The position numbers and the translations under genes are program-made. A DNA stretch of 58,336 nt, from positions 1-58,336 of IMG/VR virus record IMGVR_UViG_3300028196_000015. One strand, given 5' to 3'. Numbering within the stretch: the first letter of the stretch is position 1; every line of letters begins with the position of its first letter. This stretch comes from a virus. Under the pieces are notes generated by a model that had not been told where the DNA came from, made no database searches, and worked only from the letters and a program-made list of their open reading frames with translations. Positions 1 through 58,336 of this stretch are shown in pieces.

Positions 1-48
1 TTTAATTTCGTTTTTATTTAATTTTTGTTGCTTAGAAGGAAGTGTCAT
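1..48 (-). CDS. Partial ORF cut by left window edge
   Basis: A leftward reading frame opens at the ATG at 46-48 and continues to the window edge without a stop (16 residues, starting MTLPSKQQKLNK). A late-type CTAAATA motif lies at 105-111, about 57 nt upstream. The start is polar and lysine-rich. No family can be assigned from so little sequence, and it could be a chance ORF in AT-rich DNA. Confidence 0.35.
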   Translation of the reverse strand, partial: MTLPSKQQKLNKNEIK

Positions 49-134
49 GACATCTTTACTGGTTCTCTAAACAGTCTAACATAGATTTTGTTGAAACCCT
101 GACTTATTTAGATTATCTTCAGATTTATATAATC

Positions 135-356
135 TTACTCAGTAATTGGTCCCCAGGTTCCACTATCACCTTCTGCTCTAGATTCTAGTTTATCTAGTAT
201 ATCTTCAAATGATTGAAGATGTTCAATTTCTTGAATTACTTTTGCAATGCTAGTACAAACGAGTGGACGTTCTTGTCTAGCAGCAAATGCAAGTGCATTC
301 CTAAGATGAGATTCTGCTTCTTGGAGTGATGCTTCAACGGATTTGCTAAGTGCCAT
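135..356 (-). CDS. Conserved small hypothetical protein
   Basis: A 73-residue protein that looks mostly helical (Ala/Leu/Glu-rich N-terminus) with a Gly/Thr/Trp-containing tail. It resembles small proteins found throughout T4-like cyanophages, but I know no function. It lies 8 nt downstream of the 365-901 gene and is probably co-transcribed with it. No signal peptide or membrane segment is visible. Confidence 0.7.
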   Translation of the reverse strand: MALSKSVEASLQEAESHLRNALAFAARQERPLVCTSIAKVIQEIEHLQSFEDILDKLESRAEGDSGTWGPITE

Positions 357-364
357 AATAAAAT

Positions 365-901
365 TTATTTAACTGGATATTTTTGGGTTTCACCAACCCG
401 ACGTTTTGTTACTGTTTTGCCATTATCAGGTGATTCGTAAACCCACCCTCTTTCATAAGCAAGTCTTGCGGGATCATTCCTAGAAATCTCACTATTGGGA
501 GTCCATTCAAAACCACCGTTTTCTTTAATTATCTTAAGTTCAGAGTCTAAGTTTTTTTGTTGAAGATTATCTAGAATAGCACGTTCACGTTTATATTCAC
601 GTTCGTTATCTTCAAACTCTTGTTCTTTCTCCTTTCTGAAGTGTAAAAGATTATTTACAGGTTTTTCATTAAAATTGAATCTCCCCCCACTTTTAAGATG
701 TGCCATTAAGTCTGCACAATATCCCATTTTTTCTTCATGATACTGACGTTCTTCTTCCACAACATTAAAGATTGTATCAAATACTTCTCTTGCTGTTGCA
801 CCACAGTTAATTGAATCATGAATATGATCTTCTAACCTGGAAAGAGAGTAATCTTTGTATTCTGTACTATTCTTCGTATCCATTTTCTCTGATGTAGTCA
901 T
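365..901 (-). CDS. Hypothetical protein with charged coiled-coil-like centre
   Basis: A 178-residue hydrophilic protein with long Glu/Lys/Arg-rich stretches in the middle, likely a coiled coil, and a Tyr/Trp-containing C-terminus. The ATG at 899-901 was chosen because GAGGAGG lies just upstream with about 6 nt spacing, a near-ideal ribosome-binding site. It overlaps the end of the upstream gene by 35 nt. No family is recognised. Expression as part of the early small-gene cluster is inferred from position. Confidence 0.7.
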   Translation of the reverse strand: MTTSEKMDTKNSTEYKDYSLSRLEDHIHDSINCGATAREVFDTIFNVVEEERQYHEEKMGYCADLMAHLKSGGRFNFNEKPVNNLLHFRKEKEQEFEDNEREYKRERAILDNLQQKNLDSELKIIKENGGFEWTPNSEISRNDPARLAYERGWVYESPDNGKTVTKRRVGETQKYPVK

Positions 902-1052
902 CAAGTGCCTCCTCTATCATAATCTTGATTTCTTCAGATGTCAACTCATTTAACCAAGTCCAATTAGGATCTTTGGAGTCCCACTTGAGACTAAAAGACC
1001 CATCATCATTTCTTTGAATATCCAGAGTATCTAATTTTAATTGATTTTCCAT
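867..1052 (-). CDS. Conserved small hypothetical protein
   Basis: A 61-residue acidic protein with an aromatic core around KWDSKDPNWTWL (about residues 24-35) followed by a Glu-rich helix. It resembles a small protein found in many cyanomyoviruses; function unknown. It sits 2 nt from the 1055-1258 gene, whose product also starts MENQ, and overlaps the next gene, suggesting translational coupling. Confidence 0.7.
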   Translation of the reverse strand: MENQLKLDTLDIQRNDDGSFSLKWDSKDPNWTWLNELTSEEIKIMIEEALDDYIRENGYEE

Positions 1053-1054
1053 AA

Positions 1055-1258
1055 TTATTCTTTGAATAGGGGACTATTGTTTTTATTGAAATCTTCTATT
1101 TCTTTAACTTTATCTTTAATTTCTTCCATACATGGTTTACAAAATGCTTGGAATTGGTTTTCGTTTATTCTAGTAAAATTTTCTTCATTTAAATCTTTTA
1201 CTGTTTGGCACTGAGCACATAATAATTGCTTGTACTCAGTGCTTTCTTGATTTTCCAT
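1055..1258 (-). CDS. Small putative zinc-ribbon protein
   Basis: A 67-residue protein with two Cys pairs: CAQC near residues 14-17 and CKPC near 40-43. This CxxC-N22-CxxC spacing suits a small zinc ribbon, so a nucleic-acid or protein-binding adaptor is possible. The acidic C-terminus (EEIKDKVKEIEDF) is helical. Metal binding is inferred from the cysteine pattern only; the target is unknown. It is part of the leftward chain of small genes upstream of the 867 gene. Confidence 0.65.
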   Translation of the reverse strand: MENQESTEYKQLLCAQCQTVKDLNEENFTRINENQFQAFCKPCMEEIKDKVKEIEDFNKNNSPLFKE

Positions 1259-1283
1259 TTTTACATAAACATTTCTTTATATA

Positions 1284-1463
1284 TCAACAGTCATCTTTTT
1301 TAAATAGTTTACGACATTTTTTTACCTCTTTAAGTTCATCTTTAATCATTTGATATGCATCTTCAGCAGTCAATTTTTTTGCCATCTCCATAGCAGTAAT
1401 AATTTCTACTCTAGTACCAAAATGTTTAAGTGCTTCTTCAAAACAGTTTAGTTCTTCATACAT
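1284..1463 (-). CDS. Short hypothetical protein next to talC
   Basis: A 59-residue ORF starting MYEELNCFEEALK and ending in a Lys/Cys/Asp-rich tail. It is helical and charged. The ATG at 1461-1463 overlaps the talC stop by 8 nt and the ORF fills the gap between talC and the 1055 gene. Tight packing and strand agreement support a real gene. No family is recognised. Confidence 0.6.
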   Translation of the reverse strand: MYEELNCFEEALKHFGTRVEIITAMEMAKKLTAEDAYQMIKDELKEVKKCRKLFKKDDC

Positions 1464-2106
1464 GATTTACACTATCCCAATCTTTTTGGAAGATATCTAA
1501 TCCACTATCCGTAAGGACGTGGTTATACATTTTATCAAACACTTTAGGAGGCATAGTTGCAACTTCACTTCCTGCAGCAAAGCACCTAGAGACGTGATGA
1601 ACGTCACGAAGTGATGCAGAAAGAACGTTAGTTCTTACAAAGTGCTCTCGATAAGTACCACTAATAGCCTGCACCAACGCAACTCCAGAGAAAGAGTTGT
1701 CATTACAACGTCCAACAAAAGGTGACACATAAGTTGCATCAGCTTTTGCAGCAAGAATAGCTTGTGCTACAGAAAATACTAGGGTTACGTTTGTAGTAAA
1801 CCCGTCTCCTCGCAAAGACTTACATGCTTTAAGACCTTCCACAGTACATGGAACTTTAATAGTAACATTAGACAGTTCCTTGAATACCTGAGCTTGTTCA
1901 ATCATCTCAGGAGCAGTATCTGCAACTACCTCAGCAGAGATAGATTCAAAGTGAGGGAACTCACCAGCAATACGTTTAATTACGTCTACAGGGTCTCCTC
2001 CACTCTTTAGAATAAGTGATGGGTTAGTGGTGACACCATCAATTAGTCCAGTTTGATCTCTTTTTCTAATTTCATCAAAATCGGCAGTATCTAGAAAAAT
2101 TTTCAT
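1456..2106 (-). CDS. talC: Transaldolase (TalC / fructose-6-phosphate aldolase family)
   Basis: A 216-residue class I aldolase of the short TalC type, close to the family's usual 210-220 residues. It opens MKIFLDTADFDEIRK and has the GVTTNPSLI motif (about residues 24-32). The Schiff-base lysine is probably K84 in TIKVP. In cyanophages TalC drives the pentose phosphate pathway during infection, supplying NADPH and ribose-5-phosphate for phage DNA. It works in the same metabolic direction as the CP12 at 36.7 kb. It sits in the early-type cluster of small genes, a common place for cyanophage auxiliary metabolism. Confidence 0.95.
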   Translation of the reverse strand: MKIFLDTADFDEIRKRDQTGLIDGVTTNPSLILKSGGDPVDVIKRIAGEFPHFESISAEVVADTAPEMIEQAQVFKELSNVTIKVPCTVEGLKACKSLRGDGFTTNVTLVFSVAQAILAAKADATYVSPFVGRCNDNSFSGVALVQAISGTYREHFVRTNVLSASLRDVHHVSRCFAAGSEVATMPPKVFDKMYNHVLTDSGLDIFQKDWDSVNHV

Positions 2107-2109
2107 AAG

Positions 2110-2880
2110 TTAAGAGTAATTGTTTACTATTTTATCATGGACAGGACTGAGTGATCTTATCCGTCCGTATTTATTGACATGTATATTTGCCTCTTTACCT
2201 GTAAATTCCTCATATGCATTTATAAACATTCCAAAATAGTGCCAATGCTCAGGTGGAATATATTGCGGAGACAGACATACAAAAATATGGTCAAAACGTA
2301 CTTTATGGATATTTTCTTCTACCTCTCCCCTTTTATGCATATAAAATTCACCTTTCATTGTATCATGAACATATTTCCATCTATCTTGGTCTAACGAAAA
2401 CTCTACATTAGGGTTATGAATCCAAAGGAAACTTGATAATTTCTTTTGAATATGCAACCATGCTCCCCAATTACCTTCATCTAGCATGTGTTGGTTTTCA
2501 ATAAAGTAATATTCTTTTGCAAAACCTTCATATCCCTCACCATTCTCCCCATATTGTCCATTAAGAAAATCATCATGATGATCAATATGATATAAATCTA
2601 TATCAGTATATTTTTCTTTTTCTAGTTCATATAAAATAGCATCATGCTCATATCCGAAAGAAGCAGAATCACACGTTTTAATTGCTTTTAAAAACGTATT
2701 AAAAACAAACATTAAATTTGCTTGATCAATATTATATGTTCTTTTAGTGTCCTCTGAATCCTTGAAATATGATTCCATTTTCTTCCACCTTATGGTGGGA
2801 TTGCTATCATACAACATTGAATTATAAAAATTAATGTCTGGCCACATTATATAATCTAAATCAATACTTAATACATTCAT
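2110..2880 (-). CDS. UPF0489-like protein with HIDHH motif
   Basis: About 256 residues. The N-terminus (MNVLSIDLDYIMWPDINF) and the block DLYHIDHHDDFL resemble the UPF0489 group, whose metal-binding-like HxDxH patterns recall arginase/deacetylase folds. The enzymatic activity is unknown. I place the start at ATG 2878-2880 because homology-like sequence begins there. An in-frame ATG at 2923-2925, overlapping the upstream stop by ATGA, would add 15 residues and is a real alternative. Family assignment is from pattern recognition only. Confidence 0.7.
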   Translation of the reverse strand: MNVLSIDLDYIMWPDINFYNSMLYDSNPTIRWKKMESYFKDSEDTKRTYNIDQANLMFVFNTFLKAIKTCDSASFGYEHDAILYELEKEKYTDIDLYHIDHHDDFLNGQYGENGEGYEGFAKEYYFIENQHMLDEGNWGAWLHIQKKLSSFLWIHNPNVEFSLDQDRWKYVHDTMKGEFYMHKRGEVEENIHKVRFDHIFVCLSPQYIPPEHWHYFGMFINAYEEFTGKEANIHVNKYGRIRSLSPVHDKIVNNYS

Positions 2881-2921
2881 AATCAATAATAAATTTGTCT
2901 TTAAGGTGCTAATGAATGTCA

Positions 2922-3449
2922 TCATACCCAATTTGGTTTGCGGGATTCGTCACGAAGATAATTAGATGCAACCCAAGGTTTGCTGCTAATGTACATTTTA
3001 TAAGCAGTAAAAGTATCAATGCTTGTGTCAAGTTTAAACTCATCAGGCATTGCACGGGTAAAGTTCTCAGCAAGAGTATGGCAGGTTATTGCTTTATCAG
3101 CATGTTTATGAAAAATTTTCTTTGCTTCAAATAAGGTTTTAGCACAAGAATGGATTTTATTATATCTGTGATAATACTCAGAAGAGAGAGCACATCCATG
3201 CTGAATTAACCATGCAAGGTTGTAATGGTTTTTTGCTGCCCAAATAGTACATGGATGATTACGAAAGGCACCTTTTTTAGTGCTATATGGGTCACCATCT
3301 TTTTTATGAATTTCACCCCAATTTAGATACCACTCAGAGTAAATGATAGAAATCATTTGACAGCACTCCAAAGGCATTTTCACAACATGTTTATCAGGAA
3401 GAACTCTTGCAGATTGCGTAGGATTATCTGAAGTAACAAAGATGTTCAT
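2922..3449 (-). CDS. Conserved phage protein of the DKHVVKM family
   Basis: A 175-residue protein with the motif ARVLPDKHVVKMPLE (about residues 14-28), typical of an uncharacterised family common in tailed phages of aquatic bacteria. It is rich in His, Tyr and Trp, with repeated H/C residues, suggesting a small soluble enzyme or DNA-binding protein, but the role is unknown. It overlaps the next upstream ORF by 4 nt. Confidence 0.75.
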   Translation of the reverse strand: MNIFVTSDNPTQSARVLPDKHVVKMPLECCQMISIIYSEWYLNWGEIHKKDGDPYSTKKGAFRNHPCTIWAAKNHYNLAWLIQHGCALSSEYYHRYNKIHSCAKTLFEAKKIFHKHADKAITCHTLAENFTRAMPDEFKLDTSIDTFTAYKMYISSKPWVASNYLRDESRKPNWV

Positions 3450-3673
3450 AATGTAAGTTGAATAATTTTAGATAAATCTATAGTAGCAAAGAAAGATTGC
3501 AGTGCAACAACATCCCATACTTTAATTTTAATAGCAAAAGGAAGCATTAACAATCCTCCTATAAGTCTAAACCAACATCCCAATAATACATCGACATATA
3601 ATAAAATAAAATAACCTGCTAAAAGAAGGAAACTCCCAATAATTCTAAGACTTGTTGGTGACAGTTTTTTCAT
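3446..3673 (-). CDS. Small two-helix membrane protein
   Basis: A 75-residue hydrophobic protein with probable membrane helices at about residues 8-27 and 29-48 and basic residues at the N-terminus. It overlaps both neighbours slightly (4 nt with 2922-3449, 29 nt with 3645-3980). No family is recognised; an inner-membrane location is inferred from hydropathy. Confidence 0.6.
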   Translation of the reverse strand: MKKLSPTSLRIIGSFLLLAGYFILLYVDVLLGCWFRLIGGLLMLPFAIKIKVWDVVALQSFFATIDLSKIIQLTL

Positions 3674-3980
3674 TATTCAAATCTTTTAGATGATTAGGTT
3701 CATGTGGTCTATCCATGGGTTGAGACTTGGTGTCATCATTTCTAGATAAATTTTTGATTACAATGAACGCATCCTTATTATATTTGCGGTGTCCAAGTGG
3801 GGATGCCCACTTCTTATTATAACCCTCTGGTTGAACGATGCCAGAGACTACTGTACCACCAACTTCAACTGCAATATCATCATTAGCATCCCATCCCAAT
3901 TTTTGTGCTACTGATTTCATTTGTTCAAAAATTGACGGTTCAGTCATGACTCTCTCATCAGGTTCAAGATTTCCGGTCAT
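3645..3980 (-). CDS. Conserved hypothetical protein
   Basis: A 111-residue soluble protein. A compact N-terminal part (EQMKSVAQKLGWDANDD, then a Gly/Val-rich segment) is followed by a polar, probably disordered C-terminus. Similar proteins occur in cyanomyoviruses without known function. The ATG at 3978-3980 forms an ATGA overlap with the gene before it. Met12 is an alternative start. Confidence 0.65.
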   Translation of the reverse strand: MTGNLEPDERVMTEPSIFEQMKSVAQKLGWDANDDIAVEVGGTVVSGIVQPEGYNKKWASPLGHRKYNKDAFIVIKNLSRNDDTKSQPMDRPHEPNHLKDLNNEKTVTNKS

Positions 3981-4132
3981 TTACCAACTCCATAATCAGG
4001 TGCTTTCAATTCTAATTCTGCAATATTTTTCCAAAGTTTTTTCATTGCAGCAGTTGTTTCGGGTGTTTCTTCCCAAGACCATTCTTCTTGACGACCTTTA
4101 CTATCAACCTTTTTATAAGTTTTTTTAGTCAT
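3977..4132 (-). CDS. Short basic hypothetical protein
   Basis: A 51-residue ORF starting MTKKTYKKVDSKGRQEEW, with an amphipathic helix in the centre (MKKLWKNIAELELK). It overlaps the genes on both sides by 4 nt (ATGA junctions), which strongly suggests a real, translationally coupled gene although it is short. Function unknown. Confidence 0.65.
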   Translation of the reverse strand: MTKKTYKKVDSKGRQEEWSWEETPETTAAMKKLWKNIAELELKAPDYGVGK

Positions 4133-4398
4133 AGTTTTCCACTAACTACTCCAGAGTTTACCACACGGGTATATAGATGTAAAGTACCATCCTGCTCACA
4201 CTTAAGATGCCAACGTGTCATACTAGTAACACTCTCTTTAGTACCACCTGTAAGCATTTTACGCCCCTCTTTAGTCATTGTTGAATACAATCCATATCTA
4301 GTTTCCCAGACATAAAAAACATCATCAACAAGTTCAGCACTATCAGGTAATCCTCTTTCTTTGCATATAGAAAATTGGTCTTTTTCTTGTTCAGTCAT
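4129..4398 (-). CDS. Conserved hypothetical protein
   Basis: An 89-residue protein, alpha/beta in appearance, with the segment FYVWETRYGLYSTMTKEGRKML in the middle. It resembles a conserved cyanophage protein of unknown function. It overlaps the 3977 gene by 4 nt and lies 6 nt from the 4405 gene. No catalytic motif is visible. Confidence 0.65.
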   Translation of the reverse strand: MTEQEKDQFSICKERGLPDSAELVDDVFYVWETRYGLYSTMTKEGRKMLTGGTKESVTSMTRWHLKCEQDGTLHLYTRVVNSGVVSGKL

Positions 4399-4404
4399 AG
4401 TTCC

Positions 4405-4635
4405 TCAATTACGTTTGGTACACCAATAACCACCGTTAGGTTTGTCAGCACAAATATACACGTTTACTCCACTATCATTCCAATGTTTAATGGCATTTGC
4501 CACGATAGCAGTGTTAGTGACCATATAAGCAACAACAATAAGGGTGCGTATGCTAGCAATAATATCTGCTTCTCGGTTATTTCGTCCATCTTTTTGTCCT
4601 AGTGCTTTTGCCCAAATTCTCCAGGCACTTTTCAT
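4405..4635 (-). CDS. Small membrane protein, conserved in cyanophages
   Basis: A 76-residue protein with a basic start (MKSAWRIWAKALGQKDGRNN), one probable membrane helix around residues 29-48 and a C-terminal part with two Cys (YICADKPNGGYWC). Similar short proteins are common in T4-like cyanophages. The role is unknown. It overlaps the next gene by 4 nt. Confidence 0.65.
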   Translation of the reverse strand: MKSAWRIWAKALGQKDGRNNREADIIASIRTLIVVAYMVTNTAIVANAIKHWNDSGVNVYICADKPNGGYWCTKRN

Positions 4636-5078
4636 TTTTTCTTTACCATTTTGTATTCAGTTTTTTTAAACCCCATCCGTTCAACATACTTTAAAGCATA
4701 AAACTCATCAGTAAAAGAACAAATTTTTAAATTTGAGAACTCTTTACCTTCCATATGAAACAATCGTACAGGAAACATTTCATATGGAAATTTTTTTAGT
4801 TCATCTTTAGGTACTTTAAGTTGATTTGCCAAAGTTGGTTTCCGTACTCTTGATGTTTTTTTCTTTTTTCTACTTGTCGGTTTAGTAGGAGTTTTTTTAG
4901 TTGTTGCTGCTTTGCCAGTACTACTTGTTATTTTCTTGGTATTTGGAGATTTGTTAGTGGTGGGAGTTGATTTAGCACTGTTAGTTTTCTTTGGAGTTGC
5001 TGATTTTTTAACAACAGGTTTTTTAGGAGTAGTTGCTGGTTTTCTCCCCCTTGTTGGTTTCTTCTTTGGTTCAGTCAT
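4632..5078 (-). CDS. Histone H1-like Lys/Thr/Pro-rich protein
   Basis: A 148-residue, strongly basic protein in two parts. Residues 1-80 are almost only Lys, Thr, Pro, Ser and Ala with recurring TPKK / PTTK units, like histone H1 tails or AlgP-type repeats. Residues 85-148 form a folded domain (VPKDELKKFPYEMFPVRLF, ending KTEYKMVKKK). The tail probably binds nucleic acid electrostatically; the folded part is unassigned. It is in an ATGA-overlapping gene chain. A role in nucleoid takeover or DNA compaction is inference. Confidence 0.75.
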   Translation of the reverse strand: MTEPKKKPTRGRKPATTPKKPVVKKSATPKKTNSAKSTPTTNKSPNTKKITSSTGKAATTKKTPTKPTSRKKKKTSRVRKPTLANQLKVPKDELKKFPYEMFPVRLFHMEGKEFSNLKICSFTDEFYALKYVERMGFKKTEYKMVKKK

Positions 5079-5383
5079 TCATCATCCACCAAATCTTTTA
5101 CTTTATCAAACACTTCATCTATTGGATAAGTTTTTACTTTACCACTATCAATATCATCTACCATTTGCATTAGATGCTCAAGAAATGCTTTAGGATAAAC
5201 ATCGTCCTCACCAAGAGTTTGCCAAAACCATTCTCTACATTCTGTGTATTTGTCATCATAATCAAGCACAGTATATCCATCATAGTTTGATGTCATAAGA
5301 TCTGCCCAGATGTTGAATGCATGTTTAATATTTTTCCATCCAGTCACCCAACAATGACCCATCCAATACTCATACCAGTTCAT
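5075..5383 (-). CDS. Conserved hypothetical protein, Trp-rich N-terminus
   Basis: A 102-residue acidic protein. The N-terminus is rich in Trp, Tyr and His (MNWYEYWMGHCWVTGW); the rest is acidic and helical. It is the first gene after a TATAAT element at 5414-5419 and a terminator, so it may head its own transcription unit. It overlaps the H1-like gene by 4 nt. No family is recognised. Confidence 0.65.
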   Translation of the reverse strand: MNWYEYWMGHCWVTGWKNIKHAFNIWADLMTSNYDGYTVLDYDDKYTECREWFWQTLGEDDVYPKAFLEHLMQMVDDIDSGKVKTYPIDEVFDKVKDLVDDE

Positions 5384-5413
5384 AAGTAGCGGTCAGTTTG
5401 TTTTCCTATAGTC

Positions 5414-5419
5414 ATTATA
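5414..5419 (-). promoter_or_regulatory. Putative -10 element (TATAAT)
   Basis: On the minus strand TATAAT sits 30 nt upstream of the 5383 start, placing a transcription start near 5407. No good -35 hexamer is visible at 17 nt, so activation or an unusual promoter is likely. It lies immediately after the hairpin at 5430-5452. Confidence 0.4.
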
Positions 5420-5423
5420 CAAC

Positions 5424-5452
5424 AAAAATCCACTCTCATGGTGGAGAAGTGG
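5424..5452 (-). terminator. Intrinsic terminator-like hairpin
   Basis: On the minus strand CCAC-t-TCTC pairs with GAGA-GTGG across a CACCAT loop and is followed by ATTTTTG. It contains the stop codon of the 5436-5516 ORF and abuts the TATAAT element, so one unit ends where the next begins. Confidence 0.5.
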
Positions 5453-5516
5453 ACAGTTTACTGGGTGGTCTAAATGGACAGTCACGACATCCAGCACCGC
5501 AACATCCTCTACTCAC
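5436..5516 (-). CDS. 26-residue Cys-rich protein (CCGAGCRDCPF motif)
   Basis: A GTG at 5514-5516 forms a GTGA overlap with the upstream stop and is preceded by AAAGGGGG at about 7 nt, an excellent ribosome-binding site. The product has CCGAGCRDCPF near residues 5-15, a signature of very small Cys-rich proteins (compare the CCgxGCrhCP motif of DUF5522-type proteins). Four Cys in nine residues suggest metal or cluster binding. The tail is Pro/Ser-rich. Its short length is the main doubt; start context and motif are the main support. Confidence 0.55.
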   Translation of the reverse strand: MSRGCCGAGCRDCPFRPPSKLSTSPP

Positions 5517-5737
5517 ACGAATGCCCCCTTTACTAAAGAAAAGCATACTGAATTAAATTTACCGCACATACCTTTCAAAGATATTTTTGTGTGCTGAGAG
5601 TGTACTTCCACATTGTCAATAATATACTCACTATCCACTATACACGGTGGAAAATCATTATTACCCCATCTTTGTTGCTCTAAAGTACATCCAAGATACT
5701 TTACGGTATCTCCTACTTCAAATATTGAATTATCCAT
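5513..5737 (-). CDS. Small beta-barrel-like hypothetical protein
   Basis: A 74-residue protein, mostly beta strands, with the pattern VGDTVKYLGCTLEQQRWGN and later ISLKGMCGKFNSVCF. It resembles short SH3/KOW-like phage proteins of unknown role. It has four Cys. Its stop overlaps the GTG start of the 26-residue Cys-rich ORF, suggesting coupled translation. Confidence 0.65.
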   Translation of the reverse strand: MDNSIFEVGDTVKYLGCTLEQQRWGNNDFPPCIVDSEYIIDNVEVHSQHTKISLKGMCGKFNSVCFSLVKGAFV

Positions 5738-5745
5738 ATTTAATT

Positions 5746-5847
5746 TTAGTGGTTAAAACTTAAATTAGTTATCATATTGTCATTATGTCCATAAGTACCA
5801 GTTGGTATAATATTATGCGAAAAAACACTTTTTACATCAAAGAACAT
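5746..5847 (-). CDS. Very short ORF (33 residues)
   Basis: An ATG at 5845-5847 opens a 33-residue ORF (MFFDVKSVFSHNIIPTGTYG...). It fits exactly between the 5855 and 5737 genes with 7-8 nt gaps on each side, the spacing of a real gene in this cluster. Its composition (Asn/Ile/Tyr/His) is not simple low complexity. No family is known; the call rests on packing. Confidence 0.45.
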   Translation of the reverse strand: MFFDVKSVFSHNIIPTGTYGHNDNMITNLSFNH

Positions 5848-5854
5848 CTAATTA

Positions 5855-6037
5855 TTATTCTTTAGTCATTTCAACTTTTCTTTCTTCAGTAAAGAGATGC
5901 TTTACTTCATCAAAAAGAGGGAGGTCTTCACGCACAAACAAATCCATAGCACCGAGGATTGCTTTTACGTCATCAATAGATTCAATTTTATTTGCGTCCA
6001 AACCCCAAAAAGTTTGCACTTCAGTTTCGTTTGCCAT
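5855..6037 (-). CDS. Conserved small hypothetical protein
   Basis: About 60 residues from MANETEVQTFWGLDANKIE; the centre (IDDVKAILGAMDLFVRED) is an amphipathic helix. I prefer ATG 6035-6037 over the in-frame ATG at 6050-6052 because the strong promoter at 6063-6091 would start transcription near 6056. It is the first gene of the unit reading into the H1-like cluster. Function unknown. Confidence 0.65.
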   Translation of the reverse strand: MANETEVQTFWGLDANKIESIDDVKAILGAMDLFVREDLPLFDEVKHLFTEERKVEMTKE

Positions 6038-6062
6038 GTTTTTTAATTTCATTTTGTTTAAT

Positions 6063-6091
6063 ATACTAATTAATTTATATCATTTTGTCAA
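6063..6091 (-). promoter_or_regulatory. Sigma70-type promoter TTGACA-N17-TAGTAT
   Basis: On the minus strand a perfect -35 TTGACA (6086-6091) is separated by exactly 17 nt from TAGTAT (6063-6068). It lies in the gap upstream of the 5855-6037 gene, a typical early cyanophage promoter position. Confidence 0.65.
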
Positions 6092-6105
6092 GTGGGTTTT
6101 CCACA

Positions 6106-6339
6106 CTAAAACATTCCCGATTCATTCATATAATGAAGTGTATCATGCATGTTACCAAGATGTTTGGCACCAATAGCAACCTGAGGATATGTTGCCTCAG
6201 GTCCAAACTCTGCTTCAAATTCTCTTTTAGTAAAGTGTTCGTTGAGGTTATACTCATGAAACTCTCCACCCATTGACTTAAGTAGTGCTGCGATACGATC
6301 ACACTCTTGACTACCGTTAGAATAGATTACTGCTTGCAT
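6106..6339 (-). CDS. Glutaredoxin-like protein with altered active site
   Basis: A 77-residue thioredoxin-fold protein. It aligns along its length with the glutaredoxin at 55525-55767: YS..GSQEC here against YSRDGCPYC there, and FTKREFEAEFGPEATYPQV against FTRDEFYSEFGVGTTFPQI. The first catalytic Cys is Ser, while the second is kept. The cis-Pro (YPQV) is intact. It may act as a binding or monothiol variant rather than a standard dithiol reductase. It overlaps the 6327-6530 gene by 13 nt. Confidence 0.8.
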   Translation of the reverse strand: MQAVIYSNGSQECDRIAALLKSMGGEFHEYNLNEHFTKREFEAEFGPEATYPQVAIGAKHLGNMHDTLHYMNESGMF

Positions 6340-6530
6340 GTGTCTTCTTTGTAGGTAATAGTTATTTGTTTATATACTTCATCTCGATTGTCACTGTTAT
6401 ACACATTACAACGTTCAATCTTAGCATCCAATAGTTTCTCAATATTATTGAGTTGCCATTCAGCAGCATACTTCTTAAATCCATCGTCCATCCAAGACTT
6501 ATTTGATCCTGGTGTGTTAAAATCATCCAT
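6327..6530 (-). CDS. Small hypothetical protein
   Basis: A 67-residue hydrophilic protein with a Trp-containing helical centre (SWMDDGFKKYAAEWQLNNIE) and a beta-rich, Thr/Lys-rich end. No family is recognised. It sits between purS and the glutaredoxin-like gene, touching the purS stop, so it is probably co-translated. Confidence 0.6.
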   Translation of the reverse strand: MDDFNTPGSNKSWMDDGFKKYAAEWQLNNIEKLLDAKIERCNVYNSDNRDEVYKQITITYKEDTCKQ

Positions 6531-6805
6531 TATTCAATACCTGGTGGAAAAGTTTCAATCTCAGTCAGTTCGTAGTCCCAGTCTTCCATGACTGTGTTAG
6601 CAAGGAATCTATCAGATAGCATTTCTAACTCTTTCTCAGCATACTCTCTGCTCTCTGCTTCCAACCAAACATCAATGACCTTACCCAATCTGAGTTTCTT
6701 AATATTCAACTCAGACATTCGTTTACAGGCATCTCTCACGGCATTGCCTGGTGAGTCATCCACCTGTGATCGTAGTCGGATGAATACTAATGCTTTAAAC
6801 TTCAT
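6530..6805 (-). CDS. purS: PurS, FGAM synthase small subunit
   Basis: A 91-residue protein with the PurS layout: a beta strand (FKALVFIRLRSQVDDSPGNAV), a helix, then LRLGKVIDVWLEAES. PurS bridges PurL and PurQ in phosphoribosylformylglycinamidine synthase, step four of purine synthesis. Cyanophages often carry pur genes to raise nucleotide supply. Here it is alone among small ORFs, so it would work with host PurL/PurQ or with phage genes outside the window. Length is slightly above the usual 80-85 residues. Confidence 0.85.
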   Translation of the reverse strand: MKFKALVFIRLRSQVDDSPGNAVRDACKRMSELNIKKLRLGKVIDVWLEAESREYAEKELEMLSDRFLANTVMEDWDYELTEIETFPPGIE

Positions 6806-7101
6806 AATGTTCTCTCTAATCGATTTTCTGCTTGGTCAGGGAAGTCTCTAGGACGACTATCTAAAGCATTATCAGTTTTAGGAGAACCTTCATTCGCCTT
6901 CATCGTATGCTGATAGTTTGGTCGTGGATATCTAATAATAAATGGGTCGGGCATCCAATAGGTTACTTGCCATTCTTGGTCAGGACATAACTCAAGGTGC
7001 TTCTCTACACTATGACAGAAACTACCGAGTTGAATGTATCCATCGTGAGTGATGCATCTGCCATTGCCAGCATCAACTAGGAACATCATCTTGCTACTCA
7101 T
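6802..7101 (-). CDS. Conserved hypothetical protein
   Basis: A 99-residue protein with a compact N-terminal region (VDAGNGRCITHDGYIQLG; CPDQEWQVTYWMPDPF) and a polar, disordered-looking C-terminus. It resembles a cyanophage protein of unknown role. It overlaps purS by 4 nt and the 7098-7244 ORF by 4 nt. Confidence 0.65.
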   Translation of the reverse strand: MSSKMMFLVDAGNGRCITHDGYIQLGSFCHSVEKHLELCPDQEWQVTYWMPDPFIIRYPRPNYQHTMKANEGSPKTDNALDSRPRDFPDQAENRLERTL

Positions 7102-7244
7102 AGCACTTCTTGCTCTGGGTTTAAATTCTTTACGAATTGCACGGGATCTTTTTCAGACTTATGGACCCAATGATATCGCACCATCTCGTAAATGGTATCC
7201 CATGTCATCACACAGACATAATCAGTCTCTTTGTCTCCAGTCAT
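7098..7244 (-). CDS. Short conserved-looking protein
   Basis: A 48-residue ORF starting MTGDKETDYVCVMTWDTIY, with an aromatic centre (YEMVRYHWVHK) and an acidic tail. Its stop makes an ATGA junction with the 6802-7101 gene and its start overlaps the 7222-7536 gene by 23 nt. The chain of overlaps and the normal composition make it a likely real gene. Function unknown. Confidence 0.6.
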   Translation of the reverse strand: MTGDKETDYVCVMTWDTIYEMVRYHWVHKSEKDPVQFVKNLNPEQEVL

Positions 7245-7536
7245 CAGGTTTGTCTCTCATAAACCAATCTTTAATATCGTCAGCACTATCGAATCCCCTT
7301 TTATGATTAGATGGGTCGGGATCACCTAGTCCCATCCTATTCATAAAATCGTCTATACTACCTTCTTCAATATCTTGTGCTGCTTGTCTTCGTGCTTTCT
7401 GTAACCAGTCCCTAGCAAGTGTATGTGACTTAGCAAGTTTCTGTACCCAGACCATATCATCTAGTTTGACTTCTTCTTTATTTGCAATCTTTTTACAAAT
7501 AAACTCTAGTCGAAGTCTGTATTGAGTAGATAACAT
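7222..7536 (-). CDS. Conserved hypothetical protein
   Basis: A 104-residue, mostly helical, charged protein (Lys/Arg-rich N-terminus, Asp-rich C-terminus; motif ADDIKDWFMRDKPDDWRQRD at the end). It is similar in style to a protein widespread in T4-like cyanophages. No enzymatic motif is visible. One nucleotide separates it from the 7538 gene. Confidence 0.65.
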   Translation of the reverse strand: MLSTQYRLRLEFICKKIANKEEVKLDDMVWVQKLAKSHTLARDWLQKARRQAAQDIEEGSIDDFMNRMGLGDPDPSNHKRGFDSADDIKDWFMRDKPDDWRQRD

Positions 7537-7537
7537 A

Positions 7538-7732
7538 TCATTCTCGTAATTTGTGTTCTAGATCTTCAAGTCTATGATATTCTGCATGTGCTCGTTCTTG
7601 ACGATCACAGACGATATTAAGAATATCATCCATAATTATATCATTTTCAACATAATCATCAAGGTACTTGTCAACTGCCTCTTTTAAGTATCTATACCTA
7701 TGCCATTCTTGTGAATATGGTTTATAGTTCAT
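7538..7732 (-). CDS. Small charged hypothetical protein
   Basis: A 64-residue helical protein rich in Tyr, Arg, Asp and Glu (MNYKPYSQEWHRYRYLK...EYHRLEDLEHKLRE). The C-terminus could form a short coiled coil. No family is recognised. It lies directly upstream of the 7222-7536 gene. Confidence 0.6.
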   Translation of the reverse strand: MNYKPYSQEWHRYRYLKEAVDKYLDDYVENDIIMDDILNIVCDRQERAHAEYHRLEDLEHKLRE

Positions 7733-7752
7733 AATAAAGATGTGTGTGTGTT

Positions 7753-7992
7753 TTATTTAGTTTTTTTGTTCAAACGTTCTCTAATTTGTTTTGCCATTTT
7801 CATAGACCTTCTCCAAATAAAATATTTTACTATTGGATTTGAAGGATCATTTTTCAACCACCAAATGATTCTTTTTATTCTAACTTCAGTTAGTTCTGAA
7901 GCATATGCAATGGCTTTTATGATATTAGGATCTACAATTGAAAAGTACAAAACAAATCCAATTACAATTAACCAAAAAAATTGAGAAGACAT
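7753..7992 (-). CDS. Small membrane-anchored protein
   Basis: About 79 residues from MSSQFFWLIVIGFVLYFS: one N-terminal membrane helix, then a basic region ending in KKTK. The ATG at 7990-7992 was chosen because it overlaps the upstream stop by one base (TGATG). A GTG three codons earlier is possible. It is probably an inner-membrane protein with a cytoplasmic basic tail; function unknown. Confidence 0.55.
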   Translation of the reverse strand: MSSQFFWLIVIGFVLYFSIVDPNIIKAIAYASELTEVRIKRIIWWLKNDPSNPIVKYFIWRRSMKMAKQIRERLNKKTK

Positions 7993-8189
7993 CAGTGCCA
8001 CCTTAAGGTTTTAAGATAGTTAAGAACGTCTTGCCTTACACCCATCAACTCATGATAACATTTTTGATTATGAGCACATTGTCTAAGTGCTGAGTCTGGT
8101 TTAATTACAGACTCAATAAAAATATCAAGACCACGATTCCATTTTTCTTTTTCAGAATCATTATCTTCAATACTATTTTGATCTTTCAT
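7992..8189 (-). CDS. Small hypothetical protein
   Basis: A 65-residue polar protein with two Cys in CAHNQKCYHEL, which might bind metal or form a disulfide. No family is recognised. It is translationally coupled with the membrane-anchored protein downstream of it. Confidence 0.55.
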   Translation of the reverse strand: MKDQNSIEDNDSEKEKWNRGLDIFIESVIKPDSALRQCAHNQKCYHELMGVRQDVLNYLKTLRWH

Positions 8190-8213
8190 AGTAATTTTAA
8201 TAGTTTTTAGTAT

Positions 8214-8471
8214 TCAGCATAGATAGTCCTCATGAATTTCCCAGTCAAGATCTTGCTCATTGATATATTCAATAAGTTCATCTTCGGACAATGGGATATT
8301 ATCATTTTCACCAATATAGAATCCCGATTTACATACACCAGGTCCATATTCAGGGGGGTCAAATCGAGTTGCTGCCCTAATAATTCGGGAATCTTCGACT
8401 ATTGCTATTACAGTAGCATACCCATCATCATCTATATCAAAATTGTAGATTAAAGTTACTTCACTAGTCAT
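8214..8471 (-). CDS. Acidic hypothetical protein
   Basis: An 85-residue protein with beta-strand-like segments (TLIYNFDIDDDGYATVIAIV) and a very acidic C-terminus. Its low pI and compact size suggest a small soluble inhibitor or mimic, but no family is recognised. It lies 3 nt downstream of the 8475-8624 ORF. Confidence 0.6.
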   Translation of the reverse strand: MTSEVTLIYNFDIDDDGYATVIAIVEDSRIIRAATRFDPPEYGPGVCKSGFYIGENDNIPLSEDELIEYINEQDLDWEIHEDYLC

Positions 8472-8474
8472 GAA

Positions 8475-8624
8475 TTAATACCCATGCTTAGAAATCATTT
8501 GTTCCATTCTATCTTCTCTATATTCTTCCTCATCTTCTTCTATAGAATCATATAGAATACTGGTATAATATTCATAAATGAAATCCGCATCAGTATCTAA
8601 GTAGAAATTGGAAAAATTAGACAT
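8475..8624 (-). CDS. Short acidic protein
   Basis: A 49-residue ORF starting MSNFSNFYLDTDADFIYEYY, with a Glu/Asp-rich middle. It fits tightly upstream of the 8214 gene and downstream of the cobS terminator, so it may begin or belong to the next unit. The composition is strongly acidic and aromatic. No homology is recognised. Confidence 0.55.
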   Translation of the reverse strand: MSNFSNFYLDTDADFIYEYYTSILYDSIEEDEEEYREDRMEQMISKHGY

Positions 8625-8664
8625 TAGAGTAAATGAAAAGGGTTGAGGACTTTACTATATATTC

Positions 8665-8698
8665 AAAAAATCAAAAGGGCAGTCACCCCTCTTGATTT
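8665..8698 (-). terminator. Intrinsic terminator after cobS
   Basis: On the minus strand AATCAAGAGGG pairs with CCCTTTTGATT and is followed by TTTTG. The stem contains the cobS stop codon. It should end transcripts coming through the AAA+ ATPase gene. Confidence 0.7.
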
Positions 8699-9774
8699 GT
8701 CTGTGTTTGCTCAAATTCAGCATCGATTTTGTCATATAGTTCAACAAACGTTGATTTAGTTTCATCATCGAAACGATTAAGACACACTTTGATTGCTTTG
8801 TCCTTTTTACCGAAGATAGAATATGCTTTGATAATATGAACAAGGCGACGAGTACTGATTACTTCATCAATACCACCATCATTAAAAGTTTTGCGAATAA
8901 TATCAGACCAATTACATAGATGTGCAATGAAGTCAGTATGCTCACTAACCATAGGAATTTTAAGAGACTCTGCAATTTTAGTCAAGATTTTAGTCTCAGT
9001 AGCAACAGTTGGATATTGTTGCTCAAACGTTACTGGGAATCTTTCAAGGAATGCTTCGTTGAGCACATTAGTTCCAATAAATCGTCCGTCGTCGGAACCT
9101 TTACCCTTAGTGTTTGCGGTTGCGATGACATTGAAACCTGCACTGGGACGAACAAACTGTCCAATTTTTTTGAGGAAGACTCCATTTCCTTCTAGAACAG
9201 ACTGAAGACAGAGGATTTTGTTTGATGCCAGGTCGATTTCATCCAAAAGGAGGATTGCACCTCGTTCGAGTGCTTCGATGACTGGACCATTGTGCCATGC
9301 AGTATTCCCATCAACAAGCCGGAAACCACCCACAAGGTCATCTTCATCTGTTTCAATAGTAATGTTTACACGAATTAGTTCTCTTCCAAGTTGAGCACAT
9401 GCTTGCTCCACACCAAACGTCTTGCCATTACCAGAAAGACCAGTAATGAACGTAGGATAGAACATATTAGACTGAATAACCTTTTTAATATCCGTGAAGT
9501 TCCCGAACGGGACAAATGTGTCATCTTTATCAGGAACAAGGTTCATTTCTTCCCGTTCGGGAACAGGAATAGCAGCAGGTGCTTCATAGGTTTGCTCAAG
9601 TTCTTGAACAGTTGATTCAAGATTCCACTTACCACGTCCAACTTTATATTGTTGAAGATATTTAGAAAGAGTTGCGTAAGATGTATTCATTTCCGATGCA
9701 ACCATCTTCACAGCATCAGCACCAAATTCAGTACCATAGTTTTGCTTGAGGATAGTCAGTGCGTGTTCGGTCAT
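8683..9774 (-). CDS. cobS: MoxR/CobS-type AAA+ ATPase
   Basis: A 363-residue protein: a helical N-terminal region (residues 1-50, helix-turn-helix-like), then a CobS-type AAA+ core with Walker A GLSGNGKT (112-119), Walker B ILLLDEID (174-181) and a sensor-like IATANTKGKG stretch. Cyanophages nearly always carry this gene, usually annotated cobS after the cobaltochelatase subunit. Two genes upstream is a VWA-plus-zincin protein, the usual partner type of MoxR/CobS ATPases. Whether it serves cobalamin synthesis or remodels a protein target is not shown by the sequence. A TATAAT element lies upstream. Confidence 0.9.
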   Translation of the reverse strand: MTEHALTILKQNYGTEFGADAVKMVASEMNTSYATLSKYLQQYKVGRGKWNLESTVQELEQTYEAPAAIPVPEREEMNLVPDKDDTFVPFGNFTDIKKVIQSNMFYPTFITGLSGNGKTFGVEQACAQLGRELIRVNITIETDEDDLVGGFRLVDGNTAWHNGPVIEALERGAILLLDEIDLASNKILCLQSVLEGNGVFLKKIGQFVRPSAGFNVIATANTKGKGSDDGRFIGTNVLNEAFLERFPVTFEQQYPTVATETKILTKIAESLKIPMVSEHTDFIAHLCNWSDIIRKTFNDGGIDEVISTRRLVHIIKAYSIFGKKDKAIKVCLNRFDDETKSTFVELYDKIDAEFEQTQTNQEG

Positions 9775-9797
9775 GGGGTTTGTTTGATTACCTTGTA

Positions 9798-9803
9798 ATT
9801 ATA
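9798..9803 (-). promoter_or_regulatory. Putative -10 element upstream of cobS
   Basis: TATAAT on the minus strand, about 24 nt before the cobS ATG. No -35 consensus is present; instead repeated GGCAGAAT units lie just upstream (9804-9834), which could bind an activator or repressor. Confidence 0.4.
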
Positions 9804-9834
9804 GGGCAGAATGGGGCAGAATGGGAGGCAGAGT
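9804..9834. repeat. Short direct repeats GGGCAGAAT
   Basis: On the plus strand GGGCAGAATG is followed directly by GGGCAGAATGGG and then a third GGCAGAG. The repeats occupy the place of the missing -35 region of the cobS promoter, which suggests a regulatory binding site. Confidence 0.5.
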
Positions 9835-9845
9835 GGTCACCCCCT

Positions 9846-9859
9846 GAACTGGTCAGTTC
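9846..9859. promoter_or_regulatory. Palindrome GAACTG-GT-CAGTTC
   Basis: A perfect 6-bp inverted repeat with a 2-nt spacer between the 9871 gene and the cobS promoter. Its size and symmetry suit a dimeric repressor site; no T-run follows, so it is not a terminator. Confidence 0.4.
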
Positions 9860-9870
9860 GTGGGCAGGTC

Positions 9871-10053
9871 TCACTCAGGGACCATCTCAACAATCGATTT
9901 AGTATATCCCGTGATAGGGTCATGAATAGTTTTCATTTTATGAGTGAATCCAGGAATTGAGGTCATTTCCATTTTCATTCCCTTCATTCCAACATGAAAG
10001 TTTTGACCATTACTAAAAGACTTATCTTTGATACTAAGAACTGTGTTATACAT
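9871..10053 (-). CDS. Small protein between ATPase and VWA genes
   Basis: A 60-residue protein with a Met/Gly/Lys-rich centre (HVGMKGMKMEM) and a beta-rich C-terminus (ITGYTKSIVEMVPE). No family is recognised. Its place between the two halves of a likely MoxR-VWA pair suggests it could be a small accessory of that system, but this is positional inference only. Confidence 0.6.
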   Translation of the reverse strand: MYNTVLSIKDKSFSNGQNFHVGMKGMKMEMTSIPGFTHKMKTIHDPITGYTKSIVEMVPE

Positions 10054-10086
10054 AATTAAATTTTATTGATAAAAAAAATAGCAGAA

Positions 10087-12255
10087 TCAGGCAATAAGTT
10101 CAACAAAAGAACCAAGCATTTTTTTGTTGGTCTTTTTCCTCTTAAGCATTTTAGTAAATGCAGACTTAATTTGTGCCTTAGTTGCATCTTCAGGAACATT
10201 GAATTCTTCATCCTGAGCAAGAGAAGATGCAGCAACCACATTGAACTGGTCAAATCCAGTGTCTTCAAATTGAACACAACTTTGCTTTCTGTAGATAGCA
10301 GAAACCTCATCATAAGAAGAATTTCCAGATCCATACCAGCTCCAGCAAGTACGGAAATCCCGAGAAGGAGTGATACGGAAGTTGATTAAATTTACTGTAG
10401 AAAACTTATCCTTAAGAGTTTGTAAAAGAATCTTTGCATACTTAGGGAAATTATCATACTCAAATGGTGCATAAACACGACCAGTCTTCCTATCACGAAT
10501 AGTTGTACGATTCCTTCTAGTAAAACCAACATACTTGTGGTCAGGGTCACGATATGAAGTACGTTCAACAGTAATTGCATTCTGATAACCTTCACCATCA
10601 GTGAGAAGAACAACATTTACTTTTTGAAGTTTGTTCTTCTTTTGAAACATCGGAATAACTTCATGCATTACCATCAAAGTTTCACCCAAAGGAGTTCCCG
10701 AAAGTTCCAAATGTGGAGGAGCATATCCACGATGATACTGATAAGAGTATGCAACAGCCCAGATATTCTTCAGTTGCTCCTCAAGAACACGATTGTTAGT
10801 GCTGCTAGTAAAGTAATTCATCAAACGAAAGGATTCTTCTGGGGCAATAATTCCAGCAACCTTTTCATAAGTAGGGAGATGATCTTTCTGATGATTAATG
10901 TAAGAAGAAGGGTCCATAGTGAACGCATAAACCTCAAATGGAATGTTCACTTTACGGCAGAACCAAACTAGGTTCAGAAGTTGCTTGTAAGCATCTAGAA
11001 GGAAGTTACCCATAGAACCAGACCAATCCATAATAAAAATTAGTCCATGGTTTTTGCCGTCAGGAATGACAGAAACTTTCTTGAATAGATCTTCATTGTA
11101 CTTGTAACTATGAAGTTTAGATGTATCAAGGACACCAGTACGAGCAACAGAAGAACGAGCATATTGATCAGCAGACTTTTTACACTCAAACTCCTTTACA
11201 AGATAAGAAACTTCTTTCTCTGCACTTTTCTTGTACTTAGTATACTCCTGACAAGCAAATTCAAAATACTCCTTGATGTATTGATTATCAATATTATAAT
11301 AAGCAGTTGCTGCCTGGTGAATATAGTCGTTAGGAATAATTGTATTGTCAAGATTCCACTTAGGAAGTTCAACATAGGTTGTATCAGAAGCATTCCTATT
11401 CACCAATTCTTGTGCTTTTTCATCAAAAGAACGAGAAGTAGTTGACTTCAATTCATCATTTCCATCTCTTGAAGGGGATGTTCCACCACCACCAGAAGAT
11501 TCCTTAGAAGTAGTATCAGAAGACTCATTTTCCGAGTCAGAATTATCAGATTTACCTTGACCTTGAGAAGAATTATCATTTTTCTCCTGAGTATTTTCGG
11601 AAGAATCGTTTTCTTCACTATCACCTTCAGTGTCTCCATTATCATCAGAGTTGGATTCATCACTGGTCCCAGAAGGGAAAGGAATATTAGAAAGTTGTTC
11701 TTTTTTCTTATACTTTACATATTCTACAATTTCCCGAGAAAGATTCAAAACATCTACAAAAGATTCAGTCTGAATTGCACGGGTCAAAAACTCGTTCTCT
11801 TCGTCAGAAAAAGCAATGTTATGAAATGCACCAATTTTATAATAAAGATTGATACGATCAATGAAAGAAAGTTCATCAAGGTTTTCCTCATTAGTAGAAA
11901 AGAAATCCTCAGTATTCAATTCATTATAACCGTTGTAAAAAGTTCTAGAAAGACCAGGATACTTTTGTTTCATAAGACGTTCAACACGAACATCTTCTAG
12001 GACATTTACAAAATCCATAGGAACTTCAGGATAATCGATAGTCCAATCGATATTATCAGTAAAAAGAGCATGGCCAACTTCATGACCAACAAGGAGGTCA
12101 TAAACAATTGGAGATGCTTTATCCCAAGTAGGAAGAACCAACACACGACGGTCAACATCAAAGGATGCAGTTGAAACTTGCTTATGCTCAATAATGAGAT
12201 TTTCAGTTGCCAGACATTTGGCAAGAGAACCTTTGACTTCTAGGTTGACAGACAT
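10087..12255 (-). CDS. Zincin-like metallopeptidase with VWA domain (CobT-like)
   Basis: A 722-residue protein. The N-terminal domain has HEVGH (58-62) and downstream NVLEDVRVERLM, together a plausible zincin metal site. A disordered Ser/Asp/Glu-rich linker follows (about 195-265). The C-terminal VWA domain has the MIDAS motif DWSGS (around 412-416). This architecture matches CobT-type and MoxR-associated VWA proteins; the CobS-like ATPase at 8.7 kb is the natural partner. It is a cyanophage core gene often labelled peptidase. The substrate is unknown. Both metal sites look intact. Confidence 0.85.
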   Translation of the reverse strand: MSVNLEVKGSLAKCLATENLIIEHKQVSTASFDVDRRVLVLPTWDKASPIVYDLLVGHEVGHALFTDNIDWTIDYPEVPMDFVNVLEDVRVERLMKQKYPGLSRTFYNGYNELNTEDFFSTNEENLDELSFIDRINLYYKIGAFHNIAFSDEENEFLTRAIQTESFVDVLNLSREIVEYVKYKKKEQLSNIPFPSGTSDESNSDDNGDTEGDSEENDSSENTQEKNDNSSQGQGKSDNSDSENESSDTTSKESSGGGGTSPSRDGNDELKSTTSRSFDEKAQELVNRNASDTTYVELPKWNLDNTIIPNDYIHQAATAYYNIDNQYIKEYFEFACQEYTKYKKSAEKEVSYLVKEFECKKSADQYARSSVARTGVLDTSKLHSYKYNEDLFKKVSVIPDGKNHGLIFIMDWSGSMGNFLLDAYKQLLNLVWFCRKVNIPFEVYAFTMDPSSYINHQKDHLPTYEKVAGIIAPEESFRLMNYFTSSTNNRVLEEQLKNIWAVAYSYQYHRGYAPPHLELSGTPLGETLMVMHEVIPMFQKKNKLQKVNVVLLTDGEGYQNAITVERTSYRDPDHKYVGFTRRNRTTIRDRKTGRVYAPFEYDNFPKYAKILLQTLKDKFSTVNLINFRITPSRDFRTCWSWYGSGNSSYDEVSAIYRKQSCVQFEDTGFDQFNVVAASSLAQDEEFNVPEDATKAQIKSAFTKMLKRKKTNKKMLGSFVELIA

Positions 12256-12289
12256 CTGATGTGCTTCTGAACTCCCTGTATTATGGCAT

Positions 12290-12316
12290 AAAAAAGGGGG
12301 GTCATCACGCCCCCTC
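12290..12316 (-). terminator. Intrinsic terminator, G/C-rich
   Basis: On the minus strand GAGGGGG pairs with CCCCCC around a CGTGATGA loop, followed by TTTTTT. It lies between the promoter at 12393-12421 and the VWA gene start at 12255, so it can end fibre transcripts or gate the VWA gene. Confidence 0.7.
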
Positions 12317-12323
12317 AGACACT

Positions 12324-12350
12324 AATAAAACCGTCTACCACCAAAGACGG
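12324..12350 (-). terminator. Second terminator with competing antiterminator stem
   Basis: On the minus strand CCGTCT-TTGGTGGT-AGACGG is followed by TTTTATT. The upstream segment ACCAAGA (12352-12358) can instead pair with TCTTTGGT (12340-12347), which would destroy the terminator stem. The two pairings are mutually exclusive, as in an attenuator. Confidence 0.55.
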
Positions 12351-12375
12351 GTCTTGGTTCTCAAAGATACAAAGA

Positions 12376-12416
12376 AACCTCAAGACAAGTATATAGTATC
12401 ACTGAATCTTGAGGTT
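12376..12416. repeat. 10-bp inverted repeat around promoter spacer
   Basis: AACCTCAAGA (12376-12385) and TCTTGAGGTT (12407-12416) form a perfect inverted repeat with a 21-nt loop. It encloses the -10 region and transcription start of the 12393-12421 promoter. Confidence 0.5.
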
Positions 12417-12421
12417 GTCAA
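12393..12421 (-). promoter_or_regulatory. Sigma70-type promoter TTGACA-N17-TACTAT with operator-like palindrome
   Basis: On the minus strand TTGACA (12416-12421) and TACTAT (12393-12398) are 17 nt apart. The -35 lies in a perfect palindrome TTGTCAA-TG-TTGACAA (12415-12430 on the plus strand), a good candidate operator. Transcription would start near 12386 and meet two terminator-like hairpins before the VWA gene. Confidence 0.6.
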
Positions 12422-12452
12422 TGTTGACAAATATAATGGTTTTTTAGTAAAA

Positions 12453-12623
12453 TCACTCTGTTGGGTTTGAAGATTCCTCTAGTTCATTAAGAGCTTCTAA
12501 TGCACCTTGTACTTTTAAGAATTGTTCTTTTTTCTGGTTGAATTCAGTTTCAAGTTCAACTAGTCTATCACGGAGTTCTTCTGCATTTTTAGTCAGAGTC
12601 TCCTTCATTTTTGTGGCATCCAT
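12453..12623 (-). CDS. Short coiled-coil protein
   Basis: A 56-residue ORF starting MDATKMKETLTKNAEELRDR, a nearly continuous charged helix with heptad-like Leu spacing, probably a coiled coil. It lies 31 nt downstream of a perfect TATAAATA late motif, so it is probably late and perhaps virion-related. The helix style resembles small cyanophage structural accessories, but no function is known. Confidence 0.6.
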   Translation of the reverse strand: MDATKMKETLTKNAEELRDRLVELETEFNQKKEQFLKVQGALEALNELEESSNPTE

Positions 12624-12653
12624 AGTGTTATTATTATAAAATTACTACAAATT

Positions 12654-12661
12654 TATTTATA
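12654..12661 (-). promoter_or_regulatory. Late promoter motif TATAAATA
   Basis: A perfect T4-type late motif on the minus strand, 31 nt upstream of the 12623 start and overlapping the end of the giant fibre gene. It suits sigma-gp55/gp33/gp45-dependent late transcription. Confidence 0.5.
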
Positions 12662-15600
12662 TCACCAGTTTTTGGTTGTCTTTGGACCAACATAATATGC
12701 TTTGATAACAGGGAGCAATCCAAGATAAGGATTTCTCAAATCAACCTGAGTTTGACCACCATCTGCATCACCACCACTTTGACCAATTTGATGGTTGTGT
12801 ACGTCATACGTACTTACTGTAGTAGTATGATTATGTTTTCCCTCTTCATTTATATTATGAGTATGCTGGGCATCTTGCTGGATTTGTAACTGATGCGTGT
12901 GAGTTCCACCTGTTTCAGTATTAGCAGGGTGTCCATGTCCACCATCACCCCCAATCTCGTGGGCATGTTTTGCCTTCTCACTAGTTGAACCACCATGTGA
13001 ATGACCATCATGTTTAGACAAAGTTATCGGGTGATCATGAGCAGATGTTGGTTGCACTTCAACAGCCAATGGGTGTGTATGTGATCCGTTTTGAGTAGTA
13101 CTACCACCATGGTTATGTTTTCCATTCTGTTCTATAGTAAGCTGGTGACCATGGCTACCCTCTTGCCCTAGAGTAACACCAGGCTTGTTCTCTGCAGTCG
13201 AATGTTTAGAAAAATCACCAGAACGTTCCCTGTCCCCATCACCACCTTGACCATTAACTTTTTCTATACCACCGTGAGTATGATTATTAACTGTTGCCTG
13301 ATGATTGTGTAGTCCATCAGCAGCAGCAGTTCCTGGGTGACGATGGTAACCATTTGAATTCATTTGTAACTGATGCTGGTGTCCATCATGGTTTCCTATT
13401 GAAGCCGCAACTGGGTGGTCATGTGCTGCGGCATCTCCGATTTCGCCTGTATGTATGTGTTGTCCATTTTCTTGTGTCTGGAAATTATGTTTGTGATATC
13501 CACTAGAACCAGTAGCAGAGGTATGATCATGGTTGTCAACTGGTCCAAGTTGAACTCCATGGTTGTGCCCAGTATGCTGTGTTATACGTGAGTTGGTATT
13601 ATTATGATCATGCTTACCAGACGCATCATTATTATGATCATGATAACCATTTGAATTAAGATTCACATTATGACTATGTTTTCCATTCTGGGTCAAAGTG
13701 TGAGTATGTGCTGGAATATCTCGTAGGCTCATACTATGAGTATTTGCACCACCAGTTTCACCAACATCATAATTACTACCACCAGCACCACCCATTGGGA
13801 CTCTGTTCATTAGATTTGGAAGTGTTCCTTTAGTGCTTCCGAAAGTTTTATCTAATAAATTGTGTAGATAAGTATAGTCTGCTGTTTTTCCTTGGATTGA
13901 TCTAACACCAGAATTGACTACACCACCATTACAAACAAGGTATCCTTCTGGTGCAGTAGAAGCTGCAAAGTAATGAACAGAACCAATTGGTGGTTCTTGC
14001 TGCATCCACATCCACTCAACACCAAGAGTTTTACTACTATTTGCAACTAATACTTGGTCATTAGTACCAACATCAAGCATCTCTGCTCTATTCTGCTCTT
14101 TACCAACAGCTAATTGTCCTTTTGCTGTCCATCCTTCATCGTCAAGGACCATACCTTGACCACCAAGAGCAACAATGTGGCAGGATTGACCTGCTAATGG
14201 TGCTCTGATAAACTGAATTTTTGATTGATATGTTAAAGGAGATGTGCTCTGAATTGGAATAATATAATCAGCATCGGGTTCCAATAAAGTATCGTCATTT
14301 AGATATACAAGTAAGTTTGCAGCACCTTCAGGTGTAAATGCAACACTGTCTGGAGAAAATAAGTTGAATGTTTTCTTACTGCCATTAAACTGTGATGCAA
14401 TAGACAAAAGTCTGAATGAATTACCTTTTGGATAAGCAGTTAATGTAATTGGTGGTTGAGGAACATAAGTTAAAGTATTAACCAAATCTTGAAGTTGAAT
14501 TATGGTATCACTACCATCTGCTCTTAAGAAGTTTGACTGTCCGTTTGTTATACCACCATTGGTCTTAATGAATCTCCTAGCATTTAAATCATTTTTAAAT
14601 TCAGAATCACTATTAACACATAATCCTTGACCGATTGAAACGTTCTTAGCAATACCAACACCACCATCAAATTGAACAGCACCTGTATTAACATTGCATA
14701 ATGTATTGTTAGTAGTTTTACCGAAAACAGTAGTACCATCAATGGTGACGTTATCCTTTAATGTTAATTCACCTTCAATTGTAACGGTACTATTGAATAC
14801 TGCTGGTCCAATTTTTCCACAAACATAAAGATTCTTAGCAATCCCAACACCACCAGCAACTCGTAAAGCACCAGTTGTGCAAGAAGTTGATTCTCTAGTT
14901 CCTCTTAATAATACAAAACTCGAACTTGTACTATTACCAATATTAATTGAAGTTGCATCTTGGAATGCATTTAGTGTTGTTACACTTGAATTCAGTAAGT
15001 TAAAAACTCCTGTTGTTGGAGTAGTAATATCATTTCCACCAACATCTAAGTCACCTAAGATACTAGTATTACCACTAGTATCAATCTTTAATTTTGTTTC
15101 ACTTGCTCTATCAAAATCTTCACTTCCTGCAGCAGTTGTTGTTGATGGGTTTGCAAGTTTCCAAGAATTTCCATCACTAGCATCGATACCAGAATACCAA
15201 CGAATATTTCCATTATTTTTTGATCTATGCCAAGAGAGAACAGCATCACCGTTTCCTTTCTGGTCTATTTTTAAGTGATTTCCGGCAAGTTCTGTACCAC
15301 TATTATTTTGTTCAAAGTGAAAATGTCCAAGTGGTGTAATATGGAAGTTTTGATTAGTACCGACAGTAAATTTAATGTCAGCACCAGAATCTAGTGCTTC
15401 AACAGTTAAAGTAGTATTTTCTCCCCTCTTTGCAACTCTTGCATCTCCATTAGAGAAAGCATCAATTGTAAAAGTTCCATCACTATAGATATCATCACGG
15501 GTATGTAATGCTAGTTTTGCAGACCCAGAAGTATTACCAATGCCCAAATCAAAATTAGCACTATCAGTTCCAACATTAATTGTTTTGATTTCTAACTTAG

Positions 15601-18600
15601 CACTAATGGCAGTACCAATACCCAAATCATCTCTAACACCCCAAGTTTGATAAACATTCGCATTTATATTGGAAAGAATTTGTAAATTATCTTCAATTCT
15701 TACAACACCATTTCTATCATTAGGGTCACTATCTAATACTAAAGCACCACTTCCAGAAAGTTTGGTTATTGCATTATCATTGAAAATACCAATGTTAATG
15801 TTACCAAATCTACCACCAATTCCATAAACGTTAGATATGAAATCAACTCTACTAGTAAATGTAGAGAAACCAGTAACTTCTACATTGTGGAACTCTTGAG
15901 TTCCACCTTCGCAAAGAATGGTTCTATAACGTAAATTTCCAAGGTCATCTATAGCTTCATTAGAAAATCTTCCAGTTCCACGTACTAGAATATCATCAAA
16001 GGTCACATCACCTAAAGATTGTGGTTGGTCAAGTGTTAATGCACCTGTTATTTGAACATTCTCTAAAATCGTTTGATCACTTACATTTAATCTTACTAGA
16101 TTTTCTGGAGTATTGACATTACCGATACCAAGATGATCAATCATCAAAGTCTTTTCATCGGCTTTTTCACTAATAAATCCCCATGGTTTCCACTGACTGT
16201 CTATGTAGATATAACCAGCATAACCATCAGTTGGATTTGAAATTAGAGAAATATCACCAGGTGCTTTTGCACTAAACGTTGGAGTAGCAATACCAACTGT
16301 TATTAATTTTGCTTGGGTTACATTTCCCTTAATATATAAATTTTTAGTTTCAATTCCTAACTCAGATGTATTAGTTACCTTATTTGTAAAGTTTACTGGA
16401 CCATAGAACTGTGATGTTTGATTAGTATTCTCTCCACCCTCAACAGTAATTCTTCTTCTTACTAGAAGTTCATCAAAAATTCCACTTGAAAGATTGTTAT
16501 TTTCCCCTTCAGCATCATCACCAGTATACGTAATAACAGGTGCATCAACTACACTCTCCTCACCAGTTGCTGAACTTAGTTTCTTGCTTCCAGAGAAGAA
16601 TTCACCAAGGTCATTCATACCAGTATAAACAACTGAACCACCCCGTTGTTCTTTTGACTGGGACTTAAGAACTTCTTGCTCAGAAAGAATTCTATTTTGC
16701 TTCTGAGGCATACCTGTTGAGTAGTTACCAGGACCAAATCCGAGATACTCGAAAGTATGACCAGATGCTCTCATGAAAGAAGGTCTTCTCAATTCTGAAG
16801 GAATTGGAGCAACCTTTCTTGCTAATGTATTTGCAAGTGCAGTAGTTTTAAATGTTCCAAACTGTCCACGAAGAACAGTAAATGGATTGGAAGAACCAGA
16901 AATTCTTACAATTTCATTATTAATTTGATAGTATTCACCCCTAACTATTGAATCTGGGTCACTGAAACTAATTGTAGTTCCTGCATTATTGAAGGAAGTA
17001 TCTACATAATTAGTCTTTTTATCATATATTGTTACTGCTCTTGATGCAATATTTTCTTCTCCTCTACCAAGAATCTTTCCATTTGCTGCAAAAATTTTCC
17101 TTACTACTTTACCAGTTGAAGAAGTAGCAGTGGAACCTGCTCCCAAAAGTTGAACAGTAAATGTAGTTAATCCAACAATATCTTTAATTATGAAATTGGA
17201 ATCAAATGCAGATAATCCAGTTCCTACAATGTTTATATCATTTCCAGAAAATAAACCATGAGAATTGGATGTGGTAATTGTTGTAATACCAGACTTTATG
17301 TCTGATAATTCTAATGATGAAACTGAAGAAACATTACCAGATGGAATTACATAACCCAACTCACCACTACTATTTGGGTCATTAGTACTAATTCCTAAAG
17401 GAGCACTTAGTTCAATTATTTTTGCCGATGGAATATTTGAAATTTCAAAGGAATTATTTAAATCATTAACATAAAAACCATTTACTTCAATGGAATCATT
17501 ACTGTTATCATTAATTGCTGTAACAGTTACAGTAGAGTTTATTACTCCCCCAGGAACACTTAATGTATCACCAACTGTATATGCAGAACCATAATCCAAA
17601 AGTTGAATATTTGAAATTGAACCAGTAGCATCGGTAGTTACTTTTACAGTAGCACCTTCACCATTTGAAGAAATTGCTGCTAGTTTTACAGAATATAAAG
17701 TTGCTGATGGCTGGTAACCAGAACCAGGAAGGAATGTTAAAGTCTTAATTGAATTTAAATTATGCTCTACGTCTGTATAGACAGTAATATTGGAATTATT
17801 AACTCCTGATAAATCTAGTTGAGTTACTGCATATCCAACTTTAGTTCCCTTAATAAAATAATCAACACCTTCTCTAGTAACTGAATGACGTTTGTCATCA
17901 GTGATTACATCACCAATGACCTTCAAGTCGGCATAGCTTACTGCTGATTTTGGGTTAGTATTTAAGTTATCTCTATCTTGTTGTGGATATAGATTTCTTA
18001 CGTCCTGTGAGAATTGCTTTTCATATAAATTATAACCAACAGTAGATACTGGAGATACTGATGAATTTAAACAAATTAAGTGATATACACCATCTTGTCC
18101 ATCATCACCAGGAACATGTTTTTTAACTTGATTTACACGGTAGATGAAGTATGACTCTTTATACTCATCTCTTGAAACTACTGGTAATGCTTCTCTTTGT
18201 TGCCTGGTATTCCTTAAGTCAATATCATTTGTAAATGTACCAGGTTCTACTTTTACACCATCAGTAATATATTGGAATTGCTTACTATTGATGATATTTG
18301 TAACAGTGTAAATTCCATTAAAAGTAGAGACAATACCTACAGAAAGTGGATTATTTGCACTTCTTATTTTCTGTAACTTTACTTCATCACCTTCAATAAA
18401 ACCATGAGGCAATTCCGTCGTTATAGTAATAACTTGTGAACCAGCAATTACTGGTGCTGAAATTGCATCAACGATAACTCTTTCGTTTCTTAAATCCTTT
18501 GTGCTAGTTAAAACATCGTTTGTAAACGAAACACTAGTTATGCCAACTGTCTTTGATTCTTGAACTACATATCCTGCTTCAGGTGGTTTGGCATTATCGT

Positions 18601-21019
18601 ATTCTTTGGGGATTACATAACGTAATCTATATACTTTATCATCAATAGAACGATTATCTGCTTGCCTTCTAAAGAAAGCTGCTGACGATTCCTCACCCAA
18701 TGTTACACTACCAGTAGTGACAATTGCCGTGTATATTTCGTTTATTGAACCATCATTAGAACTTATTAGATACCAATTATTTTCTACAGTATCCCATTGT
18801 ATTGGGTGACCAAGTTGACCAGGAATTTTATCTGATACTCTACTTACAATTTTTAGTATGCCACCATTATTATTAATTCCTAATACTGGTGTATCTGATA
18901 CGGCATCATTTAATGATTGTGCAAGTTTTAGCTGATTTGGGCTTAGTCCACCACCAGTAATAGCATAGTATATTCCTTCATTATCTAAACCATCAGGAGT
19001 GTTGGCAGTATCACTGAAAACTCTTACTCTTTCACCGTTGAGAAACTGGTGAGTTTCCGTTAAATTAATAATATTATTGGAAATTAAGTTTTGTCCATTA
19101 GTTCTACTTACTTCATACTCTTTTCTTGCAGATGCACGTTCCCCGAAAGGAACAGGCATCAAAATAGGTGCAGTATATGTTGTCTGTGCTGTACCTACAG
19201 TAATAGTTAGATTGAGAATATCATTATCTCTAGCACCAATTCTAAAACCATCAATTTGATATGGTGGAATTGTATCTTCATTATTCTGGTCGAAAATATA
19301 AAGTCTTGACGTATCTACTGAGTTAATTGTTTTCTCTACATCAAGAGATAACCAGTTGACTGAATTTTCTTCACCAACTAGACCTCTTGGAGGAATAATG
19401 TGTGTAATATAACCAACATCATCTCTATCAAAAGATTCTGGTTTAAAACTAACTGCCTCTAATGATGTATTACCGAAGTTGGAGTTGGAGTTTGTGATGG
19501 ATTGGTCTCCACCAGTTTCTGCAACAAAGTGCTTTGCAAAACCAATAGCAAAAATTGAAACACACTGAATGAATGCATTATTTGAACACTTAACGTGGAA
19601 GTTTTCCCATCCTGGTTTAAATATTGCTCTCGAATTTGTATGTAATGGTTTTGATAAACTATTTGTAGGAAGAGTATTTTCTTCATAGAAAGTTCCCTCA
19701 TCATAAAGTATAAATGCATTATTATCTTTCTGAAGGCTAACGCCTGTGAACTGAGCGGTAACCATTGACTTGAATCCAGTGGCTTTGCTACCATCAGCGT
19801 GCATACCGTTCATACCAAAAACTGATCTCAATGAACAGTTAAAGATATATGGTGATGCAGAACTTACAGTATCAGAACCAACTGTAACTGTTGCAGTATC
19901 AAAGAATCCTACAGCAGGTAAGAAATCGAGAGGTGTCTGGTTAGCAATGTATTTAAATGTACTAACACCAACAACATCACTTACAGTAAACGAACCATTG
20001 TATGATTCACCATCTACAGTTACACCACTAACAAGGAATGGACTATCAACATATAAATTATGTGGGAAGGTATCACCAGTTAATTTATTTGAAGTTGTTA
20101 CTGTAATTTCATTTAAATCACCAGTTCCATTACCATTACCTGCTTTAATACTACTGATTCCCAATGGGTTAGCATCAAGAGAACCAACAATTCTAAATTC
20201 ATCTACAGAAGGCTCGAAATCTTCATTGACTGGATAGTCACCAAGACCTCTACCAGTAATGTCACCATATGCCTTTGCGACCTTGAAATAATACATATCA
20301 AGGTCTGATAGGTATGTCTGGTAATTAGCCAGAGCAACCATATTTACACCATCACCATACTCAAAGCAAGTAACTTTATGGTGTGAGTAATTTGGAGCTA
20401 CTTGAGTTCCTGAATAGTCTTTATAAACAGTTTTTGATGGATCTGCATCAAAAATACTAAATGCAGTAAAATAACAAGTACCTGTTACGTTAAGAATACT
20501 TGTGGCTTCGATATTATCGTCTTCTGGATCTGGAACATATAATGGACGAATTTTGGTTTTTCTTAGGTCTAAACCAATAATTGAAGTACCTCTAGGTAGT
20601 ATAGCACCACCACTTATAGAGTTATACTTAAATAAGTCATTATTAGGATTCAGAATATCAAAGTTAGTTACTTCATTAAATTCTGTTATTGTAGTTTCTT
20701 CCCAAGTATCTGGTGCCGTTCTTCTTTTATATACTGCTGCCCCATCTATCTCTTCTATAGAATATCCAGGTCTATTATCAATATAGTGTGTTCCAGGATA
20801 TACAAGAATTGTTGTTCTATCAATTTTATCATTGTTTTCACCTCTCTGATATGAAAATCTTGCTGCTTCAATCAGAGCTCTTTGGATTGTTTTAAATGGT
20901 CTAGTGAGAGAATTACCTTGGTTTTCAAAACTATCTGTAGCATCAAAGTCAGATGGATTTACATATAGTATATTACCTTCAGCATTCTTCAGAAAATTCT
21001 CTAGTCTTGATAATGGCAT
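12662..21019 (-). CDS. Giant tail fibre / adhesin with tail-collar domain and HxH array
   Basis: A 2785-residue virion protein. Residues about 15-120 have a pectate-lyase-like right-handed beta-helix start (ILYVNPSDFD..., TRPFKTIQRALIEAARF). The middle consists of beta-rich repeats; about 1650-2250 has fibre-type repeats (VGIGN..., GVGIAKNV). A tail-collar domain lies near 2340-2410 (IGSVHYFAASTAPEGYLVCNG). Residues 2438-2743 hold some 24 HxH motifs, like the iron-binding HxH sites of T4 gp37 but far more numerous. The C-terminus is NPYLGLLPVIKAYYVG-type. It probably binds the host surface. A GATAAATA late motif lies upstream. One intact ORF of this length argues against frameshift errors. 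Confidence 0.85.
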   Translation of the reverse strand: MPLSRLENFLKNAEGNILYVNPSDFDATDSFENQGNSLTRPFKTIQRALIEAARFSYQRGENNDKIDRTTILVYPGTHYIDNRPGYSIEEIDGAAVYKRRTAPDTWEETTITEFNEVTNFDILNPNNDLFKYNSISGGAILPRGTSIIGLDLRKTKIRPLYVPDPEDDNIEATSILNVTGTCYFTAFSIFDADPSKTVYKDYSGTQVAPNYSHHKVTCFEYGDGVNMVALANYQTYLSDLDMYYFKVAKAYGDITGRGLGDYPVNEDFEPSVDEFRIVGSLDANPLGISSIKAGNGNGTGDLNEITVTTSNKLTGDTFPHNLYVDSPFLVSGVTVDGESYNGSFTVSDVVGVSTFKYIANQTPLDFLPAVGFFDTATVTVGSDTVSSASPYIFNCSLRSVFGMNGMHADGSKATGFKSMVTAQFTGVSLQKDNNAFILYDEGTFYEENTLPTNSLSKPLHTNSRAIFKPGWENFHVKCSNNAFIQCVSIFAIGFAKHFVAETGGDQSITNSNSNFGNTSLEAVSFKPESFDRDDVGYITHIIPPRGLVGEENSVNWLSLDVEKTINSVDTSRLYIFDQNNEDTIPPYQIDGFRIGARDNDILNLTITVGTAQTTYTAPILMPVPFGERASARKEYEVSRTNGQNLISNNIINLTETHQFLNGERVRVFSDTANTPDGLDNEGIYYAITGGGLSPNQLKLAQSLNDAVSDTPVLGINNNGGILKIVSRVSDKIPGQLGHPIQWDTVENNWYLISSNDGSINEIYTAIVTTGSVTLGEESSAAFFRRQADNRSIDDKVYRLRYVIPKEYDNAKPPEAGYVVQESKTVGITSVSFTNDVLTSTKDLRNERVIVDAISAPVIAGSQVITITTELPHGFIEGDEVKLQKIRSANNPLSVGIVSTFNGIYTVTNIINSKQFQYITDGVKVEPGTFTNDIDLRNTRQQREALPVVSRDEYKESYFIYRVNQVKKHVPGDDGQDGVYHLICLNSSVSPVSTVGYNLYEKQFSQDVRNLYPQQDRDNLNTNPKSAVSYADLKVIGDVITDDKRHSVTREGVDYFIKGTKVGYAVTQLDLSGVNNSNITVYTDVEHNLNSIKTLTFLPGSGYQPSATLYSVKLAAISSNGEGATVKVTTDATGSISNIQLLDYGSAYTVGDTLSVPGGVINSTVTVTAINDNSNDSIEVNGFYVNDLNNSFEISNIPSAKIIELSAPLGISTNDPNSSGELGYVIPSGNVSSVSSLELSDIKSGITTITTSNSHGLFSGNDINIVGTGLSAFDSNFIIKDIVGLTTFTVQLLGAGSTATSSTGKVVRKIFAANGKILGRGEENIASRAVTIYDKKTNYVDTSFNNAGTTISFSDPDSIVRGEYYQINNEIVRISGSSNPFTVLRGQFGTFKTTALANTLARKVAPIPSELRRPSFMRASGHTFEYLGFGPGNYSTGMPQKQNRILSEQEVLKSQSKEQRGGSVVYTGMNDLGEFFSGSKKLSSATGEESVVDAPVITYTGDDAEGENNNLSSGIFDELLVRRRITVEGGENTNQTSQFYGPVNFTNKVTNTSELGIETKNLYIKGNVTQAKLITVGIATPTFSAKAPGDISLISNPTDGYAGYIYIDSQWKPWGFISEKADEKTLMIDHLGIGNVNTPENLVRLNVSDQTILENVQITGALTLDQPQSLGDVTFDDILVRGTGRFSNEAIDDLGNLRYRTILCEGGTQEFHNVEVTGFSTFTSRVDFISNVYGIGGRFGNINIGIFNDNAITKLSGSGALVLDSDPNDRNGVVRIEDNLQILSNINANVYQTWGVRDDLGIGTAISAKLEIKTINVGTDSANFDLGIGNTSGSAKLALHTRDDIYSDGTFTIDAFSNGDARVAKRGENTTLTVEALDSGADIKFTVGTNQNFHITPLGHFHFEQNNSGTELAGNHLKIDQKGNGDAVLSWHRSKNNGNIRWYSGIDASDGNSWKLANPSTTTAAGSEDFDRASETKLKIDTSGNTSILGDLDVGGNDITTPTTGVFNLLNSSVTTLNAFQDATSINIGNSTSSSFVLLRGTRESTSCTTGALRVAGGVGIAKNLYVCGKIGPAVFNSTVTIEGELTLKDNVTIDGTTVFGKTTNNTLCNVNTGAVQFDGGVGIAKNVSIGQGLCVNSDSEFKNDLNARRFIKTNGGITNGQSNFLRADGSDTIIQLQDLVNTLTYVPQPPITLTAYPKGNSFRLLSIASQFNGSKKTFNLFSPDSVAFTPEGAANLLVYLNDDTLLEPDADYIIPIQSTSPLTYQSKIQFIRAPLAGQSCHIVALGGQGMVLDDEGWTAKGQLAVGKEQNRAEMLDVGTNDQVLVANSSKTLGVEWMWMQQEPPIGSVHYFAASTAPEGYLVCNGGVVNSGVRSIQGKTADYTYLHNLLDKTFGSTKGTLPNLMNRVPMGGAGGSNYDVGETGGANTHSMSLRDIPAHTHTLTQNGKHSHNVNLNSNGYHDHNNDASGKHDHNNTNSRITQHTGHNHGVQLGPVDNHDHTSATGSSGYHKHNFQTQENGQHIHTGEIGDAAAHDHPVAASIGNHDGHQHQLQMNSNGYHRHPGTAAADGLHNHQATVNNHTHGGIEKVNGQGGDGDRERSGDFSKHSTAENKPGVTLGQEGSHGHQLTIEQNGKHNHGGSTTQNGSHTHPLAVEVQPTSAHDHPITLSKHDGHSHGGSTSEKAKHAHEIGGDGGHGHPANTETGGTHTHQLQIQQDAQHTHNINEEGKHNHTTTVSTYDVHNHQIGQSGGDADGGQTQVDLRNPYLGLLPVIKAYYVGPKTTKNW
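12791..13708 (-). repeat. Coding repeat array of HxH motifs
   Basis: About 305 codons at the end of the giant fibre gene encode roughly 24 HxH motifs (HTH, HSH, HDH, HNH, HGH and others) separated mostly by 6-15 Gly/Asn/Ser-rich residues. Units such as QNGKHSH, SNGYHDH and NGSHTH recur. It is a protein-level repeat inside one ORF, not a CRISPR array. Confidence 0.8.
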
Positions 21020-21051
21020 TTTATTACAACTAATAATACTTTATCTTAACT

Positions 21052-21059
21052 TATTTATC
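21052..21059 (-). promoter_or_regulatory. Late promoter motif GATAAATA
   Basis: Matches the cyanophage NATAAATA late consensus on the minus strand, 33 nt before the ATG of the 2785-residue fibre gene and downstream of the tRNA genes. Confidence 0.55.
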
Positions 21060-21093
21060 AATGCAGATAATAAACTTTATTCTAAACACAATA

Positions 21094-21165
21094 AGCCTCT
21101 GACAAGATTTGAACTTGCGACCTGAGCTTTACAAAAGCCCTGCTCTACCACTGAGCTACGGAGGC
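21094..21165 (-). tRNA. tRNA-Thr (anticodon UGU)
   Basis: A 72-nt cloverleaf on the minus strand: acceptor 5' GCCTCCG, D-arm AGCTCAGTGGTAGAGC, anticodon loop TTTGTAA (UGU), T-arm containing GTTCAAATC. The acceptor has one C-A mismatch at the sixth pair. CCA is not encoded. It reads ACA codons, frequent in this AT-rich phage. Confidence 0.85.
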
Positions 21166-21168
21166 ATA

Positions 21169-21242
21169 CGGGATTGATGGGACTTGAACCCACGACTTCC
21201 TGCGTGACAGGCAGGCGCTCTAACCAACTGAGCTACAACCCC
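21169..21242 (-). tRNA. tRNA-Asp (anticodon GUC)
   Basis: A 74-nt cloverleaf on the minus strand: acceptor GGGGTTG / CAATCCC, D-arm AGCTCAGTTGGTTAGAGC, anticodon loop CTGTCAC (GUC), T-arm GTGGGTTCAAGTCCCAT, discriminator G as in Asp tRNAs. It is 3 nt from tRNA-Thr, so both are probably processed from one transcript. Confidence 0.9.
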
Positions 21243-21243
21243 A

Positions 21244-21507
21244 TTAATCAGTAGGCATTGCCTCTGGATTTTCTAACTCTAAATCAAAAATTAGTGGATG
21301 ACACTCTTCCATAATTAAATAACTTGAACACCTGTACATATCATCAGAATCATAGGAAATATTATCCTTTGCTTCTATTAAAACATATGGATCATCTTCC
21401 ATTAATGTAGTTAAATTATCAAAAGTAAATGGCATACCGTTTATGAAATACATATCAACTACGATTCCATTATGAAAGCAATAATTTGACGTGATTTTGT
21501 ATGTCAT
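21244..21507 (-). CDS. Small acidic hypothetical protein
   Basis: An 87-residue, beta-rich acidic protein (YCFHNGIVVDMYFINGMPFTF; DPYVLIEAKDNISYDSDD). It has three Cys. Its stop is 2 nt from the tRNA-Asp 5' end, so it shares a transcript with the tRNAs. An AATAAATA late motif lies about 20 nt upstream. No family is recognised. Confidence 0.6.
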   Translation of the reverse strand: MTYKITSNYCFHNGIVVDMYFINGMPFTFDNLTTLMEDDPYVLIEAKDNISYDSDDMYRCSSYLIMEECHPLIFDLELENPEAMPTD

Positions 21508-21526
21508 AATACAACTATGTTGTTTG

Positions 21527-21534
21527 TATTTATT
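21527..21534 (-). promoter_or_regulatory. Late promoter motif AATAAATA
   Basis: NATAAATA-type motif on the minus strand, 20 nt before the ATG of the 21244-21507 gene and tRNA unit. In AT-rich DNA it could be chance, but its place fits. Confidence 0.35.
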
Positions 21535-21544
21535 TTAAACCACT

Positions 21545-21739
21545 TTACTCATAATTTGGAGGATTATACTTTAAAAATTCCCAAAAAGTTAATTTCATTT
21601 CTTTTTCAGTCATTCCACAATGAGTTGCTGCCATAGGAAGATTCATTTTAGAATAAAAAAGACTTTCATTTGCCTCTTTTACATTTTGAGGAGTAGTTTT
21701 TACTTTTTTTTCTGGATGTACTTTAATTTTTCCAATCAA
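21545..21739 (-). CDS. Small hypothetical protein, TTG start
   Basis: About 64 residues if the TTG at 21737-21739 is used. It overlaps the upstream stop (TTGA) and has AAAGGAG about 11 nt ahead. The C-terminal part (MAATHCGMTEKEMKLTFWEFLKYNPPNYE-like) looks folded and conserved. If only ATG starts are allowed, it begins at 21646 (33 residues). The N-terminus is basic. Confidence 0.5.
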   Translation of the reverse strand: MIGKIKVHPEKKVKTTPQNVKEANESLFYSKMNLPMAATHCGMTEKEMKLTFWEFLKYNPPNYE

Positions 21740-21903
21740 ATCAAAATTTCTCCTTTTAATTCTGCAAGTTTTGCTTCTGCTAATGCCTGAACACAGGTCC
21801 AATAAAGTTCACCACTAATTGGGAAGTTTTCAGAACAAAAATATTCTGCAGTATCTTCATGCAACTCAGTCAGGTGATTGAGTGAGTCTCTAGAAATATT
21901 CAT
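21736..21903 (-). CDS. Short hypothetical protein
   Basis: A 55-residue ORF starting MNISRDSLNHLTELHEDTAE, helical with an amphipathic Ala/Glu-rich C-terminus. It is the first gene downstream of a good TTGGCA-N17-TATGAT promoter, and it overlaps the following gene's TTG start by 4 nt. No family is recognised. Confidence 0.6.
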   Translation of the reverse strand: MNISRDSLNHLTELHEDTAEYFCSENFPISGELYWTCVQALAEAKLAELKGEILI

Positions 21904-21925
21904 GGTAGGATTAATTCACTTATAT

Positions 21926-21954
21926 ATCATAGCATGGATGCGGACATTTGCCAA
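21926..21954 (-). promoter_or_regulatory. Sigma70-type promoter TTGGCA-N17-TATGAT
   Basis: On the minus strand -35 TTGGCA (21949-21954) and -10 TATGAT (21926-21931) are 17 nt apart, about 23 nt before the 21903 ATG. It gives the small genes, and perhaps the tRNAs, early expression inside the late fibre region. Confidence 0.55.
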
Positions 21955-21972
21955 AAGATATGTGCCAGTCAA

Positions 21973-22536
21973 TTAATTGGCAAAATATGAAACCGTTTCA
22001 GTATCAAAGTCTATAATTGACCTTGCCACTCGTTGTCCTTGTGTCTGTGCGTTTTGGGTCTGGAATTGAATTGTATTTATGAATGATCGTGCTGCAGGGA
22101 AAGTGTTTGTTGCAGTGGGATTTTCCCAAGAGACACCAGACTTTGCCATACTACCACCCTGATAAGCATCCATATTAACGACAATTGGATTCACACCAAT
22201 TGTATAATACCAAAAACCACGCATATCAACTTCTATTTCAGTAATTGTAGGATATACACTAAAAAGTGCTGACCTATCAATGTATATCATTTCTGTTCCT
22301 GTTCCTGTATTGTCACCTGCCCAAAATGCAACATCAACTCCATTGACAGTAAGTCTATCTTGAGCACCCCACCCCAAATATCCAGGAACAATTGGATTTA
22401 AGAATCCAAATCGGATATCTAAGTCAGAACCATCACTGACCGTATAGTTGAATACAAAGTAATCGCCATAGATAACCCCAGGGTCACGAAAGTCAGCAGT
22501 CTTGAAGTTTTTATATAAACCAAATGAAACAGGCAT
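21973..22536 (-). CDS. Virion-type beta-rich protein
   Basis: A 187-residue, beta-sandwich-looking protein, rich in aromatic residues and Gly (FGLYKNFKTADFRDPG; GFWYYTIGVNPIVVNMDAY). It sits within the fibre gene cluster, 9 nt from the 772-residue fibre gene, so a fibre or adhesion accessory role is likely. No specific family is recognised. Confidence 0.65.
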   Translation of the reverse strand: MPVSFGLYKNFKTADFRDPGVIYGDYFVFNYTVSDGSDLDIRFGFLNPIVPGYLGWGAQDRLTVNGVDVAFWAGDNTGTGTEMIYIDRSALFSVYPTITEIEVDMRGFWYYTIGVNPIVVNMDAYQGGSMAKSGVSWENPTATNTFPAARSFINTIQFQTQNAQTQGQRVARSIIDFDTETVSYFAN

Positions 22537-22545
22537 AATTTAATA

Positions 22546-24864
22546 TTAACTAAAGTTGAGAGATGATGTTCCGTAAACTCTAATTGCTCCTGTTGAGTCT
22601 TTAAGAAGAGCAAAACTTAGAATATCTTCATTGTTTGTTGGGTTTGGTGCAATACCACCCGGCCAACGCACACCACCAGAAACAACAGTACCGTTAATAC
22701 TGCATTGCTCACCGTATGTGATTAAAGAATCTGAATCTACAATTATAGTTATTGTGGTTGCCTTAGAAGTTTCTGTATTGATTCCAGTAAATGCCCATTC
22801 AGAAACTGTCGTTGTCAGGAATCCAACTGCAATAGTTGATGATGAAACGTCAACTGTTAACTTTCCGGCACCATTTGGAACAAATTCATTAGTAAAATCA
22901 CCAATGATATTTTCTGTTACTGCACCCTCGAAGTGGGAATAACCAGAAAGTCTTACATCACCTGCAAGATCTAATGAAGATCTTGGTGTTGTAGAACCAA
23001 TACCAACTTTATGATTGATATCTACGATAATATCACCTTCAAATTCACTTCTACCTTTTACTAATAGTTGTGAACTATAATCACTTGCTACTGTGGTTCC
23101 AATACCAACCTTACCATCAGTCTTCCAAATATTTTCATTAACATCTTTTTCCCAGTTTGATGCAATATAAATTTCACCATTTTCGTATAATGTTCCAGTG
23201 AAATTAATATTACCATTAACATCCACATTAAACTGAGGAACTGTGTTTCCTACTCCCAGATAATTGGAAGAGGGATTATAAACTAAGTTACCATCATCAA
23301 CTTGAGGAGTTCCTGTATCATCTACAGTCTCCGTAAACATTACATTGAATAATTGGTCTGTGGAGTTACCAAGAATACTTACAGATGCAGCAGCACCAAC
23401 AGTAACATTTTGTGCTGGAGACCACCTTGCTGGATTTGGACCTTGTGAGGTTAAGACTTCACCGGAAACACCTCTTCCATTAGTTGTATAAATTAATCCT
23501 TTGAATTGAACATCACCATTAACATCCAATTCATATGCAGCATCAGTTTTAATTCCTATTCTATTGGAAACTGAAATATCAGTTGCTGCGATGCTTGCAA
23601 CACTTAATGTATTTGCAATTGAAATATTTCCTGTTCCCCCACCTTCTAGGTTGACATTAATTGCAGTGAGATTTGCAATAGTTGCTACTCCAATATAACC
23701 GTATGTTACAGTTGAAATACCAACAGTTGCAATTCCTACAGTTGAAAACTCAACATCTTCACTTGTAATATCTGCAGTTGAAATGGTTGCTACCCCAATA
23801 TTTGCATCAACAGCATGAACATACTGAATAGTTGCTACTCCAATATTTGCATTAGTTGTAGTTGTATATCCAATAGTAGCATAGTCTATATCTGCGTCAA
23901 AAATACTGGTAATACCAGAAAAACTCTGATTAATTGACTTTAACTCAGTAATAGTTGCCAAACCAACACTAGAGTATGTGCCAACTTGACGATAGAATGT
24001 AGATACACCGGTTATATGTTCATCTTCTGTTTCAAATACTGTTGACTCTAATGTTGTGGAAGTAGTTACTCCCGCATTAATGTAATCAACATTAAATCTT
24101 GTGCTAATTAGGGAATCAATAAGTGATGTATTAACACCAGTAGCATCAGGAGCACTTATTGTATTTACGTTGATATATCCTGCTCTTAACTTCCCTAACT
24201 TACTGAAAGTTGCTTCATCATCACCCGGACGAAGAGTTGTTGCGCCGGTAATTGCTTCTGGATTTCCAATAAAAGCATTTGCTTTTACTTTCCCTTCTGA
24301 TCCTATTCCAGAAACGTGCAATCTCTCTGTTGCTACAGTTGTACCAAATCCAACGTTACTTACATCTGCATGATAAAAGAGTTCGGGGACTTCTTCTAAG
24401 AATCCATCTGCCCCTTTCATTTGGAACTGCCCAAGGTCACCTTCAGCAGCACTATCAATAACAATTGTTGCAATACCCGTTTGTTCAGATGATGACGTAC
24501 CAACATATGCTACTGATACACCAGCACCAACAAAGTCCAAAGTAAAGAAACTACTTGCTGAACCAACAAGAATTCCTTCGTCTCTAACAGTTATAGCACC
24601 AGGAACTGCACCCAACCCAAGTCCAGAAAGTGCATTAGTCGGAACCCAGTATCTACTTGGACCAAGTGCCGTCCCACCATATGATGCAAGAATATATGCA
24701 TCACCTTGAGGAAATGGTTTTGCCCCAATTGACGATGGTCCTATTATTGGATCACCAAGGTCTGGTTCTGTCTCGGGTAAACTTAGATACTGATATCGAC
24801 TAGTCGATAACCCATCTTGAGCAATTTTTATAACTCTTTTACTTTGAAATTCAGGTACGCTCAT
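22546..24864 (-). CDS. Tail fibre-like structural protein
   Basis: A 772-residue protein. The N-terminal part is a collagen-poor, beta-rich domain (SRYWVPTNALSGLGLG). About residues 210-470 are short repeats such as IGVATI and GYIGVATI, giving a regular beta-helical shaft. The C-terminal half has fibre repeats of the DLAGDVRLSG and GIGTTV kind. It is typical of cyanophage fibres and probably a distal shaft or receptor-binding subunit. It belongs to the leftward late unit. Confidence 0.75.
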   Translation of the reverse strand: MSVPEFQSKRVIKIAQDGLSTSRYQYLSLPETEPDLGDPIIGPSSIGAKPFPQGDAYILASYGGTALGPSRYWVPTNALSGLGLGAVPGAITVRDEGILVGSASSFFTLDFVGAGVSVAYVGTSSSEQTGIATIVIDSAAEGDLGQFQMKGADGFLEEVPELFYHADVSNVGFGTTVATERLHVSGIGSEGKVKANAFIGNPEAITGATTLRPGDDEATFSKLGKLRAGYINVNTISAPDATGVNTSLIDSLISTRFNVDYINAGVTTSTTLESTVFETEDEHITGVSTFYRQVGTYSSVGLATITELKSINQSFSGITSIFDADIDYATIGYTTTTNANIGVATIQYVHAVDANIGVATISTADITSEDVEFSTVGIATVGISTVTYGYIGVATIANLTAINVNLEGGGTGNISIANTLSVASIAATDISVSNRIGIKTDAAYELDVNGDVQFKGLIYTTNGRGVSGEVLTSQGPNPARWSPAQNVTVGAAASVSILGNSTDQLFNVMFTETVDDTGTPQVDDGNLVYNPSSNYLGVGNTVPQFNVDVNGNINFTGTLYENGEIYIASNWEKDVNENIWKTDGKVGIGTTVASDYSSQLLVKGRSEFEGDIIVDINHKVGIGSTTPRSSLDLAGDVRLSGYSHFEGAVTENIIGDFTNEFVPNGAGKLTVDVSSSTIAVGFLTTTVSEWAFTGINTETSKATTITIIVDSDSLITYGEQCSINGTVVSGGVRWPGGIAPNPTNNEDILSFALLKDSTGAIRVYGTSSLNFS

Positions 24865-24869
24865 TTTAA

Positions 24870-25226
24870 TTATTGATTAAATGTTTCTAGGATACTAGTT
24901 ACAAATTTTAAATTATCATCACTACTTGAACTAATAGAAATGGTATCGGATGTTTCTAATACCAATTTACCTGCAAGAACGTTAGCAGTATCATTAGGTA
25001 GAATTGTAAAATCTTTTAGTAGTTCTGTAGTTACTGTTCCAATTCCAGCAACGTTTCTATTATGATAGAAACTGAAAGTGTGTGGTGCAGAATCTATATT
25101 AGCAACCTGTGCTAAAAGAGTAACACCAACAAATCCAACTGGTGCTTCATATACAACTTCAGTCGAAATACCAGCTACTTTAGTAACTGTCCTAAAATTA
25201 TTAACCGCAGCGTTTGCAATAGCCAT
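24870..25226 (-). CDS. Small structural protein of the fibre cluster
   Basis: A 118-residue, beta-rich protein (EVVYEAPVGFVGVTLLAQVANIDS; TISISSSSDDNLKFV), resembling small coat or fibre-associated proteins found between cyanophage fibre genes. It has AGGAG 9 nt before the ATG and lies 5 nt from the 772-residue fibre gene. Exact role unknown. Confidence 0.65.
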   Translation of the reverse strand: MAIANAAVNNFRTVTKVAGISTEVVYEAPVGFVGVTLLAQVANIDSAPHTFSFYHNRNVAGIGTVTTELLKDFTILPNDTANVLAGKLVLETSDTISISSSSDDNLKFVTSILETFNQ

Positions 25227-25245
25227 TTTTTTTTAAATACTCCTA

Positions 25246-28200
25246 TTAGTCTGTTAGTGCTAGGATGAATGGTGTCATCGTTGTGAATAGTGCTTTAGTG
25301 AAATCTCTACCAGAAATAGAACCAGTTGACTGATTGATAATAATTCCATCACCGATTCTAAAATTACCTGCTTGGTCTGTGCTTGTGAAAACAACAGAAC
25401 CACCATTATTTTGAACAACTTCGTTTTCTTGTATAGTTACACCACCTTGTGCAGGTCGTGCTCCATTAATGTCGTTGCCAGCACCAATAAATTCAAAAGC
25501 ATGAGATGAAGTAAGTTGTAAACTTAATCTCGACAAGAATGCTGTACTACCAGCACTTACTGTATTATTTAGGTTCTGTGCTAAGGATACAGTAGATAAA
25601 CCAGAAACTGGTTTTGTTGCTTCAAGAATTGTATAATAAATTGGTTCCATAGCAGTTGCGGAAGCAGTTGCAGTCGTTCCTGCACCTGTAGGTCCAGCAA
25701 TTGTTATATTTGGTGCTCCAATATATTGTGTTCCATTGGTAACAACATTAATTTCAATAACAGAACCATTCTCTATAGTTGCAGTTGCCTGTGCTGTAAT
25801 ACCATTAGGTCCAGTGGGTGCATCAATCGTTATTCTTGGTGGAACATCATAACCAGAACCACCATCAGTTACTTCAATAGTCTCAAGAATTTCATATAAA
25901 GTATCGAAGTAAAGTGCTTGACCATCATATGGTCTTTGTGTTCCTACACCAGAGATTTCAATAACATTCTGTCCTCTTGATGCTTCTGCATTTACTTCAC
26001 CGGTATATCTGTATATTGACTTAGATAATGGACCACCAACACCTTCAGAAACAAGACCAAAAGTACCAAATGATGAGTTGGAGTTGGTTAAATCACATTG
26101 ACCACCAGCCTCAGTATAAATTGCAATGTCGGTACAGATAGTGAAGATAGAAACTAACTGAGCATATGCACCATTAGTAACAGAAACTCCGATACCACCT
26201 TGATTGTATTGGGTATAGGAGTCAACTGACATTGAACCAGTGACACCAATATCATCTTTATCACCAAGTTCTGCATCAAAACCGTTAATCCTCATTCCGA
26301 TACTCTTTGGAATAAAGTTTGTGCAGTTTCTAATATAAGGACCTTGTGTAATTGGTCCAACACCAGGTGAGAATGATGGATCATTTGGAATATTACTTCC
26401 AGCACCATTATTGCCAGGATATGTGGTATTGATACCAACACCTAGAATTGAGGGACCATTATTAATAATTAGATTGATTCCACCAATGCAAGAATAAATT
26501 GCTGAAACCACATTAGTGCATCCACTTGGATGATTGTTCATCCCCGTGGATGAATCTGCTTGAATTGATAAATCTCTAACTTGAGTATATTCTGACTGAT
26601 AATTAATTCGTTTTTGTACTTCTCCACCAGATGAATATGTATGTGGAATTGTTGAAAGTCCAGTATTTACTTCAAATTGATTTGTATTTCCTACACCTAA
26701 GACTTCAAATGTATATCCATAATTTCCACTTGGATAGTAATAAGTTCCAACTCCAGTTGAGCAAGTAAATCCTAAACCACTTAGAGTTACAATATCACCA
26801 GTTTGTAATCCATGACCAACAGAAGTAATCGTTGTTATTCCAGTTACACCATCATAATATGCTTGGATAACTGGGGTTGTAGCACCATCTGTTTTTCCTG
26901 CCCAATGTGAATTATTAATAATGGAACGACATACACCTGCTGCATATGTTAAAGCATCCATAGTTTCTGTCTTAACTCCAACAATATGCTGAAGTGCATC
27001 ACCACTATAATAACTTAAACCAGCACCAACACATCTTGAGTTTCCTCCTCTAGTGATGTCATGCATTACTGCTTTCAGAACATCCTTTACATCATCTCTG
27101 CAATTTTGAGAATCATCTGGATTTCCCTGTGCATCAAGAACTTGGAATGGTGGGTCTTGATAATCAGTGCTAGTTAAATATCCTACAGTTTCATGTGCAA
27201 TAAAATCAATATTATTACGAATTAATCTTGCCCCATCAAAGAATGCATTACCAGCAACTCCTAGTAATGGTTGGAATGCAATAACAGCAGCACCATCTTG
27301 TGCTTCTTGTCCTTGGAAACTTAAATCTGTAATATGACAAGCATTATTTACATAGAATAAATCGTTGGCAGGATTTAGAGGACTAATTATACAGTTACGT
27401 AATTCTGCACCTTCTACAGCAACATTACGTCCTAAAATGATTGGATTATCTTCTACGTAAATTCCAGGGAATACTTTAATAGTATCACCTTCTTCAGTAA
27501 TTAATGATGCTGATTTTACTGTTCTCTTAGTATCACTTTCACTTAAACCAGAGTTTGCATCATCACCACCTTGCGAAACATAAATTGTTTTTCCAACTGG
27601 TTTAAATGCCGAAATAGTTACCTGTCCCTTTCCATTGGATGGACTTAAGGTAACACCAATACCAGCAACAATTGTTGTAACAATTCCACTTAAGAATTCA
27701 CCACCACCTACAAACTGTGCTGCTGTTACAACACCAGTTACATTTAGGTCATTAAAAGTAGCACCTTCAAGAGCAGAAAAGTCAATATTTGAGAATGTAG
27801 CAACACCTGAAACTCTTAAGTCTTGAACGGTAGAACCAGCAGAAATATTAATACCATTAGTAACATCTACTCTACCGACTAATGTACCAATACCATTTGT
27901 CTCTAAGTTTTCAAAGAAATCAATTCCTAATGCTTCTTGTAATGCATCTTTAGTAAACTCATCAATACCAGCAATATTTCTTAATTCTGCAGAACCAGTT
28001 GAACCGATACCAATAACTGTCTCTGAACCAACACCAATTGCTCCAAAAGTTCCAAATCCAGTTACAGTTAAAAATTCAGTTTCAATACTTGGAGCAATAA
28101 TTGAACCAGCACTGTCTTGGAAAATAACAGTATTAAAAATAGCAGTTCCAGCAACTGCTACATTAGTGAAATTTGCTTGACCTGATGAATATAACTCACC

Positions 28201-29019
28201 AACAGTAGAAAATCCAGTTACATTAAGTGAATTTAAATTTGAAATATCTAATGAAGTAAGTAAAGTATCTCTTGTATTGCTATCAATAGCACCTAAGTTA
28301 CTAATTAATGTTGGGGTAATGTCACCAACAGATATAGTAGCAACCCCCAAATTTCCAGAAATATAAGCATCTCCTTCGACATGTAAATTCCACTGTGGTA
28401 ATGCTGTTCCTATACCAAAACTGATAGTTTCAGGGATGTAAGTCAGTTCAAGTGAATCTGTAAATACACTTGTATCTGTTCCAGTGAACTTAACAAAAGT
28501 TAAATATTGTACATCAACATCATCGGTATTCTCTTGAGTACTAATTGAAACCGCAGCACCAACAGATGCAAATGCGGTTCCAGTAATATCAATATCATAA
28601 GCACCAGTTAACCTCTCTGATGGGATAATACCATCAGTAATTCTAGAAGCATCACTTAAAGAATTTGAAGTCTCTGCAATACCAGTGATATTGGCATCAT
28701 ACGTTCCATCCAATCTTGCTCTGGGAACTATCCCCCCACTCATATTATCTGCATTTGTCAATGCATCTGCTGATGCAACAGATACATTATAAAAACCAGA
28801 TAGTCTATCCGAAGATACAGTACCTGATATTATATTATTGGCACTTGCTAGTACTGTTGCAGTCGTAGCAGTACCAACCAAATCACCTTTAAATTGATTT
28901 GCCGTAACTGTGCTTGCCCCAACAATTCCACTGTCAGATAGATTTAAATTATCACCAGGTTGTATTTCCTGTATCTGACCAGATTGAGAATTTGCTATTA
29001 ATGGATATCTATCTGCCAT
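25246..29019 (-). CDS. Large fibre protein with pectin-lyase-like domain
   Basis: A 1257-residue protein. Residues 1-460 are shaft repeats (NLNVTGVV, VATFSNIDF, GIGSTGSAELRN-like). Near residue 475 GKTIYVSQGGDDANSG opens a right-handed beta-helix of the pectin-lyase type, which extends to about 1000 and includes DLTNSNSSFGTFGLV. GxGYxxPP modules follow (DGGSGYDVPPRITI). The same beta-helix and GxGY elements occur in the 2785-residue fibre, so the two share modules. It is probably a host-surface polysaccharide-binding or -cleaving fibre; no catalytic residues can be assigned. Confidence 0.75.
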   Translation of the reverse strand: MADRYPLIANSQSGQIQEIQPGDNLNLSDSGIVGASTVTANQFKGDLVGTATTATVLASANNIISGTVSSDRLSGFYNVSVASADALTNADNMSGGIVPRARLDGTYDANITGIAETSNSLSDASRITDGIIPSERLTGAYDIDITGTAFASVGAAVSISTQENTDDVDVQYLTFVKFTGTDTSVFTDSLELTYIPETISFGIGTALPQWNLHVEGDAYISGNLGVATISVGDITPTLISNLGAIDSNTRDTLLTSLDISNLNSLNVTGFSTVGELYSSGQANFTNVAVAGTAIFNTVIFQDSAGSIIAPSIETEFLTVTGFGTFGAIGVGSETVIGIGSTGSAELRNIAGIDEFTKDALQEALGIDFFENLETNGIGTLVGRVDVTNGINISAGSTVQDLRVSGVATFSNIDFSALEGATFNDLNVTGVVTAAQFVGGGEFLSGIVTTIVAGIGVTLSPSNGKGQVTISAFKPVGKTIYVSQGGDDANSGLSESDTKRTVKSASLITEEGDTIKVFPGIYVEDNPIILGRNVAVEGAELRNCIISPLNPANDLFYVNNACHITDLSFQGQEAQDGAAVIAFQPLLGVAGNAFFDGARLIRNNIDFIAHETVGYLTSTDYQDPPFQVLDAQGNPDDSQNCRDDVKDVLKAVMHDITRGGNSRCVGAGLSYYSGDALQHIVGVKTETMDALTYAAGVCRSIINNSHWAGKTDGATTPVIQAYYDGVTGITTITSVGHGLQTGDIVTLSGLGFTCSTGVGTYYYPSGNYGYTFEVLGVGNTNQFEVNTGLSTIPHTYSSGGEVQKRINYQSEYTQVRDLSIQADSSTGMNNHPSGCTNVVSAIYSCIGGINLIINNGPSILGVGINTTYPGNNGAGSNIPNDPSFSPGVGPITQGPYIRNCTNFIPKSIGMRINGFDAELGDKDDIGVTGSMSVDSYTQYNQGGIGVSVTNGAYAQLVSIFTICTDIAIYTEAGGQCDLTNSNSSFGTFGLVSEGVGGPLSKSIYRYTGEVNAEASRGQNVIEISGVGTQRPYDGQALYFDTLYEILETIEVTDGGSGYDVPPRITIDAPTGPNGITAQATATIENGSVIEINVVTNGTQYIGAPNITIAGPTGAGTTATASATAMEPIYYTILEATKPVSGLSTVSLAQNLNNTVSAGSTAFLSRLSLQLTSSHAFEFIGAGNDINGARPAQGGVTIQENEVVQNNGGSVVFTSTDQAGNFRIGDGIIINQSTGSISGRDFTKALFTTMTPFILALTD

Positions 29020-29069
29020 TAGATGTTTGATTACTTTTTTCCATATAGTATATAGGTTCCAAAGTTAAA

Positions 29070-30791
29070 TCAGTTTTCGTAATTGGAATAATTTTTATTT
29101 CTTAAAACACTCAATCTCTCTTTAATATCTTTAATATCGTCTCTAAGGGATGCTGCTGCTTGAAGTAAAGACCAAGCATATAATTGCAGTCTATCTTTTT
29201 CTTCTTTTAGTGGTCTAGAATCATTTGTTATAACAACAGTTGGTGGTTTGTACTTTGCAATAGCATCAGATAAGTCATCCAAAGCATCATTAATATCATT
29301 GTCATATCCACTACATCCAGATACTCCAGATGGTGGTGAAGAAGTATAACCATATGTTGATGTTTGCTGTGTCCCACCAATAGTTACTTTCGTTCCTAAT
29401 GTTGCATATTGTGCTAGTCCAGGAATAACTTGACTATATTGATTATAAGTATTGGATGTTAGTGTAGGCCACTGCTCACTACCAACCCAATAATCTGCTC
29501 TTCCAGCACCAACCTCTGGTTCTTCAACTGCAGGAATTATGAGGTCATCACCTGAACGGCTAATTCTTATTTCTTCAGATGCTGCATATGGATTCCATGT
29601 TCCAGAAGTTGGACATCCATTACTTGTATACTCAACACTATGACCTGCACCAAGATTTCCAGCACCTCGTTCTGTAATTACTGAAATTTTTTCTGGTGAA
29701 TATGGGTTTGAAACTGGATTGAAATTTCCTACACGGTCATCATCATCGTCAACATCAATTACATAAAATCTTTCACTTGTTGCAAACCCACTTGAAACAG
29801 TTGAAAGATAAAAACCAACTGTTTCTGTAACAAAACCTACTCTAAAAGAACCTTCTGGGAAAGCATCAATAGCAGGTTTATCTATTGTTAGTGTTGGTAC
29901 AGTAATAGTTGAAACACTTAGAACACCATCTGCATTGTAATAATATAGTTCATAGTCATCTGTGCCAAATCCAGTAATAACACTATATCCATCAGCAGAT
30001 AAGTATTCACCATACCCAACAGTGGCACCAGAACCAATCGGTTCTAGTAAAATCATTCCAGTAGTTAAAATGTCACTATTACCTCCTCCAAAATGATAAA
30101 ATGTATTGCTACCAGTACTAATACCACCAATGATTGAAGTATGAATTCCTATAACATCTGTTGTTCCAATACTTACAATTTCTGGTAAATTTCCAGGTTG
30201 AAATACTTGAGGAATATCTAAGTCATCTGTAATAACATTTCCAACTTTAATTTCTCCTGGAGCTTTTGGATTTTCATCACCAAACTGCTCTTTACTCATT
30301 CCAACTGCTAAATCACCAGAATTTATAAATCCAATAAAATCACTTATTAATTCTGCACCATAATCTCTATCCATTGGCCTTTGCCAATATTTTATTCCAT
30401 GATAGTTAGTATGACCATAAACACCTGAATCACTATTGCATTTTCCTGGTCCACCATCCACTACAACTTCATAAACTTGATAATTTTCTGAACTTTGTAA
30501 TCCACCTTGACCGTAAGAATTTACAGTATAATCATCAACTAATTCCCACTTCAAGTTCGTTCTACAACCAGCATTAAATCTATCATCATACGATTTCTTA
30601 ACATTATCTACAGCATCATTAATTCTCTCTAAGTTTTGTGCGCCATCTCTGTCCATGTTGACAATGACATCTAAAACCTCATCAATTTGAACATCAATTA
30701 AGATTAATTGGTCTAATACTGCATCTTTTTGTTTTTCTTTACTTTCTAAATCCTCTTCTAATCTCTCAATGATACGTTGAACTGCAGACAT
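29070..30791 (-). CDS. Structural protein with terminal coiled coils
   Basis: A 573-residue protein. Residues 1-75 form a long coiled coil (IERLEEDLESKEKQKDAVLDQ), the middle is beta-rich (DVIGIHTSIIGGISTG), and the C-terminal 60 residues are again helical (KEEKDRLQLYAWSLLQAAA). Trimeric coiled coils at both ends suit a fibre or fibre-attachment protein. It is conserved in T4-like cyanophages without a T4 counterpart that I can name. An AATAAATA motif lies about 34 nt upstream. Confidence 0.7.
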   Translation of the reverse strand: MSAVQRIIERLEEDLESKEKQKDAVLDQLILIDVQIDEVLDVIVNMDRDGAQNLERINDAVDNVKKSYDDRFNAGCRTNLKWELVDDYTVNSYGQGGLQSSENYQVYEVVVDGGPGKCNSDSGVYGHTNYHGIKYWQRPMDRDYGAELISDFIGFINSGDLAVGMSKEQFGDENPKAPGEIKVGNVITDDLDIPQVFQPGNLPEIVSIGTTDVIGIHTSIIGGISTGSNTFYHFGGGNSDILTTGMILLEPIGSGATVGYGEYLSADGYSVITGFGTDDYELYYYNADGVLSVSTITVPTLTIDKPAIDAFPEGSFRVGFVTETVGFYLSTVSSGFATSERFYVIDVDDDDDRVGNFNPVSNPYSPEKISVITERGAGNLGAGHSVEYTSNGCPTSGTWNPYAASEEIRISRSGDDLIIPAVEEPEVGAGRADYWVGSEQWPTLTSNTYNQYSQVIPGLAQYATLGTKVTIGGTQQTSTYGYTSSPPSGVSGCSGYDNDINDALDDLSDAIAKYKPPTVVITNDSRPLKEEKDRLQLYAWSLLQAAASLRDDIKDIKERLSVLRNKNYSNYEN

Positions 30792-30824
30792 AATATTATG
30801 TTCTAAAAAATCTTTTTATAATGG

Positions 30825-30832
30825 TATTTATT
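30825..30832 (-). promoter_or_regulatory. Late promoter motif AATAAATA
   Basis: NATAAATA-type motif on the minus strand in the gap upstream of the 573-residue structural gene and just downstream of the oxygenase gene. Confidence 0.4.
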
Positions 30833-30834
30833 TC

Positions 30835-31518
30835 TTATAATTGCTTCCATTGAGATGGGTGGGTGCATCCTTGGTGGTGCTTATAAAATTCTGGTTTAAG
30901 TGTAACTCTTAAATCACCAGCAATTGCACATCGTTCATTTACTCTTGGAATTGTCTTTTTTGTGTGATGATAAGTTCCTGTTGGCATTAATAATACTGTT
31001 CCCTCATGTGGGGTTATGGTATAATGGTTGCAATTAAATTTATTAAACCCAGTCATAACATTATGTTTGTCCGCAACATCAAACCATCCCTGACATACTT
31101 GGTTATGATTATCATCTGGCACTCTGCTTACAACGAATTTATCGGAACTGTCGTCAGTATTTAAGTAATATACAAAACTTATATTTGCTTCATTGTGTTT
31201 ATGAAATGCTAATGATGGAGTAGTGTTATCACGATGATATACCACCCAAGATTTTACAATATGATAATCCATCAAATTATAATCAATTTCAAGAACTTCT
31301 AGATATTCATTTAATGCTTCTTTTAGTGAAATAAAGAAATCAGAATATTCTTCTTTTAGATGTACAAAGATTCTAGAAGATGCTTCTGGAGATTCGTATT
31401 CATATCCATTAAACCAATATTGTTTCAAACTTTCAAAATGTTTTTCCTTGAATTCAGAATGACATTTTATTTCAGTCTGATGAACTGCTAAGGGAAAAAT
31501 CTCATGCGTTTTTCTCAT
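30835..31518 (-). CDS. 2OG-Fe(II) oxygenase-like protein
   Basis: A 227-residue protein of the cyanophage 2-oxoglutarate/Fe(II) oxygenase type (compare PF13759). Candidate iron ligands are H106/H108 (AFHKHNEAN) and H184 or H185 (MPTGTYHHT), with an Arg near 204 for 2-oxoglutarate. The fold order strand-HxH...H...R fits the double-stranded beta-helix. It is placed among fibre genes, so it might hydroxylate a virion protein; this is inference. Upstream are three ATATC repeats spanning the ATG region. Confidence 0.75.
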   Translation of the reverse strand: MRKTHEIFPLAVHQTEIKCHSEFKEKHFESLKQYWFNGYEYESPEASSRIFVHLKEEYSDFFISLKEALNEYLEVLEIDYNLMDYHIVKSWVVYHRDNTTPSLAFHKHNEANISFVYYLNTDDSSDKFVVSRVPDDNHNQVCQGWFDVADKHNVMTGFNKFNCNHYTITPHEGTVLLMPTGTYHHTKKTIPRVNERCAIAGDLRVTLKPEFYKHHQGCTHPSQWKQL

Positions 31519-31529
31519 ATCATATCATA

Positions 31530-32402
31530 TCATAACTTATATTCACTATTATCTCCTGGATAATCTTCTGGTGTCAACCCCTTGTATTCTGGAATATTTT
31601 TAGCAACATCTTTTCTTTCAGCAGTTATTGTATAGTAACAATCAATCTTTGAACCAGTATTATTTTTTATAATTATAGTTTGACCCCACTCTATCCTATC
31701 AAAGTACAATTCCTGATGCATTTTAATCGGAGTCAATTGAACTCCTAAAGTCTCCATATCAACCAACCCTTTCCAATAATCAGGTATTTCTATTTTATTA
31801 TTATTGGTGAGTCTTCCTCTAAAATAAACTTCTGCTGCTGGTCCTTCAAGGCAAACGTAACGTAATCTATGATCTTTTTTAGTGGGATGTAAAATATCAA
31901 ATGGTTTTTTAGAAATTGCAATTGCATAAGTTGCATTTAATGTAGATGCTGAAGAAATCCAATCAACTGCCGTTCCAGTTCCACCAACAACTAAGGCACC
32001 ATGAACAAATCCATTTGCATTATCAATAGATGTTCCATTTCCTATATTAATAGCATTTTTTAAGTCAACACCATTCTTCAAACTCAATGCATTCTTAATT
32101 GTGGTTCCCAACTTTGTTGTTAATCCAGTAAATGTACTAATAGCAAATACATTTAATGTTCCGATGATATTTGTAATTCCAGTTACTTCCAATGATGCGG
32201 GAACTGATAGACCAGGGAGAGGTGGTCCAATCATTACTGTTGCTCTAGCAAGACCAACTTGTAGTGTTGCACCGCAATAAACTGGCCCATTTAAAACTGC
32301 TGTACCTGGAGTAACTCTACCAGTACCAGTTAAGAATGAAGTATCAACTTGTCCTACAATAAGTTTATCCCCTACTGTAGAAATTGAAGAAAGGGCAGGC
32401 AT
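31530..32402 (-). CDS. Fibre/spike-associated protein with HP...LEGPxxxVYxRG domain
   Basis: A 290-residue protein. The N-terminal 150 residues are thin beta repeats (GIGNGTSIDNANGFVHG), and the C-terminal half carries KPFDILHPTKKDHRLRYVCL and EGPAAEVYFRGRL, a domain found at the C-terminus of many phage fibres and some large-virus proteins. It may cap or fold a fibre. It lies 2 nt upstream of the fibre cluster's oxygenase spacer and 2 nt from the next gene. Confidence 0.7.
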   Translation of the reverse strand: MPALSSISTVGDKLIVGQVDTSFLTGTGRVTPGTAVLNGPVYCGATLQVGLARATVMIGPPLPGLSVPASLEVTGITNIIGTLNVFAISTFTGLTTKLGTTIKNALSLKNGVDLKNAINIGNGTSIDNANGFVHGALVVGGTGTAVDWISSASTLNATYAIAISKKPFDILHPTKKDHRLRYVCLEGPAAEVYFRGRLTNNNKIEIPDYWKGLVDMETLGVQLTPIKMHQELYFDRIEWGQTIIIKNNTGSKIDCYYTITAERKDVAKNIPEYKGLTPEDYPGDNSEYKL

Positions 32403-32404
32403 AA

Positions 32405-32962
32405 TTAACCACCTATAATTTTCAAGAATTTTTTGAGATTTCCTAAACTATTCAGAAGTTGTCCAATAAATGAACCTTGGAATATATCAACCAAAGAAGC
32501 ACTAGACTGCTGAACACCAGCTGCTGATTCTACATAGTTACCCAGTAATGATGTAGAATTAGTTGCAGCAATATCAATATTTGTTCCTCTTACTCTACTT
32601 GCAGGAGCATCCATTTCAACGATTTTTCCTGCTTGAATGGTTACTTCACCATCACCTGCCTCACCCATTATACGAATACTCTTTGCTTTTAATGTAATTT
32701 GACCATTTGGTGCTTCAAGAACAATATCACCATTTTTTGCAATTATTGACTTTGCTGGTTCAGCTGCCTGCGAATTGAGACCACAAACTTCTATTGAATT
32801 TTTTAGAACAACATCTGATTTATCACCATCTTGATAATAAGTAAATCCAGTAGCCTCATCAGTAATGACAGAATAAGAACATTTCTTCCCACCAATTATC
32901 GTTCCAGCTTGAACTCTGTATCCAAAACCTTGTTGCCACCATTCCTTTTCTTGTTCTGCCAT
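32405..32962 (-). CDS. gp5-like needle / VgrG-type beta-helix protein
   Basis: A 185-residue protein. Residues about 70-150 contain regular beta repeats (NGDIVLEAPNGQITLKAKSI, then GEVTIQAGKIVEMDAP), like the triangular beta-helix of T4 gp5C and VgrG spikes. It is next to the gp5-like hub gene, and may supply the membrane-puncturing spike that the large hub protein lacks. The C-terminus is hydrophobic with Gly. Role inferred from repeats and position. Confidence 0.65.
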   Translation of the reverse strand: MAEQEKEWWQQGFGYRVQAGTIIGGKKCSYSVITDEATGFTYYQDGDKSDVVLKNSIEVCGLNSQAAEPAKSIIAKNGDIVLEAPNGQITLKAKSIRIMGEAGDGEVTIQAGKIVEMDAPASRVRGTNIDIAATNSTSLLGNYVESAAGVQQSSASLVDIFQGSFIGQLLNSLGNLKKFLKIIGG

Positions 32963-32985
32963 TTAATATATAAACTAGTTTTCTT

Positions 32986-32993
32986 TATTTATT
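32986..32993 (-). promoter_or_regulatory. Late promoter motif AATAAATA
   Basis: NATAAATA-type motif on the minus strand, 24 nt before the 32962 ATG and touching the end of the gp5-like gene. Confidence 0.4.
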
Positions 32994-35900
32994 ATACACA
33001 ATCGACATAAGAAACAACACCAACTTGGTTGAATGTTCTAACCTTTGTATATAGTGGAGTATATTTGAGAATTGGATATATAGATGCACCATCACCAGTA
33101 TTGGTAATTATTTCTACAGTGGGATATTCTGAAAATCTAGAATTACAGGTAAGAGAAGTTACTCCAATTATAGAACCATTAGGTGCAAGTATTGGAGTAT
33201 ATGAACATGGTCCCATCACAACCCTATCACCAGAAGTATATCCAATACCTGGAGTTACTGGAACGACAGATGTAATTATACCAACACTAGTAGTTCCGAC
33301 ACCTACTGGTTTATCGATTAATGGAATACTGACTGAATCTTTTCCATTATTCAACGATAAAAATAAAATATTATTTTCACTTGGGAAGTTATCTTCAAGT
33401 GTTTGAATTTGTAGTGTACTTATGTTGGATTGTACAATAAACTCTCCTTGTAATTTAGTACCTGAAGCCAAATCATCTGGAGTTACACCACTGATAGTAT
33501 ATCCAACTTTTTCACCATCATTTATGTTTTTCGTAGACAATGTAACATTGAATGATTCACCTTCACTAACTCTAGGTTTATCACTAGACAATTTGTAAGT
33601 GCCACCGGGAACTATAGGTTCTCTTTTATTAGTTAACGGAATCTGAATTGAACTCCTTCCATTATTCAGTGTTAATCGAATAACTTTATCTTCTTCTGAA
33701 TCATTTATTATAGTTTTAATTAATACTTGACTTTTATTTGAATTAACAACGAAGTTTCCAGTTAAAGAACTTTCAGGAGATAAATCACCAGAATTTACAC
33801 CACTAATTGTGTATGAAACTCTTTGTCCATCATCAAGGTTAGTTGTTGATAGAGTAATTAATACATTCTCACCTTTAAGAAGAGTTGATTTATCACTAAC
33901 CAGTTTATACCGAACACTATTAGGGTCAGGGTCTGGAGTGGGTCCAGGTGTTGGTTCAGGAGTTGGATCTGGATCTGGGATTGGTTCTGGAGTTGGTGGT
34001 TCGGGGGGTTGTGGGTTTATATCTCTAATAGTAACCGATGAAAATGCTTTTCCATTATTTAAAGTCATCCTCATGACTTCAACTAATTCATTTAATGAAT
34101 CTATAACAGTTTTAATCGTAACAGTTGCTTGTCCATCATTTCCGATAGTAAAGAAACCAAGAGTTTTTCCACCTACAACATCATTATCAGATATTCCCGA
34201 TAGTGAATATCCAACTGAAGTATTACTGGGTACATTAGTTGTTTTTAAAGTAAATGTTACGGATTCTCCTTCATCTATAGAAGTTTTAGATGCACTAAGA
34301 GTATATGTAGCATCTATTGGTGACGGTGGCTCTGGAGGTAGAGGTGGATCGGGTATTCCTGGTGGGGTATCTGGGTCAATAGGAATCGGAGGAGGTGATG
34401 GTGGTGTAACAGGAGTCGGACCGGGGGGATCAATATCAGGAGGTGTAGGGGGTTTAGGAGTTGGCCCGGTACTTCCACCACCCGGAGGAGGTGGTGTAAC
34501 ACCTGGTGGTGACTCACTAGGATCTGTTGGTTCTGGTACTAGTAAAGGAGTAGCCACATCATTTACAAACACTAAAGTATTTGCAACTAATGTTCCATCT
34601 TTATCAAAAAGATTAAAGAACATTGTTTCAACTGCTTCTGGTTCACTATCTTGTTTTACTTTGATAATCAAAGATGCAGTATTATTGTTAATGTTAATTT
34701 TTTTATTTAATTTTTTTAAATTAATATCACTTAAATTAATATCACCAGTAATATCATATTCCAATTTTGTACCATCAGGAGTATTTGTCGTATTAATAGT
34801 AAACTCTACAGTATCACCTTCAAATACTGTATATTTGTTTGCTGTAACAAGATACGTTGGAGGTGGTGCTAAATTTGTATAATCACCTTTACAAAATCCA
34901 GTCCCTGCATTAATAACATATATTCCACTAATAGTTCCATTTTCTATATTTACACCAAGTTCTGCTCCAGTACCATGATTTGTATTATCAATTATTGTTG
35001 CACTTGGTGCTTTTGTATATCCTTTACCTGCATTAAGAACTTCAACTGTTAAAATTGAACCATCATCAGCAACAATAGGAACTGCTGCTGCTTGTACACC
35101 ATCACCATATATTCTAATTTCTGGTGGTATACATATTGCTGCCTTTATTCCTGGTGGTAGTGGTGTTATGCTGTCTTGTTTTGATGGATTAATTGCTTCT
35201 CTAGAACAATCTCTAAATGGTGAATTTCCAGTATAACCAAATAATGAAGTAAAACCCATTGCTTCGTCAATAGATTCATTGACACCTTTAAGAAGATCTA
35301 ATTTACTTAATGTTCTTGCCCAACTATCTTTATAATTGCTAAGTGGTCCAGTCAAAGGACTCCATGTTGATGCGGGCTGGCACTTTAATTGATCGCAACC
35401 TATGAAATTTAAAATCTGCTGTGCAACAGAAGATACCTGACTCAATACACTACTAATCTGAGATAATCCACCCAATAACCAGTCAAGTCCAGACATGACT
35501 GGTTCTAGTATATCATCAAGAAGTTCCATCATTTTTCCAAGAATACCAGCAGTAAACTCCTCAGCAGCACAAAGAGGTGCATTGATAACTCTACCAACCA
35601 TATTTGTTAGTAGATTTTCAATAAATTGTAAGAGTTTTGGTAATAAATTTTCAAATAAACAAAAGATAATATTGATGATATTTTTTGTTGCTTCTGCTAC
35701 TGGAGGATGTTGTGGTAATGGTAAAATTTTTGCAATAAAATCTCTAAACAGTGATGTTACGAGGTTTATAATTGCACCTCTCATATTATTGACAATGAAT
35801 TTCACAACGCCAGCAATTCTGCTTGCAAACCCCTTTATTGATTGTGCAATATCAACAAATGTATTTGTAATTGGGTCAATATAACTTCCTTGGAATTCTT

Positions 35901-36675
35901 GTATGACAGAAATAAATCCAATAAAGTCGTTCAATATACTGGAAATTTTTCCAATCAAATTATCATTACAACCATTTTCTCTAACTATCTTGACTGTAGA
36001 TAAAATTGCTGCATGTTTAGCAGATGCTTTATCTTCTCTTGTTAGTTTATCTGCACCAGGGACTGTAGTTGTATCTCCTTCAGGAGTTGTGGGTTCTGAT
36101 TCAGGAGATGGTATTTTGCCAGGAGTTGCACTAGAACCTGCATTTGGCAATGGGTTTGGTGATGTATCTGCACTTCCTTGTGTGACAGTGCTTAATGCTT
36201 TTTGCTGTGTTGGTCCTTGAACTAATTTTCCTCGACTGGCACTAAATGGTTTTAGTTCGTCTTTTATAGATTCTAATGGAAAACTACCAACACTTTCATT
36301 TCTATGAATACAACCAACAACTACTGGTTGCTGTGCTTCTTCACCATCAATAAAAAATCCGAAGGCAGTTTCTCCACCAGTTAAACGCAATGTTTGACCA
36401 ACACCACCCTGAGCAGCACCATCAGCACCAGTTGTCATTACATGCGCCCAAGGCAAGTCGTTATCAGGCAATACCTCCCTATCAAAAGGATGATACCCAA
36501 TCACTCTTACTTTACATCTATATGCCCAAGCAGTTCCTAATGGATTTTCAACAGATAATGTGTCTGGGTCGGTCATTTCTGTTCTCCAAACAGCTGCTGG
36601 AGCAATTTGACCTATCCACCAAACAAATCCGTCTTTTCCAATAAAATTGGATTTTAGTAAAGAACCTTCAATCAT
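32992..36675 (-). CDS. gp5-like baseplate hub protein with Ig/Calx-beta-like repeats
   Basis: A 1227-residue protein. The N-terminal 130 residues resemble the gp5 OB-fold (GFVWWIGQIAPAAVW; GYHPFDREVLPDNDLPWAHVM). The centre (260-430) is hydrophobic and helical. Four beta modules of Calx-beta/Ig type start near residues 606, 788, 920 and 1024 (SADKTSIDEGESVTF-like), joined by Pro-rich linkers (712-782, 887-915). T4 gp5 also carries lysozyme and beta-helix domains; neither is visible here. It probably sits at the hub centre on the gp27-like trimer. Confidence 0.8.
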   Translation of the reverse strand: MIEGSLLKSNFIGKDGFVWWIGQIAPAAVWRTEMTDPDTLSVENPLGTAWAYRCKVRVIGYHPFDREVLPDNDLPWAHVMTTGADGAAQGGVGQTLRLTGGETAFGFFIDGEEAQQPVVVGCIHRNESVGSFPLESIKDELKPFSASRGKLVQGPTQQKALSTVTQGSADTSPNPLPNAGSSATPGKIPSPESEPTTPEGDTTTVPGADKLTREDKASAKHAAILSTVKIVRENGCNDNLIGKISSILNDFIGFISVIQEFQGSYIDPITNTFVDIAQSIKGFASRIAGVVKFIVNNMRGAIINLVTSLFRDFIAKILPLPQHPPVAEATKNIINIIFCLFENLLPKLLQFIENLLTNMVGRVINAPLCAAEEFTAGILGKMMELLDDILEPVMSGLDWLLGGLSQISSVLSQVSSVAQQILNFIGCDQLKCQPASTWSPLTGPLSNYKDSWARTLSKLDLLKGVNESIDEAMGFTSLFGYTGNSPFRDCSREAINPSKQDSITPLPPGIKAAICIPPEIRIYGDGVQAAAVPIVADDGSILTVEVLNAGKGYTKAPSATIIDNTNHGTGAELGVNIENGTISGIYVINAGTGFCKGDYTNLAPPPTYLVTANKYTVFEGDTVEFTINTTNTPDGTKLEYDITGDINLSDINLKKLNKKININNNTASLIIKVKQDSEPEAVETMFFNLFDKDGTLVANTLVFVNDVATPLLVPEPTDPSESPPGVTPPPPGGGSTGPTPKPPTPPDIDPPGPTPVTPPSPPPIPIDPDTPPGIPDPPLPPEPPSPIDATYTLSASKTSIDEGESVTFTLKTTNVPSNTSVGYSLSGISDNDVVGGKTLGFFTIGNDGQATVTIKTVIDSLNELVEVMRMTLNNGKAFSSVTIRDINPQPPEPPTPEPIPDPDPTPEPTPGPTPDPDPNSVRYKLVSDKSTLLKGENVLITLSTTNLDDGQRVSYTISGVNSGDLSPESSLTGNFVVNSNKSQVLIKTIINDSEEDKVIRLTLNNGRSSIQIPLTNKREPIVPGGTYKLSSDKPRVSEGESFNVTLSTKNINDGEKVGYTISGVTPDDLASGTKLQGEFIVQSNISTLQIQTLEDNFPSENNILFLSLNNGKDSVSIPLIDKPVGVGTTSVGIITSVVPVTPGIGYTSGDRVVMGPCSYTPILAPNGSIIGVTSLTCNSRFSEYPTVEIITNTGDGASIYPILKYTPLYTKVRTFNQVGVVSYVDCV

Positions 36676-36681
36676 TTTTTA

Positions 36682-36909
36682 TCAATCTTCGTAAACTAAA
36701 CACTCTGGCTCTGATGGGTTAGCATCACAGTAAAGTTCCAATGGAGTTGGATCATGATGATCACCTCCATCAATATCTGCTTTATGATTTTCTGCATACT
36801 CTTCTAATTCATGCAGTTCTGTTTCAATGTGCCGACGTTGTTGTGGAGATATAGTTGAGTTGTCTAAAATCTCTTTATCAACTTTGATATGCTTTTCGAT
36901 ACTTTCCAT
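36682..36909 (-). CDS. cp12: CP12, Calvin-cycle regulator
   Basis: A 75-residue acidic protein ending LELYCDANPSEPECLVYED; C61 and C70 form the CP12 C-terminal Cys pair with the NPxxxEC...Y(E/D) signature. CP12 ties GAPDH and phosphoribulokinase into an inactive complex; phage CP12 is thought to stop the Calvin cycle so that carbon flows to the pentose phosphate pathway with phage TalC. The N-terminal Cys pair of plant CP12 is absent, as in many cyanobacterial and phage forms. It lies between two baseplate genes (6 and 9 nt gaps). Confidence 0.9.
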   Translation of the reverse strand: MESIEKHIKVDKEILDNSTISPQQRRHIETELHELEEYAENHKADIDGGDHHDPTPLELYCDANPSEPECLVYED

Positions 36910-36918
36910 ATTTACCTC

Positions 36919-38241
36919 TTAGTTAGATTTGCCATATACTCCGTAACTATCTCTAATAAGTTTTAAAGTAGTTACCATTTGATTACCTTCTATGTGGTGC
37001 CTTAATTGACTTATCAAGTAATTTCCACTTTGTTCGGGTTCAATATTACTAGAACCACCTCTAATTTCAGGAAATTCACAATATATAAGATCACCCGCCT
37101 TCAAAATAATATTACATGGTACTGTCATATTTAGGGACTGAGTGAAGAGTAAATTGTATCTTGCTGCTGCTTTTGCCATATCTGCAGGATCTCTTCCTGA
37201 TGGGGTTGAAATGTCCTCAGTATTATCTAGAACACCAGTATCGGCAATTCTTACCATCTGTCGAGTCCATCCTTCACCCAATTCTTCTGATAATGCAATA
37301 TCATTATCAGTCCCCAAAGTTAACTTAATTTGTTCTTTTAATTTGTAAATATATGTTTTACAAATTCCATTATAGTAATCATAGAAGTATGTTTTATTTA
37401 CATACATACCTACTCTTAGTGATTTTAACAAATCAATATTTTTTTCAATACCATAATTTAAGATTCTAAATTGAGGTTTAGTATCATCATATGATGTTGC
37501 TCCTGTGTAAGTATAACTCTGAATCTCCGTATTGTCAGCTGACCCAGAACCAATTTGTGTGTTTGAAACCAAACTTTCTATACTTTTAAAGTTAAATCCA
37601 TCTTTATTCTCCCAGAAAAAGAATCCAGCAGTTCCTTTTGCTTCACCTTCTGTACTTCCATCACCAGCATTTCCCCCACCACTATCTTCTGCTACTATTG
37701 GTAACCCCTTTGTTCCCAACCAAGTAAGAACTCTAAATGGTTTTCTTATGTTTCCTATAAAACTATATGAATTAGAAGTTTGTTCAATATTTTCTGATTC
37801 ATATTTTGTCGTCCCCAAATCTTCTTCCAGTATCTTCTCTACTGTAGGTTTTAGATTACCTGTATATTTTCTTAAACACCTTGATTTTTCATTATTTATT
37901 CCTTCATATGAAGTGAAATGAATAGTGAAGTATTCATTAGTATCTCTAGGATTAATATTACTAACTTTAAATACATACATTGAGTATTCCTCGTCCAATG
38001 TAAATTCACCACTAGCAGTTTCAACACTAAATACAAATTTTTCACCTCCCCTAATGGGTAGAGAATTATATAATGATGTTGTATTAACAACTGTTACTGA
38101 CATGGTTACACATGGAGATAAAATATCCTCATAGTAATCAGAATGGATAATTAAATTGGATATATCAACTTCCGTCTCTCCATCTAGAGATGTTATGACG
38201 GCATAATTAAATTGTAAACCACTTACTGCTTCGTTTGCCAT
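36919..38241 (-). CDS. Baseplate hub protein, gp27-like
   Basis: A 440-residue beta-rich protein similar in length and layout to T4 gp27 (391 residues), including strands near the start (DISNLIIHSDYYEDILSPCVTM) and a late segment typical of hub proteins (ILKAGDLIYCEFPEIRGGS, then GNYLISQLRHHI). Such proteins form the trimeric ring that holds gp5. Its place beside the gp5-like gene supports this. Sequence similarity is too low for certainty. Confidence 0.65.
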   Translation of the reverse strand: MANEAVSGLQFNYAVITSLDGETEVDISNLIIHSDYYEDILSPCVTMSVTVVNTTSLYNSLPIRGGEKFVFSVETASGEFTLDEEYSMYVFKVSNINPRDTNEYFTIHFTSYEGINNEKSRCLRKYTGNLKPTVEKILEEDLGTTKYESENIEQTSNSYSFIGNIRKPFRVLTWLGTKGLPIVAEDSGGGNAGDGSTEGEAKGTAGFFFWENKDGFNFKSIESLVSNTQIGSGSADNTEIQSYTYTGATSYDDTKPQFRILNYGIEKNIDLLKSLRVGMYVNKTYFYDYYNGICKTYIYKLKEQIKLTLGTDNDIALSEELGEGWTRQMVRIADTGVLDNTEDISTPSGRDPADMAKAAARYNLLFTQSLNMTVPCNIILKAGDLIYCEFPEIRGGSSNIEPEQSGNYLISQLRHHIEGNQMVTTLKLIRDSYGVYGKSN

Positions 38242-40448
38242 TAGGTATCGTTTAGATTGGTTAAGAATATCTTTTTCATTAAACTATTTACCAAAGAAGT
38301 ATTGGAGGATGGAATAGGAATTAGTTGCTGAGAAGAACCTCCCCCACCAGATATAGAAGGTGCTCCACCCACACCACCAGAAGATGATGTGCTTGGTAAT
38401 GTTATAGGTACAATTTTAACTCCAGAACCTGGTTTATCATAAGATGGATAGTGTCTAATACTTTCTGGTGTCCTTTGTAGTCCTTTTGAATCTAATTCAA
38501 ACCCACCTATAGCATTGGGGTCTATTTGTCCTTTTGGTACTGCTGTTCCGATGGCAGTAGATAAACTTTCAATAAACTCATCAAATTTTTTGGTTTGTGT
38601 AAAATTCTTCCCATAATGCTTTTCCCAATCAACCATAACACCAAGTTCAACTAATGCTGTGGGTGATGCAGCACCAGCATTTACTGTTGCATTTCCCTGA
38701 GTGCTTGTTCTAAAACTTCCAAGTTCGGGATTGGAAGATGAAAATTCACTTAACGCAGTATTGATAGGTGCGGCAATATTTGAATCTTCATCGTCTCCAG
38801 GTCTTGTTATGGTCATGAATCCCGTACTTCCTTTGGCATCAAAATGAAGTGGTAAAACTCGAACACCCTTTTTAGATTGCGATTTGATATACTTATCATA
38901 TGCTTGATATGAAGAAAATGACTCTGGTTTTACAATAGCAACATTATATCCTTTTGCTTCTAACTTTGCTTTTAATTTTTCTGCAGCAGGATCTTGATGC
39001 TCACGTTCTCGACCATCAGCACCAGTTGATCTAGATTGTTCAAAAGATGTTTTGGCATCAGTATCTGGAAATTTTCCAGATAAAGAAGATGGAACATGGT
39101 CCAAAGGAATAATAATATCATGTGATCCTTTAGAAGAAATACCTGCCATTTTCTCTTTTTTAACCACATCTGGTGATGATTTTGAACCATATGCCCCATG
39201 ACCCACAAATGCTTGTGTTCCTGCAATTCTTCCTTGAACACCAAATCCATTAGATATTTCCTTAACATTTTTTATTCCAGGAATTGCAGTTCCTTTTGGT
39301 GCTGCAATATCAATTCCAGCATGAGAACTACCAGATTTTCTACTCACATGAGCATTCTGCTCTTGCTCGATATATTTCTGCAATGTTGCATCATCTGGTG
39401 GATTATCAGGATTTACGTTAATTTGTGCATTAGTAAATGTAAAAGGTATCTTTCTTGACAACAAATTCTTAGCAATTTTATACGCACCTTTCCTAGCAGC
39501 AGGAAAACCTTCTGGTTTACCATAAAGTTCATGATCTGGTCCAATATGAAAATGGTCACCACGAGAATCTCCAGTATTACCTTGTATAAAAGTATTTTCT
39601 CCTTCCAATCCTTTATGTAGATTATCGAGCATTGATGATTGGGGGTTTTCTGAAGGTGGTGCTTTGGGTAATAGTCCAAACCCAGTTAAAAAATTAGTGA
39701 ATTGATCGGAAAATCCTTTAAATGATCTCAAAAATCCGTCATAAGCATTTTTATCTTTTATATCTTTTAGAGAGTCTTTTTGTTCTTGTATGGACTCTGT
39801 TGTCACATCATCTTGTTTATTTTGTGTTGCTTCATACACTCTATCACCAACAAAACCTCCTAAAAAATCACCTGCCATACTACCCACAACAAATCCGAGA
39901 CCAGGAACAGGTATAAGTGCCTGTCCAATCATCCCTCCAAGTATTCCACCAGCAAGAGCTCCACCAGCACCTGCTGCTGCTTCTCCCATACTTTCCCCCT
40001 CCATCAATCCAGTAGCAAAATCAAGTCCTGCAAATATTGAATTTAAGATACCAATAGACTTTAACGGACCAAATTTTATTTTTGAACCAGAAAATTTAGG
40101 TTTTTTTGGTTTTCCTGATGGTTTTTGGGGTTTTCCTGTTGTTCCTTTTTGTGGATACATGCCCCCAAGTAAACCAGCGGTGTCTACGGCACCCGATGCG
40201 AAATTACTCAGTAAACTACCAGGATTACCAAATAAACCACCAACATTTAAATTTTGTAATTCCTTTATCTTTCTCTTCTTTGGAAGATTTATTGCATCCA
40301 AAGCATTTTTTTCTCTGTCAATTAATAGAGAAAATGATTCATAATCTTGCTGCATTTTTGGCAGTTCTCTTTTAGTTCTGCTATTGAATGCGGCAATATT
40401 ATTAAATGCCGATACTAATGGTGATGATACTGCTTTTGCTTTTGCCAT
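38241..40448 (-). CDS. Tail protein with M23-like and amidase-like domains
   Basis: A 735-residue protein. Residues about 160-205 are a Gly-rich hydrophobic zipper (GGALAGGILGGMIG). Near 373, SSHAGIDIAAPKG matches the M23 HxxxD site; GDHFHIGPD near 292 offers an HxH pair. Residues 441-610 resemble Amidase_3: IIPLDH, an EREHQDP segment, LPLHFDA and ALVELGVMVDWEKHYG. These suggest peptidoglycan digestion during injection. The last 100 residues share a repeat with the next protein. The activity is inferred; active-site residues are degenerate. It overlaps neighbours by 1 nt. Confidence 0.6.
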   Translation of the reverse strand: MAKAKAVSSPLVSAFNNIAAFNSRTKRELPKMQQDYESFSLLIDREKNALDAINLPKKRKIKELQNLNVGGLFGNPGSLLSNFASGAVDTAGLLGGMYPQKGTTGKPQKPSGKPKKPKFSGSKIKFGPLKSIGILNSIFAGLDFATGLMEGESMGEAAAGAGGALAGGILGGMIGQALIPVPGLGFVVGSMAGDFLGGFVGDRVYEATQNKQDDVTTESIQEQKDSLKDIKDKNAYDGFLRSFKGFSDQFTNFLTGFGLLPKAPPSENPQSSMLDNLHKGLEGENTFIQGNTGDSRGDHFHIGPDHELYGKPEGFPAARKGAYKIAKNLLSRKIPFTFTNAQINVNPDNPPDDATLQKYIEQEQNAHVSRKSGSSHAGIDIAAPKGTAIPGIKNVKEISNGFGVQGRIAGTQAFVGHGAYGSKSSPDVVKKEKMAGISSKGSHDIIIPLDHVPSSLSGKFPDTDAKTSFEQSRSTGADGREREHQDPAAEKLKAKLEAKGYNVAIVKPESFSSYQAYDKYIKSQSKKGVRVLPLHFDAKGSTGFMTITRPGDDEDSNIAAPINTALSEFSSSNPELGSFRTSTQGNATVNAGAASPTALVELGVMVDWEKHYGKNFTQTKKFDEFIESLSTAIGTAVPKGQIDPNAIGGFELDSKGLQRTPESIRHYPSYDKPGSGVKIVPITLPSTSSSGGVGGAPSISGGGGSSQQLIPIPSSNTSLVNSLMKKIFLTNLNDT
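38464..38527 (-). repeat. Duplicated segment, copy 1
   Basis: A 64-bp stretch encoding GGFELDSKGLQRTPE-type residues; 60 of 64 bases match 40683-40746 in the neighbouring gene. Confidence 0.75.
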
Positions 40449-42565
40449 TATCCGTCAACAATATTGTAAGTTAGTTTTGAATACATGGTTAAAAAGTTTT
40501 CACTATCACCAGATGCTAACTGTGGAACTGTTGGTCCTTCATTTTTACCTGGAAGAATAGTAGGAGAACCCCCTCCAGATGCTTGCTGTTGTGGTGCCGC
40601 ACCAGACAAATCTATTGGAACAACACTTGACGACCCACCACCAGAATCTGATGGTATTGGTTGAGATATTGATTCTATTTGTTCTGGTGCCCTTTGTAGT
40701 CCTCTTGGATCTAATTCAAACCCACCTGTAGCATTGGGGTCTATTTTTGCAACTGGAAGTTTTCCAATTTTACCACCAGGACCAAAGAAATAATTTCCTC
40801 CAGGACCTCTTCTCTTACCCTGTCCAGGATATCCTCTAAATGAAATTAAATCACTAACATAGTCACGAGATTGTGCTGCTACTGCAGTATTATTTTTGAA
40901 TTGCTTTAACACATTTGATGCCTGTGCTGCATTACCGGGTTTTCCGATAAAATCAGAAAAGTTTTGTATACCACCAGTACCACTAGTTAGTTCTTTTATT
41001 TTTTTAATTCTTTCTTCTGGTGTTTTTCCAAGTTTTGCTTTTATTGGACCATATACATCTTCTGCATCAGGGTCTTTACTTGGAATATCATATATCATTG
41101 ATGATATTGGAGTAAACTGTTCTCTCTCAGTCATCTGTCCAAATAAATCACCATAAGGTGTGAGTGGATTATCAACACGATTTAACGCTACTTGCATAAC
41201 ATCTGCTTGATTTTGTAATCCAGTTGCTTCTAATGTTGATGCAACAGCAGCCAGATTCTCACCTGCTACTGTAGAACCAGTAGTATCTCCTGTTGGTGTT
41301 GCTACTGGTGGTGCTGGTGATGGGTCATCATTTCTATCTTTACCTAAAAATCCAGATATCGTTCCAGCAAATCCATCAACAATACCTTTTAATGAATCAA
41401 GGAAATTAAATTTTTGATTTTCTTTTTCTTTTTGTATCTCGGGTTTATTTTCCAATGCATTTACTGCTCCAGCTCCACCAATCACCGCACCACCAACTGC
41501 TAATGGAGCTAGCAGTTTCCCTAGACCACGAGATCTACCACCTCTAGGTTTTACTTTACTTGCTGATTTACGTGGCATATTAACATCAAGATTAATACCA
41601 CTACCTCTACCTGAAGATGCTTTTGGTAGATTTGATAATTGTGAAACAATTTTAAATAAGGTTTGCCTTACTAACTTAGCAACCTCAAAACTTTCAGTAA
41701 ATGAAGTAACAAGATTCTTTAAATTTTTTCTTAATCCATCAACATTCTTTTTATTTGCAAAGAACTGTAAGAAACCTAAAGCATTATTATATGTGTCTAA
41801 GAACTTATCTAAAATATTTGTTGGTTTAGACGCATCAATATCTTTTATTTTCTTTTGATAGTCACCTGTTAATTTTTGTACTATGTTTGTTGTTTCTTGC
41901 CGTACATTTTTTAGAGTATTCTGAACTTGGGTTACTTGGGAACCCTGTGATTGTCTAACTTGCTGTATCTGAGTACTTAATCCTGCACCAACATCTGTTA
42001 TCTTTTTATCAACATTTCTATTCGTGATATTAGTTGACTTAGCAATCAACTGATTCACTTGGTTCATAATATTCTTTGGACCCATATTTCCACCTAAGGG
42101 GTCCTTAGTTTTTGATTCCTTTACTGAATCAATTTGTTTTTGTAAATCACCAGATATATTCTGAATTAATTTATTGTTTTCTTTGGTAATATTTTTAACA
42201 GAGGTTTGTAAATTCGTTATATTTGATTCTCTTCTCTCAACAATATTTCCTACTTGTCTAACTATTAATTTATTATTATCTTTTATTTTGTCACTAACTG
42301 TTCTGTTAACAAGGTTAGTGACGTTTTGTATTGCACTATTAAGTTCATTTTGTATATTACTAGAAATTGTATTAACAATAGAACTTATATCTGGATTAAC
42401 TGCCTTTACCGTTGCCTTCTGAAAACCAACATTTTGCTGCCCAGCAGCATCTACTACAGAGTTCTCAATTGGTGAACCACCAGTAATAAACTGCTGAAAT
42501 GAATCAAGACTTGCAGGTGGATTACCTGTAATTGCTTCTGGATTTATAGGTGGTCTAACGGGCAT
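40448..42565 (-). CDS. Tail protein with coiled coil and SleB-like wall-hydrolase domain
   Basis: A 705-residue protein. Residues about 60-330 form a long coiled coil with Asn/Gln/Ile repeats. A hydrophobic segment lies near 345-370 (LLAPLAVGGAVIGGAGAV). From about 438, ASTLEATGLQNQADVMQVAL then NRVDNPLTP looks like the SleB-type cell-wall hydrolase fold, up to about 600. The C-terminus shares a near-identical motif with the 735-residue protein. It may be a tape-measure or hub-associated protein; T4 gp29 is 590 residues. Confidence 0.6.
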   Translation of the reverse strand: MPVRPPINPEAITGNPPASLDSFQQFITGGSPIENSVVDAAGQQNVGFQKATVKAVNPDISSIVNTISSNIQNELNSAIQNVTNLVNRTVSDKIKDNNKLIVRQVGNIVERRESNITNLQTSVKNITKENNKLIQNISGDLQKQIDSVKESKTKDPLGGNMGPKNIMNQVNQLIAKSTNITNRNVDKKITDVGAGLSTQIQQVRQSQGSQVTQVQNTLKNVRQETTNIVQKLTGDYQKKIKDIDASKPTNILDKFLDTYNNALGFLQFFANKKNVDGLRKNLKNLVTSFTESFEVAKLVRQTLFKIVSQLSNLPKASSGRGSGINLDVNMPRKSASKVKPRGGRSRGLGKLLAPLAVGGAVIGGAGAVNALENKPEIQKEKENQKFNFLDSLKGIVDGFAGTISGFLGKDRNDDPSPAPPVATPTGDTTGSTVAGENLAAVASTLEATGLQNQADVMQVALNRVDNPLTPYGDLFGQMTEREQFTPISSMIYDIPSKDPDAEDVYGPIKAKLGKTPEERIKKIKELTSGTGGIQNFSDFIGKPGNAAQASNVLKQFKNNTAVAAQSRDYVSDLISFRGYPGQGKRRGPGGNYFFGPGGKIGKLPVAKIDPNATGGFELDPRGLQRAPEQIESISQPIPSDSGGGSSSVVPIDLSGAAPQQQASGGGSPTILPGKNEGPTVPQLASGDSENFLTMYSKLTYNIVDG
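40683..40746 (-). repeat. Duplicated segment, copy 2
   Basis: Matches 38464-38527 at 60 of 64 bases and encodes GGFELDPRGLQRAPE-type residues. It suggests recent duplication or gene conversion between adjacent tail genes. Confidence 0.75.
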
Positions 42566-42737
42566 TGTTTTGCTGTTGTTGTTTTAACTGTTCCTCTTCA
42601 ATATGCTGCTTCAAAAGTCCAACATAAACATCTCTTTCCCAAGGAATCATACTTTCTACCTCAGTCAAAGAATATTTATGAAACTGTAGCAAAGCAAAAT
42701 TTATTCTATAGTATGCCTCAAGATCCATATGAGACAT
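42555..42737 (-). CDS. 60-residue tail assembly partner of gp26
   Basis: A helical protein (YYRINFALLQFHKYSLTEVE; MIPWERDVYVGLL) ending in a Gln/Asn-rich tail. Helical ORFs of this kind directly after a tail-assembly gene are typical second halves of tail-assembly-chaperone pairs; in T4, gene 51 follows gene 26 here. It starts 2 nt after the gp26 stop and would be joined to gp26 by a -1 slip at TTTTTTC. It can also be read from its own ATG. Confidence 0.7.
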   Translation of the reverse strand: MSHMDLEAYYRINFALLQFHKYSLTEVESMIPWERDVYVGLLKQHIEEEQLKQQQQNNAR

Positions 42738-42739
42738 AA

Positions 42740-43471
42740 TCAGCCGAAAAAACTCGTTAATCCCTCCAACGTAACTGTATTTAACACACCAGTTTTAGGA
42801 TTCTTTACTGATATTGTGTGAGAAAGTTTTGGCATGGTTTGAAAAAACTTTTCAATTTCTTTAAATTGTTCTGAAGTTAAACCTTCAACAAATTCTAAAA
42901 GTTCTTGCTGCGTACAATCTGCACCAGCCCATGCTTCTTCTGCGTTAAAAACAGTATCAATACATGATGCAATAATATTAAATGACTTTTCAATATTACT
43001 TTCATCCTGAACATCATTAAAATCAAAATTATTTTTAATAAATTGATCTAATGATGGATACTTCATTCTCATTATTAAATCAGAACCCAAATTAATGTCA
43101 GGATTGTGATTTGTATCTTTATGAACTTTTACTTCATCAACAAACACAGTTACTGGAACTTGTGTGTTGCTATCATCATCATAACATGTAACTAAAAGAT
43201 CAATTGATTCACCTACAGATTTTCCTCTAACATTTAAGAAAATATATTCAATATCAAATGTTGGCAATTCATCTACTTTAATGTCTTTTGTTAAAATGCA
43301 CTCAGATAATACCTGTTTAATTGCATTTGTAATTTGCATTGCATCTCTTGTTTCTAATGCAATAATTAATACTTTTTCTTCTCTAACTAGAAATGGTCTG
43401 TATTTAATCTTTTTTTCGTTAGATGGTAATTCCAACTCATAAGTTGGGGTAGATATTTTTGGTAAAGGCAT
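42740..43471 (-). CDS. 26: gp26-like baseplate hub / assembly protein
   Basis: A 243-residue protein of the T4 gp26 (PF12322) type: N-terminal IKYRPFLVREEKVLIIALE near residues 22-40, LLVTCYDDD..., and a C-terminus QTMPKLSHTISVKNPKTG followed by LEGLTSFFG. T4 gp26 is 208 residues and acts in hub assembly. The last sense codons before the stop are AGT TTT TTC GGC, containing a slippery heptamer. It is a late gene in a leftward unit with the tail genes. CTAAATA at 43498-43504 lies upstream. Confidence 0.85.
   Translation of the reverse strand: MPLPKISTPTYELELPSNEKKIKYRPFLVREEKVLIIALETRDAMQITNAIKQVLSECILTKDIKVDELPTFDIEYIFLNVRGKSVGESIDLLVTCYDDDSNTQVPVTVFVDEVKVHKDTNHNPDINLGSDLIMRMKYPSLDQFIKNNFDFNDVQDESNIEKSFNIIASCIDTVFNAEEAWAGADCTQQELLEFVEGLTSEQFKEIEKFFQTMPKLSHTISVKNPKTGVLNTVTLEGLTSFFG
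42746..42752 (-). other. Candidate -1 ribosomal frameshift site T TTT TTC
   Basis: On the coding (minus) strand the gp26 frame reads AG-T TTT TTC GGC TGA. A -1 slip at T TTT TTC continues as CGG CTG ATT ATG and enters the frame of the 60-residue ORF, skipping the stop. The arrangement imitates the G/GT frameshift of lambda-type tail chaperones. Confidence 0.6.
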
Positions 43472-43500
43472 AATGTTTCAGTAAACTTCAGTAAAATTAT

Positions 43501-44325
43501 TTAGAATAGATTTCCAATTGCATTAAATATGTCGTCAAAGGTTGGAGTTATATTTCCAGTTGGTAGGGTTGATACATTACCACCATGCTTTTCATAAACA
43601 TATCTAGAGTATGAAAACTCAACAGTAACTTTTGTTATTGTGGAACCTTCATATGATAATGGAATTGCTGATATATTTGTTGGAAATGCATCAATTAGTC
43701 TATATGTTATTGTTGGTACACTTTGTAAGTTTTCACCCCCTTGTGATGGATTTTGTCTGAAATTCCTTTCAAATTTAACTATTGAAATAATTCTCTTATA
43801 ACTATCAGGATATCTCATCCTGAAAAATTGATTTCTATCTTTTTGATTGCCAAATCCTCTTGCTGATGGTGCTACTGGTCCATTAGAAGATTGTAACGGG
43901 TTTATATAATTCATCCATTCTTCAAATACTCTCATAATTTTATAGTCATTATCAATATAAAATGTTAATTGAACAGGAGCAAAAATTCTTCTTGTCGGAA
44001 ATCTTTCTATTACACCCTGACGAGAACCCATTTCCTCTGCAACATCAAAAGTTGCTCCTGGAATTACTGCTTCGGCACAGAAAAAATCATAATAAGTATT
44101 CATTGCTGCATCAATAGTTATACCACTTTGTTGCATCCAATCTAATAAATCATCACCTGCACTACCATTTCCCAGATGCAATGCAACTTTAAATTGACTA
44201 CTAAAAGATACGTTACCTAGTACGTCCATCCCACCAGCAAGTGTGAGACCCCCCTCATTTCTGGGAGTGGTCATCTTCATATATAATGGACCTAAATCTG
44301 GTTGTCCAGCGTTTTGATCTGCCAT
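43501..44325 (-). CDS. Tail-tube-fold protein, probably gp54 (tube initiator)
   Basis: A 274-residue protein with the beta pattern of tail-tube proteins: FSSQFKVALHLGN, CAEAVIPGATFDVAE, QLTFYIDNDYKIMRVFEEWM, and IPLSYEGSTITKVTVEFSYS. T4 gp54 (320 residues) initiates the tube on the baseplate; gp19 (163) is shorter. The size, and the gp48-bearing unit 38 nt away on the other strand, favour gp54, although a tube protein cannot be ruled out. No catalytic motif. Confidence 0.65.
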   Translation of the reverse strand: MADQNAGQPDLGPLYMKMTTPRNEGGLTLAGGMDVLGNVSFSSQFKVALHLGNGSAGDDLLDWMQQSGITIDAAMNTYYDFFCAEAVIPGATFDVAEEMGSRQGVIERFPTRRIFAPVQLTFYIDNDYKIMRVFEEWMNYINPLQSSNGPVAPSARGFGNQKDRNQFFRMRYPDSYKRIISIVKFERNFRQNPSQGGENLQSVPTITYRLIDAFPTNISAIPLSYEGSTITKVTVEFSYSRYVYEKHGGNVSTLPTGNITPTFDDIFNAIGNLF

Positions 44326-44326
44326 T

Positions 44327-44334
44327 TATAAATA
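44327..44334 (+). promoter_or_regulatory. Late promoter motif TATAAATA (rightward unit)
   Basis: Perfect T4-type late motif on the plus strand, 29 nt before the gp4 ATG and between divergent genes. It is the obvious promoter of the gp4-gp48-gp53 unit. Confidence 0.65.
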
Positions 44335-44362
44335 TGTTTTATAGAAGATTCCTATACTATGT

Positions 44363-44830
44363 ATGCCACATAAAGACGACTCTGGTTATAGACAAGGCAA
44401 ATTTAAACCACAAAAACCAGAAAAATATAAAGGTGACCCAACAAAAATTATTTATAGGTCATCATATGAATTAAAGTTTATGCGATATTGTGATTTGACT
44501 GAAAGTGTAAACGAATGGAGGTCTGAGGAGTTTTTTATACCATACCGTTCACCTTTAGATAATAAGTTTCACAGGTATTTTCCAGATTTCTTTGTGAAAT
44601 ATAAAGACAAAAATGGAACGATAAGAACTATGGTTGTAGAAATCAAACCACAAAAAGACTTAAAAATGCCTGAACAAAAACCTAAACGTAAAACAAAATC
44701 TTGGGCTTATAGTGTAAAAACTTGGGCAGTTAATCAGGCAAAATGGGAAGCAGCAAAAGAATGGTGTGCTGATAGAAAATATGAATTTAAAATACTTACC
44801 GAAAAGGAGTTGGGAATAAAACTAAAATGA
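44363..44830 (+). CDS. 4: gp4 head completion protein
   Basis: A 155-residue protein of the T4 gp4 (gp50) family. The pattern SSYELKFMRYCD, YFPDFFVKY and MVVEIKP corresponds to the E...PD...ExK residues of a TnsA/PD-(D/E)XK-like fold. gp4 closes the packaged head before tail joining. The sequence is basic and Lys-rich. It is first in the rightward late unit and overlaps the next gene by 4 nt. Confidence 0.85.
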   Translation: MPHKDDSGYRQGKFKPQKPEKYKGDPTKIIYRSSYELKFMRYCDLTESVNEWRSEEFFIPYRSPLDNKFHRYFPDFFVKYKDKNGTIRTMVVEIKPQKDLKMPEQKPKRKTKSWAYSVKTWAVNQAKWEAAKEWCADRKYEFKILTEKELGIKLK

Positions 44831-45027
44831 ATAACGAAGAAAATGAATATGACTATCAAGTAAATTTAACAATAGAAGATATACGTCTTCTACAACATTG
44901 TGTCCAGGAAACACTCAAGTATTGGCCAGGTTCTCCTGCTAGACCCGCCGATGAACAAGAACACTTATGGTATATGAGAGATTCTCTTTTCAGAATAACG
45001 ATGGATTATAATTTTAATAAAGGATAA
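44827..45027 (+). CDS. Conserved small protein in the gp4-gp48 unit
   Basis: A 66-residue acidic helical protein (DIRLLQHCVQETLKYWPGSP). It resembles a conserved cyanophage gene always near gp4. The start overlaps the gp4 stop (ATGA), so it is translated after gp4. Function unknown; its place suggests head or tail completion. Confidence 0.65.
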   Translation: MNNEENEYDYQVNLTIEDIRLLQHCVQETLKYWPGSPARPADEQEHLWYMRDSLFRITMDYNFNKG

Positions 45028-45030
45028 AAT

Positions 45031-45528
45031 ATGATCGCTGAAACTATTAATAAATCTGCTGGTAAAAAATTTAGAAGTGGTAGTTGGTGGACAAATGCCC
45101 TCATGAATGAACTTCTAAATTATCAAAATAAAGATATTAGCCAGTCAGATACTGGATTTATTATTCCTGGTGATCTTGTATTTTTCATGTACTCAGCAAA
45201 ATATCCACAAAAATACCTCTACTGGGATATGCATCCATTATCATTCATAGTAGATGTAAGTCCAAGAGGAGGTAGTTTTACTGGAATTAATTTACATTAC
45301 CTAAATCCACAATATAGAAAAGGATTTGCAAAATCCCTCATAAATAAAACAGGAATAACTAATGCACCTAAAAAGACTATACATAAATATCTTTTCACTG
45401 GTGTAATGAGTGATTTAATGAAAGTTCCCAAATCAGAATGGGGTGAAGTATCGATATTACCTACCGAATCTTTTGTAAACAAAGATGGTAGAAAAGTACC
45501 TAAGTACAGAGTTTGGGACGCACCTTAA
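45031..45528 (+). CDS. Conserved phage protein (GxxxFFMYxxKYPxKLxYWD motif)
   Basis: A 165-residue protein with the pattern GDLVFFMYSAKYPQKYLYWD and later GINLHYLNPQYRKGFAKSL. This pattern is common in a family of T4-like phage proteins without known activity. It lies between gp4 and gp48. A morphogenesis role is inferred from context. The ATG is 3 nt after the previous stop. Confidence 0.7.
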   Translation: MIAETINKSAGKKFRSGSWWTNALMNELLNYQNKDISQSDTGFIIPGDLVFFMYSAKYPQKYLYWDMHPLSFIVDVSPRGGSFTGINLHYLNPQYRKGFAKSLINKTGITNAPKKTIHKYLFTGVMSDLMKVPKSEWGEVSILPTESFVNKDGRKVPKYRVWDAP

Positions 45529-47007
45529 ATGGCATATCTAATTGTAGAAGATGATTTACATACATGTCCAACTTGTGGACCTTTTGGTATTACTTTAGGA
45601 TTAAGATATGACCCAGTAACGGGACAATATCAACTAAAAGAAGAAGGACTAGTTGGATACGATACTCCATTAACTGCCATATTTTATCAGGATGGTACTT
45701 GGACTATGGATGCTATCCAAGACCCACAATTATTTGAAAATGGTGATGAAAACAAACCAACACCACTAACACAATCTTTAAGCACATCACTAAGACAAAA
45801 AACTCAACAAGCACATGTAGCAATAGGTGGTAATGCTGGTGGTCATAATCTTCATCCAACTGCACAAGTATCTCAACATACTGCTGTACCAGGAGTTTTA
45901 AATCAATTTCCTGGCACAGATCCAGGATTAGCAGGACCAATCCTGGATTTACTTCCAGGAAACGTAATAGAACCAGAAGGTAATACAGACCCAACTCAAA
46001 CACCAGCACCAAATGTAACCCCTGATAAATCAACACAAGGTGGACTTGGTTTCGCATTCCCGTTAAAATACCCTTTAGATGTTCTAGAAACGCAGCAAGA
46101 TTTCCTAAAAATAGAACAATTTGAATTATTAAAATCTGGTGATATTGGTGTTTTTGGAGACCCAGGAAGTGTAGTAAAGGATGGGTTAGTACCACTTGGG
46201 GGAAGGCAGAAAGAAACTAAAGGAAGACTTTATTTGCCAATTCCAAATAATGCGGCAGATAGTAATGCAACTGCATGGGGTGCAGATCAAATGAATAATT
46301 TGACTGCTAGTGTAGTTGCGATGACAAGTCAAGACATAAAATCAGGAATATTTAATGCTTCAACAGCAGCTGGAGTATTATCAGCAGGACTGCAGCAGGT
46401 TGCTGCTATTAATCCAGCACAGGCAATAGCAATTGGACGTGTTGTCAAACAAGCTGGTGGAATGGATGCAGTACAAGGTCCACTTTTACAGCAAGTACAA
46501 AGTATGATAACATCTGCATTATTAAAACAGGCATCTTTCGATGTTCCTGCAGAGCAAATACTAGCAAGAAGTGGAGTTGTTCCAAACTCAAATCTCGAGC
46601 TTTTATTCAGTAATGTGACATTAAGAGAATTTACCTTTTCTTACAGAATGAGTCCAAGAAGTGATCGTGAAGCACTAGAGGTCAGAAGAATAATACACTT
46701 CTTTAAAAAAGGAATGGCAGCAAAGAAAACATCTGCAGCAGGTGCTTTAAATGCCGGAACATTTTTAAAAAGTCCAAATGTATTTGAATTGGGATATAAG
46801 ACAGGAGGAGAATCTAATGACATTATTGGTATGAATAAGTTTAAACTGTGTGCATTAACAAATTTTGCTGTTAATTATTCACCAGACGGACAATTTTCTG
46901 CATATGAGGAAGGTCAACCAGTATCTTATAATATTGCAATGTCATTCTCTGAACTTGCACCAATATACGAATCAGATTATACAGATTCATCAACTGTAGG
47001 TTTCTAA
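45529..47007 (+). CDS. 48: gp48 baseplate tail-tube cap protein
   Basis: A 492-residue protein. The C-terminal third has the gp48 signature: LELLFSNVTLREFTFSYRMS, then PRSDREALEVRRIIHFFKK, and FKLCALTNFAVNYSPDGQFS. T4 gp48 (364 residues) sits under the tail tube and, with gp54, starts its polymerisation. The N-terminus has CPTCG, perhaps a small metal site, and is Pro/Gly-rich in the centre (120-170), making it longer than T4's. It abuts the previous gene's stop. Confidence 0.85.
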   Translation: MAYLIVEDDLHTCPTCGPFGITLGLRYDPVTGQYQLKEEGLVGYDTPLTAIFYQDGTWTMDAIQDPQLFENGDENKPTPLTQSLSTSLRQKTQQAHVAIGGNAGGHNLHPTAQVSQHTAVPGVLNQFPGTDPGLAGPILDLLPGNVIEPEGNTDPTQTPAPNVTPDKSTQGGLGFAFPLKYPLDVLETQQDFLKIEQFELLKSGDIGVFGDPGSVVKDGLVPLGGRQKETKGRLYLPIPNNAADSNATAWGADQMNNLTASVVAMTSQDIKSGIFNASTAAGVLSAGLQQVAAINPAQAIAIGRVVKQAGGMDAVQGPLLQQVQSMITSALLKQASFDVPAEQILARSGVVPNSNLELLFSNVTLREFTFSYRMSPRSDREALEVRRIIHFFKKGMAAKKTSAAGALNAGTFLKSPNVFELGYKTGGESNDIIGMNKFKLCALTNFAVNYSPDGQFSAYEEGQPVSYNIAMSFSELAPIYESDYTDSSTVGF

Positions 47008-47008
47008 A

Positions 47009-47857
47009 ATGTCTTACTTCTCTAATTTACCAAATGTACAATATCAGCAAAATCCAAAAGGCAATGGTTCTTTAAATGATTTTTCCACTGTTAAAAATTT
47101 ATTTAAAAGACCCAAAGTAAGAACGGATATATTTAATAATATAACAAACTTCCAAAAATATGAAATACAAGATGGTGATAGACCAGATACACTAGCAAAA
47201 AGATTTTATGGTGATTCCAGTTTGGATTGGGTTATAAAAATATCCAATAATATAATTAATTTAACTGATGAGTGGCCATTAAGTAATGAGTCATTAAATA
47301 ATTACATGCTTGATAAATATGGAAGTGTAGAAAAACTAGCAGAAGTTCATCATTACGAAACAATAGAATTTAAAGATTCATTTGGAAGAATGGTTATACC
47401 TGGTGGTCTTAAAGTAGACACATCTAAAAGTGAAACTGTAGTGACTAATACTAATTCAAACTCATATTTTACCAGTTCATTTCCAAGTCCAAAAGCAAAT
47501 ACAGTAGTTAGTGTAAATCTAAATCAAAAAGTCGTAGTATATAATAGATCCGGTGGAGCAAGAGATTATAATATAACTAATATTGACACAAATACATCAT
47601 TTCTAGAGATATCATCACATGGGGATAAAAATAATCTTATTGGAATAAATATATTAAATAATTTAGAGTCTTGGCCAACAGGCTGGGGTGGTAATTTGAC
47701 AGTTTTCTTAAGAGATGGATCTGATTTCACCATTTCTATTGATGACGTTATATTAGATAATAAAGTGAGAATACCAGCAAGATTATTTGAATTCACTGGA
47801 ACTATAATTGATGGTGTCTTACAACCAACTTTTAACTTTACAAGAGAAACAGAGTAA
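47009..47857 (+). CDS. 53: gp53 baseplate wedge protein
   Basis: A 282-residue protein of the T4 gp53 family: an N-terminal wedge domain with the LysM-like stretch YEIQDGDRPDTLAKRFYGDS (around 51-70), then a beta domain. T4 gp53 (196 residues) is the last wedge component and joins wedges to the hub. It follows gp48 by 1 nt, as in a late unit. Confidence 0.85.
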   Translation: MSYFSNLPNVQYQQNPKGNGSLNDFSTVKNLFKRPKVRTDIFNNITNFQKYEIQDGDRPDTLAKRFYGDSSLDWVIKISNNIINLTDEWPLSNESLNNYMLDKYGSVEKLAEVHHYETIEFKDSFGRMVIPGGLKVDTSKSETVVTNTNSNSYFTSSFPSPKANTVVSVNLNQKVVVYNRSGGARDYNITNIDTNTSFLEISSHGDKNNLIGINILNNLESWPTGWGGNLTVFLRDGSDFTISIDDVILDNKVRIPARLFEFTGTIIDGVLQPTFNFTRETE

Positions 47858-48148
47858 ATGAACTTTCCTAAACCAGGCATGAAAGTCTTCATTGAAGAAG
47901 ATGGTCAGATAGTAGAATATTTAACCCCCAGTGGTCAAATTGAAACGATCAAAAGTCGTATAAAAGCAGTAACAAATCAAGAATATGAGATACAACAAAA
48001 TGATAAAAAAAGAACTATCAATATAGCCAAACCAGCATTTGCTGGATTGTTTATAAGGGATTTGAGAGATATGATGTTTTATAAAAAGTCTTCTCAAAGA
48101 ATTGATAAAAAAACAAAAAGAGGATTCAACGAAAGAACTGGAAATTAG
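47858..48148 (+). CDS. Small basic protein at the end of the rightward unit
   Basis: A 96-residue, basic protein (MNFPKPGMKVFIEEDGQIVE; DKKRTINIAKPAFAGLF) with a Lys-rich C-terminus. Related small proteins follow gp53 in cyanophages. The start directly follows the gp53 stop. A DNA- or baseplate-related role is possible but unproven. Confidence 0.65.
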   Translation: MNFPKPGMKVFIEEDGQIVEYLTPSGQIETIKSRIKAVTNQEYEIQQNDKKRTINIAKPAFAGLFIRDLRDMMFYKKSSQRIDKKTKRGFNERTGN

Positions 48149-48152
48149 AAAA

Positions 48153-48186
48153 CCCCCCAAACGAAAAATTTGGGGGGCATTTTTTG
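48153..48186. terminator. Bidirectional terminator between convergent genes
   Basis: CCCCCCAAA pairs with TTTGGGGGG around a cgaaaaa loop. T-runs follow on both strands (plus CATTTTTT, minus TTTTC). It separates the rightward late unit from gp32 running leftward. Confidence 0.85.
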
Positions 48187-48227
48187 GACCTTTTTTGTAA
48201 AAAAAGATCAATTTTGAAAACTCTTAC

Positions 48228-49190
48228 TCAACTCTCAGCAAGTTTTTGGAAATAAGAGAGAGCATCATCTTCATCCTCATCATTACTATTGGATGACGAA
48301 GCAGTGATGTCTGGAGCATTAAAATCACTAGTTGAAGAAGATGTCGTATTGTAAGAAGATGCTTCGGAGAAGTCACCCTTACGTTCACGTTCCCATTGAC
48401 TTTCTTCTTCTTCTTGAGATTCTTGGTCTTGGAACTTTGGAGTCGCTCTAGTATTTCCAAGAACAAGGTCAAGACGTTTCTTCAATAGATCATAAGACTT
48501 AAACTGATCTGGTGCAACAAAATCTTGCAAGTTGTACAGTTTATTATAAAGAGATTCTAGTGCATCATCATCACCTTCAAGCAATGCCGAAGTACGTGCA
48601 AATTCAGACGAATCGTAATTCCAGTAACCTGCAACCTTCTTCAACTTCAGTTTGAAGTTAGCACCTTCCCAGAAATCAAATGGGTTGATTGGTTCATCAT
48701 CATCAAACTCAGGTTGCATAGCACCCATAATTTTATCAAAGATTTTCTTTCCGAATTTATACAGAAATACCCGTCCTTCGTTCTCGGGGTTAGCAGGGTC
48801 CTTAACAACATAGATGTTGGCATAGTAGGACAGTTTACGTTTTTGCTTACGTGCTTCGTCCTTATCTGCATCTGACCCAGAGTTCCACAGAACACGATTG
48901 TGTTCAGATACAGGATCGGTTTGTCCAAGAGTTGTCAGAGAGTTCTCAATGTACCAACCACCAGGTCCTTGGAAAGCATGAGACCATACTTGTGCCCAAG
49001 GGAGTTCACTGCCTTCAGGTGCAGGTAGGAATCGGATGACGGCAGAACCTACACCACTCTTGTCCATTACAGGTTTCCAGAGTCTATCATCACCCTTGGA
49101 ACCGTTAGAATTCATTTTTTCGACTTGCTTCACCAGTTTCTCGGTGAGGCTACCCATGCGGGATTGTTTTTTAAGGTCAGAAAAACCCAT
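48228..49190 (-). CDS. 32: gp32 single-stranded DNA-binding protein
   Basis: A 320-residue homologue of T4 gp32. The OB-fold core includes GSAVIRFLPAPEGSELPWAQ and WGYIENSLTTLGQ-type sequence; the C-terminus is acidic and Ser/Asp-rich, as needed for contacts with replication proteins. T4 gp32 binds zinc with three Cys and a His; this protein has no Cys at all, so the zinc site is missing, as in other cyanophage gp32s. A strong promoter (49243-49272) stands directly upstream, so it is probably expressed early and heavily. Confidence 0.92.
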   Translation of the reverse strand: MGFSDLKKQSRMGSLTEKLVKQVEKMNSNGSKGDDRLWKPVMDKSGVGSAVIRFLPAPEGSELPWAQVWSHAFQGPGGWYIENSLTTLGQTDPVSEHNRVLWNSGSDADKDEARKQKRKLSYYANIYVVKDPANPENEGRVFLYKFGKKIFDKIMGAMQPEFDDDEPINPFDFWEGANFKLKLKKVAGYWNYDSSEFARTSALLEGDDDALESLYNKLYNLQDFVAPDQFKSYDLLKKRLDLVLGNTRATPKFQDQESQEEEESQWERERKGDFSEASSYNTTSSSTSDFNAPDITASSSNSNDEDEDDALSYFQKLAES

Positions 49191-49242
49191 TTGTATTCTC
49201 CGTATTTTTAGTATTGGATGTGTGTGTCGTATTGACTTATTA

Positions 49243-49272
49243 ATTATAGCAGAAAGGGGTCCTAGTCGTCAA
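49243..49272 (-). promoter_or_regulatory. Sigma70-type promoter TTGACG-N18-TATAAT for gp32
   Basis: On the minus strand TTGACG (49267-49272, inside the end of the DUF1825 gene) is 18 nt from TATAAT (49243-49248), which is preceded by TGC. It lies about 53 nt before the gp32 ATG. Confidence 0.65.
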
Positions 49273-49594
49273 GGTTTTTCTCAAGTGTGTCTATTTGAGA
49301 CTCAAGTATATCAAAAAACTCATTTACACTAGAACCTTCAGGGAGTCCAAAAATCTTAGCAGAATCTAGAATATTATTTCTTAGTTCTACTGCTTCTGGA
49401 TCATCGGAGAGAGATAACCTAAAGATGAAATTTTTCTGTTTTTCAAGAAATTCTCTCATTAAATTTAGATGCTCTTGCTTTCCTGAACTATTTTCAAAAG
49501 GGATAGTTAGTAACTGTTCAAATATTTTTTGTTGCAATTTATCAAGTTCCATTACAGATTCTCTGACTACTTCTGAATCAAAAAATCTACTCAT
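49262..49594 (-). CDS. DUF1825 protein, cyanobacteria-type
   Basis: A 110-residue helical protein: MSRFFDSEVVRESVMELDKL, then FLEKQKNFIFRLSLSDDPEA. This is the DUF1825 pattern shared with cyanobacteria (FFDSEIVxEM...LSLSDDPEA). It is probably derived from a host and kept among replication genes. Cellular role unknown; it could contact the transcription or replication machinery. It overlaps gp59 by 4 nt. Confidence 0.8.
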   Translation of the reverse strand: MSRFFDSEVVRESVMELDKLQQKIFEQLLTIPFENSSGKQEHLNLMREFLEKQKNFIFRLSLSDDPEAVELRNNILDSAKIFGLPEGSSVNEFFDILESQIDTLEKNLDD

Positions 49595-50181
49595 AGTACT
49601 ATCTCCTTTAAAATATTTTTACATTTGGACTCATCAATATTTAGGAAAGGTTTATATTTCTTAATTCTTAAACTTATAGTCTCCCATATAGGATCATTGA
49701 TATTTTTATCAAATCTTTTTACATATCCTAAAATATTATCAAGTATAACCATTGTTTCTAACGTAATAGCATTTTGTAAATGCTTTCTCAGTATATCTGG
49801 ATGTTGATTTGGTTTGCATTCAAAAATAGTATTAAGGTTACTTTTAGAAATAAAAACCTCACTTTCTGTTTTAAACATATAAGTGAGGCTTTGCATTTTT
49901 TTTAACCAATTAAGATAATTTTTTTCACCATTGGCAATAATTTCACCTATCCAAAGCCTTTCTGGATCATCACATTCAACAAAGTTAGCTACAAAATATG
50001 CTTTGATTTCTTCGTCAGACTTTTGTCTAGACATTTTTTCAAAGAAGTATCTATCTTTTCTTTTATGAAATGAAGTTACAGATGCTCTAGATTTTCCACA
50101 GTATTTAAAATAATCATAACTTGACTTTGTGAAGTGATTCTTCATTGCCAAGTATGTTTTGTAAACATCAAAAGGGGTCAC
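49591..50181 (-). CDS. 59: gp59 helicase loader
   Basis: A 196-residue protein of the T4 gp59 family: starts MTPFDVYKTYLAMKNHFT, followed by the typical YDYFKYCGK block; it is basic and helical. gp59 (217 residues in T4) loads gp41 helicase on gp32-coated fork DNA. Its neighbours gp33 and gp32 in the same order are the T4 arrangement. It overlaps DUF1825 by 4 nt. Confidence 0.9.
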   Translation of the reverse strand: MTPFDVYKTYLAMKNHFTKSSYDYFKYCGKSRASVTSFHKRKDRYFFEKMSRQKSDEEIKAYFVANFVECDDPERLWIGEIIANGEKNYLNWLKKMQSLTYMFKTESEVFISKSNLNTIFECKPNQHPDILRKHLQNAITLETMVILDNILGYVKRFDKNINDPIWETISLRIKKYKPFLNIDESKCKNILKEIVL

Positions 50182-50183
50182 GA

Positions 50184-50438
50184 TTAAAAGTTCAAAGTTG
50201 CTCTACTAGTTTTCTTAAGAAAATTCAATTTAGTTGCCTCACACTTAAGTTTTTCTTTAAGTGGTTTTGACATCAATTTAGGAACTGATTCAATCTCAAT
50301 TTTATTTTCTTCGCAATATGTAACTATTGCGTCGATGTAACTAGTCTTTGAAACTTTTACAATGCTTTCAATATCTTGAGCAAATTTTTGTGGACATAAA
50401 AATTTATCTTTAATTGCGTCTTTAATATTTTTGTCCAT
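50184..50438 (-). CDS. 33: gp33 late transcription co-activator
   Basis: An 84-residue protein from ATG 50436-50438 (MDKNIKDAIKDKFLCPQKFA). The helical form and LNFLKKTSRA-type C-terminus match cyanophage gp33, which links RNA polymerase to the sliding clamp for late transcription. The same frame is open upstream inside the exonuclease gene, but ATG 50438 follows its stop directly. Late NATAAATA motifs in the window are its expected targets. Confidence 0.8.
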   Translation of the reverse strand: MDKNIKDAIKDKFLCPQKFAQDIESIVKVSKTSYIDAIVTYCEENKIEIESVPKLMSKPLKEKLKCEATKLNFLKKTSRATLNF

Positions 50439-50439
50439 A

Positions 50440-51126
50440 TTAATTGGTTTTGCTATCAACAAATTCTCTAATGTATTCGACGAGAAGTTTAATATACTTC
50501 CCTTTGTCATATTCTTCATAGACTTCACACTCTCCATTTTCGCAGGCCATAATAATTACAAGTTTTTTGACAGGAATTTCTGTCATTTCGTATAGCATAC
50601 AAGCATATGCTGCTGCTTGAACAAAATAATTTTCAATCCATTCTACTGGTTTTGGTTTTTTAGAAGTCTTAAAGTCAATGATGGCCAGTTCAGGTTCACC
50701 ATTTTCCCCAGTATATTCTGCAATGCAATCTACTGTTCCAGCAATTCCTAACACGTCACTATAAAGTGAATTTTCAATCGCATGGATATTATTTATTTTA
50801 TCCAGTTCTTTTTTTGCAATTTTAAATAGATAATCAGATAAAGGTTGTACTTTAGGTAACTCATTATTAAGCAGATAATTTTCTGCAAGAGTGTGCATGT
50901 CAGTACCACGACTTGTAGATTGTTTGGTTACTTTATTAGCTTCTGCTTCACCAACTCTTTTTCTCCAATCAATAAAAATCTGACGATTATAATGACTAGT
51001 AATTGAAGTAATAGATACAAGTCTTTTTACATTTTCCGCTCCAGGAATTTTATAGAACCTAACTCCGTCAATAGTTTCTCTTTCTAATCTAGGAAGATTT
51101 AAATCAATATGATTAAATTTATACAT
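50440..51126 (-). CDS. PD-(D/E)XK exonuclease
   Basis: A 228-residue nuclease of the Cas4/RecB-like PD-(D/E)XK group. GIAGTVDCIAEYTG gives D133, and AIIDFKTSKK gives D151 and K153; a helix QAAAYACMLYE follows. Cyanophages carry it in this location beside phoH. Its role is likely recombination or degradation of host DNA. It lies 1 nt from gp33 and overlaps phoH by 8 nt. Confidence 0.85.
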   Translation of the reverse strand: MYKFNHIDLNLPRLERETIDGVRFYKIPGAENVKRLVSITSITSHYNRQIFIDWRKRVGEAEANKVTKQSTSRGTDMHTLAENYLLNNELPKVQPLSDYLFKIAKKELDKINNIHAIENSLYSDVLGIAGTVDCIAEYTGENGEPELAIIDFKTSKKPKPVEWIENYFVQAAAYACMLYEMTEIPVKKLVIIMACENGECEVYEEYDKGKYIKLLVEYIREFVDSKTN

Positions 51127-51883
51127 TCAAATTTAGTTCTATTTTTGCAGTTAGATATTCTTTAACTAATCCTGAACGAACAATATCATCAAGACCAAAT
51201 TCAATTATATCAAAAGATGGCATTTTTCTCAAGATTGACATAAAATCACTAATACCATTTCTTTCATTAGTTTTAAGTAAGTCACTCTGCGATGCATCAC
51301 CACAGAACATAATCTTAGAATTTTCACCAACACGAGTAATTATACTATCAAGTTCATGAAAATTCAAGTTTTGAAATTCATCAACAATAATAATAGAATT
51401 ATCTAGAGTAGTACCACGAACAAAAGAAGTACTCCAAAACTTAATTGTTTCTTGTTGTTTGAGATTGCCATATAGCATCTCAAAGTCAGTTTCGGTAGGA
51501 AGTTGGAACATATACTTTACCATATTCTTATACGGAATTTGGTAAATGTCTGCCTTGTCTTCATGGTCACCAGGAAGAAAACCAATTTCTCTTGTGGCAA
51601 CTAAAGAACGAATGACATAAATTTGTTCATATGGACTGATTTCATCCATCACTTCATGTAATGCTTTGTATAAAGTAATAAATGTTTTTCCAGTTCCTGC
51701 TGCACCATAAGCAACAATATTTTTACCTTCACTATAAGAATCAAAAAGTTTTGTCTGATTATCAGTCAAAGGCTCAATATTGAGAAGAAGATTCTTATTT
51801 AATGGCTTCTTCTTTTTCATTTGCTTAACCGTCATGCCAACTCCAATAGGTTGGTCACTTGTTCCTCTTTTTTTTCTAGCCAT
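51119..51883 (-). CDS. phoH: PhoH-like ATPase
   Basis: A 254-residue PhoH: Walker A GAAGTGKT (60-67), Walker B SIIIVDEFQNL, then KIMFCGDASQSDLL. PhoH is a phosphate-starvation-linked P-loop protein, very common in marine phages and used as a marker gene. RNA handling is suspected but not proven. The N-terminus is basic (MARKKRGTSD). It is part of the replication cluster, overlapping the exonuclease. Confidence 0.95.
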   Translation of the reverse strand: MARKKRGTSDQPIGVGMTVKQMKKKKPLNKNLLLNIEPLTDNQTKLFDSYSEGKNIVAYGAAGTGKTFITLYKALHEVMDEISPYEQIYVIRSLVATREIGFLPGDHEDKADIYQIPYKNMVKYMFQLPTETDFEMLYGNLKQQETIKFWSTSFVRGTTLDNSIIIVDEFQNLNFHELDSIITRVGENSKIMFCGDASQSDLLKTNERNGISDFMSILRKMPSFDIIEFGLDDIVRSGLVKEYLTAKIELNLNV

Positions 51884-51884
51884 A

Positions 51885-52130
51885 TCAAATTTTAAGGTTT
51901 CTTGCTCCAGGTTGCTGAGATGCTTTTTCTAACACCTGATTCCAACCTGGTTTGTTTTGAATAAGTTTGTTTTGCCAATCACCAACCTCACCAAATCCTG
52001 GTGAATTATATGGAGTATAATATCGTTCCCATTCAGGATTGTCAATTTTCCACTGGTCCCATTCATGAACACTCATCTTCACGTCTTTAGTTTCACCAGT
52101 TTCAATATGCTTTACAGGATAAGTTGCCAT
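51885..52130 (-). CDS. Conserved small protein (T4-like cyanophage)
   Basis: An 81-residue protein: MATYPVKHIETGETKDVKMS, then WDQWKIDNPEWERYYTPYNS. It looks like an FmdB-type zinc-ribbon protein that has lost its Cys residues, a group common in T4-like phages. Function unknown. CTAAATA on the minus strand at 52153-52159 lies 22 nt upstream. Confidence 0.7.
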   Translation of the reverse strand: MATYPVKHIETGETKDVKMSVHEWDQWKIDNPEWERYYTPYNSPGFGEVGDWQNKLIQNKPGWNQVLEKASQQPGARNLKI

Positions 52131-52155
52131 TCTTTATAAATTCATACAAAAATAT

Positions 52156-52791
52156 TTAGACCCACTCCAGTGCCTCTGCACAGACAGGAAACTGACCAGA
52201 AAAGATGCACTTGCACTCATTAGCAATATCCATATGCTCTTTCTGTGTTCCATTGGCAGACCTCAGATCGATATAATGGATCCATGACCGAACTGAGCCT
52301 GTCATATAAAGTTTAGTCCCCACTGCCAAAGGAAGCACAAATCGAGCACATTCCTTTGCAATACCTTCATCAAGCATTTTTTGATACAATTCCATACCTT
52401 TGGAAAAATGATCTTGCATCAACATTTCAAATTTCTGTACTGTGAATGGATCAATATCATCAATACTATTCTGTCTGTTCTTTGTATCTTGTCTACGAAG
52501 TTCTGGTAGAGCAATCTTATCACCAAGCAGAGATGAGTCTGCATATCTTTGTGAAAATTCTTGATATGTAAATGAACGGTGGCGCAATATTTGAGCTGCT
52601 AGTCCCCTGGTGGTCTCAATCTCAAGAGTCATGAATGCTTGCTCAAATACAGACCAGTGATTGTGCTTGATACAATACTTCAGTAGTCCTGCCACATTTG
52701 GATTCTCTTGATTATTAGGATTACTCACACGGGCAACATATCCCATATGCTTTTCTGCATCAGGGGTAGCACTAATAAGTTTTACATTCAT
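52156..52791 (-). CDS. thyX: ThyX, flavin-dependent thymidylate synthase
   Basis: A 211-residue ThyX with the signature RHRSFTYQEFSQRY (70-83), a form of RHRxxSxxxxSxRY. It methylates dUMP to dTMP using FAD and methylene-tetrahydrofolate, raising dTTP for AT-rich phage DNA. Length matches the family. It overlaps the 52788-52952 ORF by 4 nt (ATGA) and is in the replication cluster. Confidence 0.95.
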   Translation of the reverse strand: MNVKLISATPDAEKHMGYVARVSNPNNQENPNVAGLLKYCIKHNHWSVFEQAFMTLEIETTRGLAAQILRHRSFTYQEFSQRYADSSLLGDKIALPELRRQDTKNRQNSIDDIDPFTVQKFEMLMQDHFSKGMELYQKMLDEGIAKECARFVLPLAVGTKLYMTGSVRSWIHYIDLRSANGTQKEHMDIANECKCIFSGQFPVCAEALEWV

Positions 52792-52952
52792 TGTCCAAAT
52801 CCTTTTTTCTGTGTATTTTCTAAGTTTGCAATTTCTTGCTTTAAAATTCTTAATTGAGATTTAATTTCTCTAATTTTTTCTTCATCATACAAATGATCTT
52901 GTTTAACAAGACGTTCTAACATCTTAATTAATTCTTTTCCTTTACTTGTCAT
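52788..52952 (-). CDS. Short coiled-coil protein before thyX
   Basis: A 54-residue charged helix (starting MTSKGKELIKMLERLVKQD), with a stop overlapping the thyX ATG. The oxygenase gene's end overlaps its start by 11 nt. Such coupling suggests a real gene. Function unknown; the helix would form a coiled coil. Confidence 0.6.
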   Translation of the reverse strand: MTSKGKELIKMLERLVKQDHLYDEEKIREIKSQLRILKQEIANLENTQKKGFGQ

Positions 52953-53493
52953 CAGTTTCAACCTCTAGTTTATATGCTAATGTTACTCTCAAATCATTAA
53001 AGTTTTTTGATACTGGTTGTGCATGATGAAAAATAGTTGAATCAAAGTATACTGCACTATTTGGAAATGGAAAGAATATTTTACTATCAAATCCAAAGTC
53101 AAATGCTGTTCCACCTGCCCAATTTTTTTCCCACTTTGTATTACAATACATTAAAAGAGTTCTTGAGTTATCATGAAAAGCATCTGGATGCATATATCCC
53201 TGTTGTCCATAAGTTTGACCATTAAAGTAAACTCGTTCTAGGGATATCTTTTCTTGAGTTAATTTATATATTTTTTCTTTTATTAAACTAAACAATTCTT
53301 CTGTGAAGAATTTTTCTTTATTAAGATCACACATCCAATGGGTTTCCATATTCTTAGTTGCCATAGAAGAACCAGTATACTTCCATGATAAGTGATAATC
53401 ATAATTACAATTTATATTATCAATTATATTAATAATATTTTCAAAATGTTCTTTTGATACAATATCTTTAATATGCAATATTTGGTCTTTCAT
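52942..53493 (-). CDS. 2OG-Fe(II) oxygenase (prolyl-hydroxylase-like)
   Basis: A 183-residue oxygenase with the complete ligand set: H102-x-D104 (MHPDAF), H156/H157 (TIFHHAQPV) and R169 (LRVTLAYKL) for 2-oxoglutarate. Order and spacing fit prolyl 4-hydroxylase-like enzymes. Cyanophages often carry several; the substrate is unknown. It is a different subgroup from the 30.8 and 56.9 kb oxygenases. Confidence 0.85.
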   Translation of the reverse strand: MKDQILHIKDIVSKEHFENIINIIDNINCNYDYHLSWKYTGSSMATKNMETHWMCDLNKEKFFTEELFSLIKEKIYKLTQEKISLERVYFNGQTYGQQGYMHPDAFHDNSRTLLMYCNTKWEKNWAGGTAFDFGFDSKIFFPFPNSAVYFDSTIFHHAQPVSKNFNDLRVTLAYKLEVETDDK

Positions 53494-53498
53494 TGCAA

Positions 53499-53663
53499 TT
53501 AGTCTGGATAACCATCATCATTAAATACTTCATCATAATCTCTCATTGATGGACCTTTATATGCCGTATCGTATGCATTTACATCAGAATATACTTCAGA
53601 TTTTAGACCATCAACGAGCAACTCTAAATTTCTTACAATTAATTTTAATTTTTCTTTGTCCAT
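53499..53663 (-). CDS. Conserved small acidic protein
   Basis: About 54 residues from MDKEKLKLIVRNLELLVDGL, with a Tyr/Asp-rich tail ending YDEVFNDDGYPD. It resembles a cyanophage protein of unknown function. The start at 53663 is preferred over 53684 because the promoter at 53684-53712 would start transcription near 53677. Confidence 0.65.
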   Translation of the reverse strand: MDKEKLKLIVRNLELLVDGLKSEVYSDVNAYDTAYKGPSMRDYDEVFNDDGYPD

Positions 53664-53683
53664 AATAACTATCTTCTCACTCA

Positions 53684-53712
53684 ATTTTACACAAAAAATG
53701 GGAGGTTGTCAA
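53684..53712 (-). promoter_or_regulatory. Sigma70-type promoter TTGACA-N17-TAAAAT in a terminator
   Basis: TTGACA (53707-53712) lies in the loop/arm of the terminator hairpin and TAAAAT (53684-53689) follows after 17 nt. One element ends the upstream unit and starts the 53499 gene. Confidence 0.55.
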
Positions 53713-53723
53713 TAAACCTCCCA
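53693..53723 (-). terminator. Intrinsic terminator after the 53749 gene
   Basis: On the minus strand TGGGAGGTT pairs with AACCTCCCA around TATTGAC, followed by TTTTTTG. It closes the short unit made of the 53987 and 53749 genes. Confidence 0.8.
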
Positions 53724-53748
53724 TATTTCAATTAATTGTTACAAGTAA

Positions 53749-53916
53749 TCACTTAGTATAAAGACGACCACGATAGCAGAATGTACCGTGTGTTTCCTTA
53801 CTCTCTACACAACGTGTCGAGTACTCAACACCACGATATGAGGTGTGAGTAATCTGTGCGTCGTGCAAAGCAGATGCTTTATTAATCTGCTTCTTGATGA
53901 TGTTTAGTGTGTTCAT
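53749..53916 (-). CDS. DUF4278-like small protein
   Basis: A 55-residue protein with a double YRG motif: SYRGVEYSTRC near 27-36 and CYRGRLYTK at the end, the DUF4278 pattern of cyanobacteria and cyanophages. Its N-terminus is a basic helix (MNTLNIIKKQINKAS). TCAGGAGTAACC precedes the ATG. Function unknown; host-like and likely early, as it belongs to the unit starting at 54217-54245. Confidence 0.75.
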   Translation of the reverse strand: MNTLNIIKKQINKASALHDAQITHTSYRGVEYSTRCVESKETHGTFCYRGRLYTK

Positions 53917-53986
53917 TTGGTTACTCCTGAAGTTGGGTGAAAATTAACCTTCTCTCGTTTCCGAGGATCCGTGTTTTCCCGTTCCT

Positions 53987-54151
53987 TCAGTCGTGTGCGT
54001 CCCATGGATAACACTCAGGTGAAGATTCCTTTACGGTTTCTATCAACTCTACCTTGAAAGCATTTGAGATATTCTCGTTTGCTTTCATCCTCAGGATAAT
54101 TCCATCGGTTTGTTGGCAGGTGAGTGTTGTATAGAATAATAGTTCTAACAT
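53987..54151 (-). CDS. Small conserved protein with structured leader
   Basis: A 54-residue helical protein from ATG 54149-54151 (MLELLFYTTLTCQQTDGIIL). The frame is open upstream to a GTG at 54226, but the conserved-looking part begins at the ATG. A strong SD (AAGGAGG) is 36 nt before the ATG, separated by a hairpin GAACGG-AG-CCGTTC, suggesting regulated translation. It resembles a small cyanophage protein of unknown function. It lies upstream of the DUF4278-like gene. Confidence 0.65.
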   Translation of the reverse strand: MLELLFYTTLTCQQTDGIILRMKANENISNAFKVELIETVKESSPECYPWDAHD

Positions 54152-54156
54152 AGGAT

Positions 54157-54170
54157 GAACGGCTCCGTTC
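54157..54170 (-). promoter_or_regulatory. Hairpin GAACGG-AG-CCGTTC just before an ATG
   Basis: A perfect 6-bp stem, 5 nt upstream of the 54151 start. It lies between a strong SD and the ATG, so folding would bring the distant SD closer to the start, as in T4 mRNAs with SD-start hairpins. Confidence 0.5.
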
Positions 54171-54216
54171 CTACGACTTACTTGCGTCCTCCTTACGGGG
54201 GATGAACGTATGGTAT

Positions 54217-54245
54217 AGTCTACCACTAATATTTATGTATGTCAA
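54217..54245 (-). promoter_or_regulatory. Sigma70-type promoter TTGACA-N17-TAGACT
   Basis: -35 TTGACA (54240-54245) and -10 TAGACT (54217-54222) with 17-nt spacing. The spacer contains CATAAATA (54230-54237), a late-type motif, so early and late use might overlap. It drives the small genes at 53.7-54.2 kb through a structured leader. Confidence 0.6.
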
Positions 54246-54256
54246 GGTCTACACAC

Positions 54257-54290
54257 AAAAAAATTGGGAGGAATTTCCCCCCCCCAATTT
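54257..54290 (-). terminator. Intrinsic terminator with C-tract loop
   Basis: On the minus strand AAATTGGG and CCCAATTT form a stem around a G/A-rich loop containing a nine-base homopolymer, followed by TTTTTTTG. It closes the 54296-54559 unit. Confidence 0.75.
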
Positions 54291-54295
54291 TGAAT

Positions 54296-54559
54296 TTACT
54301 TTTTCTTTTTATTTTCTTTTGGTTGTATACCCCAAAGTTTGGGATTTGCTCTTCCCTCTGCTTGAGTCATATTTATGAAGTCTTTTTTATACTTATCATA
54401 ATATTCATCAAAAATATCAGATGTCTTTCCTGCCATTACAATATCAAATTTAGATATCTCACCTTGTAAGTACTCTACCAAATAAGCATTATTAGGTAGA
54501 GATTTATCTTGTGCCATTGTCGGATCACAATCACTTTGGATGACCTTAATTCCTTTCAT
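54296..54559 (-). CDS. Conserved hypothetical protein
   Basis: An 87-residue basic protein with a central conserved-looking segment DFINMTQAEGRANPKLWG and a Lys-rich C-terminus (KENKKKK). It is found in similar form in cyanophages; function unknown. The stop falls at the stem of the terminator. Confidence 0.7.
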   Translation of the reverse strand: MKGIKVIQSDCDPTMAQDKSLPNNAYLVEYLQGEISKFDIVMAGKTSDIFDEYYDKYKKDFINMTQAEGRANPKLWGIQPKENKKKK

Positions 54560-54577
54560 TAATACCTCAATTTAAAT

Positions 54578-55129
54578 TTAACTGCGACCACCCCAACGAA
54601 TATCTGGATATGCTTCACTAGCAATTTCTTTAGTTATTTTATATTTTTCTTGGAGTCTTTTGTCTTTACATAGACAAATAATTTCTGCTTCAAGTGGGTG
54701 GAGTCCCTTGAGCAGATCAATAAAAATAGACTCTCTTCTTAGAGATGAAAGTGCATCATTACCACCTTTAATAAAATTATAAAACTTAGTATACTCGGTT
54801 CTAATTGTTGTATACTTTGTATCAGTAGCACCAAGAGAACCAGATTCTCCCATCTTTTCAACAGCAGTTTCAATCTTGCTTGAGATTGAATCGTTATCAT
54901 CTTCAAAATAAGGAACTTCACCGGGAGGAAGAATAGAAATCACACTCTCATCGAAGTTCCAAATAAATAGTGCCTTCAAAGATGGATGATCATACTCTTT
55001 CAGGAGTTCAATCTTTTTTGCTTTTGACCTTGCCTTAGAGGCAAGGTTTAGAACTTCAAAAGATAATGGATTGGGGGGTAGTTTAGTAGGAGCATTAGTT
55101 GTTGTCCTCTTCTTCCTCGTCGTTGTCAT
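54578..55129 (-). CDS. DUF6433-like phage protein
   Basis: About 183 residues from ATG 55127-55129. A basic, disordered start (TTTRKKRTTTNAP) is followed by NPLSFEVLNLASKARSKAKK, then HPSLKALFIWNFDESVISIL and later GLHPLEAEIICLCKDKRLQEK. This matches the DUF6433-type phage family with unknown function. It overlaps the membrane-protein gene by 35 nt. It is conserved in T4-like phages and may interact with the host transcription or replication apparatus. Confidence 0.75.
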   Translation of the reverse strand: MTTTRKKRTTTNAPTKLPPNPLSFEVLNLASKARSKAKKIELLKEYDHPSLKALFIWNFDESVISILPPGEVPYFEDDNDSISSKIETAVEKMGESGSLGATDTKYTTIRTEYTKFYNFIKGGNDALSSLRRESIFIDLLKGLHPLEAEIICLCKDKRLQEKYKITKEIASEAYPDIRWGGRS

Positions 55130-55319
55130 AATTGTTTTCAAATCGTACTGCTAAAATTTCATCTGGTAGAACATTTCCGTTCTCATCAAACATTTCTGGA
55201 TGCATATAAACCGGTTGAGTTTGGTATACATGATCTTTTGCTAACCATCCTACCACAACACCAACTAATAAAAATAAAAATGGTAAAATACAAAAAATTG
55301 CTATTTCTGCTGCTAACAT
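55095..55319 (-). CDS. Small membrane-anchored acidic protein
   Basis: A 74-residue protein: N-terminal membrane helix (IAIFCILPFLFLLVGVVVGW), then an acidic tail with HPEMFDENGNVLPDEILAV and a run of Asp/Glu. Conserved in cyanophages; the acidic tail probably faces the cytoplasm. Function unknown. An SD (CTCGGAGGTAAGAACC) precedes the ATG. Confidence 0.7.
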   Translation of the reverse strand: MLAAEIAIFCILPFLFLLVGVVVGWLAKDHVYQTQPVYMHPEMFDENGNVLPDEILAVRFENNYDNDEEEEDNN

Positions 55320-55338
55320 GGTTCTTACCTCCGAGAGT

Positions 55339-55524
55339 CTAATCTTTTTTTACTATTAAAAAAGAAAATTGAATTCTGACTTCTCTTTTTAGAAGAGAAA
55401 TCACTTTTGAAATCTCAAATCCGTTGTGACTTGGTTCCGAAACTTGCTTTCCCCTCCTATTTTTAAGTAATAACTCTACACCTCGGTTAACCTTCGGTGC
55501 TTCTGATTTATTTATCGAAGACAT
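55339..55524 (-). CDS. Small basic hypothetical protein
   Basis: A 61-residue basic ORF (MSSINKSEAPKVNRGVELLL). It starts 1 nt after the glutaredoxin stop and ends 19 nt before the next gene, packing that supports reality. The C-terminal part is encoded by DNA able to form a hairpin (AGAAGAGAA / TTCTCTTTT type). No family is recognised. Confidence 0.5.
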   Translation of the reverse strand: MSSINKSEAPKVNRGVELLLKNRRGKQVSEPSHNGFEISKVISLLKREVRIQFSFLIVKKD

Positions 55525-55767
55525 TCAGATAATATTATTTTCGTGAAAGTATTTTACTGCTTCCGTACAACCACCAATATTTTCATCATTAAAGATGATT
55601 TGAGGAAAAGTTGTACCAACTCCAAACTCCGAGTAAAACTCATCCCGAGTAAAGGTTTCATCTAACTCGTTTAGTGTATATGGAATTTCTCTTTGGTCAA
55701 GGATTGATTTAATCTTGTCACAATATGGACAACCATCACGACTGTAAACGATAATACTGTTGCTCAT
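55525..55767 (-). CDS. Glutaredoxin (CPYC)
   Basis: An 80-residue classical glutaredoxin: YSRDGCPYCDKIKSIL with C13/C16, cis-Pro TTFPQIIF, and GGCTEAVKYF at the glutathione site. It supplies electrons to ribonucleotide reductase (T4 nrdC role), so it suits nucleotide synthesis. It has a divergent relative at 6106-6339. It overlaps the HNH gene by 4 nt. Confidence 0.93.
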   Translation of the reverse strand: MSNSIIVYSRDGCPYCDKIKSILDQREIPYTLNELDETFTRDEFYSEFGVGTTFPQIIFNDENIGGCTEAVKYFHENNII

Positions 55768-56144
55768 GTTACTGTATTCCTCCTTGGTTTATACTTAACT
55801 AAGTTTAGATCTGTTGTTAAAAGTTGTCTCTGCCATCTAATTATGGCATCATATCTTTCTTTTGTAAAGAATTTTTGTTTAGAAAACCATTGCTCCCAAT
55901 TTTCGTGTGCTTTACTGTGATTGCAACTTGTACAAGCACATAATACATTAGTAATATGGTCATTTCCACCTTTGCATTGTGGAACTATATGGTCAATAGA
56001 TAATGGTTTAGATTTTGTTCCGCAATAGGCACACTTGTTATTCCATTTATCTTTTATAGAATTCCTCCACAGTCTTTTTGCTTCATTTGGTGAACATGTA
56101 TGTAAATTATACAAGAAGTCTTGTGGTGAATTTAAAATTTCCAT
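55764..56144 (-). CDS. HNH endonuclease
   Basis: A 126-residue HNH nuclease: zinc-binding CAYC (38-41) and CTSC (71-74), catalytic SIDHIVPQCKGGND with H52, and SCNHSKAH. HNH proteins serve as homing endonucleases or in DNA packaging; no intron or terminase gene is next to it, so a free-standing homing type is likely. The promoter -10 (56148-56153) is only a few bases from the ATG, so the mRNA may have almost no leader. Confidence 0.9.
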   Translation of the reverse strand: MEILNSPQDFLYNLHTCSPNEAKRLWRNSIKDKWNNKCAYCGTKSKPLSIDHIVPQCKGGNDHITNVLCACTSCNHSKAHENWEQWFSKQKFFTKERYDAIIRWQRQLLTTDLNLVKYKPRRNTVT

Positions 56145-56147
56145 AGA

Positions 56148-56176
56148 AGTCTAGTCTTAGTTGGAGTACTTGTCAA
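56148..56176 (-). promoter_or_regulatory. Sigma70-type promoter TTGACA-N17-TAGACT for HNH gene
   Basis: TTGACA (56171-56176) and TAGACT (56148-56153), 17 nt apart, identical in hexamers to the promoter at 54217-54245. The expected start lies at or in the HNH ATG. Confidence 0.55.
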
Positions 56177-56188
56177 CTCACTGGGTAC

Positions 56189-56230
56189 AAAAAACCCCAA
56201 GCATCCGAAGAGTACTTGGGGGTTTTTTTT
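56189..56230. terminator. Terminator, T-run on both strands
   Basis: CCCCAAG pairs with CTTGGGG over a 13-nt loop; followed by eight T on the plus strand and by TTTTTTG on the minus strand. It ends the leftward unit of the 56311 gene. Confidence 0.85.
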
Positions 56231-56276
56231 ATTAGTATCCCGTTCAATCAACATAAAGAATGATTTAACTTGAAAA

Positions 56277-56284
56277 TATTTATA
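56277..56284 (-). promoter_or_regulatory. Late-type motif TATAAATA
   Basis: A perfect TATAAATA on the minus strand between the 56311 gene and the terminator. Transcripts from it would meet the terminator at once, so it may be chance or need read-through. Confidence 0.25.
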
Positions 56285-56310
56285 ACTAAAAATACCTTAA
56301 GTGTATCTCA

Positions 56311-56865
56311 TTACTCCAATGCATCAAGATATGATAGTACATAATGTCTTCCTGCTCTCAAAAATAATTCACCAAATACATCAGTTAAATTTTCAACAAC
56401 CCAGTCAAATTTTGCATTAATTTTATCACGACCAAGAACAACAAACTGTGCCAACGATTGTGCATAGAATTCCATCATTGCATCATCATCACCTTGCTTG
56501 AATCCTCTGATGTAAATATCACGAACTTTATTTAAAGCATCAATTATAGAAGAGTCACACTCAATCACTCTTCCATCTGGCAATTCCAACTCCTTTGTTT
56601 TGATGAAGGTCATGGAGGTCTTCATGCATAGTCTTGTCTGCTCTAGGTCCAGTGCCCATGGTTCCTCGTCCCTGAAAGCATACTGAACGCATCCATTGGT
56701 GCATTCTATTGCACGAATCAATGCCACACTGTCAAGACCTTCCTCGGTCTGCTCAGACCAGAAATCAACATACTCATTAACCCATTTTTGAAACTTAGGA
56801 TCATCCGCATAGTCTCTCATGTATGGGACATTATTCAATTTAGTAAAATCAATTGTTAGATTCAT
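56311..56865 (-). CDS. Conserved hypothetical protein
   Basis: A 184-residue, mostly helical protein (MNLTIDFTKLNNVPYMRDYA; DIYIRGFKQGDDDAMMEFYA). It resembles a conserved cyanophage protein of unknown function. It overlaps the oxygenase gene by 4 nt, so the two may act together. No catalytic motif is visible. Confidence 0.7.
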   Translation of the reverse strand: MNLTIDFTKLNNVPYMRDYADDPKFQKWVNEYVDFWSEQTEEGLDSVALIRAIECTNGCVQYAFRDEEPWALDLEQTRLCMKTSMTFIKTKELELPDGRVIECDSSIIDALNKVRDIYIRGFKQGDDDAMMEFYAQSLAQFVVLGRDKINAKFDWVVENLTDVFGELFLRAGRHYVLSYLDALE

Positions 56866-57452
56866 AATCGTAAACTCTTTTTGTATTTTGTATTTAAACT
56901 AATTACGCACCTATCACCTTTCTCTTCATCTGTTTCATGCTCTAACCAACTTGGAAATAAGTATAATATACCAGGTGTTGCAGGAAATTTCATACCACCA
57001 GTAGAATATTTTGATTTCTTATCCACATATATCTCAGTCATTCGATAAGGATGTAGGGGATTTCTGAATATCAAAGGTACTGTATTTTTTTCAGTCTTGA
57101 CATAAAATGAACCACTAACAACACTATCTTCATGTCGATGAAGACGTACCCTTTTCCCTTTCTCCATTTTATTATGCCAACTATCAGTAATAATTAATGA
57201 GTCAACTCCCAATTCTTTTGAATAATCATCAACACATTCCGTTATTTGATGACATAATGTAAATAAAAGATTATCATATAAAACACTTTTACCTTTGTTA
57301 TAACTTGAACGTGAACCACTCAACAAATAGTTAGAATCAGTGTCAAATTTTTTTAACGTATCATATACACTATCTAAATCAACATCCAATTTATAAACAC
57401 CAAAAGGTATAGGAAACAATTGTAGTACTTGCTTACTTAATTCATTTCTCAT
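56862..57452 (-). CDS. 2OG-Fe(II) oxygenase-like protein (PF13759 type)
   Basis: A 196-residue protein. LHRHEDSVVSGSFYV provides H105/H107 and E108, LFPSWLEHETD provides H172, and RCVISLN provides R181. The start (VLQLFPIPFGVYKLD) is typical of this phage family. Substrate unknown. Its ligand set differs from the 52.9 kb enzyme. Overlaps with genes on both sides suggest an operon. Confidence 0.8.
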   Translation of the reverse strand: MRNELSKQVLQLFPIPFGVYKLDVDLDSVYDTLKKFDTDSNYLLSGSRSSYNKGKSVLYDNLLFTLCHQITECVDDYSKELGVDSLIITDSWHNKMEKGKRVRLHRHEDSVVSGSFYVKTEKNTVPLIFRNPLHPYRMTEIYVDKKSKYSTGGMKFPATPGILYLFPSWLEHETDEEKGDRCVISLNTKYKKSLRL

Positions 57453-57636
57453 CTTTTAAATACTTTTGTTCATTTTCATATATTTTAATTTCACCAGTTT
57501 TTAATTTCCATGCATATTCTAATTCTGGAATTAACCATTCATGAACTGGAAGACAATACTGCCAATTAACTGGTTGAATACAATTCATTATAACAACAGA
57601 CCAGAATGCTGTCACGTAATTAATTACTGTTGTCAT
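57442..57636 (-). CDS. Small hypothetical protein
   Basis: A 64-residue protein with a hydrophobic first third (MTTVINYVTAFWSVVI) and a Trp/Tyr-containing soluble part (WLIPELEYAWKLKTGEIKIY). It may be a small membrane protein, or start at the inner Met17. It overlaps the oxygenase by 11 nt and the glycosyltransferase stop by 1 nt. No family is recognised. Confidence 0.55.
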   Translation of the reverse strand: MTTVINYVTAFWSVVIMNCIQPVNWQYCLPVHEWLIPELEYAWKLKTGEIKIYENEQKYLKDEK

Positions 57637-58336
57637 TATCCATCAAAATTAGTTAAATCTATATCTCTCTTTAATAGATAATTTTCTAACAGCCATTGAC
57701 TAATATCCCTATCATACATATTCAAATCTTGACTGATTTTAGTGAAAGAATCTGACCCCCACATTCCAGATAAAAAATGCATACATTTAACATTTTTCAT
57801 TTCTTCTTTATTATTATATGTGCTAATGATAGGATTATAGTTTTCATAAGGTAGTTCTTGAACTTGCTTGAGAAGTAAGGGGTTATCTTCCCTTATATGA
57901 TTAAACAAAATTGGTCCGGTTACAGTTAAAACATACTTATTAAATGCTTTATGATTAATATCTCTAATTATTGTATAATGTCTATATCTTTCTATCAAAT
58001 AATCTACAACATCTAACCAAAATGTTTTTTTGGGAGTAGAGACATATAAAGAATTTTGAAAATATTCAACCATGTCTGTTTTAGCACATGGTGATCTAAC
58101 TATAGCTATGTCTTTTGTAATATCATTATAAAAATTTTCGTAACAATAATAATCCATATCTTTATAGAGTCCACCATACTCATACATCAAACACAATCTA
58201 AACATGTCCAATTTCATTATATGAAATGGGAGAGCATTATAAACTAGAAAATATTTTTCAAATTTTTCCTCAATAAAACAATCTATTTTTTCATCATCCC
58301 ACATAATGTGCTCATATTCTCCTTGTGGATAATTAA
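57636..58336 (-). CDS. Glycosyltransferase with DXD motif, 5' end outside window
   Basis: At least 233 residues; the frame stays open to the window edge (..YPQGEYEHIMWDDEKID), matching the W..P.YE..LWDD start block of DXD sugar-binding (GT32-like) transferases. MKLDMFRLCLMYEYGGLYKD then MDYY gives the DMD triad, binding a nucleotide-sugar metal. Cyanophage glycosyltransferases may alter host lipopolysaccharide or phage DNA/virion. ATG 58302-58304 could be an internal start, but upstream homology favours a longer gene. Confidence 0.8.
   Translation of the reverse strand, partial: NYPQGEYEHIMWDDEKIDCFIEEKFEKYFLVYNALPFHIMKLDMFRLCLMYEYGGLYKDMDYYCYENFYNDITKDIAIVRSPCAKTDMVEYFQNSLYVSTPKKTFWLDVVDYLIERYRHYTIIRDINHKAFNKYVLTVTGPILFNHIREDNPLLLKQVQELPYENYNPIISTYNNKEEMKNVKCMHFLSGMWGSDSFTKISQDLNMYDRDISQWLLENYLLKRDIDLTNFDG

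What the first reader, a model, noticed from the sequence alone, without database searches (positions are those of the whole stretch)
42555..43471. Possible programmed -1 frameshift fusing gp26 to the next ORF
Seen: gp26 ends AG-T TTT TTC GGC TGA on the minus strand; T TTT TTC is a perfect X XXY YYZ slippery heptamer, two codons before the stop. The -1 frame runs CGG CTG ATT ATG into the downstream 60-residue helical ORF without a stop. Known: -1 slippage joins two tail-assembly-chaperone ORFs in many tailed phages (lambda G/GT). I recall no report for T4-like gp26/gp51. Inference: gp26 and this ORF form such a chaperone pair.
Basis: partly seen in the sequence, partly recalled or inferred. 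Interest (0 to 1): 0.82.

Follow-up and report, generated by a model that had tools for sequence, protein, structure and literature searches.

The report
Frameshift-made tail chaperone in a cyanophage
This virus of cyanobacteria very probably makes two versions of a tail-building helper protein by letting some ribosomes slip back one letter, a trick known from phage lambda and already reported for relatives of phage T4; here the full slip signal is visible and conserved across many relatives.

Summary
gp26 (43471-42740, -) ends AGT TTT TTC GGC TGA, and its -1 frame runs unbroken into the 60-codon ORF. In 166 representatives of 325 gp26 loci the -1 frame is always open (at least 105 nt), and 162 keep an in-frame T TTT TTN, even where the second codon changes from Phe to Leu. 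Both exceed synonymous-codon expectation across relatives, and the hairpin has compensatory changes. 53 of 162 relatives have no ATG, GTG or TTG from which the second ORF could start on its own before its conserved core. T4-type gp51 matches the conceptual fusion across the junction, and the gene order resembles lambda V-G-T-H. The chaperone-frameshift interpretation is therefore supported. [quoted passage not shown] I could not read that paper. No experiment yet shows the fusion protein.

The parts
42740..43471 (-). gp26 = putative TAC-N, 243 aa (0-frame product)
   Evidence: PF12322 T4_baseplate 1.5e-68, phrog_150 1.3e-74; AlphaFold pLDDT 90.7
42763..42767 (-). Internal Shine-Dalgarno-like GGAGG, 10 nt 5' of the slip site
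   Evidence: Direct reading; duplex with anti-SD -9.5 kcal/mol in the window; relatives below the synonymous null, t about -9
42746..42752 (-). Slippery heptamer T_TTT_TTC
   Evidence: T_TTT_TTN in 162/166 representatives
42740..42742 (-). 0-frame stop TGA of gp26
42730..42738 (-). 5' arm of the 3' stimulatory hairpin (TATGTCTCA), 7-nt spacer after the heptamer
42712..42720 (-). 3' arm of the hairpin (TGAGGCATA); loop 42721-42729
   Evidence: compensatory changes in three pairs
42555..42752 (-). -1 frame segment fused after the slip (FF-RLI-MSHM...), gives TAC-NC of 305 aa; annotated-type ORF 42737-42555 (60 aa) is its TAC-C part
   Evidence: phrog_634 3.4e-26; fusion matches phrog_150 with 289.9 bits over residues 1-290
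43501..44325 (-). Upstream tail tube-like protein, 274 aa
   Evidence: PF23849 Phage_TTP_2 2.9e-19, phrog_45 7.6e-37
40448..42565 (-). Downstream 705-aa protein, candidate tape measure (by position, N-terminal coiled-coil-like half, hydrophobic stretch aa 351-369)
   Evidence: Only weak coiled-coil-type matches; position and hydrophobicity; inference

Best explanation
A -1 programmed ribosomal frameshift. Most ribosomes stop at the gp26 TGA and make TAC-N (243 aa). A fraction reach U_UUU_UUC while an internal Shine-Dalgarno (GGAGG, 10 nt upstream) is free to pair with 16S rRNA and a hairpin 7 nt downstream blocks the entry channel. The two tRNA-Phe re-pair one base back (UUU UUU) and translation continues ...TSFF-RLI-MSHMDLE... 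to give TAC-NC (305 aa). By analogy with lambda gpG/gpGT, TAC-N coats the tape measure protein (probably the next gene) and the C-terminal domain of the minor TAC-NC recruits tail tube subunits. Shown here by sequence and comparison: frame, slip site, both stimulators, conservation. Inferred: that the shift happens, its efficiency, and the chaperone function.
For: Frame and heptamer; 162/166 with T TTT TTN and 166/166 open -1 frame; base run kept over the amino acid (18 loci F to L) and T always before it; SD-like element below the synonymous-codon null, -6.07 against -4.61 kcal/mol, t -9.3, at a gap of 7 nt between the 8-nt window and the heptamer; hairpin peaks exactly 3' of the site (MFE minus shuffled -4.2 kcal/mol, t -10), is 5.3 kcal/mol below a synonymous null (t -15; control segment 60 nt further on t -0.8), and covaries (32 cells with both sides changed against 8.8 shuffled, 84.7% paired against 24-49% when slid); no start codon for the second ORF in 53/162; 95%-identical independent contigs carry the same arrangement; T4-type gp51 aligns across the junction of the fusion profile, i-E 1.4e-12 with search size set to 1,000; the joined protein scores 289.9 bits to phrog_150 against 252.1 + 23.1 for the parts; SD 10 nt 5' and a 3' stem-loop are the known dnaX stimulators (PMC5009743).
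Against: No protein or ribosome-profiling data. In the window itself an ATG lies 2 nt after the stop, so separate initiation of the 60-aa ORF is not excluded here. The simple hairpin search with fixed settings gave no hairpin at or below -5 kcal/mol in about 38% of representatives. Ackermannviridae and Vibrio D495 lack a canonical heptamer although the -1 frame is open. The structural match of gp26 to a solved tail chaperone (HK97, 2ob9) is not significant (E 2.7).
Confidence: 0.92

Rival explanations
1. Two separate proteins by translational coupling: ribosomes ending at TGA re-start at the ATG 2 nt downstream and make a free 60-aa gp51-like protein; the T run is incidental.
For: TGATTATG geometry in the window; GenBank records annotate gp51 as its own CDS in several relatives.
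Against: 53/162 representatives have no ATG, GTG or TTG before the conserved core and 14 more have only GTG/TTG; GGAGG is 25 nt from the ATG, too far for initiation but at the dnaX distance from the slip site; coupling does not explain conserved T TTT TTN, a T in front of it, or the hairpin.
Confidence: 0.04
2. RNA polymerase slippage on the T6 run makes a mixed mRNA population, so that the fusion is produced by standard decoding of longer or shorter mRNAs.
For: A run of six T is a minimal kind of sequence on which transcriptional slippage could occur (general knowledge).
Against: The run stays at six T in nearly all loci (129/166 TTTTTTC at the same place; TTTTTTT in only 7 of the 162 with the run) although transcriptional slippage would favour longer runs; it would not need an SD element at 10 nt and a hairpin 3' of the run, which are ribosomal stimulators.
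Confidence: 0.03
3. Chance run plus conserved Phe-Phe at the C-terminus of gp26 (protein constraint only), with no frameshifting.
For: LEGLxSFF is a conserved C-terminal motif of gp26.
Against: Nucleotides are kept where the residue changes (18 F to L); the first Phe is TTT and the preceding base T in 162/162 against about 109 and 98 expected.
Confidence: 0.01

Closest known systems
Phage lambda gpG/gpGT tail assembly chaperones (and the widespread G-T type)
   Same: -1 frameshift a few codons before the stop of the first ORF; gene order tube, TAC-N, TAC-C, tape measure; short C-terminal domain in the -1 frame
   Different: Slip site U_UUU_UUC rather than lambda's G_GGA_AAG (lambda site from memory); N-domain is the T4 gp26 family (PF12322); clear SD and hairpin stimulators
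Tail assembly chaperones of T4-like phages (Vladimirov, Gautam and Davidson 2022, Virology 566:9-15)
   Same: Same gene family; poly-T slip signals in TAC-N genes of T4-like phages are credited to this paper in PMC12846349
   Different: Paper not held, so overlap for cyanophages and for the SD and hairpin elements could not be checked; T4 itself uses two separate genes (title; one search agrees that T4-type gp51 is a full N+C protein)
E. coli dnaX -1 frameshift cassette
   Same: Three-part design: SD 10 nt 5', slippery heptamer, simple 3' stem-loop (PMC5009743)
   Different: Unrelated gene; in dnaX the frameshift gives the shorter product and occurs at about 50%
Vandenendeviridae/Andersonviridae TAC locus (phage Adele, PMC12846349)
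   Same: Conserved -1 open frame past the TAC-N stop with an invariant GTTTTT motif near the end
   Different: Different phage families and motif; stimulators not described in the passages read

Membership tests
-1 programmed ribosomal frameshift site (X_XXY_YYZ type) | In-frame X_XXY_YYZ heptamer shortly before the 0-frame stop | tested here: met
   T_TTT_TTC at 42752-42746; 162/166 representatives
-1 programmed ribosomal frameshift site (X_XXY_YYZ type) | Open -1 frame joining a conserved coding region | tested here: met
   166/166 open at least 105 nt; aligned TAC-C peptides
-1 programmed ribosomal frameshift site (X_XXY_YYZ type) | Stimulators: 5' SD at about 10 nt and/or 3' structure after a short spacer | tested here: met
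   GGAGG at 10 nt; 9-bp hairpin with 7-nt spacer, covariation and synonymous control
-1 programmed ribosomal frameshift site (X_XXY_YYZ type) | Fusion protein produced in vivo | not testable with these tools
   Needs reporter, ribosome profiling or mass spectrometry
Tail assembly chaperone pair TAC-N/TAC-NC | Lies between the tail tube gene and the tape measure gene | tested here: inconclusive
   Tube-like gene upstream met (phrog_45); the 705-aa downstream gene is a tape measure only by position and weak coiled-coil features
Tail assembly chaperone pair TAC-N/TAC-NC | Long form = N domain plus short C domain, as separate gene 51 in T4 | tested here: met
   Fusion profile matches T4-type gp51 across the junction, gp26 over the N domain only
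Tail assembly chaperone pair TAC-N/TAC-NC | N domain shares fold with known TAC structures | tested here: inconclusive
   Two chains of HK97 TAC (2ob9) appear in the PDB search, with TMt 0.41/0.38 but E 2.7/7.4 and prob 0.21/0.13
Tail assembly chaperone pair TAC-N/TAC-NC | Absent from the virion, required for tail assembly | not testable with these tools
   For T4, gp26 and gp51 are listed as hub assembly chaperones and gp51 is absent from the final particle (PMC3004832)

The most novel reading that the evidence does not exclude
T4-like cyanophages and several other T4-related groups use a complete dnaX-type cassette (SD + U_UUU_UUN + hairpin), which would give a much higher TAC-NC share than lambda's 1 in 30; T4's split into genes 26 and 51 would then be a replacement of an efficient frameshift, and the long form would be a near-stoichiometric part of the chaperone complex.
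Probability: 0.3. Interest if true: 0.5.

Novelty: new member of a known kind. Interest (0 to 1): 0.36.

Why it matters
It corrects annotation: the cyanophage 'baseplate hub assembly catalyst gp51' is most likely not a separate protein but the C-terminal end of a frameshifted gp26. It is annotated as its own CDS, started at an internal ATG or missed in the records seen, and none of the 15 examined marks a frameshift. It also points to the candidate tape measure gene of these abundant viruses, and gives a compact frameshift cassette with natural variants for testing how SD, slip site and hairpin set a protein ratio.

Tried and rejected
Independent start of the second ORF (rejected as the general mechanism). 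Protein constraint alone on Phe-Phe. +1 frameshift (frame open in only 1/166). PDB sequence search with the gp26 profile found nothing relevant and the fold search gave no significant solved structure. NCBIfam had no model for gp26, the 60-aa ORF or the fusion. The 2022 Virology paper is not in the library; its content is taken from its title and from citing papers only.

Full report
What is there. The window is a 58,336-base virus record, a T4-like cyanophage by its gp26 relatives (best GenBank match 66.7%, Synechococcus phage S-SCSM2R). On the minus strand gp26 (43471-42740; PF12322, phrog_150) ends ...TTG GAG GGA TTA ACG AGT TTT TTC GGC TGA. The next ORF (42737-42555, 60 aa) lies in the -1 frame and matches phrog_634, 'baseplate hub assembly catalyst', and also the last part of phrog_150. 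The -1 frame is continuous from the slip site to 42555.

Is it more than chance. I collected gp26 loci without using the motif: IMG/VR scans with six different gp26 queries and 15 GenBank phages. 325 loci had a readable junction; 166 representatives remained after clustering at 85% nucleotide identity. 162 carry an in-frame T TTT TTN at the end of gp26 (129 have T TTT TTC ending one codon before the stop). All 166 have the -1 frame open for at least 105 nt past the stop; one has the +1 frame open. The exceptions are a Mosigvirus (T4 proper type, where the -1 frame leads into the next gene, annotated as a baseplate wedge subunit), two Ackermannviridae and Vibrio phage D495. In the window, T_TTT_TTN occurs in frame 8 times in 15,883 codon positions of ORFs of at least 150 aa, and only here within 12 codons of a stop. 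Codon choice shows that the bases, not only the residues, are kept: the first Phe is TTT in 162/162 (about 109 expected), the preceding codon ends in T in 162/162 (about 98 expected) mostly through AGT, TCT, GAT, AAT or GCT, and in 18 loci the second Phe has become Leu (TTA or TTG) with the T run intact. These expectations ignore relatedness, and the loci were picked for holding TTTTTT (162 of 166), so they are descriptive.

Stimulators. GGAGG lies at 42767-42763, exactly 10 nt before the heptamer. [quoted passage not shown] elsewhere in the gene a comparable minimum is -2.2. Downstream, a 9-bp hairpin (42738-42730 with 42720-42712, 9-nt loop) starts 7 nt after the heptamer. Scanning 40-nt windows from -160 to +120 gives one sharp minimum at the window starting 10 nt from the heptamer start (-4.2 kcal/mol against shuffles, t -10). 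Against a synonymous-codon null in the -1 frame the region is 5.3 kcal/mol more stable (t -15), while a control segment 60 nt further on shows nothing (t -0.8). In 59 related sequences three pairs show changes on both sides (for example CUC/GAG, CGC/GCG, CAC/GUG) and the pairing collapses when slid. Other groups carry a different hairpin at the same place, such as GCCCTC...GAGGGC or GGGCTCTC...GAGAGCCT. SD at 10 nt and a simple stem-loop are the documented stimulators of E. coli dnaX (PMC5009743).

Separate gene or fusion. In 53 of 162 representatives there is no ATG, GTG or TTG in the -1 frame before the conserved core, and in 14 more only GTG or TTG; in some (L287, L261, L309) the gp26 stop lies well inside the second reading frame. 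The joined protein of the window (305 aa) matches phrog_150 continuously over residues 1-290 with 289.9 bits, more than the two parts give apart (252.1 and 23.1). T4-type gp51 (Escherichia phage WFK) aligns to the fusion profile across the junction (i-E 1.4e-12 with search size 1,000), while its gp26 aligns to the N-part only. So T4-type phages appear to have both forms as separate genes, and the cyanophages appear to get the long form by frameshifting.

Function. Upstream is a tail tube-like gene, downstream a 705-aa gene with coiled-coil-type weak matches and one hydrophobic stretch, giving the lambda order V-G-T-H if the latter is the tape measure, which I infer and did not show. The AlphaFold model of gp26 is confident (pLDDT 90.7). 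It matches gp26-type viral proteins. Among solved structures no match is significant, though both chains of the HK97 tail assembly chaperone (2ob9) are listed, one with the highest probability in the rows shown (0.21; E 2.7). In T4, gp26 and gp51 are listed as hub assembly chaperones, and gp51 is absent from the particle (PMC3004832).

Prior knowledge. [quoted passage not shown] not held). PMC12846349 credits it with poly-T -1 frameshift signals in TAC-N genes of T4-like phages. From memory, its abstract says that frameshifting is conserved in several T4-like groups and that T4 itself uses separate genes 26 and 51. An earlier review still says G-T frameshifting is conserved 'except T4' (PMC5009743). 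Whether the 2022 paper covers cyanophages or the two stimulators I could not check.

Verdict. What this work adds is the quantified three-part cassette and the evidence that many relatives cannot start the second ORF on their own.

Noticed in passing
L088, L090 (Ackermannviridae), L085 (Vibrio phage D495): The -1 frame past the gp26 stop is open and encodes a TAC-C-like product, but there is no X_XXY_YYZ heptamer (ATT TTC or CTT TTC instead); no start codon is apparent just after the stop in the two Ackermannviridae, while D495 has an overlapping TAATG. The shift mechanism there is unexplained.
   Followed up: partly
L084 (Aeromonas phage Aeh1), L093 (P-HM2), many records: gp51/TAC-C is unannotated or started at an internal ATG in GenBank; none of the 15 records examined marks a frameshift join.
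   Followed up: partly
40448..42565: 705-aa protein with coiled-coil-like N half and a hydrophobic stretch (aa 351-369); candidate tape measure. Weak ZorA-type coiled-coil match (1.7e-4, far below cut-off). Annotated neighbours in relatives are called chitinase, endolysin or peptidase.
   Followed up: partly
44363..44830: Head closure gp4-like protein with TnsA-type nuclease fold (PF08722, phrog_218) on the opposite strand, next to the tail block.
   Followed up: no
L079:1856-3600: The TAC-C frame is altered after MPWE and runs on into the long downstream ORF (1,766 nt open); possibly an assembly error or a real deletion fusing TAC-C to the next gene.
   Followed up: no
42741..42770: The SD-like element and slip site can themselves pair in the free RNA (predicted 12-bp GU-rich stem); in some relatives GAGGG could also pair with CCCTC after the stop. 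A possible alternative fold, not tested.
   Followed up: no
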